DNA of 52,384 nt from Candidatus Cloacimonadota bacterium (GTDB lineage Bacteria > Cloacimonadota > Cloacimonadia > Cloacimonadales > PWNZ01): contig PWNZ01000006.1 in the NCBI GenBank assembly GCA_003564135.1, forward strand, positions 1-52,384, read 5' to 3'. Below are positions 1-52,384 of the stretch, in pieces. Made by a program: the position numbers and the translations under genes. The notes under the pieces were generated by a model. The model was not told where the DNA came from and searched no databases. It saw only the letters and a list, made by a program, of their open reading frames with translations. The stretch's first letter is position 1. Each line of letters starts with the position of its first letter.

Positions 1-71
1 AGGCAACGGACGGCACGGACGTTCATGATAACAGCCCGGCGATCTGTTGTACAAACCCTGTGGAGGAAAAA

Positions 72-1031
72 ATGAACAGAAAGATAATATTAGCAGCGAT
101 GTTTATATGCATCACGGTTGTATGCAGTGCCCAATTTGCAGGAGGAGAAGGAACGAGGGAAAACCCCTGGCAGATAGAAACGGCTGAGCAATTGAACAAT
201 ATCAGGAATTATTTAGGGTTGGAACACAATAATAAATATTTTGCCCAAACTACAGACATCGATTTAGGTGTACCTCCCTGGAACGAAGGGAGCGGCTGGC
301 TTCCTATAGGTGATTTTGATAATCGCTTTTTCGGCAGCTATAATGGCAATCACCATGAGATTACCAATCTCACGATAAGAAGAGATACATCTTATATCGG
401 TCTTTTCGGTTATACTTATGCTGCTGATTTTACTTCGATTAGATTAGTGAATGTCGAGATAGATACAAACTCAAACTATGCCGGTACTTTAATGGGGCGA
501 GCCGATCATACATACATTAGTAATTGTTTCGTTGAAGGTAATGTTATTGGAAGACATTATATCGGTGGTATTACGGGAAGTTTGTCTCTTTCTACAGTTT
601 ATAGAAGCAGTTTCGACGGTTTAATTAAAGGTCTTGCGTGGATTGGTGGTGTAACAGGGCGAAGCTTTCAAAGTGAAGTAAATAGCTCATATACTATCGG
701 TTTAACCATAGGAAACAATCTTATTGGTGGAATTGCGGGTGAGCAGCGTGATAATTGTATTATCAGGGACAGTTATTCAACAATGACACTCCAAGGGAAA
801 GTAAATTGGCAAATAACCATTGGTGGTTTAGTAGGCAGAAATCGCTCATCTTCAATAGTAAGAAGCTATGCAATAGGTTCTATAAGCGCTTGTTATTCGG
901 CTAACGACTTGGGAGGTTTGATAGGAGAATATGGAGGGGGCGTGATAGAAAACAGCTACTGGAACCCTGAAACAAGCGGTTTAGATGAATCACCAAGAGG
1001 TACGCCTTTAACAACAGAGCAGATGACCTAA
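72..1031 (+). CDS. N-terminal part of interrupted GLUG-repeat secreted protein 1
   Basis: This is the first 319 codons of a giant secreted protein. ATG 72 is preferred over GTG 60 because GGAGGA lies at 62-67. The product opens with a signal peptide (hydrophobic core then CSAQFAGG) and one GLUG-type beta-helix block with repeated VGGI.G and N(S/C)Y(S/W) units. TAA at 1029-1031 stops it, but the same frame stays open and keeps matching the paralogues (WNFETVWQM, then the PGPFNLT linker) through to 4313. The intact gene would be 72-4313, about 1413 residues. The fragment would be exported but would lack the C-terminal domain. It is probably a recent pseudogene piece; readthrough or a sequencing error are alternatives. 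Confidence 0.8.
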   Translation: MNRKIILAAMFICITVVCSAQFAGGEGTRENPWQIETAEQLNNIRNYLGLEHNNKYFAQTTDIDLGVPPWNEGSGWLPIGDFDNRFFGSYNGNHHEITNLTIRRDTSYIGLFGYTYAADFTSIRLVNVEIDTNSNYAGTLMGRADHTYISNCFVEGNVIGRHYIGGITGSLSLSTVYRSSFDGLIKGLAWIGGVTGRSFQSEVNSSYTIGLTIGNNLIGGIAGEQRDNCIIRDSYSTMTLQGKVNWQITIGGLVGRNRSSSIVRSYAIGSISACYSANDLGGLIGEYGGGVIENSYWNPETSGLDESPRGTPLTTEQMT

Positions 1032-1073
1032 CCGGACTCTTATGAAGGATGGAATTTCGAAACGGTCTGGCAG

Positions 1074-4000
1074 ATGTCCGAGGACAGCTATCCCTGGCTG
1101 ATATGGCAGGAACAGCCTAACAGTCATAACATTCCGGGACCTTTCAACTTAACGACTTCCGGAAACAATGAATTAGGCATAGTTGATCTAAGTTGGGAGA
1201 TTTTGGACAGTCAGCAAAGACCTTCCCTTTTCCGGATTTATCGCAACAACCACCAAATCATTGAGGTTGATTATCCCCAAACTGAACACCGGGATACAGA
1301 AGCAGCAGCGAATTTTAATCATAGATACTATGTAACCGCAATCTTCTTGGAAGAAGATTTAGAAAAAGAGACTGCTCCCTCTAATACGGAAACAATTCTA
1401 ATAACTGCTTCTTTCCCCGGTGGCGATGGTTCTGTTGCTAATCCTTATCAAGTTAACTCCGCTGCAACGTTAAACTTGGTAAGAAACGACCTTGAAGCTC
1501 ATTATATTCAAACGGCGGATATAGATCTGGGTTTATCTCCTTGGAGTGATGATTTAGGGTGGGTGCCAATCGGTTTTAACCCTCAAAGAAATACATTTGT
1601 ACCTTTTTCAGGCAGCTATGACGGCAATGGTCATCTCATCACTAATCTCACAATCAATACAGACTACAATAATAGAGGGTTGTTCAGCAGACTGAGCCAA
1701 GCGACCGTAAAAGATTTGGGACTGCTCAATGTTGATATCAGAGGGAATGATTACATTGCCGGAGTTGCAGGACGTATATCTGATGATTCCGTCATTGAAT
1801 CTTGTTTTGTGACAGGTATTATAAGAGGAAGTAATTATGTAGCGGGAATAGTAGGTTGGATGGGTTGTAATGATAGAGGCAGTATCATCAGGAACTGTTA
1901 CTCCAACACAGCTGTGGAAACGAGAACCTCATATACTCTTCACTCTACCGGAGGTATAGTAGGTATCAGATACCGGGGAGATGTCATCGAGAACTACACT
2001 CTCGGTCCTGTTTATACCTTAGTTGAATCTGCGAATGCTAATGCACTTATAGGTGCTAACAGCACTCGTGAAGGTGAGGTAAGAGATAATTACTGGAACA
2101 TAGAAACCACCTTGCAAGAAAGAGGAGCCAGTCGTGGTGAGATGCCCGGAAGCACTACAAGAGAGATGATGCAGCAGGAGACATATACCGGTTTTGACTT
2201 TGAAGAGGTATGGAGGATTGACGAAAACAGGTCTTTACCTTATCTTAGTTGGGAGGGAGAGGAAGCAGGTGAACATAATCTGCCACCCTTGTTACCTCCT
2301 TTAAATTTAACTGCTGAGGGAGGTTTTAACTTTATCAACCTTTCATGGGATATTCCTAATCCTGAAATGGGCAATCCCGACGGATACATTATTTACCGCA
2401 ATAGAGTTAGAATAAATCAAGAGCTTGTTGCAGAGAATGACTTTAGAGATACCGATGCCACTCCCTGGATTGTTCATCGCTACCAAGTATCGGCAGTTTA
2501 CGGTAATGATGAATCCTGGCTGAGTAATGCGGTTTTTGCTTCTGCCATCTCTTTTGCCGGTGGACTAGGAACAGAAGAAGACCCATTTCTGGTAGAGAAT
2601 GCAAAGCAACTTGACGGTATCAGATATGCTCTTGATGGACATTACAGACAGATTGCCGATATCAATTTAGAGCAATACGGTAACTGGAGTCCTATCAGAG
2701 ATTCATTCAATAATCCTTTCAGCGGCAGTTTCGATGGTGACGGATTTGTAATATCCGGCTTAACTACCGATGGAGGCGGAGCCGCAGGATTGTTCAGGAA
2801 TATAGACGGGGCAACAATTACAAATGTCGGATTGGAAAATGTAAACATTACCGATGTCTCAACCGGTGGTGGTCTTGCTGTTATAGTACAGAATTCCAGA
2901 ATAACAAACAGCTATACTGAAGGTAGAGTTTTATCGAGGGGTATTAGTGAAATAGGTGGTTTTGTCGCTATAGCAGCAAACGGGGCTGTAATAGTTGATT
3001 GCTGGTCTGATATTGAAACCAGTGGTTATTCGGATGTCGGTGGTTTTGTCGGGAAAGTAACTTCCGGCAGCATGATTCAGCGATGTTTCATCAAAGGCTC
3101 CGTATCTGCGGGTACTCCCTGTTCAAGACATCTCGGTGGTTTTGTCGGGATGGTTCATGGAGGTACAATAATTGATTGCTATACCAGAGCAGCGGTTAAT
3201 GCTGAAGAGACGGTAATGGCTGTCGGTGGTTTTGTCGGTTTTATTGCAGGTGGAACCATAACCAATTGTTATGCTGCCGGCGAGATTGATTCGGGAAATC
3301 AGGCAGGTGGGTTTATAGGAGCAGGTGTAGGTACAGTAAACAACAGTTATTGGGATATGGAGGTAAGTGGTTATCAAAATTCTTTATTAGGTGAAGGGAG
3401 ATATACCCGCCAAATGGTTTATCCCTATGCTCAAGACACATACAGGAACTGGGATTTTGATGAAGTGTGGATGGGGGATGAAGGCGGTGTCGTTAACAAC
3501 GGCTACCCTGCCTTTCATTGGCAGAGTGGAGTTGTTGTACCCTATCCCAACATAGCCTCCAACCCGCAGCCGAGAAATTGGCAAGAAAATATGTCGGTAG
3601 AATTAGAACAGTTGTCATGGTCTTACATCTCTAATCCCCAATTTACAGACCCTGTCGGATTTCGAGTGTATTTCAATGATACCGGTGAATTTGATGAAGA
3701 CTCTCCTTATGTATGGGTACCTTACGAAGAAGGAGAAGAAAACTACTCGACTTCAGAAATCTTACCCCCTATTTTAGGATACGAATCCCTGTTTCATTGG
3801 AAAGTTGTCCCGACAATTAATGAGCCGGAACGTAGGGGCGAATATTATTCGCCCGCAAGAAACCGTACCGGCAAACAGTCATCTGCAATAAAAGACGGGC
3901 GAATAATATTCGCCCCTACAGTTTGGACAGTATGGTATCCAGTCCCTACACTTGGTGATGCTGAAGGTGTTCCGGTCTGGAGATTTACTACCGAAAGTGA

Positions 4001-4313
4001 GTATACAAGTGTAGAAGATGAAACAGAAATACTATTAATTACTCAGCTTGGTGGCAACTTTCCCAACCCCTTCAATCCGGAGACGACTATCAGCTTTTTC
4101 TTAGCTGAAGCGAGTGAAGTCACGCTCGAAATCTTCAATATCAGAGGGCAAAGAGTTGTGAAGCTCGTTGATGAATATAAAGAAGCAGGCATTCACCGGG
4201 TAATCTGGAACAGCAGAGACAGCAGCGGCAGAACAGTAGGCAGCGGTGTTTATCTCTATAGGATGAAAACAAGAGATTATCTAGAAACAAACAGGATGAT
4301 CCTGATAAAATGA
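1074..4313 (+). CDS. Main part of interrupted GLUG-repeat secreted protein 1 (C-terminal sorting domain)
   Basis: This continues the reading frame of the 72-1031 fragment after its stop codon. ATG 1074 is only the first in-frame ATG; I see no ribosome binding site before it, and no signal peptide follows, so independent translation is doubtful. The content is a fibronectin-like block, then two further modules that start at FPGGDGSVANPYQ and FAGGLGTEEDPF. Each module has many GLUG units (GGFVG, NSYW) and ends in a YRN/Y.V.A fibronectin-like block. A final FlgD-Ig-like domain begins FPNPFNPETTISFFLAEA and ends MILIK. The domain resembles type IX-like sorting domains, so a cell-surface or secreted fate is inferred. 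A palindromic repeat pair is embedded at 3832-3919. Confidence 0.8.
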   Translation: MSEDSYPWLIWQEQPNSHNIPGPFNLTTSGNNELGIVDLSWEILDSQQRPSLFRIYRNNHQIIEVDYPQTEHRDTEAAANFNHRYYVTAIFLEEDLEKETAPSNTETILITASFPGGDGSVANPYQVNSAATLNLVRNDLEAHYIQTADIDLGLSPWSDDLGWVPIGFNPQRNTFVPFSGSYDGNGHLITNLTINTDYNNRGLFSRLSQATVKDLGLLNVDIRGNDYIAGVAGRISDDSVIESCFVTGIIRGSNYVAGIVGWMGCNDRGSIIRNCYSNTAVETRTSYTLHSTGGIVGIRYRGDVIENYTLGPVYTLVESANANALIGANSTREGEVRDNYWNIETTLQERGASRGEMPGSTTREMMQQETYTGFDFEEVWRIDENRSLPYLSWEGEEAGEHNLPPLLPPLNLTAEGGFNFINLSWDIPNPEMGNPDGYIIYRNRVRINQELVAENDFRDTDATPWIVHRYQVSAVYGNDESWLSNAVFASAISFAGGLGTEEDPFLVENAKQLDGIRYALDGHYRQIADINLEQYGNWSPIRDSFNNPFSGSFDGDGFVISGLTTDGGGAAGLFRNIDGATITNVGLENVNITDVSTGGGLAVIVQNSRITNSYTEGRVLSRGISEIGGFVAIAANGAVIVDCWSDIETSGYSDVGGFVGKVTSGSMIQRCFIKGSVSAGTPCSRHLGGFVGMVHGGTIIDCYTRAAVNAEETVMAVGGFVGFIAGGTITNCYAAGEIDSGNQAGGFIGAGVGTVNNSYWDMEVSGYQNSLLGEGRYTRQMVYPYAQDTYRNWDFDEVWMGDEGGVVNNGYPAFHWQSGVVVPYPNIASNPQPRNWQENMSVELEQLSWSYISNPQFTDPVGFRVYFNDTGEFDEDSPYVWVPYEEGEENYSTSEILPPILGYESLFHWKVVPTINEPERRGEYYSPARNRTGKQSSAIKDGRIIFAPTVWTVWYPVPTLGDAEGVPVWRFTTESEYTSVEDETEILLITQLGGNFPNPFNPETTISFFLAEASEVTLEIFNIRGQRVVKLVDEYKEAGIHRVIWNSRDSSGRTVGSGVYLYRMKTRDYLETNRMILIK
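3832..3919. repeat. Paired palindromic repeat element inside coding sequence
   Basis: A perfect 24-bp inverted repeat has arms at 3832-3855 and 3896-3919, separated by 40 bp. Each arm is itself a near-palindrome (GGGCGAAT...ATTCGCCC), so each can form its own hairpin. This is typical of small non-autonomous REP/MITE-like elements. It lies within the adhesin frame and is translated without a stop (around GEYYSPARN and GRIIFAPT), exactly in the linker that varies among the three paralogues. Confidence 0.8.
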
Positions 4314-4351
4314 GCTAGTCAACTATTTCACTAAAATTTTAGGAGGAAGCA

Positions 4352-7300
4352 ATGAGCAGGAAGATGCTTTTAATCGCTATGATGATGGGTATCACAATTG
4401 TGTGCAGCGCCCAGTTTGCCGGCGGAAGCGGAACTGAACAGGACCCTTGGATAGTCGAGACCGCACATCACTTGAATAATTTGCGTAACTATTTAGGAGA
4501 AGAACACGGTGATAAACACTTTTTACAAAGAGCTGATATCGATTTAGGAGTGCCTCCCTGGAATCAGGGAGACGGTTGGCGGCCAATAGGGTGGCATGTT
4601 GAGCCATTCATGGGTAATTATGACGGGAATAATCATAAAATAATGAATATGACTACTGACAGGTTGTTTTATGGCTTTCATATCGGTCTGTTTGGAGAAA
4701 CGGAAAACGCTATATTAAGACGCATTCGTCTGGTTGATGTCTCTGTAAAGTGTGGTGTACAGTCCGGTGGATTAGTCGGTTGGGCCGAAACTACGACGAT
4801 TGTCGATTGTTCGGTAACCGGTATGATTTATGGCACGGAAGGTATAGGTGGTTTGGCAGGAGTTATTAATAACAACAGCAGTGTTACGGGCAGCTATACA
4901 GCGGGTTCCTTAATTATTAGATTTGGGCAGGAACTCTGTTATGCCGGCGGTATCACCGGTGCTTTGCAGAATAGCTCGCTGACAGACAGTTATTCTTCAA
5001 TGTCGGTATTAGCTACTAGAGATTTAGTCGGCGGTTTGGTAGGTCTTAATCACCACAGCAACATATCCGATTGTTATTCCACCGGACCGGTTGACGTTCA
5101 GGCTGAAGGCGGATCAGTTGGGGGTTTGATCGGCGGTGCTAACGGCGGTAACGTAACTAATAGTTTTTGGAATACTCAAACATCCGGCCGAAACCAATCA
5201 GCCGGCGGTGAAGGGCTGTCTACAGAACAGATGGTGACTAGAGCAAACTATGTGAATAATAACTGGGACTTCGATGATGTATGGAGAATAGAAGATGGTT
5301 TCACCTACCCTTATCAAGCTTATCAAGAAACGTATTCCGGTTATAATATTCCGGGACCTTTCAGTCTTACAGTTACAGCGAACCATGTTGCTCAGTCAAT
5401 AACGTTGAATTGGTCTGTTTCCGGAACTCCCGATTATTATAACATCTATCGCAATGAAAGAATAATAGATACTGTTAATCATCCTGTACTTCAGTATAGA
5501 GACAATAACCCTCAGCCTTTGATTGATTATGAATATTATGTCTCTGCTATTTATATAGAAGAAGACGATGTTCAGATGGAGACAGGGATATCAAACATCC
5601 AAACGGCTCGTCTTAATGCCGATTTTACTCAAGGTGACGGTAGTGCTGATAATCCTTATCAAGTTAATTCTCCGGCCACACTTTCGTTGGTAAGAGAGCA
5701 TCTCGATTCACACTTCATTCAAACAGCAGATATTGATCTGGGTGTTCCTCCCTGGAATGAAGGGCAAGGCTGGATAGCGATAGGCCATATAGGTAACCAG
5801 CCTTTCACCGGACATTATAACGGAAATGGATATAACATATCCGGCCTGACTATTAATAGGACAGGAATGTTTGCTGCTTTGTTTGGAAATACTCAAGATG
5901 CGGTGATTAGAAATGTCGGGTTACAGGATGTTAATATAACAGGTTTCTATTATGTTGGCGGCATAGTCTCAAGAGCCTTAAGTAATACCAAGATTCAGGG
6001 CTGTTACGTATCAGGTGTTATTAGAGGAAATAGTACGATAGGAAGTATAGTAAGCCTCTTGCAAGGGGAAAATCCTTACAGTGAGGTGTTGGACTGCTAT
6101 TCTACGGCTGTGATTATTAATACTAATCCTAACGGAGATCGCAATACCGGTGGTATTATCGGCTTCAAAAGGGATGGTAATGTGATGAAAAACTATTTTT
6201 CAGGAGCAATTTATTTCGACAATATTGGGTATGAATCCGGTGCTGTTATCGGTCATAGTTTTCAAAACAGAGGTACTGTTGCTCATAACTATTGGAACAG
6301 CGAGACAACATTTTGCTCCCACGGCGGCCCTGAAGTCGGTGAGGGTAATACAACAGAGCAAATGATGCAGTCGCAAACCTATACCGGCTTTAACTTCAAC
6401 ACTGTCTGGAACATTGAAAACGGTGCATCTTATCCTTTCCTGAGATGGGAAGCAGAACAGGCTCAGGAACATAACCGTCCTGCTCTGATGCCGCCTGTTA
6501 ATCTCAGAGGTACGGGTGGTGCTGACACAGTCAGTCTGTTCTGGGACGATCCTCCGCCTGAATTCGGTATCCCCGATGGATATAATGTTTATCGTAATGA
6601 TGTCAGAGTTAATCAAGAGGTTATTACCGAACGAGAATATGAAGACAGGGAACTGCAGCCTTTTATTGAGTACCACTATCAGGTATCGGCAATTTATGAA
6701 GGGAGAGAATCGCTTTTAACCAGAAAGATTGGCGTCTCTACCTCTCTTTTTGCCGGGGGTGACGGAACCACAGAAAACCCCTTTTTAATAGAAACCGCAG
6801 AACAGTTTAACGGTACAAGACTGTTTCCTGATTCGCACTTCAGACAAATAGACGATATCGATTTAGGCATTCCCCCCTGGAATGAAGGTGAGGGGTGGGA
6901 GCCTATACCAAGTTTCTCGGGTTCATTTAATGGTAACGGTTTCCAAATATCAGGCTTGACGATTACTTCAGAAGGCGATACAGGCCTAATAATGGAATTA
7001 AACGGTAGTATAAAAAACTTAGTATTGACAGATGTTAACATTGAAGGTGGTATGAATGTAGCTGGTATTACTAATTTTATGACCGGTGGTAGTATTAGCA
7101 ACAGTATCTTGACAGGAAAAATTAGCGGAATGGAGAATGTTGGAGGGTTTGTGTCCAGATTTAGGGGAGGAACGATTGAGAACTCAATTAACGCCGCTCA
7201 TATCACAGCAGGAGATTTCTATGTATCTTATATAGGTGGTTTTGCAGCAAATGTGGAGTTTCCTAGAGATGAACCGTTTATAACAAACTCTTATAATATA

Positions 7301-9595
7301 GGTAAACTGACTGGAACGGGTAATTATAGTCACATAGGCGCTATAATAGGCAGAGGGGCACAGGCAAATGTCACTGATTGTTATTGGAATTCAGAGACAA
7401 CCGGTATTGATAACTCTCAAACAGGGATACCCAAAACATCATTGGAGATGACTCAGCAAGAGACTTTTGAAGGCTGGGATTTCAATGAAGTGTGGAGTAT
7501 AGGTTATCAAAATGCCGAAACATATCCCTGGCTACGGATTCATAGTGAACCGCTGCTAGAACAGTATTATCTGCAAACTCAACTTCAGGCTTGGCTCACT
7601 GCTACCGGTAATGTCAATCTGACTTGGTCATCACCGGACAACTTTGAAATCGACGAATATCGTATTTACCGTGATAACGAACATATTAGATCAGTGTCCT
7701 CAAATGTGAATACTTATCAGGACGATGATACAGTGGCCGGTACTGCTTTCAGCTATAAAGTGATGCCGACAGTATCAGGGCATGAGTTTAACCCGTCCAA
7801 CACTGTGCTCATAGCACCTGTTCCGGAAGGGTTTGTCGGCGGTAAAGGAACTGTTTCCGACCCTTACAAAGTGGCTTTGGCAAATCAACTACGTTCTGTA
7901 GGATACAACCCTTCTAGGCATTATATACTCATCCAGGACATTAACATTCCCCAACACTTTATATGGATACCAATAGGGGATAGCGAGGCTCCTTTCACAG
8001 GCTCATTTGACGGGAAAGGGCATGTTATCGACAATTTAGTAATCAACCGGCCTAATCAGGACTTTGTCGGTATGTTTGGAGCGGTTGAGGATGGAGCAAT
8101 TATAAGAAACATTACACTGACAAATCTGTCGATAACAGCCAATAGAGGCGCCGGCGGTATAGCTGCCGTATTATCGGAAAACAGTTTGCTGGTGAATTGC
8201 CATGTTACGGGAGAAATAACCTGTACAGGCACAGTCCCAAACGATTATGCCGGCGGTTTAGTTGGTTACAATGACCTGTCCAATATCCATAACTCCTCTT
8301 TCCGGGGCAAGGTTACGGCTAATAATAATTATGTGGGTGGACTTGCCGGTTATAATTTTAACGGGTCAATATATAACAGTTATTCTATAAGTGACGTTTC
8401 GGGAAGGAGCTATATTGGTGGATTTATCGGCTATAACAGAGGCAGCATCAAAAATAGCTTCAGCAGAGGCACTGTTTCAGGCGATTCGGATTATATTGGC
8501 GGGTTTATAGGAAACAATGCGGGCGCCTCGATTGAAGATAGTTATTCGGCTGTAGAGATAGATGTCAGTTATGTCGCCCCTACAGTTGGCGGTTTTATAG
8601 GCAGTATGACTTCAGGTGAAATAGACGACAGTTATTGGGATACAGAGTTAGCCGGGATATTAGCGTCCGCCGGCGGTATCGGGAGAACCACTGAGCAGAT
8701 GACCTATCCTTATGATGGAGATACTTATGCAGGATGGGATTTTGAGGATTTCTGGGTGGTAGATGTGACCGGCGAGGATAATGACGGATATCCGTTTCTT
8801 CTGCAAAGGACCGTGCCTTATCCCAATATAGCTGTCAATCCTAATCCCGAAGACGGAGAAACCTTCGTTTCGCTCGATTTGGAACGGCTCTCCTGGGAGT
8901 ATATTTCTACGCAGCACTATACTGATCCGGCCGGATTCAGGGTCTACCTCAACCAAACAGGTGATTTTCACGATAATCATGACTATATCTGGATAGATTA
9001 TGATACCGGACAGACTGTTTACTATTGTTATGATATACTCCCCGAAAAACTCGAAGAACAGAGTACGTATTACTGGAGAGTTGTGCCCACCGCTGGGGAA
9101 CACGATGAACGGGCAGCAGAGGGCAGAGGGCAAAGAGCGGAGAGCTTAGAGCAGAAAGCTTGGGGCGGAGACCAAGACGTTAAAACGCCTCCTCTCCGAA
9201 ACATCGAAACTCTACAACGACACAACCCGTTAGTTCGTGGTGATGCGGGAAATGTTCCTATATGGAGTTTCTCTACATTTGATCCTTCCTCAGCAGATGA
9301 TGATATTGTTATGCCTCTCATAACTAAACTGCATGCAAACTATCCCAACCCTTTCAATCCGGAGACTACTATCAGCTTTTCCTTAGCTGAAGCGAGTGAA
9401 GTCACAATAGAAATTTTCAACATCAGAGGTCAAAGAGTTGTGAAACTTTTTGATGAGTATAAAGAAGCAGGGATTCACCGGGTAATATGGAACAGCAGAG
9501 ACAGCAGCGGCAGAACAGTAGGCAGCGGTGTTTATTTCTACAGAATGAAAACAAAAGACTACCTAGAAACCGAGAGGATGATCCTGATAAAATAG
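4352..9595 (+). CDS. GLUG-repeat secreted protein 2 (four modules, C-terminal sorting domain)
   Basis: A giant secreted protein of 1747 residues. AGGAGGA at 4341-4347 supports ATG 4352. A signal peptide (MSRKMLLIAMMMGITIVCSA) is followed by four modules starting near residues 22, 423, 798 and 1159. Each module opens with a GG.GT...P motif and a DIDLG.PPWN strand, carries GLUG units (GGLVG, GGFIG, NSYS) and ends in a fibronectin-like block with a YRN motif. A low-complexity linker covers about residues 1585-1630 (AEGRGQRAESLEQ). A FlgD-Ig-like domain occupies about 1660-1747. The likely role is surface adhesion or polymer binding, inferred only from architecture. It lies 38 bp after paralogue 1 and shares almost identical DNA with it over the last 250 bp. 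Confidence 0.85.
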   Translation: MSRKMLLIAMMMGITIVCSAQFAGGSGTEQDPWIVETAHHLNNLRNYLGEEHGDKHFLQRADIDLGVPPWNQGDGWRPIGWHVEPFMGNYDGNNHKIMNMTTDRLFYGFHIGLFGETENAILRRIRLVDVSVKCGVQSGGLVGWAETTTIVDCSVTGMIYGTEGIGGLAGVINNNSSVTGSYTAGSLIIRFGQELCYAGGITGALQNSSLTDSYSSMSVLATRDLVGGLVGLNHHSNISDCYSTGPVDVQAEGGSVGGLIGGANGGNVTNSFWNTQTSGRNQSAGGEGLSTEQMVTRANYVNNNWDFDDVWRIEDGFTYPYQAYQETYSGYNIPGPFSLTVTANHVAQSITLNWSVSGTPDYYNIYRNERIIDTVNHPVLQYRDNNPQPLIDYEYYVSAIYIEEDDVQMETGISNIQTARLNADFTQGDGSADNPYQVNSPATLSLVREHLDSHFIQTADIDLGVPPWNEGQGWIAIGHIGNQPFTGHYNGNGYNISGLTINRTGMFAALFGNTQDAVIRNVGLQDVNITGFYYVGGIVSRALSNTKIQGCYVSGVIRGNSTIGSIVSLLQGENPYSEVLDCYSTAVIINTNPNGDRNTGGIIGFKRDGNVMKNYFSGAIYFDNIGYESGAVIGHSFQNRGTVAHNYWNSETTFCSHGGPEVGEGNTTEQMMQSQTYTGFNFNTVWNIENGASYPFLRWEAEQAQEHNRPALMPPVNLRGTGGADTVSLFWDDPPPEFGIPDGYNVYRNDVRVNQEVITEREYEDRELQPFIEYHYQVSAIYEGRESLLTRKIGVSTSLFAGGDGTTENPFLIETAEQFNGTRLFPDSHFRQIDDIDLGIPPWNEGEGWEPIPSFSGSFNGNGFQISGLTITSEGDTGLIMELNGSIKNLVLTDVNIEGGMNVAGITNFMTGGSISNSILTGKISGMENVGGFVSRFRGGTIENSINAAHITAGDFYVSYIGGFAANVEFPRDEPFITNSYNIGKLTGTGNYSHIGAIIGRGAQANVTDCYWNSETTGIDNSQTGIPKTSLEMTQQETFEGWDFNEVWSIGYQNAETYPWLRIHSEPLLEQYYLQTQLQAWLTATGNVNLTWSSPDNFEIDEYRIYRDNEHIRSVSSNVNTYQDDDTVAGTAFSYKVMPTVSGHEFNPSNTVLIAPVPEGFVGGKGTVSDPYKVALANQLRSVGYNPSRHYILIQDINIPQHFIWIPIGDSEAPFTGSFDGKGHVIDNLVINRPNQDFVGMFGAVEDGAIIRNITLTNLSITANRGAGGIAAVLSENSLLVNCHVTGEITCTGTVPNDYAGGLVGYNDLSNIHNSSFRGKVTANNNYVGGLAGYNFNGSIYNSYSISDVSGRSYIGGFIGYNRGSIKNSFSRGTVSGDSDYIGGFIGNNAGASIEDSYSAVEIDVSYVAPTVGGFIGSMTSGEIDDSYWDTELAGILASAGGIGRTTEQMTYPYDGDTYAGWDFEDFWVVDVTGEDNDGYPFLLQRTVPYPNIAVNPNPEDGETFVSLDLERLSWEYISTQHYTDPAGFRVYLNQTGDFHDNHDYIWIDYDTGQTVYYCYDILPEKLEEQSTYYWRVVPTAGEHDERAAEGRGQRAESLEQKAWGGDQDVKTPPLRNIETLQRHNPLVRGDAGNVPIWSFSTFDPSSADDDIVMPLITKLHANYPNPFNPETTISFSLAEASEVTIEIFNIRGQRVVKLFDEYKEAGIHRVIWNSRDSSGRTVGSGVYFYRMKTKDYLETERMILIK

Positions 9596-9763
9596 GATGA
9601 AGCTTCTATGAATAAAGTGGCTCTCGCAGATAGCGCCGATAAAAGCGGCCTGAAACAACGTTTTTATCATCTTCTCGGTTATCATTGCCATTGGTCATGA
9701 GTGTTTCTTATGTCTCAATGCACCAAACATAAAAGAATCAATAAATAATAGTTGAGGTTAAAA

Positions 9764-12700
9764 ATGAACAATGACTATTCACATCGCCATCAAAAGATTT
9801 CGTCACAACAGACAATGAGGTCTGGCCTGCATATATTGTGCTTGCCCGGAATAAAGATGCTAGTTAAGGGAGTCTTTTTTTCATTATTGCTGTTGCTAAC
9901 AATCTCCTTAGCTGCTCAAGTTACCGTATCGGGGCATGTTACAGGAAATGATGTGCCGAATGGTATCAACGGAGCTAATGTCAGCCTTGTTTCTCAAAAC
10001 TTCAACTATAATACTCATACGGGTGAAAACGGAACATTCTCGATTGATAACGTTCAAGGCGCGGCAGGTGGCATACAGTATGAACTAACAATATCCTATG
10101 AGGGGTATCGTCCGTATCGAAGATTAATAGAAGTGCGGGTGATTAACCTGAACCTGCAGACGATAAGAATTGATGAACTAGCTTGGGCACCGTCTCAAGT
10201 TTCAGCCAGAGAGGACAATGTGGAAAATGTCGTGAATATCAGCTGGGAGGCTGCTATTCCTTCGGAAGATGATGGACAGTGGTTGAATTGGGACAATGGA
10301 ATCAACAGAACCGGCATCGGCTCCGGTGATGGAATGAGTTTTATTGTTGCGTCACGCTATACAGCTGAACAGCTGCAAGAAAGAAACGTTGACGGCATGT
10401 ATTTAACGGCTATTCGTTTCTACCCAAGAGAAGTACAAGCGACTTACACAATTAAAGTTTATCGTGGTGGCCGTTCTCTTCCTTATAATCATGGACGTGA
10501 GATAATATCACAACGTGTTGCTAATGTGGTTGCTAATCAATGGAATGAAATCGTTTTAGATATTCCTGTCATTATACCCGATTATGAAGAATTATGGTTT
10601 GGCTATGAAGTTGAAACAGAGCGGGGACATCCGGCCGGAGTTGATTCGGGACCTGCGGCTAATGGTTATGGTAACCTGGTATATTGGTATTATGGTTGGG
10701 CTACATTGTTGACATTAAACAACGAACTTGATTACAATTGGAACCTGCAAGCGTTTGCAGGTTATACTCCCGGTGACAGGTCTGTTGCTTTAGGGAATGA
10801 CAATACTTGTGATTCGTGGATTAATCAGGGTGATCAGACCTTCCAGAAAGGAAAAAATCAGAGCAAGGATGTTTTGAACACCAGGAAAAATCAGAATCTT
10901 ATCAGTCAAGAAGTCGAGATTGAAAAGAAGAGTTTGAGAATGCCGAAGGCAATGAATAATGAAGTGGATAAACCTGTCCGGCATACACGAAGAACAAATC
11001 GTCGTATAACATCGAACTCTAACCATGCTGATTATGGCCACAGGGATTTAGAAGGTTATAATATTTACAGACTTAATGCTGATGATGAATACAACCCCGA
11101 GCGATGGACTGAACTTGCAACTATTCCTGCAACAGCTACGGCATATACGGATACTACCTGGAGCGACAGAGGAGAAGGGCTTTTCAGATATGCAGTTCAA
11201 GCAGTTTATACAAATCATGTTTTCTCTTTCTACGCTTGTTCTAACACTATATATCCCTCTCTGTTTGCCGGAGGTATAGGCACTGCTGATGATCCCTGGC
11301 AGATAGAGACGGCTGAGCACCTAGACAATATCCGCGAGTTTACCGGCCTACTTCATAGTGATAAGCATTTCGTGCAAACAGCAGATATAGATTTAGGTGC
11401 TGCTCCATGGAATGAGGCTGAAGGTTGGAATCCGATAGGATTTAACAGAGCTAACCAGAGTTTCCAACATTTTAGCGGTAGTTATGACGGTGCCGGTTAT
11501 ATAATCTCAAACCTGACCATAAACAACGACAGAAGCAGGCAGGCGTTGTTTTGTACTGCTTCTAATGCAATCATTAAAAATGTAGGAATAATTGATGCAA
11601 ATGTTAGAGCCAACGAGCGAGTAGGTGGAGTTGTTGCGGACATTTTTGATAACTCTGTAATAGAATCTTGTTACGTGACGGGAATCATCAGGGGAAGAAA
11701 CCATGTGGGAGGAATAAGCGGATGGATGGGTACTAATAATCACGGCAGCGTGATATCTAACTGTTATTCAACTGCTATTATAAAAACTACTCATTCCGGT
11801 AATAATTTTTGTGCAGGTGGTATATTAGGCTATAGAAATCGTGGTGATGTTATTGGCAACTATGCCGTCGGACCAGTGTATTCCGATCCCTCTGCCGAGA
11901 ATATCAATGCCGTTATCGGATTTGATTCCGGGAGACCTGGGTCGGTAATTAGCAATTACTGGAATAATGAGGCGACATTGCGAACAAGAGGTTCAAGCAG
12001 AGGTGTGATGCCCGGCAATACACCTCTTGAGATGCTCCAACAGGAAACCTTTGAAAGATTTGATTTTGATCAGGTTTGGCGCATTGACGAAATGACTTCA
12101 TACCCATACCTTATTTGGCAGGGAGAATCTGCAGAAGCTCACAATTATCCCCTCCCTTTACCGCCAAGTAATTTACAAGCTGAAGGGAGTCTTTATTCCA
12201 TTATTATTACCTGGGATACACCCAATGAAAACATGGGCATTCCCTATGGTTATAATATCTATCGAGATGAAATCAAATTGAATCAGGAACTGGTCACAGA
12301 AACCGACTATCTCGACGCGGATGCAGCTGGTGAAGATTCCCGTGACTATTATGTAACATCCGTTTTTGGTGATAGTGAGTCCTACCCAAGTTTAACTGTT
12401 TCAGCTTCAGCATTCACTTTTGCCGCCGGTACAGGAACAGAAGAAGACCCATATCAGATCGCAACAGTATCACATCTTGATGGATTAAGGTTTGTTCTAG
12501 ATGGACATTTCCGTCAAACAAAAGATATTAGCTTACAAACATATATCAACTGGGTTCCTATAGGCAGTAACAGTGACCTCCCATTTAGTGGCACTTATGA
12601 TGGGAATGGCTTTGCAATTAGACATTTAGCTATTAATGGAGGTGATTATGCCGGCTTATTTTGTAGGGTTGAGGGATCAACCATTTCCAATCTCTATATG

Positions 12701-14020
12701 GAGAATGTTTCTCTTACTAACATCGAATCGGGGGGAGCTATTGCGGCAAGAGCTTCTAATTCATTAGTTACCGGCTGCTATGTTCAAGGAAGAATTATCG
12801 CCCGTAACTCAACAACTGTCGGCGGCTTTATCGGTTTTGCAGACGCCGGTACGATAATAAGTAACTCCGGCAGCAATGTAGTTATTTTAGGATATAAGGA
12901 GTTAGGTGGCTTTGTAGGCCGTACTGCGGGAAATAGTTCAATATACAATTCCTTCGGAAAAGGGGCTATAGCTGCTGCATCCGACAGTTCAAGGTATATT
13001 GGGGGTCTAGTAGGCTATAATCAAGATTCCGATGTGTCTAATTCCTATTATAGAGCTGCCATAGCTGCCGATGATGATCATGAATTTATTGGTGGTTTGA
13101 TCGGAGCTAATGAAGGAGGGACTGTTACTAACAGTTATTGGGATATTGAAATTAGTGGTGTAGTTTACTCTGCGGGTGGCTCTGGCCGTCTGACTGAAGA
13201 GATGATTTACCCTTATTCCGAAAACTGCTATGTCAATTGGGACTTTAATGATATCTGGAATCATGATATTGCCGCAAATTACAACAACGGATATCCTGCT
13301 TTATTGTTCAGTAAAATGGAAGTATTATCCTATCCGGCATTAGCAATAAATCCTTATCCTGAGAATCGTGAAGCGGGTGTTTCAGTCGACTTGGAATCCC
13401 TTAAGTGGTCATACATAGAGGATTTTCTTTTTACCGATCCCGTTGGCTTCAGGATATATCTTAACGATTCTGAGGATTTCAATGAAAACACCTATTATTG
13501 GGTGCCTTATATTGAAGGGCAGAGGGACTATTCTCACTCAGATATACTACCGGATGTCCTCGGGTATAAAACTACATTTTACTGGAAAGTAGTGCCTACA
13601 ACGTCAAGAAGCATAAACACAAGTAAACCGTATCGTGACCTTGCAAATTCTTCACGTTACCTGAGAGATGCCAAGAATGTCCCTGTTTGGTCATTTACAA
13701 CCGTTGAGCCGACTAATGTAGAGGCAACTCATGAATTGCCCGCACTTACTGAGTTGTACATTAACTATCCCAACCCGTTTAATCCCGAGACAACTATCAG
13801 CTTCTCACTGGCTGAAGCAGGTGATGTCACAATCGAAATCTTCAATATCAAAGGTCAAAGGATTGTGAAACTCGTTGATGAATATAAAGAAGCAGGAAAT
13901 CATCGTATAACCTGGAACAGCAGAGATCAAAAAAACCGCCCGGTGGCCAGCGGTGTTTATCTCTATCGGATGAGGACAGGAGACTATACTGAAAGTAGTA
14001 GGATGATACTGATGAAATAG
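9764..14020 (+). CDS. GLUG-repeat secreted protein 3 with carboxypeptidase-like N-terminal domain
   Basis: A secreted protein of about 1418 residues. ATG 9764 follows GAGGTT at 9754-9759. The hydrophobic export segment (VFFSLLLLLTISLAAQ) comes only after a 30-residue N-terminal extension, so ATG 9857 is an alternative start. Next is a carboxypeptidase-regulatory-like beta domain (VTVSGHVTGNDVP ... GTFSIDNVQG, about residues 52-140). A jelly-roll-like stretch and a basic linker rich in K/R/N follow (about 345-420). Then come two GLUG plus fibronectin-like modules (starting about 499 and 885) and a C-terminal FlgD-Ig-like domain (about 1329-1418). It has fewer modules than its neighbours and is the only one with the carboxypeptidase-like front. 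The binding target is unknown. Confidence 0.85.
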   Translation: MNNDYSHRHQKISSQQTMRSGLHILCLPGIKMLVKGVFFSLLLLLTISLAAQVTVSGHVTGNDVPNGINGANVSLVSQNFNYNTHTGENGTFSIDNVQGAAGGIQYELTISYEGYRPYRRLIEVRVINLNLQTIRIDELAWAPSQVSAREDNVENVVNISWEAAIPSEDDGQWLNWDNGINRTGIGSGDGMSFIVASRYTAEQLQERNVDGMYLTAIRFYPREVQATYTIKVYRGGRSLPYNHGREIISQRVANVVANQWNEIVLDIPVIIPDYEELWFGYEVETERGHPAGVDSGPAANGYGNLVYWYYGWATLLTLNNELDYNWNLQAFAGYTPGDRSVALGNDNTCDSWINQGDQTFQKGKNQSKDVLNTRKNQNLISQEVEIEKKSLRMPKAMNNEVDKPVRHTRRTNRRITSNSNHADYGHRDLEGYNIYRLNADDEYNPERWTELATIPATATAYTDTTWSDRGEGLFRYAVQAVYTNHVFSFYACSNTIYPSLFAGGIGTADDPWQIETAEHLDNIREFTGLLHSDKHFVQTADIDLGAAPWNEAEGWNPIGFNRANQSFQHFSGSYDGAGYIISNLTINNDRSRQALFCTASNAIIKNVGIIDANVRANERVGGVVADIFDNSVIESCYVTGIIRGRNHVGGISGWMGTNNHGSVISNCYSTAIIKTTHSGNNFCAGGILGYRNRGDVIGNYAVGPVYSDPSAENINAVIGFDSGRPGSVISNYWNNEATLRTRGSSRGVMPGNTPLEMLQQETFERFDFDQVWRIDEMTSYPYLIWQGESAEAHNYPLPLPPSNLQAEGSLYSIIITWDTPNENMGIPYGYNIYRDEIKLNQELVTETDYLDADAAGEDSRDYYVTSVFGDSESYPSLTVSASAFTFAAGTGTEEDPYQIATVSHLDGLRFVLDGHFRQTKDISLQTYINWVPIGSNSDLPFSGTYDGNGFAIRHLAINGGDYAGLFCRVEGSTISNLYMENVSLTNIESGGAIAARASNSLVTGCYVQGRIIARNSTTVGGFIGFADAGTIISNSGSNVVILGYKELGGFVGRTAGNSSIYNSFGKGAIAAASDSSRYIGGLVGYNQDSDVSNSYYRAAIAADDDHEFIGGLIGANEGGTVTNSYWDIEISGVVYSAGGSGRLTEEMIYPYSENCYVNWDFNDIWNHDIAANYNNGYPALLFSKMEVLSYPALAINPYPENREAGVSVDLESLKWSYIEDFLFTDPVGFRIYLNDSEDFNENTYYWVPYIEGQRDYSHSDILPDVLGYKTTFYWKVVPTTSRSINTSKPYRDLANSSRYLRDAKNVPVWSFTTVEPTNVEATHELPALTELYINYPNPFNPETTISFSLAEAGDVTIEIFNIKGQRIVKLVDEYKEAGNHRITWNSRDQKNRPVASGVYLYRMRTGDYTESSRMILMK

Positions 14021-14136
14021 TTTTTGGTGGGTATTCTAAAATCAGCTGAGTTATTTGCATGCACTGCCAAATAGTTTCTCACACTTAGACTGTTTTTCAT
14101 TAGCTAACCGATAAAAGGATTACCGGAGGATTCTGA

Positions 14137-14238
14137 ATGAACACTCAAGAGCTAAAGGATTGTAGATACTCGTCGCCGTATTCACTGATATTCGTCACCA
14201 GCCGATTGAAGCAAGAAGGTCTAGCGGGGGTATTCTAA
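14137..14238 (+). CDS. Possible 33-residue small ORF
   Basis: ATG 14137 is preceded by CGGAGGA with a 6-base gap, as strong a site as those of the adhesin genes. The frame ends at TAA 14236-14238. The peptide (MNTQELKDCRYSSPYSL...) has no signal peptide, membrane segment or familiar motif. It may be a remnant 5' end left by loss of a further gene, or chance. Confidence 0.2.
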   Translation: MNTQELKDCRYSSPYSLIFVTSRLKQEGLAGVF

Positions 14239-14431
14239 TCTTTACATCAATTAAAGTATTATGCCAGAGAGCATACTCTGTTTGATCCCTCTCTTATTGA
14301 TAACCATGTATCGATACATTCCTAAACATCGATAAATTAATGAACTGCCTCCAGCATGTAGCGGCATAGTAGCCAATCCCCCTCATTAAAATATCTATTC
14401 ATCGGTGATAAGCCGGAATTAACTTATACCG

Positions 14432-14490
14432 TTTCCATAATGAATCAGCATGAAATAATACGTCTCTATACATGAATTTAATCAGGGAGA
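14432..14490. repeat. Imperfect direct repeat, copy A
   Basis: It aligns with 14716-14773 with a few substitutions and one gap, ending in the shared ATTTAATCAGGGAGA. Both copies are preceded at differing distance by GATAAGCCGGAAT (14407 and 14617). Confidence 0.7.
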
Positions 14491-14715
14491 TTAGGAATTT
14501 TCAATATAAATTACCGTTATTGAAAAAAAATAAAATAAAAATGAAAATTAGGGCGATTCAGTAACCTTCGCCCTTATCCTATTGATAGTCAATGAGTTAC
14601 ACGGTTACCTGCCCCGGATAAGCCGGAATCCAGTGTCCATAAGCAAATGAGCGCAAATTGCGAACCGTAACGAAGTGCCGTTCAGCGAGCGAAGCGCAGC
14701 CAATCAGACGAATAA

Positions 14716-14773
14716 TTTCATAATGAAACAGCACAAAAAAATACGCCCCTATACACGAATTTAATCAGGGAGA
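14716..14773. repeat. Imperfect direct repeat, copy B
   Basis: Second copy of the 14432-14490 repeat, 284 bp downstream. It shares TTTC-ATAATGAA at the left end and CTATACACGAATTTAATC near the right end. Confidence 0.7.
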
Positions 14774-14881
14774 GGTTAGTACCTTATCAATAATATTGAC
14801 TGCGGCGAGCTCGTAAAAAAAGATCAGTTGCCGTACTTCGTCCGGCGAGCTCGTAAACTCGGTTCATGTTTTTTTTGGCAG

Positions 14882-14946
14882 AAAGTTGCTGACTGACCCG
14901 GTTAAACAGAAAAAAGGTTTCACGGGTTAAAAAGTCAGCGATCCGG
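14882..14946. repeat. Dispersed intergenic repeat, copy 1
   Basis: It shares an AAAGTTGCT...CCCGGT(T/G)AAA(C/T)AGAA...TTTCACGGGTTAAAAA...CCAGCG-type layout with 29590-29677, which contains a short internal duplication. Both copies have a nearby CG(A/C)GCAGCCAAT-type motif (14694-14704 and 29709-29720). Confidence 0.55.
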
Positions 14947-15402
14947 TTCACTTTACACAATTCTAAACCGCGATATGTACGGACAGGACACCCCGATGGA
15001 ATAAAAAAAAAGATTCCACAGGGCAAGCAGGGTAGGCCTTGCCTGATCTAATCTAAACAGCGAAGCACTAAACTCTCTAAACCTTCTAAAACTTTTTTTT
15101 ATTCATGTTCATTTGTGCTATAATTTGTGTTCATTGGTGGACAAAAATTTGGTTCCGGCTTGTCCGGTGTAGGAATTTTCAATATGGAATTTGCATTGAT
15201 CTCTCGACGATTTTGTTGACATATACCCCTGCTCTAATTTTTCTGTCTTCTCGTTTATTTAGATCGGGACTCTGCTGCTCTGTGGGGATTATCTTCCTAG
15301 ATGAGAATTATATTATTCTCCCAGCATATTGTGCAATCTCGGCAATCAAATTACTTATAGTTCCGGCAAAGATCACATTATTCAGTACAAAAAGGATGAA
15401 AG

Positions 15403-16731
15403 ATGGTAGTAAACAAGTTTGGTGGCACCTCTATCGGCAGCCCTGAAAGAATGAAAAGAGTAGCTAATATAATTAAAGAAAATAAACCGCAAATTATTGT
15501 TTTGTCAGCTATAGCAGGAACTACCGATAGTTTTCTCAATCTGGCCAGTCTTCTTTACACTGGCCGCAAAGATCAGGCAATAGCCGAGGTCTCTCAATTA
15601 CAAACAGAATATTTCTGTTATGTAGAGTCTCTTTATACAGATGAAAAATTCATTGATGAGGCTAAGGGCATTGTCCTCTCGTTCTTTTCTTATATTTCCG
15701 GCTTTACTAAGGATGTATTTACGCCATACGAAGAAAGAGCACTGTTAGCTCAGGGAGAGCTGTTATCTACTTCCATTTTCTGCAAGTATTTACAAGAACT
15801 AAACATGGAAGCTGTTTTGCTATCGGCTTTTGATTTCATGAGAATAGATACCCATGCCGAACCTCAGCTAGATTATCTGCAGCAAAACCTTTGTTTACTG
15901 ATGGAAAAGAATAGATGCTCCGATATTTTTGTTACTCAAGGATACATTTGCCGGAATACATACGGTGAAATTGACAACCTTAAAAGAGGAGGCAGTGACT
16001 ATACAGCAACACTTATCGGTGCAGCTTTGGACGTTAAAGAGATAAGAATATGGACTGATGTCGACGGTATGCATAATAATGACCCCAGATACGTAGATAA
16101 CACCTACCCTATAAGTTATCTATCTTATGAAGAGGCGGCTGAATTGGCATACTTCGGAGCAAAAATCTTGCATCCGTCCAGTGTTCTACCAGCTCAAAAT
16201 AAGTCTATACCATTGAGATTAAAGAATACTATGAAACCCGAGAGTCGGGGTACCTTAGTCAGCGAAAACAGTTCGAAAGGAAAAGTCAAGGCGGTAGTTG
16301 CTAAAAGTGGGATCTCAGCCATCAAAATAAAATCGGGCAGGATGCTGCTCGCTTATGGTTTTCTAAGGAACGTTTTTGAGATATTCGAACTTTATAAAAC
16401 ACCTATAGATATGATTACAACCTCCGAAGTAGCCGTCTCTCTAACCATTGACAACCAAGACAATATTGCAGCTATTGTTTCAGATCTTACGCATTTCGGA
16501 GAAGTAGAAGTCGATTATAATCAGGCAATTATCTGCATGGTAGGCGATTTTTTAGCAGATAATAAAGGTTATGCGTCCTTAATATTCGCTGCTCTTTCCG
16601 AAATCCCCTTGAGGATGATCTCCTACGGAGGGAGCAAACACAATATCTCAATCTTAGTCTCAGAAAGAGATAAAGTCAGGACATTGCAGGTATTAAACGA
16701 AAAAATATTCCTCGATTCTTGCGGAGAATAA
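15403..16731 (+). CDS. lysC: Aspartate kinase
   Basis: It phosphorylates aspartate, the entry step to lysine, threonine and methionine synthesis, in the cytoplasm. The 442-residue product begins with the nucleotide-binding NKFGGTSIGSP motif. RGGSDYTATLIG and the WTDVDGM..NDPR and AAELAYFGAKILHP blocks of the kinase domain follow, with paired ACT domains from about residue 300 (SGISAIKIKSG..., ISYGGSKHNIS), which usually bind feedback effectors. ATG 15403 follows AAGGATGAAAG. The stop lies 4 bases before lysA, so the two form an operon for lysine. Monofunctional: no homoserine dehydrogenase is fused. Confidence 0.93.
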   Translation: MVVNKFGGTSIGSPERMKRVANIIKENKPQIIVLSAIAGTTDSFLNLASLLYTGRKDQAIAEVSQLQTEYFCYVESLYTDEKFIDEAKGIVLSFFSYISGFTKDVFTPYEERALLAQGELLSTSIFCKYLQELNMEAVLLSAFDFMRIDTHAEPQLDYLQQNLCLLMEKNRCSDIFVTQGYICRNTYGEIDNLKRGGSDYTATLIGAALDVKEIRIWTDVDGMHNNDPRYVDNTYPISYLSYEEAAELAYFGAKILHPSSVLPAQNKSIPLRLKNTMKPESRGTLVSENSSKGKVKAVVAKSGISAIKIKSGRMLLAYGFLRNVFEIFELYKTPIDMITTSEVAVSLTIDNQDNIAAIVSDLTHFGEVEVDYNQAIICMVGDFLADNKGYASLIFAALSEIPLRMISYGGSKHNISILVSERDKVRTLQVLNEKIFLDSCGE

Positions 16732-16735
16732 GCTT

Positions 16736-17887
16736 ATGTCCAGTATTTTTGCCAGAGCTAAGCTGCACGCTCACAAAACTCCCTACTATCTATACGATAT
16801 AAGGTTGCTCGAACATACATTGCAACACTTGCAAACTGAAGCTGACAAATTCGGATATATGGTTCATTATGCCGTGAAAGCCAATGCCAATAATCGGGTA
16901 TTGGATAAGATTCAATCTTATGGTTTTGGGTCTGATTGTGTCAGCGGTAATGAGGTAAGAAAATCAATTCAAGCCGGTTTCTCACCTGCTAAAATTGTTT
17001 ATGCAGGTGTAGGCAAAAGTGATTGGGAGATAGAATATAGCTTAGATCAAAAAATATTCGGTTTTAATTGTGAGTCAATAGAAGAGATTCAGGTAATCAA
17101 CGAAATAGCAGCCGGAAAAGGAGTTATAGCCCCTATCTCAATCCGTATCAATCCCGATGTTAACGCCAATACTCATTTCTATATCACTACAGGAATTGAA
17201 GAAAATAAGTTCGGTATCAGTTTTTCGGCTATCGATCGAGTTTTAGAGGTAATCAGTGGTGCAAAAAATATCAAATTAATTGGTCTTCATTTTCATATCG
17301 GCTCACAGATAACCGACCTCCAACCTTATCAAGACTTATGTATCAAAGTTAACGAGGTGCAGAAAGACCTGCTGGAACGTCACGTCATGCTCAAACATCT
17401 CAATTTAGGTGGGGGTTTAGGTATTGATTATGAAAAGCCTGATGAAGAACCGATGGTCGATTTCAGCAAATTTTTTGGGGTTTTCGATTGCTTCTTAGAC
17501 AAATATCCGGGACAGAAAATTCATTTTGAACTGGGTAGATCAGTAGTAGCTAATAGCGCAAGTTTGATCAGCAGAGTATTGTATGTAAAACAGGGAATAA
17601 ACAGATCTTTTGTGATCTTGGATGCCGGTATGACCGAACTGATCAGACCCGCTCTGTATCAAGCATATCACAAGATAGAGCACCTTACTCCCAGGCTTGG
17701 TTCAACACATCATTATTATGACGTTGTAGGTCCCATTTGTGAATCGTCTGACTGTTTTGGGAAAAGAATACGACTTCCAGAAGTTTTCAGAGGTGATCTA
17801 ATAGCTATCAGAAGCACCGGAGCTTATGGGGAAGTCATGGCTTCAAACTATAACTTGCGAGAATTACCTCGTGCTTATTATTTTTGA
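16736..17887 (+). CDS. lysA: Diaminopimelate decarboxylase
   Basis: A PLP enzyme that decarboxylates meso-diaminopimelate to lysine, the last step of the pathway. Visible motifs are the PLP-lysine AVKANAN near residue 48, LHFHIGSQ, the glycine-rich LNLGGGLGIDY, ELGRS and the CESSDCFGK active-site cysteine block. At 383 residues it is shorter than the E. coli protein (about 420) and ends soon after GAYGEVMASNYN. That fits the shorter Bacteroidetes-type form rather than a truncation. It starts 4 bases after lysC. Confidence 0.93.
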   Translation: MSSIFARAKLHAHKTPYYLYDIRLLEHTLQHLQTEADKFGYMVHYAVKANANNRVLDKIQSYGFGSDCVSGNEVRKSIQAGFSPAKIVYAGVGKSDWEIEYSLDQKIFGFNCESIEEIQVINEIAAGKGVIAPISIRINPDVNANTHFYITTGIEENKFGISFSAIDRVLEVISGAKNIKLIGLHFHIGSQITDLQPYQDLCIKVNEVQKDLLERHVMLKHLNLGGGLGIDYEKPDEEPMVDFSKFFGVFDCFLDKYPGQKIHFELGRSVVANSASLISRVLYVKQGINRSFVILDAGMTELIRPALYQAYHKIEHLTPRLGSTHHYYDVVGPICESSDCFGKRIRLPEVFRGDLIAIRSTGAYGEVMASNYNLRELPRAYYF

Positions 17888-17980
17888 TTCGCATCATCCG
17901 ATACAACCGAATCGACCGCCGGGATAAGCACAAAACCTACATTGAAACAATTTAGTTTCACCTTTAAAATAAGGGAATAC

Positions 17981-18007
17981 TTGACATCTTTTTGATTATA
18001 TTAGAAT
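17981..18007 (+). promoter_or_regulatory. Putative promoter of the DUF2851 gene
   Basis: TTGACA at 17981-17986 and TAGAAT at 18002-18007 are separated by 15 bp, shorter than the usual 17. The site sits 86 bases before ATG 18093. Confidence 0.35.
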
Positions 18008-18092
18008 GGAGCTAAGAACGTAACAGAGACTGAATATGACAAAGTAGGCCTAATAAGCTGCATATAAGATCTCTGCTAAAAAGGAATGGACA

Positions 18093-19394
18093 ATGGATTT
18101 TTCAGAAAAACTTCTTTATCATATCTGGGACGCACAACATATTATTAAAAAACCATGCACTCTGTCCGGAAAGCAGGTACAAGTCATGTATCAAGGACAA
18201 TGGAATACAGATTTTGGCGCCGATTTTAGAAATGGTATTATAAATATAGATGGAGAAGTCATACGGGGAAGCGTAGAAATCCACATCAAAACTTATGACT
18301 GGATTGCTCACAAACATCATGAAGATGCAAACTTTAATGACACTGTCCTACATGTCGTTTATGAGCACAACGGATCTATACCTTACAGCATAACAGAAGA
18401 TGGTCAGAGAGTTGAAGTTTTAGAAATCAAGAATTGCCTTGATCAAGATTTAGCAAAACTGATAAAGAAGTTTGAAAAGGCGGAAAACTATCATCCCGAG
18501 TTGTGTAATTTTTTTGCAGGCTTAGATATTGACATAGCCAAAATGCTTCTACTCCGGCTGGGAACTACCAGAATTGAGAAGAAGGTAAAGCGTTTTTCTG
18601 CAGAACTATTCTTTTCTGATTTCAATCAACTTCTTTATCAAGGTCTTATGGAAGCGGGTGGCTATAGTAAGAACAGCTATAGTATGCTGCAACTCGCCTT
18701 AACCTATCCCTATGTAGATCTTTTGAAGTGGAAAGAAGACGGTATGAAAGTTGAAGATATACAGGCAACTTTAATATACAGCAGTAGCTTAGAAGAGAAC
18801 ATTCCCCATAAAATTCCCGATAGTTTGGTCAATGCTTGGAAAGAACAACTGCATCATAAGAAGCCTAAAAAGATCAATGTTAGGTGGAATTTATTCCGGG
18901 TTAGGCCTACTAATCACCCCGTAATAAGAATTATCCAGATTATCAATTTCGTCTATAACATCCTTGAGAGCGACTTGCTCTCTTTCTTTGTGGAACTATA
19001 CACATCTGAGCCTGATAACAAGAATATTAAAAAGCAGTTACTTAAAGCCTTTAATGATGCTCAACCGGATAGGATGTTTAATATCGGAAGCACGAGATTG
19101 GAAACGTTTAACGTCAATATCGTCATGCCTGTATTGCTGCTTTATGCCGACAAGATAAACAACCAATACTTAATAACAAAGGTCTGGAATTGTTATAAAA
19201 GCCATGTGGGTTTAGGTTCTAATCACATTGAGACTTTTATGAAAAGGAAATACCTAAATGAAGCTCAACAAAAAGTTGTCAAAAAAAAAGCAGTGTTCCA
19301 ACAAGGATTATTGAAACTCTATTTCGAATACTGCCGCTATCATAACTGCAACTTATGCCAGACTCACAAAAAAGACTTGATCCTCAGTATGTGA
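18093..19394 (+). CDS. DUF2851 family protein
   Basis: A 433-residue protein that I recognise as the DUF2851 family, known mainly from Bacteroidetes and relatives; its activity is not established. The diagnostic N-terminal region has YQGQWNTDFGADFRNG, GSVEIHIKTYDWIAH and NDTVLHVVYEHNG. The EIH..DW..H pattern recalls a metal or nuclease-like core, but that is only suggestive. The C-terminus carries a cysteine cluster (CRYHNCNLCQTH) that could bind a metal. There is no signal peptide. It lies alone on the plus strand and converges with the FKBP gene across 55 bp. Confidence 0.85.
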   Translation: MDFSEKLLYHIWDAQHIIKKPCTLSGKQVQVMYQGQWNTDFGADFRNGIINIDGEVIRGSVEIHIKTYDWIAHKHHEDANFNDTVLHVVYEHNGSIPYSITEDGQRVEVLEIKNCLDQDLAKLIKKFEKAENYHPELCNFFAGLDIDIAKMLLLRLGTTRIEKKVKRFSAELFFSDFNQLLYQGLMEAGGYSKNSYSMLQLALTYPYVDLLKWKEDGMKVEDIQATLIYSSSLEENIPHKIPDSLVNAWKEQLHHKKPKKINVRWNLFRVRPTNHPVIRIIQIINFVYNILESDLLSFFVELYTSEPDNKNIKKQLLKAFNDAQPDRMFNIGSTRLETFNVNIVMPVLLLYADKINNQYLITKVWNCYKSHVGLGSNHIETFMKRKYLNEAQQKVVKKKAVFQQGLLKLYFEYCRYHNCNLCQTHKKDLILSM

Positions 19395-19449
19395 TAGTGC
19401 TTTTATAAAAGGCAAACAACCACACCTACTCAATATTATTGTGCCGGAA

Positions 19450-20205
19450 TTAATACACTCTCAACATGTCGATATCAAAAACCAAGGTCTCTCCATGTGG
19501 CACTCCCTCCGGCCAATGCTCATCGCTGTAGCTCAGTTCCGGGGGTATTATCAACCTACCCTTATCACCTTGCCGCATCTTGGTTAGCCCTTCGAACCAG
19601 CCTAAAATAATCGGTTCCAGCCCCAAGACAACCTCTACCGGTTCATCGTAAGCATAGGAGGAGGTTATCATGGTCATATCTTCCAGATACATGGTATAGT
19701 GAAACTGAACTGTATAGCCTGGAGCAGCTTTAGATCCGTCTCCCTCACTGATGATAATGTACTGCAAGCCGGAATCTGTTCTGATCCTTGTTTTACCGAT
19801 TATATCGTAGGCTTCTTCTTGAGTAACTCCCATAATTTTTTCCAGTTTGAGATAAAGGTACTCGTCATTATCATTGGGCCTGATTAAAATTGCATCGCCC
19901 GGCTTCATATTCAATAATAGTTGATTCCATTTGTTGTAACCTTCATCTAACCCTAAAATATATGATGCCTGAGCCTTCTCCGATAGGAGATTACCCTGAT
20001 CGTCACAGTCGTAGTATGTTATCTTGATTTCATTTCCTAAAACGGCATTTCTTCCGGAACCTTCTTCCAGATATCGATATTCTAAGGTAGCGGATTTTAT
20101 GAATTCTTCTGCGTTTAGCGCGGAAATGATGCTAAACAGCAACATTACAACAGCTCCTACTATAATATTTCTATAGAGGCTCCGGATAGAGGATATGGTA
20201 AGCAT
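19450..20205 (-). CDS. Exported FKBP-type peptidyl-prolyl isomerase
   Basis: Peptidyl-prolyl cis-trans isomerase of 251 residues, exported by an N-terminal signal segment (IIVGAVVMLLFSIISALNAEE). The C-terminal FKBP domain (about 145-251) shows SGLQYIIISEGDG, PGYTVQFHYTMYLED, VVLGLEPIILGWFEGL and GDKGRLIIPPELSY. The N-terminal half (about 35-130) looks like a second, degenerate FKBP fold. AGGAG precedes the ATG. It begins 12 bases after the HAD gene and is probably co-transcribed with mutS and HAD. Likely an envelope folding factor. Confidence 0.88.
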   Translation of the reverse strand: MLTISSIRSLYRNIIVGAVVMLLFSIISALNAEEFIKSATLEYRYLEEGSGRNAVLGNEIKITYYDCDDQGNLLSEKAQASYILGLDEGYNKWNQLLLNMKPGDAILIRPNDNDEYLYLKLEKIMGVTQEEAYDIIGKTRIRTDSGLQYIIISEGDGSKAAPGYTVQFHYTMYLEDMTMITSSYAYDEPVEVVLGLEPIILGWFEGLTKMRQGDKGRLIIPPELSYSDEHWPEGVPHGETLVFDIDMLRVY

Positions 20206-20217
20206 TTAGTCTCCTGT

Positions 20218-21045
20218 TTATCTTTCTTGATCGTATATTTTTTTCAATACTTCTAATAAACCATTGGTATGAGCTGTTTTTGTCCTATATAAGGTTTTGT
20301 AGTGCTTTTCATCGTCACGATATTTCCCGAAATCAGTGACATCTTTCAAGCAGAATACTTTATTTGAACCGGTATAGTTTTCGAAATCGAAGCTGTTAGC
20401 CGGAACAAACGAATGATCGGCATTTTTTAACAACTCGAAATCATTCAGTGAGTCTGCTATAGCAATGATTGGCCTAGAACCTGCAACACGTCTCAAACCG
20501 CTGTATTTTGAAACTTTTTTATATACAATATCTACTGCTACATCGGAATGGGTGACAAGTAGTTTATCATAACAACCGAGCTGGGGCAGCATTTGACTAA
20601 TCTTTGAGCAGAGGCGACGAGGGTCCTTTCCCTCTTTTTTGTATTTCGTAAAAAGGCTGATAGACGCTAATCTATGCCCAAAAAAAAGAACTTCCGGAAG
20701 TCGTGACTTATGCAATTTATTTTCTAAGTCTTTAATTGTTTCCACAGCTGTTCGATCAATAATGATCTCTTCAGTATCTTTATTAGAAAAAACAGCTCCT
20801 GTCTCTAAGATATACCCGGTAAATATTTTTCTAATCTCAGCAGGAACATGTTGCTCAACAAACAAGCGATTATTACCGGTACAGATGTAGAAATCATAAG
20901 CTGTTTTTAGAGACTTCATCAGGCCGGTTAATTGAGGAACTATCGGATCGGAAACAGACCATTCCTGATCTAAAAGTGTACCGTGCAAATCTACCGCAAT
21001 GACTTTTTTATCTGGGGAAATATCGGTAAAAGAAAACGAATTCAC
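20218..21045 (-). CDS. HAD-superfamily phosphatase (Cof-like)
   Basis: A cytoplasmic HAD hydrolase of 275 residues. Motif I is AVDLHGTLLD (nucleophile Asp about residue 19), motif II CTGNN, and motif IV is the acidic IADSLNDFELL, giving the DxD-plus-acidic set of a phosphatase with a large Cof-type cap. The substrate cannot be read from the sequence; sugar phosphates are common for this group. It starts 4 bases after the mutS stop, so it is translationally linked to mutS. Confidence 0.8.
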   Translation of the reverse strand: MNSFSFTDISPDKKVIAVDLHGTLLDQEWSVSDPIVPQLTGLMKSLKTAYDFYICTGNNRLFVEQHVPAEIRKIFTGYILETGAVFSNKDTEEIIIDRTAVETIKDLENKLHKSRLPEVLFFGHRLASISLFTKYKKEGKDPRRLCSKISQMLPQLGCYDKLLVTHSDVAVDIVYKKVSKYSGLRRVAGSRPIIAIADSLNDFELLKNADHSFVPANSFDFENYTGSNKVFCLKDVTDFGKYRDDEKHYKTLYRTKTAHTNGLLEVLKKIYDQER

Positions 21046-21049
21046 GTAG

Positions 21050-23689
21050 TTAGTTGTCCTCAGAATCTTTGATTTCTTGCTTTAATTCTTGAAGTAGTGC
21101 AAAAGCTTGCAGTGGTGTAATATTCTCGAGATCAGCCTCATTGAGCTTATCAATAACCTGTGAGTAATTTTGTTCCTGTTGGAATAGGCTATCAAAGATA
21201 TCTAACTGCTGAGAATCTCGTTGTAGTTGTCTTTTAGCTGTTGCTGTTAACCCTTGAGGGCTAAGTTCCTGTTTTTCTAGGTTAATAAGAATCTGTTTAG
21301 CCCTTTTGATAACTTTATTAGGGATCCCGGCTAGTTTAGCGACTTGGATACCATAACTCTTATCAGCTCCACCCCTTTCTATCTTTCTGAGAAATATCAT
21401 TTGCTCTTTCCATTCCTTTACGGCAATATTATAATTGATGACTCCTGGCAGAATTTGTTCTAAATCAGTGAGCTCATGATAATGAGTAGCAAATAAGGTT
21501 TTGGCATTTACTTTTTTACTGTCCGCTATATATTCGACTATCGCCCAAGCTAAGCTAAGCCCGTCAAATGTACTGGTACCTCTCCCGATTTCATCTAAGA
21601 GTATCAATGAATTGTTCGTCGCTGTGTTGAGGATATTAGCTGTTTCAATCATCTCAACTAAAAAAGTACTCTGCCCCATTGCTAAGTTATCCGAAGCACC
21701 TACTCTGGTGAAGATCTTATCGAATAAAGGCAAATATGCTTTACCAGCAGGAACAAAACCACCCATTTGGGCCATGATAACCAACAACCCTATCTGTCTC
21801 AAATAGGTTGATTTACCTGCCATATTTGGGCCGGTTATAATGATAATCTTATTGTCGAGGTTATTTAGATAAACATCGTTCGGTATATATTTTTCTTCTT
21901 GAAGCAGCTTTTCAATAACAGGATGGCGGCACTCTTTAATCTCCATTTCACCATCACAGCTGAACTTAGGGCGGCAATAATTATTATAGTGAGCTAAAAA
22001 AGCTAACGCAGAAAGAGTATCCAACAGAGCTATATTAGTAACGTAATTTTGGATTTTTTTCAAATAATTCAGTAAGCTGCTTCTGATTGATGTATATAAC
22101 TCATATTCTAAACTTTTGATTCTTTCCTCGGCTCCCAGCACCTTTGATTCATATTCTTTCAGTTGTGGAGAGATATATCTCTCACTATTTACGAGTGTCT
22201 GCTTACAGATATAATATTCGGGCACTTTATCTTTATGGGTGTTGGTTACTTCTATATAGTAACCGAAAACCTTATTGTAACCTATTTTCAAAGAGGATAT
22301 ACCTGTTTTTTTTCGTTCTGCTTCTTCTAGGCGAGCTATCCAACCTTTCCCCTCTCTGCTTATGTTTCTCAGCTCGTCCAATTCTTTACTGTAGTTATCT
22401 TTGATTATCCCACCACCTGTTATCGTTAGTGGTGGTGTTTCGGTAATAGCTTTATCTACCAGATCGGTTATCTCCGAATAATCTTCTATACTTTCAAGGA
22501 CATGTCCAATATATTCATTTTCAAAGTCTTTTAGCGTATGTTTGACAGTTAACGCTTGAGCTAGATAATTGCGTAAAGCTATCATTTCTCTGGGGTTAAT
22601 TCTTTCTGTCCCAATCTTTCCTATCAATCTACTTAAATCACCAATATTTTTGAGAATCTCGCGCAGCTCATCGGTCAGGTACATTTTAGCTTTAAACTCT
22701 TGCACGGCGTTCAGTCTTTTTTCTATCTGCTCAACGTTCAACAATGGTTTCATCATCCAGTCAACTAACAGTCTTGACCCCATAGCTGTACAGGTTTGAT
22801 CTATAATAGATACCAGACTACCGAATCTCGAGCCATGCCGCATAGATTTCAATAATTCTAAGTTATGACCGGTTATCTCGTCTATTTGCAGATAATCTTC
22901 AATGATATAGTATCTGATACTATTAACATGTTGCAGCGCATCGTTTTTCAACTCTTTAACATAAGCTAATGCGGCTCCTGCGGCTATCAGTCCGGTATTC
23001 TTTGATCTTGCTCCGTATCCGTCTAATGTAAGGGTAGCAAACTGTTTTTTTAGCAGTTCTTTTGCTTCCGCCGCTTCAAAATAAAAGCTTTCATAAACTG
23101 TAAGAGCCGGCGAGGGTTCTATTTTTAGATTTTTAATAGTTTCTAGAGATTGCTGGTCTTTGACGATTATTTCTCGTGGCCGCTGTCTGACAATCTCATT
23201 CTTCAAGTTGTTTTTGTTTAGTTCTGTAAAGGTGAAATCACCGGTGGAAATATCCAGAAAAGCCATACCGGCATTAGGATTCTTGTCCGACAAATAAACT
23301 GCTGACAGATAGTTGTGGTCACTCATCTCGATAAGGGTATCATCAATGATGGCACCCGGAGTAATGATCTCAACAATTTCTCTTTTGACCAGGCCTACAG
23401 CTTTTTTGGGATCTTCCATTTGTTCGCATATAACAACCTTTTCTCCGCTTTTAACTAATTTATCAAGATAATTATTCAAGCTGTGGTAGGGAAACCCTGA
23501 CAAAGGAACAGGGTCTTTATCATTTTTATTACGAGTCGTTAGAGTAATCCCTAATATTTTAGAAGTGGCAACTGCATCTTCAAAAAAAGTCTCATAGAAA
23601 TCACCCATCCTGAAAAGAATTATCTTATCAGGATGTTTATCTTTTATAGCCAGAAATTGTTTGAGCATTGGTGTTAGATTCTTACTCAT
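21050..23689 (-). CDS. mutS: DNA mismatch repair protein MutS
   Basis: Binds mismatches and small loops and starts repair through ATP-dependent clamp formation. At 879 residues it has the full MutS layout. The mismatch-reading Phe-x-Glu is in MGDFYETF near residue 30. The connector, core and clamp domains follow (SRLIGKIGTERINPREM, NKVFGYYIEVTN). The ATPase has Walker A ITGPNMAGKST, Walker B LILLDEIGRGTSTFDG and the ATHYHELTDL switch. First gene of a mutS-HAD-FKBP string. Confidence 0.95.
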   Translation of the reverse strand: MSKNLTPMLKQFLAIKDKHPDKIILFRMGDFYETFFEDAVATSKILGITLTTRNKNDKDPVPLSGFPYHSLNNYLDKLVKSGEKVVICEQMEDPKKAVGLVKREIVEIITPGAIIDDTLIEMSDHNYLSAVYLSDKNPNAGMAFLDISTGDFTFTELNKNNLKNEIVRQRPREIIVKDQQSLETIKNLKIEPSPALTVYESFYFEAAEAKELLKKQFATLTLDGYGARSKNTGLIAAGAALAYVKELKNDALQHVNSIRYYIIEDYLQIDEITGHNLELLKSMRHGSRFGSLVSIIDQTCTAMGSRLLVDWMMKPLLNVEQIEKRLNAVQEFKAKMYLTDELREILKNIGDLSRLIGKIGTERINPREMIALRNYLAQALTVKHTLKDFENEYIGHVLESIEDYSEITDLVDKAITETPPLTITGGGIIKDNYSKELDELRNISREGKGWIARLEEAERKKTGISSLKIGYNKVFGYYIEVTNTHKDKVPEYYICKQTLVNSERYISPQLKEYESKVLGAEERIKSLEYELYTSIRSSLLNYLKKIQNYVTNIALLDTLSALAFLAHYNNYCRPKFSCDGEMEIKECRHPVIEKLLQEEKYIPNDVYLNNLDNKIIIITGPNMAGKSTYLRQIGLLVIMAQMGGFVPAGKAYLPLFDKIFTRVGASDNLAMGQSTFLVEMIETANILNTATNNSLILLDEIGRGTSTFDGLSLAWAIVEYIADSKKVNAKTLFATHYHELTDLEQILPGVINYNIAVKEWKEQMIFLRKIERGGADKSYGIQVAKLAGIPNKVIKRAKQILINLEKQELSPQGLTATAKRQLQRDSQQLDIFDSLFQQEQNYSQVIDKLNEADLENITPLQAFALLQELKQEIKDSEDN

Positions 23690-23795
23690 TACAGTTCCTT
23701 ATTCGTTTGCTTTTGATTTAAATTTATTGTCATTAGTATTTCACTTTAGTAACCGCTCGTAAAGAAATGGTTATCCCATATGTTATAGATATGTA

Positions 23796-24884
23796 TTATT
23801 CTTCATGCTTGATGATGAATGAATTGAGATCGAGCTGCTCTTTCAGTTTCCTCTGGGTCAAAACAACTTCTGAACGTGATTCGAAAGGACCTACGGCAAC
23901 CGCATAAAACTCCCGGCCATCTACTATTCGAGGAATAACAATGTTATTAAATCCTGATCTTTCCAGATGTATTGAATGGTTTCTGGCATTATCCATTACC
24001 GAAAAGGCATTTACTTGAGCATAAAAGTGTTCCTTTTGTATTTGACTATTTTCCTGACTTCTCTGACTGGTGCTTAGGGGTAAAGATGGCAATGGAGTGG
24101 TAAGCTCTGAAGTGTCAATCCTATCAGCAATCGTCAGGTCGAAAAGTCTTTTTTCAGCTTGATAACTCTGGTCAGTGTAGGGATAGTGAGTTAGGACATT
24201 CTGATATTTAGATACAGCTGCTACTATTTCGTCTTTCATTTCAAGACAGTACCCTTGCTTAAAAGTTATCAGGGCGCCTGTATATTTAGTATAATTTTTC
24301 TGCCGCATTTCTTGTAATAACTCCATTGCTTTGTCGTATTCTCTACTACGGATATGGGCTTCCACGATATACATATAAGCAGTCTCAACCGACTTTTGAT
24401 CATCACTGGTATTTATAAAACTGTATGCGGAAGAGGTGGCCTGATTGAATTGACCCAATTGCAAGTAAACAGATGCTAACATCAGCTCTCTATCAATAAT
24501 GTCGGGACTTACCTTTAATAGATAATCTTTGGCCTGTTGATAATTTCTTTCTAAAATAGCTATTCTTGCCATCTTTAGGAGACATTCTTGGGCATAATGT
24601 GTATCGGGGTGTTTTTTAATAATCTTAAGAAAGTTTCTTTCTATGACATCTTTAGTAATCCCTATTTGCGCTCTATAATAAAGATAAGCGCTCTTTTCTG
24701 TTTCTCCAACCGGATTGAACCCGTCTAACAGATGCTCTAATTTTTCAATATTGTCTTGATGAAAAGCAGATTCTAACTCATCGATAGTCACTCTGTATGT
24801 TGACCTAGCACCTAAATTAATCGCCAGAAATATCATACCAAGCGCTAAAGCTAACACTCTCTTTGATGGTAATAGCATAATCAT
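23796..24884 (-). CDS. Exported TPR-like protein with C-terminal SPOR domain
   Basis: A 362-residue envelope protein. It has an N-terminal signal segment (VLALALGMIFLAINLGAR), helical TPR-like repeats over about residues 35-260 (CLLKMARIAILERNYQQAKDYL, split here only for orientation) and a C-terminal SPOR domain (about 283-362; FYAQVNAFSVMDNA, YAVAVGPF). SPOR domains bind denuded peptidoglycan glycan, often at the septum, so a cell-wall or division role is likely. ATG 24884 and 24878 are both possible starts. It lies 106 bp upstream of mutS. Confidence 0.8.
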   Translation of the reverse strand: MIMLLPSKRVLALALGMIFLAINLGARSTYRVTIDELESAFHQDNIEKLEHLLDGFNPVGETEKSAYLYYRAQIGITKDVIERNFLKIIKKHPDTHYAQECLLKMARIAILERNYQQAKDYLLKVSPDIIDRELMLASVYLQLGQFNQATSSAYSFINTSDDQKSVETAYMYIVEAHIRSREYDKAMELLQEMRQKNYTKYTGALITFKQGYCLEMKDEIVAAVSKYQNVLTHYPYTDQSYQAEKRLFDLTIADRIDTSELTTPLPSLPLSTSQRSQENSQIQKEHFYAQVNAFSVMDNARNHSIHLERSGFNNIVIPRIVDGREFYAVAVGPFESRSEVVLTQRKLKEQLDLNSFIIKHEE

Positions 24885-25030
24885 ATCTGAAACTGACTAA
24901 TGTTTTCTAATTAATTGGTACATATTATCGATAAAAACCGACACTTTAACGGATTTTAGTCTTCCTTGGTGATATGCTGTTGTCCAAAGGCTTCATAGAT
25001 GACCATTATTGAAAGAATTTAACAGAAACT

Positions 25031-26344
25031 TTATATATGATCGTCAGCATGGTTTCTTGATGGTGAGGCTATCCGCTTTCTAGCTATTCCCGCTAAGGGG
25101 AAATGACCTGACACTATCAATCTGACTGATTGATTGGGATTTGATTGGCCAATAACATTATTCTCAAGGTCATAAATCTGTGTTACTGTTATCTGTTTAT
25201 CGTGTCGATAATCTGGAAAAATGAACTCTATTTCGTCACCGGGTTCGAACTTCGCTCTAACGTTTACTTCAACTACCACCTTATCGTCAGCATCTTTGTC
25301 GATTGACGTTCTTATGCCTTTGAGTGGGCTTTGAGAAAGATCAAAAACCTTTACAATCTCGCCTAAAAACTGATAGTCTCTTTGATAGGTGGAATTATTA
25401 TATGATTGGCTATCATTGTCGCGTCCGTAAAAAAATCCCTTTGTCCACTGACGATGGCTGACTTTATTGAGTTCCTCTCTAAGTAAACTCCAATCAATAT
25501 GGGAAGCTACCTGTTGATCAGCAGCGGCTTGATTAGTTGCATCAATTGCTGCTCGGTAAATTCTGACGGTATTAGCCACATAATAGAGGCTTTTCATTCG
25601 GCCTTCTATTTTAATTCCATCGATTCCGGCAACAGTAATCTTATTAAGCTCTTCAAAAAGACACAAATCTTTTGAATTGAGTATATAAGTCCCCCGTTTG
25701 TCTTCTTCAATCGGAAAATACTGACCCGGACGGCTTTCTTCACATAGACTGAATTGCCAGCGGCAAGGGTGAGTACACAGTCCCTGATTGGCACTTCTAT
25801 TATTTAAAAAAGCGCTGATAAGGCAACGTCCCGAATAGGAAATGCACATCGCCCCATGTATGAATATCTCCAATTCTAAACCGGGCACTTTTTTCTTAAT
25901 CTCGATAATCTCATTAAATGACAATTCCCGCGCTAAGATTATCCTTTCTACGCCTTGATTATACCAAAACTCAGCAGATTTATAAGAGGTGGTATTTGCT
26001 TGCGTGCTAAGGTGTATTGATAAATTGGGAGCGTTCTCCCTAACGAGCGAAAAAACACCGGGATCAGATACAATAACTGCATCTACTTGGATTTCCTGCA
26101 AGAACTTAAGGTGCTCGGTTAGTTTGTCGATATCTCGATTATGAGCAAAGATATTAACCGGCACATACAGCTTTCTCTGATGTGAATGGCAAAACTCGAC
26201 AGCCTCGATCAGTTCTTGATTAGAGAGATTAGCTGCCTTGGCACGCAGTCCAAAATCTTTTCCCGCAGCATAAACAGCGTCGGCTCCGTAAACAACAGCA
26301 TACTTGAGTTTTTCTAAAGAGCCGGCTGGGGCAAGTATTTCCAT
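25031..26344 (-). CDS. U32 peptidase-like protein (TrhP/RlhA group)
   Basis: Despite the peptidase name, studied members of this group take part in hydroxylation of tRNA or rRNA uridine/cytidine using an iron-sulfur cofactor. The start at 26344 (MEILAPAGSLEKL) is chosen over an upstream in-frame start because families begin with this motif and AAGGAAAG precedes it. Motifs: YGADAVYAAG, the LSTQAN strand, GAMCISYSGRC and GLCTHPCRW (four cysteines likely to bind a cluster) and GIKIEGRMKS. The product is 437 residues. It sits between rho and the SPOR gene, all on the minus strand. The exact RNA target cannot be read. Confidence 0.87.
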   Translation of the reverse strand: MEILAPAGSLEKLKYAVVYGADAVYAAGKDFGLRAKAANLSNQELIEAVEFCHSHQRKLYVPVNIFAHNRDIDKLTEHLKFLQEIQVDAVIVSDPGVFSLVRENAPNLSIHLSTQANTTSYKSAEFWYNQGVERIILARELSFNEIIEIKKKVPGLELEIFIHGAMCISYSGRCLISAFLNNRSANQGLCTHPCRWQFSLCEESRPGQYFPIEEDKRGTYILNSKDLCLFEELNKITVAGIDGIKIEGRMKSLYYVANTVRIYRAAIDATNQAAADQQVASHIDWSLLREELNKVSHRQWTKGFFYGRDNDSQSYNNSTYQRDYQFLGEIVKVFDLSQSPLKGIRTSIDKDADDKVVVEVNVRAKFEPGDEIEFIFPDYRHDKQITVTQIYDLENNVIGQSNPNQSVRLIVSGHFPLAGIARKRIASPSRNHADDHI

Positions 26345-26426
26345 AGAAACTTTCCTTATCGAAAGATAGGATCTTTTTAATCTAACTTCAAGCAATAATG
26401 GCTTGGATGCTCTGTCCTATAATCGC

Positions 26427-27695
26427 TTATTGGCTCATAGAGTTCAAAAGTTCTTCATTGTTTTTTGTACTCAATATCTTATTTCTCAGTGTTTCAATAC
26501 CTTGTACAGGACTTACCGTTTTGAGAAATTTCCGCATTACATACATACGGTTCAACTCGGTTTTAGTTAAGAGCAGTTCTTCTCTTCTCGTTCCAGACTT
26601 AACTAAGTCAACTGCCGGATAGAGTCTCATATCACTGACGCTTCTGTCTAATACTAATTCCATGTTTCCAGTCCCTTTAAATTCTTCAAAAATGACCTGA
26701 TCCATACGACTGACGGTATCAACTAAGGCAGTAGCAACTATCGATAAACTGCCGCTTTCTAAAGTGTTCCTGGCACTTCCGAAAAACTTTTTAGGCCGAT
26801 GAAGAGCATTAGAATCAATACCACCGGAAAGAACTTTACCACTTGAAGGAGACACATTATTATATGCTCTTGCTAAACGTGTTATACTATCAAGCATAAT
26901 TACAATATCCTGCCCCATCTCAACCATTCTTTTAGCTTTGTTGATGCACATCTCAGCTACCTGAATATGATTCTGTGGGGTCTCATCAAAAGTAGAGCTA
27001 ATTACTTCAGAATTTGTTGGTATCAAAATCCGCTTCATCTCGGTAACCTCTTCCGGTCTTTCATCAACCAAAAGAACCATCACATAGACCTCTTGATGAT
27101 TAGTAAGAATGGCATTAGCAACATCTTGAAGCAAAACGGTCTTGCCGGTTCTCGGTGCTGCTACAATCAAACCACGCTGACCTTTACCTATTGGGGTAAA
27201 TAGATTGATCAGACGAGTTGACACTTTCTCCTTCTTGGTCTCTAAGTTTAAGCGCTTTTCCGGGTAATATGGAGTTAGGTCGTCAAACTCGATTATGCTT
27301 CTCAATACATCAGGTGAATTCCTGTTGACTGAATCAACTCTAAGCAGGGCAAAAAATTTCTCACCTTCCTTTGGCGATCTGACAGGCCCCGATACCATGT
27401 GGCCATTTTTTAGATTGAACTTCTTCACCTGCGAAACAGATACGTATATATCGTCCTTATCGGGAATATAGTTATTCTTTTGGAAACGTAAAAAACCGTA
27501 ACCTTCAGCGGTAATATCTAAGCAGCCGGTAGCAAATGCTAATCCGTCTTGCTCAGATGCTGCTTTGAGTATTCTCAGTATCAATTCATCTTTTTCTAAG
27601 GATGTGTATCCCGAGATATCGTAATCCTTAGCCAACTTAACTAATTGATTTAACTCCAGAGAGTAAATCTTCTCTAACTGATTTCTTGAACCCAT
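26427..27695 (-). CDS. rho: Transcription termination factor Rho
   Basis: A hexameric RNA-dependent ATPase that ends transcription. The 422-residue protein has an N-terminal Rho helix domain (QLVKLAKDYDISGYTSLEKD), the RNA-binding cold-shock fold (GYGFLRFQKNNYIPDKDDIY) and the motor domain. The motor domain has Walker A VAAPRTGKTVLLQ, Walker B-like QDIVIMLDSITRLARAYN and the Q-loop/R-loop region SGGIDSNALHRPKKFFGSAR. There is no large insertion between the RNA-binding and motor domains. AAGGAG precedes the ATG. It has a roughly 265-base leader if the promoter at 27964-27990 is right; rho is often autoregulated. Confidence 0.96.
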   Translation of the reverse strand: MGSRNQLEKIYSLELNQLVKLAKDYDISGYTSLEKDELILRILKAASEQDGLAFATGCLDITAEGYGFLRFQKNNYIPDKDDIYVSVSQVKKFNLKNGHMVSGPVRSPKEGEKFFALLRVDSVNRNSPDVLRSIIEFDDLTPYYPEKRLNLETKKEKVSTRLINLFTPIGKGQRGLIVAAPRTGKTVLLQDVANAILTNHQEVYVMVLLVDERPEEVTEMKRILIPTNSEVISSTFDETPQNHIQVAEMCINKAKRMVEMGQDIVIMLDSITRLARAYNNVSPSSGKVLSGGIDSNALHRPKKFFGSARNTLESGSLSIVATALVDTVSRMDQVIFEEFKGTGNMELVLDRSVSDMRLYPAVDLVKSGTRREELLLTKTELNRMYVMRKFLKTVSPVQGIETLRNKILSTKNNEELLNSMSQ

Positions 27696-28264
27696 TGTTT
27701 GTCTAACTCCTTAGTGTTTGATAGGCTTATTGACGTATTATCCATGATCAATTGCATATTAATAGCTTCCCATAGAAAACAGATTATGGAAGTTGAACAG
27801 ACTTGACCGGAGATAATCCCTTATTATATATAAACCTGTTTAGCCTGTTAATGTCATGTGTTGTTACCGGCAACTGAAACCCTTTTATCAAGTTTAACAG
27901 CATCAAAGTATATTTTACCAGTATAAACGCTACAGGCAACGTTTGTGATTTCTCTTGTCATCAACTATATTACAGCAGGATTCATGTCAAGCCAATTATT
28001 TCTATTCACTCACTTTTTTTGAAAATAATGACCGAAAAAGTAACCTTTTTAATCGGGTATATGACTCAGAAATAGCCCATGAGGACCATCGGATGAAACT
28101 CTGATTAAATCCTCAATAAAAATAACGAAAATGAATAGCATGTCCATCTAATAATCGACCTGAACTTCTGACTAACAAGTAAGCGTGCAGTAGCATAAAT
28201 CCAGCTTGACCAATCTCAAGCATGCTGAAAACTATATCCAAAACTAATTAACAAAAGGAAAAAT
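27696..28264. other. Divergent intergenic region between rho and the restriction relic
   Basis: No gene is visible. The left part is the rho 5' leader. A possible minus-strand promoter lies at 27964-27990, and AAAAGGA before ATG 28265 is the ribosome binding site of the relic on the plus strand. Confidence 0.5.
27964..27990 (-). promoter_or_regulatory. Putative rho promoter
   Basis: On the minus strand, TTGACA (27990-27985) and TATAGT (27969-27964) are 15 bp apart. The short spacing matches the candidate at 17981 but lowers confidence. Confidence 0.3.
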
Positions 28265-28493
28265 ATGGCCTCGAGAATTCATGATCTCTTTGACGATCAA
28301 AACCTCACTCAAAAGATTCGCAATAAACTGCCTAAAAAAGGAACTAACCCCCAGAGGTGTTGAGATCAGTTCAGAAGCAGTCAAAGCCATGTTAGCTGAT
28401 AAGAGTACCCGGCATATAAGTATGAACTGGGGAAAGGAGACAGTCGACTTTAACCCTTACAGCAAACGGATAGACTTATGGAAACAACCATAA
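28265..28493 (+). pseudogene. Remnant of a ThaI-like type II restriction endonuclease
   Basis: Frame 1 from ATG 28265 reads MASRIHDLFDDQNLTQKIRN and then KLPKKGTNP before a stop. After one extra C in the C5 run at 28348-28352 the next frame continues RGVEISSEAVKAML ... NPYSKRIDLWKQP to TAA 28491-28493. Reading through the shift gives about 75 residues. From memory these match the extreme N-terminus and the C-terminus of ThaI-like restriction enzymes of about 200 residues, so an internal deletion of roughly 130-150 codons is inferred, with the join near LPK. It overlaps the methyltransferase start by 16 bases, as in a restriction-modification operon. Confidence 0.6.
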
Positions 28494-29404
28494 ACAAGAC
28501 CCGCAAAAAAGGAAGCCAGACACGTTCATTCGGAACTTTAAGCCGCATAAACCACGATTTAGAAAAGTTCTACAATACAAAGCTGTATAAAGATCTGAAT
28601 TTTGTAAAGCCGATCTGCGATGTAAACAAACCTGACAACCCATTCCCCGGCCAGCTGAAAAACAAAATCATAACGGCCAACGCTGAAAAAGATGTCTGCT
28701 ATACCTGACAGATCGGTTCATCTGATGATTACTTCTCCCCCATATAATGTGACTAAAGATTATGACAATGACCTTTCTTTAACAGAATACCTCAACTTGC
28801 TGAAAAATGTCTTTTCCGAGACTTATAGAGTGCTGGTGAAAGGCGGCCGGGTTTGTATTAGTGTTGCCAATCTGGGAAGGAAGCCTTATATACCCTTAAC
28901 TGACTATATATCACACAATATGATGGAATTAGGTTTTCTAATGAGAGGTGAAATCATCTGGAACAAATGCGCTGGTGCCGGAACCTCTATGGCATGGGGG
29001 AGTTGGTTGTCGGCTTCAAATCCGGTTCTGAGGGATACTCATGAGTATATTTTAGTGTTCAGCAAAGGCGATTTTTCGCGCAAGGAAAAAAACAAGGAAA
29101 GCACCATTAAAAAAGAAGATTTTATGGGTGGACAAAAAGTGTTTGGTCATTTAATCCTGAGTCTGCTAAAAAAGTAGGTCATCCGCCACCTTTTCCGATT
29201 GAATTACCCTATCGGTTAATTCAGCTTTATTCCTTCAAGCAGGATATAATTTTGGACCCCTTTGTGGGCAGTGGCACTACAGCAATAGCATCTATAAAAG
29301 CAAACCGGACATATATAGGTTATGAAATCAACCCGAAATATGCAGATACTGCAGAACGAAGGATTCGAGGCTATGATGAGCAAATCAGCCTACATTTCGA
29401 CTGA
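28478..29404 (+). pseudogene. Frameshifted DNA methyltransferase (beta class, SPPY type)
   Basis: A site-specific DNA methyltransferase broken in two places. Frame 1 (28478-28708) reads METTINKTRKKGSQ...ITANAEK. Removing one A from the A5 run at 28686-28690 joins it to MSAIPDRSVHLMITSPPYN, the motif IV block. A second shift at about 29126-29131 (one base missing after DFM) joins it to WTKSVWSFNPESAKKVGHP, then ILDPFVGSGTTAIAS (motif I) and GYEINPKY, ending at TGA 29402-29404. Motif IV before motif I marks the beta class; SPPY is typical of N4-cytosine enzymes. The repaired protein would be about 308 residues. It pairs with the restriction-enzyme remnant. Confidence 0.82.
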
Positions 29405-29589
29405 TAACAACCTGTAATCATGATTCAAAGGTTGTTTAACCCAGATAATGCAGTTACAGTGACTACACCGTGCCATTGTTTTCTATAAGTGTAAGCATTT
29501 ATGCGGCCGGCACGTCGAGTTGCCTGCGCTCCTCGGCTAAGCCTTGCTTTCCAGTTGGCATATTATTTCAACTCATCTTTACGGTAATG

Positions 29590-29677
29590 AAAAGTTACTA
29601 ATTGCCGGATAACCCGGTGAAATAGAACAGTGAAATAGAAGAAAAGATTTCACAGGTTAAAAATCCAGCGGACCAGC
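29590..29677. repeat. Dispersed intergenic repeat, copy 2
   Basis: It resembles 14882-14946 but with GTGAAATAGAA duplicated. Both copies flank blocks that look rearranged: the end of the adhesin array and the end of the restriction relic. Confidence 0.5.
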
Positions 29678-29866
29678 CGAATGAACCGACCAAAGGGAGC
29701 TCGGCGAGGAACGCAGCCAATTCAGCATTCCGGAAATCTACTGCATTATTTGGGTTTAACAATAAATGCTTCCCAAAAAATTACTCTCTAGGGTCAGGAT
29801 ATGGTACTTTCCAAATCAACACGAATATGGTTCCACTCATAATACTGACCGAAACGCAGTTTAGCT

Positions 29867-29918
29867 TGACCACTAAACAGAATATCCTTGTGAGCTGATC
29901 TTTAAGGTTTAGTGGTCA
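29867..29918 (-). terminator. Stem-loop directly after kce
   Basis: A perfect 12-bp inverted repeat, TGACCACTAAAC (29867-29878) and GTTTAGTGGTCA (29907-29918), begins 2 bases past the kce stop. The loop is 28 bases and there is no T-run, so it may be an RNA-end protecting structure or a Rho-dependent end rather than a classic intrinsic terminator. Confidence 0.45.
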
Positions 29919-29920
29919 GG

Positions 29921-30778
<858 letters not shown>

Positions 30779-32026
30779 TTAGATTTTCATAGATTCTAGA
30801 TATTGGAAAGCTTTTTGTATGGTTGCTACTGTATAATTGAGGTCTTCAACGGTATGTCTATAGGCAATATATCCATGATGATAAGGCTGCAAGAAAACTT
30901 TGTTCCTGATCAGGTACTTGTAAAATTCAGTTCGATAGGTACGATATTTTTTTTCCGGATCAGACTTAAAGGTAATGAACGGCATCCAAGGCATTCCACT
31001 GAATTCGGCAGGTATTTTGGTTTTTTGGAGTATCTGCTCGATCTTTTGCCCAAACCTTCTCCCTTTTTCACTGACAACCTGTAAGACATTATCTCTTTCT
31101 AAAATCTCGATTGTCTTTAGAGCTGCTATCTGGGCAATACTGTTGGGGAAGAAGGTTGAACTGAGGAAAACCTTCTCGACTAATACATCCATAATCTCCT
31201 GCTTGCCTACAACGGCACTGATGGAATAGCCGTTGGCCATAGCTTTACCGAATGTTGCCAAATGTGGAGTAACACCGAACAGTTCCTGAGCTCCACCTAA
31301 ACTGACTCTAAAGCCGGTTCTGATCTCGTCAAAGATCAAGACTATGCCGTTATCTTCTGCTATTTTTTTTACTCCTTGGAGATAGCCTTCATTTGGGGCT
31401 TCAACTTTGTTAGCTAAGGGATGCCCCAAGGGAGTGATAACTATTGCGGCAGTATCTTTACCTATTTTTTGGACTAACTCTTCCAACTGCTGCAGATTGT
31501 TATATTCTATCTCGAGAACATCTTCATATATCTTTTCCGGCACGCCACCTTTGACCTCTACACACCAGTCGTGCCAGCCATGATAACCACAGCGAATAAT
31601 CTTTGTCCTTTCCGTATATGCCCTGGCAATCCTGACAGCTGCCGTTGTGGCATCGGAACCGGTTTTGACAAAGACAGACTTTTCACAACAGGGAATCAGT
31701 TGACGTAATTTCTCAGCTAGTATATTTTGGCAGGGCTGAGTTAAAGAGAAACAGAACCCTTTATCACGAATCTGCTTGATAACCGCTTCGTCAATCTCCT
31801 CTTCCCTATGCCCAATAATAATCGGCCCATACGCACAGAGCATGTCTATATATTCGTTACCATCAACATCGATGACCCGACCACCTTTGGCCTTATCAAA
31901 GAAAATTGGGTACTCTCCTTGGACAAAATTATAAGGACGGCGGATACCTAATATAGCTCCCGGTATCAATTCAAGAGCTTCATTATATAGCTTATTTGTG
32001 TTATCTAAACGTAATCTTTCAGTCAT
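30779..32026 (-). CDS. Class III PLP aminotransferase, glutamate-1-semialdehyde aminomutase-like
   Basis: A PLP-dependent enzyme of 415 residues. Visible are the substrate/PLP region FVKTGSDATTAAVRIARAYT, the Asp of IFDEIRTGFR (about D233) that holds the pyridine nitrogen, and the PLP lysine in TFGKAMANG (about K261). The fold group resembles HemL, but context (thiolase upstream, kce downstream, short gaps) argues against tetrapyrrole synthesis. I infer it makes or consumes the amino/keto pair used by Kce, for example 3-keto-5-aminohexanoate, or a related beta-amino acid. GGAGGA precedes the ATG. Substrate not readable. Confidence 0.82.
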   Translation of the reverse strand: MTERLRLDNTNKLYNEALELIPGAILGIRRPYNFVQGEYPIFFDKAKGGRVIDVDGNEYIDMLCAYGPIIIGHREEEIDEAVIKQIRDKGFCFSLTQPCQNILAEKLRQLIPCCEKSVFVKTGSDATTAAVRIARAYTERTKIIRCGYHGWHDWCVEVKGGVPEKIYEDVLEIEYNNLQQLEELVQKIGKDTAAIVITPLGHPLANKVEAPNEGYLQGVKKIAEDNGIVLIFDEIRTGFRVSLGGAQELFGVTPHLATFGKAMANGYSISAVVGKQEIMDVLVEKVFLSSTFFPNSIAQIAALKTIEILERDNVLQVVSEKGRRFGQKIEQILQKTKIPAEFSGMPWMPFITFKSDPEKKYRTYRTEFYKYLIRNKVFLQPYHHGYIAYRHTVEDLNYTVATIQKAFQYLESMKI

Positions 32027-32043
32027 TGTTCCTCCATTTCTGA

Positions 32044-33249
32044 CTAGGATTTATTTGCTTCTATTATTGAGGCGATGCCCATGCCGCCGCCGATACAAAG
32101 TGAGGCCAACCCTTTTTTTGCATTCTTCTTAAGCATTTGATGTATGAGGGTAACTATGATTCTCGCCCCGCTGGCTCCAATAGGATGACCTAAAGCAATA
32201 GCTCCACCGTTAACATTTATCTTCTTAGAGTTAACTTCACCGATATTTTCTGCTTTCAATCCTTTTAAAACAGCTAAAGATTGAGCAGCAAAGGCTTCAT
32301 TAAATTCTATCAGGTCTATACTATCTAAGGTCAGATTCTGTTTCTTCAATAGCTTAGTAACAGCATTAACCGGAGCGATGCCCATAACCGATGGATCAAC
32401 ACCGACAGTAACTGAATCTAAGAAGCAGGCAATCGGACAAATGCCAAGTTGCTCAGCTTTACGTTCGTTCATCATGACTAGTATAGCGGCACCATCGTTA
32501 ATTCCCGAGGAATTACCGGCAGTAACCGTTCCATCCTTCTTGAAGGCAGGTTTGAGCTTGGACATAACTTCCATGCTTGCATCTTTTCTTGGAAATTCGT
32601 CAGTATCTATCATTATTTCTTTCTTTTTCCGGTCGAACTTTTTGACAGGTACAATCTCGTCGATGAATTTTCCCCCATCAATTGCATTTACAGCTCTTTT
32701 TTGACTCTCTACAGCGAACTTATCCATCTCATCTCGGGTGAGATTATATTTATAGGCAAGATTCTCCGCTGTAATACCCATGTGATAGCGATTAAAGACA
32801 TCAGTAAGTCCATCTATAAGCAGGCCATCAATAACTTTTTTATCGCCCAGCTTAGCACCCCATCTTTGCTCGGGTAGGTAATAAGGTACCTGACTCATAT
32901 TCTCAACTCCACCTGCAACTACTATAGAAGCCTCCCCGTTCCGGATTGAACGTGCTGCTAAAGCTACAGCTTTCATGCCTGAGCCACAGACCATATTAAC
33001 CGTCCATGCAGGCACTGCTACAGGAATCCCTGAGTTGATCGCTATCTGACGAGATATATTTTGACCCATTCCGGCGCCAATAACATTGCCAATGATGACT
33101 TCGTCAATCTGTTCACCATCTAGTTTGATATTTTGGAATATGTTTTTTAGTACCTGCGAACCTAGCTCTGCTGCCGATACATCCTTAAAAGAGCCTCCAA
33201 AGCTGCCTATAGCAGTTCTTTTGGCTGCTACAATGACTACTCTGTTCAT
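32044..33249 (-). CDS. Acetyl-CoA C-acetyltransferase (thiolase)
   Basis: Reversibly splits acetoacetyl-CoA to two acetyl-CoA. The 401-residue protein has the nucleophilic Cys in NMVCGSGMKAV (C88), the catalytic His in GGAIALGHPIGASG and the second Cys in CIGGGMGIA. Length and motifs fit the short-chain AtoB/ThlA type. GGAGGTT precedes the ATG. First gene of the minus-strand operon with the aminotransferase (17-base gap) and kce. It fits fermentation of acetoacetate made by Kce, although a CoA transferase, needed to activate acetoacetate, is not here. Confidence 0.92.
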   Translation of the reverse strand: MNRVVIVAAKRTAIGSFGGSFKDVSAAELGSQVLKNIFQNIKLDGEQIDEVIIGNVIGAGMGQNISRQIAINSGIPVAVPAWTVNMVCGSGMKAVALAARSIRNGEASIVVAGGVENMSQVPYYLPEQRWGAKLGDKKVIDGLLIDGLTDVFNRYHMGITAENLAYKYNLTRDEMDKFAVESQKRAVNAIDGGKFIDEIVPVKKFDRKKKEIMIDTDEFPRKDASMEVMSKLKPAFKKDGTVTAGNSSGINDGAAILVMMNERKAEQLGICPIACFLDSVTVGVDPSVMGIAPVNAVTKLLKKQNLTLDSIDLIEFNEAFAAQSLAVLKGLKAENIGEVNSKKINVNGGAIALGHPIGASGARIIVTLIHQMLKKNAKKGLASLCIGGGMGIASIIEANKS

Positions 33250-33372
33250 AACGAACCTCCTTTCTACCCATTCTTATTAATCTTTAAGCCATCTTTAAAA
33301 CTACCACTTTAACGTCAACTTTTATCAGTAACTGCTTTTCTATAGAAGAGAATAGCTTCTTAATCAGCCATC

Positions 33373-33439
33373 TTTTTATGCTTAGATCAAACAGTAAAGG
33401 AATATAAATGATATTCCTTTACAAAAAAGAGCATAAAAA
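33373..33439. promoter_or_regulatory. Nested inverted repeats upstream of the sensor kinase
   Basis: An outer perfect 10-bp pair, TTTTTATGCT (33373-33382) and AGCATAAAAA (33430-33439), encloses an inner perfect hairpin AAAGGAATAT/ATATTCCTTT (33396-33405 and 33411-33420, 5-base loop). It lies between the divergent thiolase operon and the kinase, so operator or leader-RNA roles are possible. Confidence 0.35.
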
Positions 33440-33495
33440 AAATATGGATCAAAAGTAATGGTTACAGCTCAGATAGTACATGCAAGGAGGAAAAT

Positions 33496-36400
33496 ATGCG
33501 AGCTCTCAGGGTATCGCTTCTTTTATTTCTATTAGTTAGCGTCAACTCTTATCTTTATGACTATTCTCACGAATATTTTGACAGAACCATCTCTTTTGTT
33601 GGTGATCACAATTATCCACCTTATGAGTTCACCGATAATGACGGTCAACCGGTCGGTTTTAACATTGATATCCTCAGAGCTATCGCTGAAGAAACTGGGT
33701 TGGATATTAAGATAGAGTTAATGACCTGGAGTAAGGCAATTGATATGGTTGATAAGAGAGAAGCTGATGCCCTAACCGGAATGATGTACTCTATAGAGAG
33801 AGCTGAAACCTTTCATTTCTCCCGCCCACACTCATTTGTTGATATGGCGATAATTTTATCTGACCATAGTCCAACTGTCTCCTCTGAAGCAGACTTGTTC
33901 GGTAAATCAATTGTCGTCCAGCAAAACGACATTATGCATGAGTTTACCTTAAGGAAAGGATATACTGATCAATTAATTGCCGTTCCCAACATTAGCGAAG
34001 GGCTATTATTGTTATCTACAGGGGTAGTCGATGTGGGTCTTTTCACCGAACTGCCGGCAAAGTATACTGCAGAAGAATTAGACTTAAGCAATATAAGATT
34101 TGTAAACGGGTTTATGCTGAGAAATGAATATTGTTTTGCAACTCTTCATGAAAACAGCTTCTTGAATTCCATTTTAAATGAAGGTCTCTTAGAGATCAAA
34201 GAATCCGGACTTTACTGGGACATTCATGAACAATGGTTAGGAAAATATGATCAAGTAGGGATAACTTATGATACCGTCTTAAAATATATAGTTATCTCGC
34301 TTATTCTTCTAGGACTGTTGGCATTAGTCATCCTTATATGGACAATTTCTATCAAGTCCTCGCTGAAAAAGCGCACTATGCATTTGGATCAAGAGCTTCA
34401 AGCGCATAAGAAAACCTCCATAGAACTGCAAAAAAGCACTGATCGGTTCAAGTACATATTCGAAAATGTACCGGAGTTTATTTTTGAGACTGATATCTCG
34501 GGAAAGATCCTATTTGCGAATAAAAATATCAAGAAAATCCTGGGTTACAACCAGAGAGAAGCAATTGGATCGCTGAAATTATCCGATTTAATTCATCCTA
34601 ATGATATTGATAAATTAAAGCATTTTTATTCTGAACTGCAAGAAAAGGGTAACTCGGTGGTTCAGCTTTCCGGCTTAACAAAAAACAGATTGGAAATTCA
34701 GTTGATATTATACTCTACTTTAAAGACATTTTCGGATAAAGAATCCCGAATTTTAGGTATAGGTGTTGACTTCACATACCAATGGAAACAAGAGATCTTG
34801 AAGAAGACTATCTACGAAATATCAGACCTAACCCACGAGTCAAAAAACCTGCCCCATTTATTTAAAAAAATACATCAAGCGGTTGAAAAACTCATGCCCG
34901 CTAAAAATTTCTATATCGCACTGTACAATGAAAAATCAAACACATTATCTTTTCCATATTTTGTTGATGAGGTTTCAGGACGTCCGAACCCAAAAAGGCA
35001 AGGCAAGGGCATGACTGAATACGTAATGAACCTTAAGCAAGCAATCTTAGTAACTAAACAAGAAATGCTGCAGCTATACGAGCAAGGGAAAATCAATTCA
35101 ATAGATAACATTTCCGAAGTATGGCTAGGAGTACCGCTAATAATAAACCAAATGGTAATTGGAGTTGTTGCTGTCCAGGATTTCAACAACATGGAAACAT
35201 ACGGTGAGACTGAGAAACAACTATTAAACTATGTTTCTGAACAGATCGCTTTTGCCATCTCCAGGAAACGGGCAGAAGAACAGATCCAACAAAAAACAAT
35301 CCTCTTTGAAGAATTGTTTTGTAATGCACCCACTGGAATTGTTTTGGTAGATAGAGAGGATAGAGTTCTCAACGCCAACCAAGCCTTTTTATCCATGTTT
35401 GCCTACAAACACCATGAAATCGTTAAAAGAGCTATTAATGATCTTATTGTCCCTCCTGACCACCAAGAAGAAGCTATGTCATTGTCCCGATCGACACAAA
35501 ACATGGAAACAGCATCTGTGGAAACGATCAGGCAGGATAAATATGGAAAATTATTAAACGTAATTGCCTATGGTGTCCCGGTATTAATAGATGGAGAACT
35601 CGAGGCGATTTACGGCATCTACGTTGACATTACGGAACTCCATAAAGCGAAAACTAATCTATCTGAAGAACGAGACAGACTTCAAGTAATGCTAGGTTCA
35701 ATTGGCGATGGCGTTATTGCGACTGATGATGAGGGGAAAATTGTATTGATGAATAAAATCGCCTCTGATCTAACCGGATTCTCTATGGAAGAAGCTTTAA
35801 ACCTACCTATTGAACAAGTTTTCAGCATATTCAATGAGATAACCGGTGAAGATATTGACAGCATTGTCAGACGGGTAATCGAAACCAGAGAGATTAGCCA
35901 TCTTAGTAATCATACTGTCCTCCGTTCTCGTAATGGTGAAAACTACATTATTGAAGACAGTGCCGCTCCAATTATTGACGAAAGTGAGAGGTTGATCGGA
36001 ATCATTTTAGTCTTTAGAGACTCTACTGAAAAGAAGAGATTGGAGGTCGAATTGCAGCGCAATGCTAAGCTGGAGTCAATAGGTATTTTAGCCGGCGGAA
36101 TTGCTCACGACTTTAATAACATATTAACCTCGATTATCGGTAATCTCACATTAGCTCGCAAAGCTTGCAATAAGAAAAAGATTTTTGATATAGATTTGAA
36201 GCTCATAGAAGCAGAAAAGGCTTCATTAAGAGCCAGAAAACTAACCCAGCAACTATTGACCTACTCAAAGGGTGGTGAACCGGTCAAAAGTACAGCCTCT
36301 GTGAAAGAAATTTTGGAAGAAACCGTTGATTTTGCCACCTTAGGATCAAACATAACAACCGAGTTGAAAATCGATGATAATATTTGGAATATTGAAGTCG

Positions 36401-37203
36401 ATGCAGGCCAAATTGGTCAGGTGATAAACAATCTGACAATAAACGGTGTTCAGGCAATGCCAGAAGGGGGTATATTAACCATTACAGCTTTCAATTGCGA
36501 TTTGATGTGTGAGAAATATAAATCATTACAACCGGGCAAATATGTTTTAATCAATATTATTGATACAGGTAAAGGTATAGATCGTGAAACTCTAAAGAAA
36601 ATATTCGACCCCTTCTTCACTACCAAAACAAAAGGAACGGGACTAGGGCTGACCACCAGTATCGGTATTATAAAGAATCATAATGGCTATATGACAGTTG
36701 ATTCCGAGCTAGGAAAAGGCTCGACATTCTCCATCTACTTACCGGCAACTGACAAAAAACCCAAAAACACAATAACCTCTCCCATCAAAGAGAATGGTAA
36801 TGGTCACGTGTTGTTAATGGATGATGATCAATCACTGGCCGGAGTTGTTACAGAGATGTTGGAGACTTTAGGATATACAGTTACGGTAGCTAATAACGGT
36901 GAGGAAGCAATAAGTATATATAAAACTATGCTTCATAAAAAAAACCGTCCCGATGTGGTAGTTTTAGACCTAACCATACCAGGCGGTATGGGTGGCAAAG
37001 ATGTTGTCAAAGAACTCCTCAAGATTGACCCAGAAGCTAACTGCATCGTTTCCAGCGGTTATTCCTCAGATCCGATTATGGCAAGGTACAAAGAATACGG
37101 ATTCAGAGGGGTACTTGCTAAACCTTATTCTTTCAAAGAATTAGCTAATACTTTAGCAAAATTCACCAAGGATAGTCCGTTATCCGATAATAATGCCGAC
37201 TAA
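33496..37203 (+). CDS. Hybrid sensor histidine kinase with periplasmic solute-binding domain
   Basis: A membrane signalling protein of 1235 residues. An N-terminal signal segment is followed by a family 3 solute-binding domain (about 30-250; VGDHNYPPYEFTDNDGQPVG, NIDILRAIAEETG) that probably sits in the periplasm and senses an amino acid or similar ligand. A membrane helix covers about 257-280. A PAS (about 310-430), a GAF (about 440-590) and two PAS domains (about 600-845) come next. The kinase follows: phospho-His H871 in GGIAHDFNN, ATP-binding DTGKGID and GTGLGLTTS. A receiver domain ends it, with phospho-acceptor D1158 (VVVLDLTIPGG). AAGGAGGAAA precedes the ATG. No partner regulator is adjacent. 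Its 3' end overlaps the convergent transporter gene by 24 bases. Confidence 0.92.
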   Translation: MRALRVSLLLFLLVSVNSYLYDYSHEYFDRTISFVGDHNYPPYEFTDNDGQPVGFNIDILRAIAEETGLDIKIELMTWSKAIDMVDKREADALTGMMYSIERAETFHFSRPHSFVDMAIILSDHSPTVSSEADLFGKSIVVQQNDIMHEFTLRKGYTDQLIAVPNISEGLLLLSTGVVDVGLFTELPAKYTAEELDLSNIRFVNGFMLRNEYCFATLHENSFLNSILNEGLLEIKESGLYWDIHEQWLGKYDQVGITYDTVLKYIVISLILLGLLALVILIWTISIKSSLKKRTMHLDQELQAHKKTSIELQKSTDRFKYIFENVPEFIFETDISGKILFANKNIKKILGYNQREAIGSLKLSDLIHPNDIDKLKHFYSELQEKGNSVVQLSGLTKNRLEIQLILYSTLKTFSDKESRILGIGVDFTYQWKQEILKKTIYEISDLTHESKNLPHLFKKIHQAVEKLMPAKNFYIALYNEKSNTLSFPYFVDEVSGRPNPKRQGKGMTEYVMNLKQAILVTKQEMLQLYEQGKINSIDNISEVWLGVPLIINQMVIGVVAVQDFNNMETYGETEKQLLNYVSEQIAFAISRKRAEEQIQQKTILFEELFCNAPTGIVLVDREDRVLNANQAFLSMFAYKHHEIVKRAINDLIVPPDHQEEAMSLSRSTQNMETASVETIRQDKYGKLLNVIAYGVPVLIDGELEAIYGIYVDITELHKAKTNLSEERDRLQVMLGSIGDGVIATDDEGKIVLMNKIASDLTGFSMEEALNLPIEQVFSIFNEITGEDIDSIVRRVIETREISHLSNHTVLRSRNGENYIIEDSAAPIIDESERLIGIILVFRDSTEKKRLEVELQRNAKLESIGILAGGIAHDFNNILTSIIGNLTLARKACNKKKIFDIDLKLIEAEKASLRARKLTQQLLTYSKGGEPVKSTASVKEILEETVDFATLGSNITTELKIDDNIWNIEVDAGQIGQVINNLTINGVQAMPEGGILTITAFNCDLMCEKYKSLQPGKYVLINIIDTGKGIDRETLKKIFDPFFTTKTKGTGLGLTTSIGIIKNHNGYMTVDSELGKGSTFSIYLPATDKKPKNTITSPIKENGNGHVLLMDDDQSLAGVVTEMLETLGYTVTVANNGEEAISIYKTMLHKKNRPDVVVLDLTIPGGMGGKDVVKELLKIDPEANCIVSSGYSSDPIMARYKEYGFRGVLAKPYSFKELANTLAKFTKDSPLSDNNAD

Positions 37204-37749
37204 ACCGGCCCCAATAGATAAGAATATCGGATTGACTCCTGTCTTCAATGCCAAGATAAAAACAACAATAAAGAGCACCAAGGAGAGATAATTAACAAAA
37301 TGCCAGCGCATCTCAAATATATCGGAACTCAATACGGCTCCGTTGAAAATGGTTAACTCCATAAAGTATAGGACGGCCACAGCAATCATTCCGACAGTGA
37401 TAGGCCGAACCCCTTCTAAAATTGACTTTAATAACAAACTGTCTTTGCATTTTCGCATAATTATAAAAACCACAAACATCAGAATCAGAGATGGACTAAT
37501 TACGCCTACCGTAGCAACGAAAGCTCCAACCAAACCCTGACTTCTGAAGCCTATGTAAGTTGCAGCGTTAATTGCTATTGGACCTGGTGTCATCTGTGAT
37601 AAAGCCAAAATATCCGGAAACTCGCTGATAGGTACCAGTTCGCTTCTTCTTATCTGTTGATATAACAAGGGAAGTAAGACATATCCACCGCCAAAGCTGA
37701 ACAGTCCAAGTTTAAAGAAGATAAAGTATATTTTTATTAAAGCAATCAT
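37180..37749 (-). CDS. Chromate transporter family protein, half-size subunit 2
   Basis: A 189-residue membrane protein of the CHR family, one half of a two-gene transporter. It has the family signatures FGGGYVLLPLL and SQMTPGPIAINAATYIG plus about five or six hydrophobic segments. Its ATG overlaps the stop of the partner gene by 4 bases, so the two subunits are translated together. Chromate or sulfate transport is the family label; the true substrate in a fermenter is uncertain. The last codons overlap the end of the convergent kinase gene. Confidence 0.87.
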   Translation of the reverse strand: MIALIKIYFIFFKLGLFSFGGGYVLLPLLYQQIRRSELVPISEFPDILALSQMTPGPIAINAATYIGFRSQGLVGAFVATVGVISPSLILMFVVFIIMRKCKDSLLLKSILEGVRPITVGMIAVAVLYFMELTIFNGAVLSSDIFEMRWHFVNYLSLVLFIVVFILALKTGVNPIFLSIGAGLVGIIIG

Positions 37750-38336
37750 TTCTCTCTCCTTTGGTCGTTTTTAGCTGGTCTCTTGACAACTTGGTAATAG
37801 TGACGGATCAGTCCAATAATCACCCCTAAAATCAACAACCATACAATATCTGCGTCAAAAATACTAATAGCTACAAAAGCAAATAGACTAATCAGTATAG
37901 CATCTATTTTCCCTCCGGAAAAAACCTTAGAAGACAATCTAACAGCTGACATCAGAATCAAAGCAGCAGAACCGGTGATGATACCATTGATAACTCTCCT
38001 CACTATCTCTTCATCTCGTACTTGCAAGATAAATATCAATATAATCAGCACTGCTAAGAATGCAGGTATAGCCATACCCAATACGGCAGCTATCCCCCCC
38101 CAGATACCTCGCTTACACATACCAATATTAAAAGCAGCATTGATAGATATCGCGCCCGGTATAGACTGACTTACGGTCAGAATATCAACAAACTCCTCAT
38201 CATCAAACCATCTCCGCTTAACCAATATCTCAGAATAAAAGTACGGAAGCATAGCATAGCCGCCTCCAAAGGTTACCACTCCTATCTTCAGGCATACGAA
38301 AAAAATCTCGGCTAAACTTATATCTTCCTTGATCAT
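37746..38336 (-). CDS. Chromate transporter family protein, half-size subunit 1
   Basis: A 196-residue membrane protein with TFGGGYAMLPYF and SQSIPGAISINAAFNIG, the same signatures as the following gene, so the pair arose by duplication. No strong ribosome binding site is visible before ATG 38336. It follows tsaB by 38 bases on the minus strand. Confidence 0.87.
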   Translation of the reverse strand: MIKEDISLAEIFFVCLKIGVVTFGGGYAMLPYFYSEILVKRRWFDDEEFVDILTVSQSIPGAISINAAFNIGMCKRGIWGGIAAVLGMAIPAFLAVLIILIFILQVRDEEIVRRVINGIITGSAALILMSAVRLSSKVFSGGKIDAILISLFAFVAISIFDADIVWLLILGVIIGLIRHYYQVVKRPAKNDQRREK

Positions 38337-38374
38337 ATTCGCTTTAAGGTTCTTGACGATTTAGCTGTTTATCG

Positions 38375-39073
38375 TTACTCATCATGATATTTATCTTTGA
38401 GTTGTTTGTTAATCTCTGCTTGTGATTTCCTGTAGTAATAAGGCTCTAGGTTAGAGATAGCATCAAAGTCGAATTCAGGTGCTATTTTCTCATTGATGGC
38501 CATGCTTATTAGAGTTGAGGCAATAATTAAATTTTGATGAGGCATACCTTTAGCTATTATATTACAGGACTCATTGATAAACTGAATGTATTTCACTACA
38601 CCATCACCGATGATTATTGCCGGACGGTTGATTTTTTTCAAGAAAAGACCGGGCTTATCATTCTGCGGGGGAATCAAAACCTGTAAGTCTTTATCATACA
38701 CTGCGGCATATACCTCATTCATCTTTGCGTCTATAAACGGCACAATATCTGCTTGGCAACCAAAAAGATTGTAGGCCATCGAATAAAGACTATTAACCGG
38801 AAAAAGTGGAATCTGCTTAGCAGTGCATATACCCTTAACTGTTGCTAGCCCAATTCGCAAACCGGTAAACGAACCCGGACCGTTGGAATAAATAATCAAA
38901 TCCAGTTCATCCAAACACATGTCACTATCCTTAAGACATTTGTCAATCTGTAGTATCAACCTCTCTGAATGTGTAGCCTTAATATTAAGGTAACTGATGC
39001 AAACCAAACGATCGTTCCGGCTAACCGCTACACTTCCCCAACTTGATGATGTGTCTAACGCTAAGATATTCAA
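38375..39073 (-). CDS. tsaB: tRNA threonylcarbamoyladenosine biosynthesis protein TsaB
   Basis: A partner of TsaD in making t6A at position 37 of ANN-decoding tRNAs. The 232-residue protein has the ASKHA opening MNILALDTSSSWGSVAVS and the family motif SNGPGSFTGLRIGLATVKG. It lacks the metal-binding histidines of TsaD, as expected. Probably the first gene of a unit with the two transporter genes; the functional link between them is not obvious. Confidence 0.92.
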   Translation of the reverse strand: MNILALDTSSSWGSVAVSRNDRLVCISYLNIKATHSERLILQIDKCLKDSDMCLDELDLIIYSNGPGSFTGLRIGLATVKGICTAKQIPLFPVNSLYSMAYNLFGCQADIVPFIDAKMNEVYAAVYDKDLQVLIPPQNDKPGLFLKKINRPAIIIGDGVVKYIQFINESCNIIAKGMPHQNLIIASTLISMAINEKIAPEFDFDAISNLEPYYYRKSQAEINKQLKDKYHDE

Positions 39074-39477
39074 GGTTTCTCCTGTTCTCTAAATCTTTAT
39101 TATTAACACCGATGTCCGACGATACCGATACCCGTAATTTCGACTTACAAAAAATCGGAGTGTTAGTATTATGTCAAGGATAGTGTTGCCTTAGTAAACA
39201 ATATTTATATCAGAGCAAAGCTTCTTTTTTATAGGCAAAACTTCGACACAGCAGTGTTCGGATATCAGTGATTGTAGGCAAGCGCTGCTTATCTTTTTTA
39301 GGAAAGACCATTTTTCAGGCAACAAAAGGGGTTAACTACCCGTTATACGTATGGACGGTTTGTGTATTGTCGAGATAAATCTTGATTATTCAGTAGAAGA
39401 GTACAAATATCTTGACAAATAAAGCTAACTTATAAGAGAATGAAAAGCAGAGCAACCTAGAAAAAGGAGTACTAATT
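39074..39477. other. Divergent intergenic region before the lipoprotein gene
   Basis: 404 bp without a gene, AT-rich. A TTGACA at 39412-39417 with TATAAG at 39431-39436 (13 bp apart, too close for comfort) is the only promoter-like pair seen toward the lipoprotein gene. Confidence 0.45.
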
Positions 39478-39723
39478 ATGAAAGTAATATTCAGATTAAC
39501 TATACTCGCTATTCTGGCGATTATGTTAACGCTTGTTGCATGTTCAACTCCTCCTCCTCCTGTCAGTCAAAGCGAACTGCAGGCGGCAAGGAGTGAGACC
39601 CTAGAAGCAGAAGAGTCCGCTGCCAGCAGCGATCAAGAGCTACAAGAATTAGAGGCCCAGCTTTCTCGTCGTGAAGCCGAGTTACGAAGCCTTAGAGATT
39701 ACGAGAGACAGTTAGGTTTTTAG
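39478..39723 (+). CDS. Small coiled-coil lipoprotein
   Basis: An 81-residue product. It has a lipoprotein signal (AILAIMLTLVACSTPPPP, lipid-modified Cys about residue 21), a proline linker, and then a charged heptad-like coiled coil (LQAARSETLEAEESAASSDQ). This recalls small Lpp-like or cell-wall-linked lipoproteins. AAAAAGGAG precedes the ATG. The following LysM gene starts 10 bases later, with its ribosome binding site overlapping this stop codon, so the two probably work together at the wall. Confidence 0.82.
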   Translation: MKVIFRLTILAILAIMLTLVACSTPPPPVSQSELQAARSETLEAEESAASSDQELQELEAQLSRREAELRSLRDYERQLGF

Positions 39724-39733
39724 GAGGTCTTAA

Positions 39734-40621
39734 ATGAAAAAATCAATAATTGTATTAATATTGACATTAGTGTTGTTACCGACATTTTTGCTGTCAAACT
39801 TCAACTATCTTACAGAGGAAGAATATAATAGTTTGAACAGACGTGAACGTCAGATATACTGGGATGACCTGCAAAACGAGATGACTAACCTGCAGCAACG
39901 TAAATCAGATGCAATTGTCCGCCATGAACAAAACGTGGAGAGAATAGCAGAAGTGCGCTCTCAGATAGAGTCCTTAGATCAAGAATACACAACTGTTTAT
40001 AATCGAATAATCAACAATCTCGGCTTGACTTCAGCTGAAATCGAAGCCGCCAGAAGAAAAATCACCCAATATCACCGAAATATTGATGATTGGAACAATA
40101 TGTCAGACTCCGACCTCTGGTCTCATGCTAAGGCTGTTCGTCAGACAATTAACGAATACAATGAGTTTACTGAAACAAACGTAGCTCAGGCTCCCGACTT
40201 TAGAGATGATATAGTAGAATTAGACCGGAAGATAGTCAATCTGGAAAGTAACTTAGAGCGTGCTCGCCCTAAGTATTATGAGGACAGTTATACTGTAGTC
40301 AGGGGAGATTATTTATCTAAAATAGCCGGATATAGTTTTATTTATGATGACTCGTCCAAATGGGGTATTATCTATCGAGCTAACCGTGATCAGATCAGGG
40401 ATCCTAACCTGATTTATCCCGATCAGGTTCTTAAAATACCGCGCGGTCTACCTAATACCTGGAGAGTTCATCGAGGTGAAAGTTTATGGCGCATAGCTTC
40501 TTATCCTGAGGTTTATGGTCGAGGAACTGACTGGGTTCTTATCCACCGTGCAAACAGAGATCAAATTAGAAATCCTGACTTGATATATCCAGATCAAGTA
40601 TTTACAATACCCAGAGACTAG
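39734..40621 (+). CDS. Exported protein with coiled coil and two LysM motifs
   Basis: A 295-residue envelope protein. A signal peptide (IIVLILTLVLLPTFLLS) precedes a charged helical region (about 25-185) and two tandem LysM-type peptidoglycan-binding motifs (about 190-240 and 245-295; YTVVRGDYLSKIAG and WRVHRGESLWRIAS). The two motifs each carry RANRDQIR(D/N)P(N/D)LIYPDQV, an internal duplication. AGGAGGT at 39722-39728 sets the start. Probably anchors or spaces the envelope with the preceding lipoprotein. Confidence 0.87.
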   Translation: MKKSIIVLILTLVLLPTFLLSNFNYLTEEEYNSLNRRERQIYWDDLQNEMTNLQQRKSDAIVRHEQNVERIAEVRSQIESLDQEYTTVYNRIINNLGLTSAEIEAARRKITQYHRNIDDWNNMSDSDLWSHAKAVRQTINEYNEFTETNVAQAPDFRDDIVELDRKIVNLESNLERARPKYYEDSYTVVRGDYLSKIAGYSFIYDDSSKWGIIYRANRDQIRDPNLIYPDQVLKIPRGLPNTWRVHRGESLWRIASYPEVYGRGTDWVLIHRANRDQIRNPDLIYPDQVFTIPRD

Positions 40622-40648
40622 CTAAAAACTATTAATAAAAAAAGTCAA

Positions 40649-40681
40649 GATTTTAGGGCACCTAGAAGGTGCCCTAAAATC
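40649..40681 (+). terminator. Strong hairpin after the LysM gene
   Basis: A perfect 14-bp stem (40649-40662 with 40668-40681) with a 5-base TAGAA loop. An A-rich run precedes it and no T-run follows on the plus strand, so it may attenuate rather than end transcription into the HD-domain gene 55 bases on. Confidence 0.55.
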
Positions 40682-40736
40682 AGAAGGTGAACCTTATAAT
40701 AATATTCCCGTTAGAGTAACCTTACGGAGACACCAC

Positions 40737-42845
40737 CTGAAACGTTCTCACTTATTATCCATCATAATCTTCAGCATAGCATTCACATTCCTGTTCTATC
40801 TGTTTACCACTTCGGATCCGGGATTTGTTAGGCCGCAATATGAGGTAGGCCAAATCGCTGAAACCGATATTATTGCCCCTTTTTCCTTCGAAGTGCCTAA
40901 AAGTCCCGATACTATACAGCAGGAAAAAGAAAGAATAGCGGCTAATGTTGAACCTGTTTACAAAATCTCAGATACAATAAAGTTTAATACCATTAGCAGA
41001 ATTGACTCTTTTATCGAACACTTGGCGGCCATAGAACGTCAACCGGATCCGGAAACAGCTCGACGTTCATTACAGGACAGAGGTTATAATCTCAGCTTGG
41101 AAAGCATAGAAAAACTGTCAAAAAGCAGAGCGAGAATTGAACTACACAACTATTTGATTAATATCTTTAACAGTAATCTTTCAGTAGGAGTTTATGACGA
41201 AAGCTTTATTGAAGAGCGAGCTTTATTGTCAACAAACGATTCATACCGAGAAATACCGTTGCGAAACCTATTTAGTATCGATGAAAGCAGAGAAAGGGTA
41301 GTTAATAACATCAATAATCCTGAGCTTCAGCCTATTGTCGAGGAAACCGTACACCATTTTCTGACCCCGAACATTGTCATCGACACGGAAAAGACTGAAC
41401 TGCTAATCCAAGAAGCATACAATACAATCGTTCCAGTATTAACTGAGGTTTTAGAAAACGAAGAAATCATCCGTAGGAATCGCAGAATTACGGAAATCGA
41501 CCTAAAAAAGCTGGAAGCAATGTATAGCCTAATGGAAGATGAAGAATCTACAGAAGATATTTTTGGATTGATCTGGTATCCGATAATCGGGTACTTCCTA
41601 CTTTCTTTTGTCCTAACATTAGCTGGCTACTTCTCATTTGTTATCATAATCAGGAATCGCTTTGATAAACTTATCCACGTATTGACCTACTTGAGCTTGC
41701 TCTTATTATTAATTTTGATGACTTACGGTTTAGCCATGTTCGACACCGTTCCCGACATAATTTTACCTTTCGCTCTACCGGTTATTCTCTTTGCTTTGTT
41801 GTTTAATCCTCCCAGCGGATTTATCGTCAATTGTATAGGGCTGTTTTTGGTTCTACCCTTTCTGCATTGGAATATTTCAGCATTATCGGTGCTTTTTCTT
41901 GCTACTATGTTGCTGCTTATCATTATGACCAGACTGAAAGATAATCACGATTTTCTTGTTCTCTCTATCTCCTGTTTAGTTTCTTTTTTCGTAGTAGCAA
42001 TAACAGTTTCATTATTAATACAGAATGTCCATGTGGTTGACTTTCTTTTCTACGGAGCACTTTCTTGCATTATCTCGATGGCTGGAATCATTATTATATC
42101 TCCGGTGCTGGAAAAAAATCTCAACCTAACAAATAAAATCATCCTTTTACAGCTCCAAGACAATAATAACCCTTTATTAAAGAGGATGTCAGTCGAAGCT
42201 CCAGGCACTTATAATCACTCCATTATGGTTGGTAACTTAGCAGAAAGCGCTGCCGTTGCCATAGGAGCAAATGCATTATTGGCAAAGGTCGGAGGCCTTT
42301 ATCACGATATAGGAAAGCTGACCGAACCGGAAATGTTTGTAGAAAATAATACTAAAGCCCCGGAACTGCATAACCAGAAAGACAGCTATGACAGCACTGT
42401 CACCATTAGAAACCATGTCTTGTCGGGAATTACTCTCGCAAAAAAATATAAGCTTCCGCAACAGGTAATAGACATTATTAGACAGCATCACGGAATCAGT
42501 AAGGTATCTTTTTTCTATCAGAAAGCCAAAAAAACAGATCCCGATGTCGATGAGAAGAAATTTCGATATTTCGGACCGAAACCGAGAACCAAAGAAGCTG
42601 TTCTGGTTATGATAGCTGATATTGTAGAGTCAACAGCCAAATCAATTAGTGATCAACATGACGAAGAATCTTTAAAAAAAATCATCGACGACACAATCGA
42701 GAAAATCATAAACGATAAACAGCTCTCAGAGGCACCAATAACCTTGAAAGAACTGGAAACTATTAAATCTTTCATGCTGCCGATAATCGTCGGCATTTAT
42801 CAAAAAAGAGTAGAATATCCGAAAGAAAAAAGCAATTCAATATGA
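40737..42845 (+). CDS. pgpH: 7TM-HD domain protein, PgpH-type cyclic-di-AMP phosphodiesterase
   Basis: A membrane HD-domain protein. The family degrades c-di-AMP in studied Firmicutes. The order is an N-terminal anchor helix, an extracytoplasmic domain (about 30-270), about seven membrane helices (about 275-450) and a cytoplasmic HD domain with GTYNHSIMVGNLAE, YHDIGK (about 521-526), RQHHGIS and ADIVEST. The first standard start is GTG 40893, but conserved-looking sequence stays open upstream with no ATG, GTG or TTG. I place the start at CTG 40737, which follows GGAG (40726-40729) by 7 bases and gives KRSHLLSIIIFSIAF, a typical anchor. Length is then 702 residues. It overlaps ybeY by 4 bases. 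Confidence 0.85.
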   Translation: MKRSHLLSIIIFSIAFTFLFYLFTTSDPGFVRPQYEVGQIAETDIIAPFSFEVPKSPDTIQQEKERIAANVEPVYKISDTIKFNTISRIDSFIEHLAAIERQPDPETARRSLQDRGYNLSLESIEKLSKSRARIELHNYLINIFNSNLSVGVYDESFIEERALLSTNDSYREIPLRNLFSIDESRERVVNNINNPELQPIVEETVHHFLTPNIVIDTEKTELLIQEAYNTIVPVLTEVLENEEIIRRNRRITEIDLKKLEAMYSLMEDEESTEDIFGLIWYPIIGYFLLSFVLTLAGYFSFVIIIRNRFDKLIHVLTYLSLLLLLILMTYGLAMFDTVPDIILPFALPVILFALLFNPPSGFIVNCIGLFLVLPFLHWNISALSVLFLATMLLLIIMTRLKDNHDFLVLSISCLVSFFVVAITVSLLIQNVHVVDFLFYGALSCIISMAGIIIISPVLEKNLNLTNKIILLQLQDNNNPLLKRMSVEAPGTYNHSIMVGNLAESAAVAIGANALLAKVGGLYHDIGKLTEPEMFVENNTKAPELHNQKDSYDSTVTIRNHVLSGITLAKKYKLPQQVIDIIRQHHGISKVSFFYQKAKKTDPDVDEKKFRYFGPKPRTKEAVLVMIADIVESTAKSISDQHDEESLKKIIDDTIEKIINDKQLSEAPITLKELETIKSFMLPIIVGIYQKRVEYPKEKSNSI

Positions 42846-43288
42846 CAGAAGAATTGATAGAAACCCTCAATTGGACAGCTGCCGGTATAAGAAAATTCGA
42901 GCCTAATTTAAGTTCGAAAGCAGTTGACATCTATTTTGTTAACAGCGATGAAATAAAACAGCTTAATCGCCGTTTTTTTGGCCGAGATAAGACAACCGAC
43001 ATTCTTTCGTTCACCAGCGATTTCTTAGAATCCAACATAATCGGCGAACTAGTGATAAATAAGGATATCGTCGCTAAAAAAGAAAACCGCTATGAGGGGA
43101 CAACCATAAGACCTTTGCAAGTTTCCAAGAAACCTCCAAAACCAACTGATCCTGAACTAAAACTGGTTAAACTCTTTATCCATGGGACATTGCATTTGTT
43201 AGGATATAACCACTTAGAGACTAAAGCCCATCATGCAATGTTAAAAAAAGAAAAGAAAGTTCTTGACTGGTTATTAGGTAATCTTTAG
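42842..43288 (+). CDS. ybeY: Endoribonuclease YbeY
   Basis: A zinc-dependent RNase for 16S rRNA maturation and ribosome quality control. The 148-residue protein has the metal-binding HGTLHLLGYNH motif (the family usually has D rather than N before the last His) and the typical NRRFFGRDKTTDILSFT strand. Its ATG overlaps the stop of the HD-domain gene (ATGA), so the pair is translationally coupled, a common gene order in bacteria. Confidence 0.93.
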   Translation: MTEELIETLNWTAAGIRKFEPNLSSKAVDIYFVNSDEIKQLNRRFFGRDKTTDILSFTSDFLESNIIGELVINKDIVAKKENRYEGTTIRPLQVSKKPPKPTDPELKLVKLFIHGTLHLLGYNHLETKAHHAMLKKEKKVLDWLLGNL

Positions 43289-43399
43289 CAACTGCCTCAA
43301 CATATGCTTGATATACTAATAAGCCCTAAAGGAACGATGTTTATGAAACCTTACCAACCGATAACTATCTTGGACAAATATCTGTAGGAGTAATTGAAA

Positions 43400-44686
43400 A
43401 TGGAGATATACTTTCTGTATGTAGTATTATTTCTTTTTCTGTCCGCCTATTTTTCCGGTTCTGAAACCGCTTTTTTTTCGCTTTCCAAAATAGAAGTTAA
43501 AAAGCTGGAACTTAATAAGAAGACAGCTTCTAATCGAGTTCTAAACCTACTCAAGAAGCCTCGCAGACTCTTGATTACTATTCTTCTGGGAAACACCATA
43601 GTCAACGTCGCTGCATCTACCTACGCCGCTTTGTTACTCCAAAACTATACCAATAAGGTTCTGGGAATGGAAAACGTCCCCTGGTGGATATTAATCATAT
43701 CAATGATCATTATGACTGCCGTCCTAATAGTTTTCGGGGAGATAACTCCCAAGCTATTCGCTATATCAAACTCTGAATTGTTTTCTCGTTTTTCGGCGGG
43801 AATAATTTCAATTATCGGCAATATTCTTTATCCACTGATATTGATTTTAGTTTTCATAAGCAGATTATTTTCAAAAAAAAGCGACAGCCAAACCCTACAA
43901 GGCACCAGATTCACATCAGAAGACCTGAGGCATATGGTTGATACTAAGCCTAAGCATCTCCCCTTAAATGATAATGAGAAGAAAATTATCTCCGGAATCT
44001 TTAGGTTCACCTCAACTGACGCCAAGAAAATCATGATACCCAGAGTAGATATTAAACATGTCTCGATAGAGAACGACCTGGAAACTATAAAACAAGAAAT
44101 TATTGCATCCGGACACTCAAGACTTCCCGTCTATAAAAAAAATGTAGACGATATATTAGGAATAATCTATGCAAAGGATGTTATACTTAATTCGAATATA
44201 GAATCTGTGAAAGAGATATTGAGAAAACCGATATATGTCACTGAGAATGCAAAAATCCAAACTCTATTGAATCTATTCTTAGCCAGAAAGACTCACTTGG
44301 CAATCGTAGTTGATGAATACGGAGGCACCTCGGGGTTAGTGACACTTGAAGATATTTTAGAAGAGCTAGTAGGTGAAATTGTGGATGAATATGATAAAGA
44401 AAAACCACAGTTGGTAAAGATTTCGGAAACGGTTTACATGGTAAGTGGTATGCTTAATATAAACGATTTAAACGAAGCACTTGGCCTGGATATCGATCAT
44501 CAAAGATACGACAACCTTGCAGCCTTTCTGTATGACGTTTTCAACAGAGTTCCTGCTACCGGAGAAAATATCAGTGTTGATGGTAATGTCACCTTTACTG
44601 TGCAGAAGATCAAAGGCCAGAGAATTGAAGAAGTCAAGATTAAGTTTAACAAAAGAAAACATGAACATGACAATGAAGCACATTAA
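43400..44686 (+). CDS. CNNM/CorC-type membrane protein with CBS domains
   Basis: A 428-residue protein of the hemolysin C/CorC-like group, implicated in magnesium and other divalent cation export. ATG 43400 is favoured over TTG 43394 because AGGAG (43386-43390) is then 9 bases away. A CNNM transmembrane domain (about 1-180; FSGSETAFFSLSK) is followed by a CBS pair (about 200-325; MIPRVDIKHVS, VVDEYGGTSGLVTLED) and a CorC/HlyC C-terminal domain (about 340-425; YMVSGMLNINDLN). The gene after it starts inside its last codons. Confidence 0.9.
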   Translation: MEIYFLYVVLFLFLSAYFSGSETAFFSLSKIEVKKLELNKKTASNRVLNLLKKPRRLLITILLGNTIVNVAASTYAALLLQNYTNKVLGMENVPWWILIISMIIMTAVLIVFGEITPKLFAISNSELFSRFSAGIISIIGNILYPLILILVFISRLFSKKSDSQTLQGTRFTSEDLRHMVDTKPKHLPLNDNEKKIISGIFRFTSTDAKKIMIPRVDIKHVSIENDLETIKQEIIASGHSRLPVYKKNVDDILGIIYAKDVILNSNIESVKEILRKPIYVTENAKIQTLLNLFLARKTHLAIVVDEYGGTSGLVTLEDILEELVGEIVDEYDKEKPQLVKISETVYMVSGMLNINDLNEALGLDIDHQRYDNLAAFLYDVFNRVPATGENISVDGNVTFTVQKIKGQRIEEVKIKFNKRKHEHDNEAH

Positions 44687-45509
44687 ACATCTTACAGGAG
44701 TAAGATATGTTTTAAACTATGCATTTATATGGATTACGGCTGTCACCATTCTTTCGTGCATCTTTTTAACATACCTTTATGCAGGTACAACAAAAACAAG
44801 CTCGAAATCCCAGCATAACTTTTCTATCAAATATTTGGGGGTAACTGTTGCCACGGTTGAACTGATCAATAACCACGAAAACGGTAAAGGATACTTATCA
44901 GTTCATGCTCAATCAACAGGCACCGGAAGACTTCTTTTCCCCATAGATAATAGATACTACATAGAGTACCGTGAAAAATACCTTCCAATTATATATATTA
45001 AGGAAGTTAATCAACGTAGGTTTGAAATGGAAAAAACAGCTTACTTTAACTTAGAACAGGAATTAGTCAACATAATAACTGCCGAACAAAACAGAACCAT
45101 AAAAGCAGAGTTTCCCGAGGCAAGAGACTTTTTCTGCTCACTATTGTACTTGAGTGCAAAGATTAACAGTTTGATTCAGAACAACGAAAGTCCAGTAAAT
45201 ATAGCTGACGATCAGAGCATCGTTGTTTACGCAAATGATAATTACTGGAAGGGCAAATACATTTATTCCCATACCGAAAATATTGATGGTGTTCCGGCAG
45301 AGGCTTACCGGATAAAGCTAAAGCTACTAACCAATAATGAGTATTTCCGGAGTGATGTCTTGACAAATAACCTTATAAAAGATGATAATGAACTATTGCT
45401 TTGGTTCTCACGGCAGACCAGAAATTTACCAGTCAAAGCCGAGTTTAAAGAGACTCCGTTCTCAGTTTTTTGGCACTTGGAAGACGATGAACCAAAAGGA
45501 TTTAATTAA
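44661..45509 (+). CDS. DUF3108-like exported protein
   Basis: A protein of about 282 residues with an N-terminal anchor or signal segment (NYAFIWITAVTILSCIFLTY). A beta-rich body resembles DUF3108 (FSIKYLGVTVATVEL, STGTGRLLFPIDNRYY, AEAYRIKLKLL). ATG 44661, 44667 and 44673 are all possible starts, each overlapping the CorC-type gene; none has a strong ribosome binding site, so coupling is likely. A 1-base TAATG overlap follows with the HisRS-like gene. Function is not known; an outer-envelope role is inferred only from export. Confidence 0.72.
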   Translation: MNMTMKHIKHLTGVRYVLNYAFIWITAVTILSCIFLTYLYAGTTKTSSKSQHNFSIKYLGVTVATVELINNHENGKGYLSVHAQSTGTGRLLFPIDNRYYIEYREKYLPIIYIKEVNQRRFEMEKTAYFNLEQELVNIITAEQNRTIKAEFPEARDFFCSLLYLSAKINSLIQNNESPVNIADDQSIVVYANDNYWKGKYIYSHTENIDGVPAEAYRIKLKLLTNNEYFRSDVLTNNLIKDDNELLLWFSRQTRNLPVKAEFKETPFSVFWHLEDDEPKGFN

Positions 45510-46786
45510 TGACAAATACTAAAAATGATTTTCAAAATAACGAACTCCGTAGAACAATTGACATCAAAGATATGTGGAAATGGCAGCATCTCGAGCAAGT
45601 AATTCATGAGACAATGATATTTTTCAATTATCAAGAGATACGACCTCCCATGTTCCTTACTCAAGACATAATTGACAAAGTATATGATGTTGATAAATTT
45701 ACAACTATTGTTGACTCTTTTTACAGGATAGGTGATGAAGATGATACTTATCTCAGACCGGACGGTACAATAAGCTATCTCACCCATCTATTTGGTTCTA
45801 ACTCAGTAAAAGATAGAAACCTAGTCTACTATGTCGGTCCCATGTTTAGAAAGTTTGGAAACCCTAATGATGTAAATGGACAATTTCATCAGTTTGGAGC
45901 TGAAGCAATTGGTTCGGATTCGTATGTTACCGATATAGAGACCATCAGGTTAGGACTGAAAATCTTTCGGCAATTCGGACTGGTAAATACTCAACTGGAA
46001 ATAAACAGCTATGGTTGCCCTAACTGCAAGCACAAGTTTGAAAATAAGAGATATAAATATTGGCAAGAAAACGAGGATAAACTTTGCTCTGAATGCAGCA
46101 AAAGCTACGCAAACTTCATCAGAAGCGCTGAAAACTGTAAGAAGTGTAATACTCTCTGGTTGAATAGCCCGATAATCTTTGACGAATGCTGTGATAAATG
46201 CACGGAAAATTTCAATGTTATCAAGAAAAACCTGGCTAATCTGATGTGCGATTTTACAGTTAACCCACACCTGAACATGAGCTTCCCTTACTATGACAAT
46301 ATCATCTTTAAGTATAAAGTGCCCTATAAAAAAGACTACCTCATGATTGGCGGGGGAGGCAGGTATAATAATCTGGTAAAAACATTGACCGGTAAGGATA
46401 TACCGGCAATTGGTTTCTCAGCCAACATGGAGCCAATCATCGCAGTAATGGAAAATGATAAACTGTTTCCGGTGAGAAAAAAGCCTTTTCAGGTGTATAT
46501 TTTAGCCACTAGTCAAGAGTTAGAAACATCGCTGCTGCAAATCGTTCAAGAGTTGAGGGATAATCAAATAAAAGTCATTATAGGGCCAACAACTAAAAAT
46601 AGCAGCAAGTTAGTTTCTACAGCTCAAAACGAGTCTTGCTCTATCATGGTAGTTATTAATGAAGATTCAATAAGGGAAGGGAAAGTAGTAGTTAATGATT
46701 TGGTCAAGAAACATCAGCAAGCGATTAACCTCAGAGATATATTGCCTTCTATTAATCGCTTAAAAAAAACACTATCAAATAAATAA
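45509..46786 (+). CDS. Divergent histidyl-tRNA synthetase homologue
   Basis: A class II synthetase fold of 425 residues with HisRS features: GQFHQFGAEAIG (about 124-135), the cysteine-rich insert CPNCKHKF...CSEC...CKKC...CCDKC (about 170-231), GGGGRYNNLV (about 281-290), IGFSANMEPI and a C-terminal anticodon-binding-like domain. Key parts differ. The N-terminal RGTRD-type motif is absent. The usual RPEGT is RPDGT. The motif 2 loop is FRKFGNPNDVNG, and the RGLDYY-type motif with its catalytic Arg is replaced by LNMSFPYYDN. It may be a HisZ-like or otherwise repurposed paralogue, or a very divergent HisRS. Its ATG overlaps the previous stop by one base. Confidence 0.78.
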   Translation: MTNTKNDFQNNELRRTIDIKDMWKWQHLEQVIHETMIFFNYQEIRPPMFLTQDIIDKVYDVDKFTTIVDSFYRIGDEDDTYLRPDGTISYLTHLFGSNSVKDRNLVYYVGPMFRKFGNPNDVNGQFHQFGAEAIGSDSYVTDIETIRLGLKIFRQFGLVNTQLEINSYGCPNCKHKFENKRYKYWQENEDKLCSECSKSYANFIRSAENCKKCNTLWLNSPIIFDECCDKCTENFNVIKKNLANLMCDFTVNPHLNMSFPYYDNIIFKYKVPYKKDYLMIGGGGRYNNLVKTLTGKDIPAIGFSANMEPIIAVMENDKLFPVRKKPFQVYILATSQELETSLLQIVQELRDNQIKVIIGPTTKNSSKLVSTAQNESCSIMVVINEDSIREGKVVVNDLVKKHQQAINLRDILPSINRLKKTLSNK

Positions 46787-46800
46787 ATAAAGGAGAAGTT

Positions 46801-47172
46801 ATGAAACCGATTCACACAGAAAAGGCTCCCGCAGCATTAGGGCCCTATTCACAAGCTGTTTATAAAAACGGTTTACTGTTTATTTCGGGGCAACTCGGTA
46901 TTGACCCAGCAAGCGGGAAGATGCCGGAAAATTTTATCGAACAGGCCAAACTAGTCTTCTCAAATCTTAGAAAGATACTCGAGGCTACAGATATGTCCTT
47001 TGCGCAAGTTGTCAAAACCACAATCTTTTTAACAGATTTGGACAATTTCCCAGAACTTAACCAACTTTACAGTCAAAACTTCGGAGAGCCTTTCCCCGCA
47101 AGAGAGACAGTTCAGGTATCAAGGCTTCCGGCTGACGGAGCCGTTGAAATATCACTTATAGCAATGAAGTAA
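46801..47172 (+). CDS. ridA: RidA family enamine/imine deaminase
   Basis: Hydrolyses reactive 2-aminoacrylate and similar enamines released by PLP enzymes. The 123-residue protein has the full family pattern: PAALGPYSQAV, LLFISGQLGIDPASG, the substrate-binding Arg in FPARETVQV (about R101) and the Glu in AVEISLIA. AAGGAG lies just before the ATG. Last gene of the plus-strand string, ended by a hairpin terminator. A housekeeping role alongside the PLP enzymes of this window is reasonable. Confidence 0.94.
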   Translation: MKPIHTEKAPAALGPYSQAVYKNGLLFISGQLGIDPASGKMPENFIEQAKLVFSNLRKILEATDMSFAQVVKTTIFLTDLDNFPELNQLYSQNFGEPFPARETVQVSRLPADGAVEISLIAMK

Positions 47173-47221
47173 CGTTCAAGCACGTTTTTCAGTTACATAT
47201 TCCAAAAAGAATAGTCTCTAT

Positions 47222-47262
47222 AATAGCCTTGACGCTTGAAAGTGTTAGGGCTATTTTTTTCT
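47222..47262 (+). terminator. Intrinsic terminator of the ridA unit
   Basis: AATAGCC (47222-47228) pairs with GGCTATT (47249-47255), with an inner stem containing G-U pairs, followed by a T-rich run (TTTTTTCTTTT). It overlaps the last codons of the convergent minus-strand gene. Confidence 0.8.
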
Positions 47263-47625
47263 TTTCAGTGCTACAACTATCTCATATTCGTTAGGTGGTT
47301 TATCCCAAATCTCCTTGCCGAAAAATTGTTGAGGGTTATCTAAAATTTCTTGTTCTGTTACCTCTTCTATTGTTCCTTCATCATCAATAACCCAAAACTC
47401 CTTTACCTTCTTTTTTCTGTCGGTATCTTTAGTAGCCATAAGTTCTCCTTTTAATTCATATTCTGGGTGTTGTTCTATAAATTCTTCCAACATAGACATC
47501 GTGATATTGTCTAAGTACATCTGACACCTATTTGGACAATTGATTGCGCAAACGAATATACTCTCAAATCTTTTTGTGAGAGGGCATATCAGAGTAGTTT
47601 TATTATCGGTATATGATTCAGCCAT
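47251..47625 (-). CDS. Small protein with cysteine motif, unknown function
   Basis: I do not recognise this 124-residue protein. The N-terminal part has four cysteines (LICPLTKRF, then CAINCPNRC) spaced like a metal or cluster site. The C-terminal 62 residues are charged and end KRKK. ATG 47625 has only a weak ribosome binding site. An internal ATG at 47439 follows AAGGAG by 5 bases and would give a 62-residue form (MATKDTDRKKKVKEFWV), so this may be two products or the shorter one only. No membrane segment. Convergent with ridA. Confidence 0.6.
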   Translation of the reverse strand: MAESYTDNKTTLICPLTKRFESIFVCAINCPNRCQMYLDNITMSMLEEFIEQHPEYELKGELMATKDTDRKKKVKEFWVIDDEGTIEEVTEQEILDNPQQFFGKEIWDKPPNEYEIVVALKRKK

Positions 47626-47786
47626 TATCTTATTTCTTATTTAGTGAGTGATTTCATACATCTAGCCCGCTGCTTAACGAGAGGATAATTCGTATATAAT
47701 ATCGATATAGTTGAGTGCGATAGATAAATAGTAGTCTGTTTTCCAATCACCTATATCATTCCCGGTCAAGCTTGTAGTGGTTTTAT

Positions 47787-48656
47787 TTAGATCAATGAAT
47801 TATCAAGCAATACTTGCTTCAGTTTCGCTCTACTTTCATCTTCTAAATGATAAAGTGGTAGTCTTATTTCATTCTCGGTTAAACCCATCATGTATAATGC
47901 TTCTTTAACAGGAATAGGACTGGTCTCGATAAACAAAACTTTATTAATTTCTAATAGCTCTTTGTGAATCTTTGCAGCTTGTTGTATTTTCCCTTCTAAA
48001 CAGAGATTAATCAGGTCATGCAACTTTTGAGGAACGACGTTAGCTGTAACAGACACAGCACCTTTGGCACCTATAGCCATCAATGGCAGATTCAGCATAT
48101 CTTCCCCTGATAGCAGCGAAAATTTTTCCGGTGAATATTTTACTATATGGGTACATTGAGCTATGTTTCCACTTGCTTCCTTAACAGCAATAATATCGGG
48201 ACATTCTTGAGCCAGTTTTATGGTGGTTTCAGCAGTGATATTTATTCCGGTTCTACTCGGCACATTATAGATAATTATAGGAATATCTGTTTCTTGAGCG
48301 ACGGTTTTGAAGTAGTGATACATTCCTTTTTGTGTGGGCTTATTATAGTATGGAGTAATGACCATAGCAAAATCTGCGCCGAGATCTTTAGCTTTTTGAG
48401 TATCGGCTATGGTCTTTTTCAAATTATTAGTTCCTGTACCAATCATGACAGGTATTTTTGATCTTTGAATTATATAGCGATTGAATAGTTCTTTCTCATC
48501 GGCAGCAAGCACGGGTGACTCTCCCGTCGTACCGCAGAGAACAAATCCATCAGTATTATTTTTATGGTGAAAATCGATTAGTTTATCAACAGCATTATAG
48601 TCTATATCGTTATTCTTGAATGGCGTAACCAAAGCAACATAAGATCCGGTTATCAT
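47787..48656 (-). CDS. dapA: 4-hydroxy-tetrahydrodipicolinate synthase
   Basis: Condenses pyruvate with aspartate semialdehyde, the first step specific to diaminopimelate and lysine. The 289-residue protein shows GSYVALVTPFKNNDID, CGTTGESP, the Tyr/Arg of IIYNVPSRTG and the Schiff-base Lys in IAVKEASGN. AAAGGAGACC precedes the ATG. It completes, with lysC and lysA about 31 kb away, three steps of the pathway in this window. It lies 17 bases after trmL on the minus strand. Confidence 0.95.
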   Translation of the reverse strand: MITGSYVALVTPFKNNDIDYNAVDKLIDFHHKNNTDGFVLCGTTGESPVLAADEKELFNRYIIQRSKIPVMIGTGTNNLKKTIADTQKAKDLGADFAMVITPYYNKPTQKGMYHYFKTVAQETDIPIIIYNVPSRTGINITAETTIKLAQECPDIIAVKEASGNIAQCTHIVKYSPEKFSLLSGEDMLNLPLMAIGAKGAVSVTANVVPQKLHDLINLCLEGKIQQAAKIHKELLEINKVLFIETSPIPVKEALYMMGLTENEIRLPLYHLEDESRAKLKQVLLDNSLI

Positions 48657-48673
48657 AATTGGTCTCCTTTATT

Positions 48674-49153
48674 TTATCCTCTGAATCCAGTTTGTCTGCA
48701 TGCTTCATATAAAACAACAGCTACACTGTTTGAAAGGTTTAATGATCTAATATCCTCAGACATTGGTATCTTGATTACTCGGTCGCTGTATCTGTCAAGC
48801 AAAAACGGGGGAAGACCTCGTGATTCAGGACCAAAGATAAAGGTATCTCCCTGCTTATATTGGAGATCGTAGTATAGTTTTTGTCCTTTAGTTGAGCAAA
48901 GAAAGAAACGGCTGTCTTTATATTCATCCATACATTCATCCAAGCTATCATAAAGCTTGAGATTCAAATGATGCCAGTAATCTAAACCTGCTCTTTGTAC
49001 TTGTTTTTCTGTTATCAAAAACCGCATTGGCTTAATGATGTGTAGTGTGCTGTTACAACCGACACATAGCCTACCAATGTTTCCGGTATTAGCTGGAATC
49101 TCCGGCTGATAAAGAACTATATTGAATTTTAGTCTATCATAAGTTCTGTCCAT
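48674..49153 (-). CDS. trmL: tRNA (cytidine(34)-2'-O)-methyltransferase
   Basis: A small SPOUT methyltransferase of 159 residues that methylates the wobble ribose of certain leucine tRNAs. It has the opening NIVLYQPEIPANTGNIGRLC, the FGPESRGLP SAM-binding knot motif and IPMSEDIRSLNLSNSVAVVLYE. The ATG at 49153 lies inside the last codons of the ThiB-like gene (25-base overlap), with no clear ribosome binding site, so coupling to that gene is likely. Confidence 0.93.
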   Translation of the reverse strand: MDRTYDRLKFNIVLYQPEIPANTGNIGRLCVGCNSTLHIIKPMRFLITEKQVQRAGLDYWHHLNLKLYDSLDECMDEYKDSRFFLCSTKGQKLYYDLQYKQGDTFIFGPESRGLPPFLLDRYSDRVIKIPMSEDIRSLNLSNSVAVVLYEACRQTGFRG

Positions 49154-50169
49154 CTGTTAACCCATCTATCAACTCGGCTAGCTCTAAAAATATTATTTAT
49201 ACGGTCATTTATTATGTTTTCAGGTACCTTCAGGTTTTTGAAAGAATCAGGCAGTTCGACTCTTTCAGACACAGGATACAACCATCTGGTTTTGGCAACA
49301 TGCTGCTGAACTTCTATACTCAACATAAAATCGACGAACTGCTTCGCCAGAGAAAGACTATTGCTATCTTTTATAACCCCGACGCCTTCTGCATACATAT
49401 ATGTTCCTTCTCCGGGTATGAAATAGCTATAACGGTAGGTGTCTTTATTTTCGATCAAATATGCAACAGTGGTTGTATAGCCTAATAAAAAAGGCGCTTC
49501 ATCAGAGATAAACATGCTGTATGACTGATCCCAAGTGGCAGAAATAAAGAATATATTATTTTTTATACTGCGCCAGAAGTGGCCGTAACCCAACTCTCCG
49601 AACATAGAAACAGACCATAACAAGAAAGCTAATCCATTAGTTGAAGTACGTGGATCGGAAATCAAAAAATGTCTGTTCCATGATCCATCTTGTAATTTAC
49701 CAAAGTTTTCGGGTGGGTTCTGGATTCTCTCTGTATTATACAAGAAAGCCAAATAGCCATAGGTATATGGTATAAAGTTGTAGCTGGTATCGAAATGCAG
49801 ATCTTCATCAATACTATCCATCCCCGACGGTCTATAGGGTTGGGTAATATTATTGTGTAAAAGCCATACAATATTTCCATTATCAACCCCTAAAACCACA
49901 TCGGCTAGGGGATCATCTTTTTCCTCTATCAATTGTGCTAATAAGTCTTCGGGTTCAGGGAACGCTTTCAACCCAACAACACACCTATACTCTTCTTCAA
50001 ATGCGGGAATAATCATAGTCGCTAGTGGTAGAATTTCCGAGTGAGTATAAATCACCAGATCATAATCAATCTCTAAACTTGAACTATCGTTAGAGCAACT
50101 ACTGATAAACATCAAAGCAACCATGACTACCATAACTCTTATTAAGCATTTACTAAACAATGATCTCAT
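49129..50169 (-). CDS. thiB: Thiamine-type ABC transporter substrate-binding lipoprotein
   Basis: A ThiB/TbpA-like periplasmic binding protein, about 346 residues from ATG 50169, which follows AAAAGG by 9 bases; ATG 50175 or 50187 are alternatives. A lipoprotein signal (VMVVMVALMFISSCSND) leads to the mature body. Family markers are DLVIYTHSEILP, ADVVLGVDNGN, YGYLAFLYNTERIQNPP, SDPRTSTNGLAFLLW, GYTTTVAYLIE and TRWLYPV. Thiamine or its phosphates are the expected ligand. No thiP or thiQ is next to it; the upstream gene is an unrelated MlaE permease. Confidence 0.85.
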   Translation of the reverse strand: MRSLFSKCLIRVMVVMVALMFISSCSNDSSSLEIDYDLVIYTHSEILPLATMIIPAFEEEYRCVVGLKAFPEPEDLLAQLIEEKDDPLADVVLGVDNGNIVWLLHNNITQPYRPSGMDSIDEDLHFDTSYNFIPYTYGYLAFLYNTERIQNPPENFGKLQDGSWNRHFLISDPRTSTNGLAFLLWSVSMFGELGYGHFWRSIKNNIFFISATWDQSYSMFISDEAPFLLGYTTTVAYLIENKDTYRYSYFIPGEGTYMYAEGVGVIKDSNSLSLAKQFVDFMLSIEVQQHVAKTRWLYPVSERVELPDSFKNLKVPENIINDRINNIFRASRVDRWVNRWTELMID

Positions 50170-50192
50170 CTTCATAATCCTTTTCATGTTTT

Positions 50193-50987
50193 TTAAGTAC
50201 CAAAAAGAACTGCTGCAACTATAAAGTCCATCAGTAATATAAGAATACACGAATACACAACCGTCAATGTAGTTGCTTTACCGACACCTTCGGCACCACC
50301 TTCAGTTCGGTTACCAATAAAGCAAGCTATTGAGCTAATAACAAATCCAAAGAAAACTGCTTTTGCCAAGCCACCCCACAAATCCATCGGTTCGAAATAG
50401 TTCTTCATATTGTTAAAAAACAGATGATGATTGATATCATAACGATAATTAACTATAAAGAAAGCAGACACTATGCTTATCAGGTTAGCGTATATTGTTA
50501 GCATAGGTAGTACAATGATACCGGAAACCATGCGGGGTAGAAATAGGTATTCATAGCTATCAGTACCGACACTTGTCAGCGCATCAATCTGTTCAGTCAC
50601 CTTCATAGTGCCTATCTCAGCTGTTACTGCTGCTCCAATTTTACCTGACAAGACCAGTCCGGTAAGTACCGGCGCTAGCTCTATCATAGTAGATTTAGCT
50701 ACCATAACGCTAATAAAACTATTAGGTATCAGGCCCCTTGTTTGGTAAGAAGCTTGAACTGCCGTAACAAGTCCTGCGAATGCTGAAGTGACAGTTATTA
50801 GCAGTAGCGAATTATAGCCCATACCTCTGAGTTGAACTAATAACTCGAACCGTCTTTTAACTAACTTCGGTAGGGTTAAAAACGTTCTAACAACGAAGAT
50901 GACATAACTACCTAGCCATGAAAGAACGGCCAGCAAAGAAACTGTTATATAATCCCTACCTTCTTTTCTTTCTATCCTTGTTGACAT
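50193..50987 (-). CDS. MlaE family ABC transporter permease
   Basis: The permease of a lipid-transport ABC system linked to outer-membrane lipid asymmetry. The 264-residue protein has the family signatures TVTSAFAGLVTAVQA, ELAPVLTGLVLSGKIGAA, AEIGTMKVTEQIDAL and the C-terminal GGAEGVGKATT near several membrane helices. The usual MlaF ATPase and MCE-domain MlaD partners are not next to it here. It follows dnaB by 19 bases on the minus strand. This fits a diderm organism. Confidence 0.92.
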   Translation of the reverse strand: MSTRIERKEGRDYITVSLLAVLSWLGSYVIFVVRTFLTLPKLVKRRFELLVQLRGMGYNSLLLITVTSAFAGLVTAVQASYQTRGLIPNSFISVMVAKSTMIELAPVLTGLVLSGKIGAAVTAEIGTMKVTEQIDALTSVGTDSYEYLFLPRMVSGIIVLPMLTIYANLISIVSAFFIVNYRYDINHHLFFNNMKNYFEPMDLWGGLAKAVFFGFVISSIACFIGNRTEGGAEGVGKATTLTVVYSCILILLMDFIVAAVLFGT

Positions 50988-51006
50988 AAAACAACTAAAG
51001 ATCTTA

Positions 51007-52365
51007 TTATAATTGACTGTCGAACTGTTCGGTGCTTTCCAAATTGTCGAATGAAGTTGTTTCCGGATTAAATCTCAAATCAACCGAACCGATAGCCCCA
51101 TGTCTGTTTTTAGCAATTATTATTTTGGCAATATTCTTGTTCTCTGTGTCGGGAAAGTAAACTTCTTCACGATAGATAAACATAACAATATCGGCATCTT
51201 GTTCGATAGCTCCTGACTCTCTAAGATCGGAAAGCCTTGGTTTTTTATCCTCTCTTTTTTCTAATTCACGGTTTAACTGTGACAGAGCTATAACCGGTAC
51301 TTCCATCTCTTTGGCTAGAATCTTTAGATTTCTGGATATTTCAGACATTTCTTGTTGCCGGCTTTCTACATTTTTCTTCGCAGAAGAGAGTAGTTGCAGA
51401 TAATCAATAACAATTAATCCTAAACCACTTAACTCGCTTTTCAGTCTTCTGGTTTTTGCTCGTAGTTCTAAGGGCGTATTAGTTCCTGAATCATCAATAT
51501 AGATATCCTTGCTGCCTATGAGTTCGGCTATTTCAGTAACTTTTCTGATTTTATCCTGATTCATCCCCCAACCTTTCAACATATTTGACAGCGGAACTCC
51601 TGATATTGAACTAATCATCCGTAAAAGTACCTCTTCGGCTGACATTTCCATAGTAAAAATCCCTGTCTTGACTTCGTGAAATTCCGCTGCATTACTAGCG
51701 ATATTGACGGCTAAAGCTGATTTGCCCATGCTTGGACGAGCTGCTAAAACAATCAACTGACCGGGACGAAACCCACCGATGATACCATCAAGATCAGTAA
51801 ACCCGGAAGCTACACCATGAACCCCGAACTGCGAAGTAGATAGGTCTTCTATTGTTTTAAGTACTTCTGTTGTATAATCTGCTACTCTTTGGAATCCCTT
51901 TTTTTCAGATTTATTATACAATCCGAAAACAGCTTGCTCAGCGAAGTCAAGAACTTCGTCATAAGGCCTATCCCCTTCGTAACAACGTTCAATAATCTTA
52001 TTCGAAGTCAAGATGAGCTCGCGTAAGATATATTTTTCCAGCAGGATCTTACAATGATACGAGAAATTCGCACCACTAACAACCACATCGGCTATTTGTA
52101 AAACATATTCCTTGCCCCCTACTTTCTCCATTAGTCCGGCTGATTCGAGACGATCTAAAAGAGTTATCAGATCAACTTCCATCTGTCTGGTGTAAAGTTC
52201 AATCATAGATCTAAAAATGACACGATGCTTTTCTACGTAGAAAAAATGCTCTTTCACTTCTTCGATGCTTTTCAGAACAGTCATCGAATCAATCATCATC
52301 GCTGATAAAACAGCAGCCTCGGCATTTAGATCGTAGGGTAAAACTCTATCCTTAGGATCTACCAT
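51007..52365 (-). CDS. dnaB: Replicative DNA helicase DnaB
   Basis: The ring helicase that unwinds DNA at the replication fork. The 452-residue protein has the N-terminal DnaB domain (LPYDLNAEAAVLSAMMID), the linker, and the RecA-like motor with Walker A AARPSMGKSALAVN, Walker B LIVIDYLQLL, and SQLNRELEKR and LRESGAIEQDADIVMFIYR. No intein. First gene of the minus-strand dnaB-mlaE-thiB-trmL string; the start lies 19 bases from the window edge. Confidence 0.96.
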   Translation of the reverse strand: MVDPKDRVLPYDLNAEAAVLSAMMIDSMTVLKSIEEVKEHFFYVEKHRVIFRSMIELYTRQMEVDLITLLDRLESAGLMEKVGGKEYVLQIADVVVSGANFSYHCKILLEKYILRELILTSNKIIERCYEGDRPYDEVLDFAEQAVFGLYNKSEKKGFQRVADYTTEVLKTIEDLSTSQFGVHGVASGFTDLDGIIGGFRPGQLIVLAARPSMGKSALAVNIASNAAEFHEVKTGIFTMEMSAEEVLLRMISSISGVPLSNMLKGWGMNQDKIRKVTEIAELIGSKDIYIDDSGTNTPLELRAKTRRLKSELSGLGLIVIDYLQLLSSAKKNVESRQQEMSEISRNLKILAKEMEVPVIALSQLNRELEKREDKKPRLSDLRESGAIEQDADIVMFIYREEVYFPDTENKNIAKIIIAKNRHGAIGSVDLRFNPETTSFDNLESTEQFDSQL

Positions 52366-52384
52366 ATACCACCCTCATAGTTTA

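Follow-up and report, generated by a model that had tools for sequence, protein, structure and literature searches.

The question raised by this locus is where translation starts in a gene whose frame contains no canonical start codon ahead of a conserved N-terminal region. In the window, i.e., the whole stretch of 52,384 nucleotides that was analysed, the open frame of CTG 40737 extends on the plus strand from a TAA at 40623–40625 to a stop codon at 42843–42845. As a first-pass annotation of this DNA had stated, the frame was found to contain no ATG, GTG or TTG between this TAA and GTG 40893. Counted from the CTG, the gene (40737–42845) comprises 702 codons plus the stop. We conclude with considerable confidence that translation of a PgpH-type (7TMR-HD) phosphodiesterase gene truly starts at CTG 40737 (40737–40739), a codon most likely derived from UUG by one T-to-C transition. 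This placement of the start draws on the open frame, the missing canonical start, a Shine-Dalgarno (SD) element and a start codon that aligns without gaps with those of relatives.

Pfam comparison of the product showed matches above the cut-off to the 7TMR-HDED extracytoplasmic domain (PF07697; 113 bits, residues 36–263) and to the HD domain (PF01966; 64.8 bits, residues 491–631), while the 7TM region (PF07698) scored 25.2 bits (residues 280–464), just below the cut-off of 29.4. The match to the HDIG domain was 84.6 bits, and the sole PDB match was the HD domain of Listeria PgpH (4s1b; E = 5.4e-54). Judged by these matches, the product is a PgpH-type 7TMR-HD protein, an identity that the first-pass annotation had already proposed. 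Most likely it would be a membrane enzyme that degrades the signal molecule c-di-AMP; this putative phosphodiesterase role rests on what we take to be established knowledge of PgpH. The end of pgpH overlaps by 4 bases with ybeY (42842–43288, plus strand), which is followed by a CNNM/CBS gene, and a LysM gene and a perfect 15-bp hairpin (40649–40681) precede pgpH. This hairpin, situated in the gap between the LysM gene and pgpH, is terminator-like on the minus strand, as a T-run follows it on that strand only; the LysM gene, which ends ahead of the hairpin, lies on the plus strand. Elsewhere in the window (49129–50987, minus strand), two adjacent genes at 49129–50250 and 50193–50987 were seen to overlap in different frames, an overlap that other genomes of the order have kept.

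A GGAG element was found at 40726–40729, and the earlier statement that it is well placed for CTG 40737 was confirmed by a spacing of 7 nt. An SD match was defined as a 4-base piece of AAGGAGG at 5–9 nt spacing, which about 5.4% of window positions show by chance. By this definition, only two of the 13 in-frame CTG, ATT, ATC and ATA codons within 40626–40890 had a match, namely CTG 40737 and ATC 40854. The coding signal was shown to extend upstream of GTG 40893: within the first 241 kb sampled, the pgpH ORF was among the top three outliers for upstream coding signal, and it was the strongest such outlier in the genome with several homologues behind it. A structured leader or riboswitch was rejected, as no Rfam match was obtained and the leader (40701–40780) folded no better than shuffled sequences (z −0.31). 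A sigma-70 promoter scan from the hairpin to the CTG found none; a TATAAT at 40695–40700 was spotted by eye only.

Of 118 genomes searched within the order and class of this bacterium, 107 gave a match, and 88 start regions (this gene and 87 others from that order and class) were compared. In 63 of the 88 the start coincides with the codon that aligns to CTG 40737, and the remainder start within 13 codons upstream or 2 codons downstream of it; a canonical start at or near the aligned codon was present in all except this gene. In the two nearest relatives, G006 and G014 of family f6 (49% and 47% identical), the position of CTG AAA in this gene is occupied by TTG AAA. Within f8, the largest related family, the 30 pgpH starts comprised 21 TTG, 3 GTG and 6 ATG, and within family f10 all 40 were ATG. 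Hence, when the orthologues were checked for ATG, as had been suggested, the aligned codon proved to be a start codon and ATG was found in f10, whereas TTG is present in the nearest orthologues. In this gene and four relatives, no gap interrupts the alignment of the first 83 codons, and eight residues upstream of GTG 40893 are invariant (G38, I40, A41, D44, A47, P48, F49, and F51), which places the start at 40737 and supports the earlier choice of the CTG. Since relatives have TTG at this very codon, the simplest history is a single T-to-C change, and the CTG most likely arose from TTG in this way. No other genome examined had CTG at pgpH, and the CTG is known from one assembly of one species.

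It is unlikely, though this is the most probable of the alternatives, that the organism has TTG at 40737 and only the assembly reads CTG, a consensus error that would leave the start site unchanged and remove the oddity. Such an error would fit a draft genome of 282 contigs (91.6% complete) and the TTG of the nearest relatives. True switches are also rare, as 1 of 2,468 ancestral UUG starts, about 4 in 10,000, was found changed to CUG among closely related genomes (PMC5622118). Those switches likewise have UUG in the relatives and CUG in the gene concerned; they were counted among close genomes, whereas the nearest known relative here is just 49% identical, and this long branch speaks against an error, as does the intact remainder of the 702-codon frame. 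Moreover, the per-base rate of consensus errors in assemblies of this kind is usually lower than the switch rate.

That translation begins elsewhere, at GTG 40893, ATT 40704, ATC 40854 or another codon, is highly improbable. The first canonical start codon that the frame offers is GTG 40893 (40893–40895; codon 53 from the CTG), which a standard caller would therefore choose, and ATC 40854 has GAGG 8 nt upstream. However, the orthologues begin at the codon aligned with 40737, ATC 40854 lies downstream of the anchor helix, and a start at 40854 or 40893 would lose the anchor and conserved residues. In the case of GTG 40893, the 52 N-terminal codons (40737–40892) encoding the anchor helix and the conserved GQIAETDIIAPFSF stretch would be lost; the loss of the anchor had been pointed out before, together with the lack of a ribosome binding site near the GTG, where indeed no SD match was found. 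ATT 40704, previously regarded as a weaker choice, showed no SD match at 5–9 nt spacing and no support among orthologues. All three codons were therefore rejected as starts on orthology and SD position. Least probable of all is that pgpH is being lost, with a broken start and a protein hardly or never made. A start codon weaker than that of any relative in the comparison speaks for this; against it, the 702 codons are intact, the matches to 7TMR-HDED, HD, HDIG, and the PgpH HD domain are good, the SD element is present and ybeY overlaps the end of the gene.

CUG starts are rare in bacteria, yet known. Over the 296 genes predicted in 559 kb of the genome, approximately 89% of starts were ATG, 6% TTG and 5% GTG; these percentages are rough, as the survey used a simple home-made codon model and an SD score. 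Apart from pgpH, no gene in these 559 kb had a credible CTG start, and general use of CTG starts in the genome was rejected; the remaining hits (L112, L148, and L107) resemble weak ORFs, repeats or fragments of genes. When all ORFs were compared with one another, most of the output, pgpH and tgt excepted, consisted of artefacts from antisense or overlapping frames. In f8 genomes, TTG makes up 14–18% of predicted starts and is over-represented at pgpH (L008–L034; 21/30, binomial p ~1e-9, uncorrected for relatedness). The weak pgpH start seems to have been kept in the f6 and f8 lineages, and this retention suggests selection for low pgpH expression in both.

With CTG 40737 as the start, an ancestral UUG would have become CUG by one T-to-C transition, the 30S subunit would dock on GGAG, and initiator fMet-tRNA would read CUG with a first-position mismatch to give fMet-Lys-Arg-Ser-His. 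Initiation would probably be weak and subject to IF3 discrimination, and the enzyme would for that reason be made at a low level. Near relatives already have a weak start at this codon (mostly UUG), so that CUG would go one step beyond theirs and not be a new device; the change is one of a single base in a real start, not a new mechanism. As the CTG is not conserved, the change from UUG to CUG is possibly no more than drift between weak starts. The SD element of pgpH is short (GGAG), which counts against a CUG start. In E. coli, CUG gave initiation complexes of lower stability than AUG, GUG or UUG did, and structures with a variant initiator tRNA showed a poor first-position pair at CUG (PMC11497404); given this lower stability, the yield could be very low.

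Other non-canonical starts were found in the order. The infC gene of this genome is intact and has no canonical start; it starts with ATA after AAGGAGG (L225, G000:C132). Most relatives read (L246–L274) have ATA or ATT after a full AAGGAGG or AGGAGG, and a few f8 genomes have TTG (L250, L256, and L258). A non-canonical start after a strong SD is known for infC elsewhere. In most families of the order, the conserved start of tgt (queuine tRNA-ribosyltransferase; Pfam TGT, E = 5e-168) is not ATG, GTG or TTG, the aligned codon being ATT, ATC or ATA. This was the case in 26 of the 46 genes read, mostly with a strong SD (L195–L224, L275–L289), e.g., AGGAGGTAGATT-ATT in G025 (L219) and AAGGAGTAGTTT-ATT in G018 (L207); a few of the 26 may instead start at a TTG (codon 6) or at an ATG or GTG located upstream. 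In this genome tgt has ATT-ATC after AAAGGAG (L226, G000:C164; minus strand, near 17950), and in G006 it has an AUU start (L123, minus strand, 14086). Nearly all tgt genes of f10 have ATG, TTG or GTG at or adjoining the same codon, and one has ATC. No relevant paper turned up in a literature search for non-canonical starts of tgt, and a conserved AUU/AUC/AUA start of tgt is apparently undescribed. It would be a rather remote conjecture that infC, tgt and the pgpH of this species form a translational group in the order governed by initiation fidelity through IF3, a group by which c-di-AMP degradation and queuosine modification would both be coupled to ribosome state.

The pgpH gene offers a clean, naturally occurring candidate for a bacterial CUG start, with the ancestral UUG readable from relatives, and gene callers that use only ATG, GTG and TTG would trim 52 residues, including the membrane anchor, from its product. 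The AUU/AUC/AUA start of tgt is the better lead and may be more interesting than the CTG of pgpH.

Compared with Listeria PgpH (Lmo1466; PDB 4s1b/4s1c), the N-terminal anchor, 7TMR-HDED and HD domain are common to both, and the 7TM region, scoring below its cut-off here, is probably shared as well; the CTG start is a difference, and activity and substrate are predicted here. IF3-repressed non-canonical starts have been described for infC and for Streptomyces sigR (GTC; PMC5472188), and ccpN and cvfC1 of S. aureus have conserved, IF3-repressed non-canonical starts with extended SDs (PMC13009471). Like these four, pgpH combines an SD with a start outside ATG, GTG and TTG, for which lower translation is expected. 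By analogy with infC and sigR, its yield should be low and IF3-sensitive, although IF3 control of pgpH is something that we only infer. Unlike ccpN and cvfC1, pgpH has a short SD, and its relatives have TTG, ATG or GTG, whereas the non-canonical starts of infC and tgt in this lineage are conserved among relatives. In this respect, it is the tgt starts of the order that resemble the conserved non-canonical starts of S. aureus (PMC13009471).
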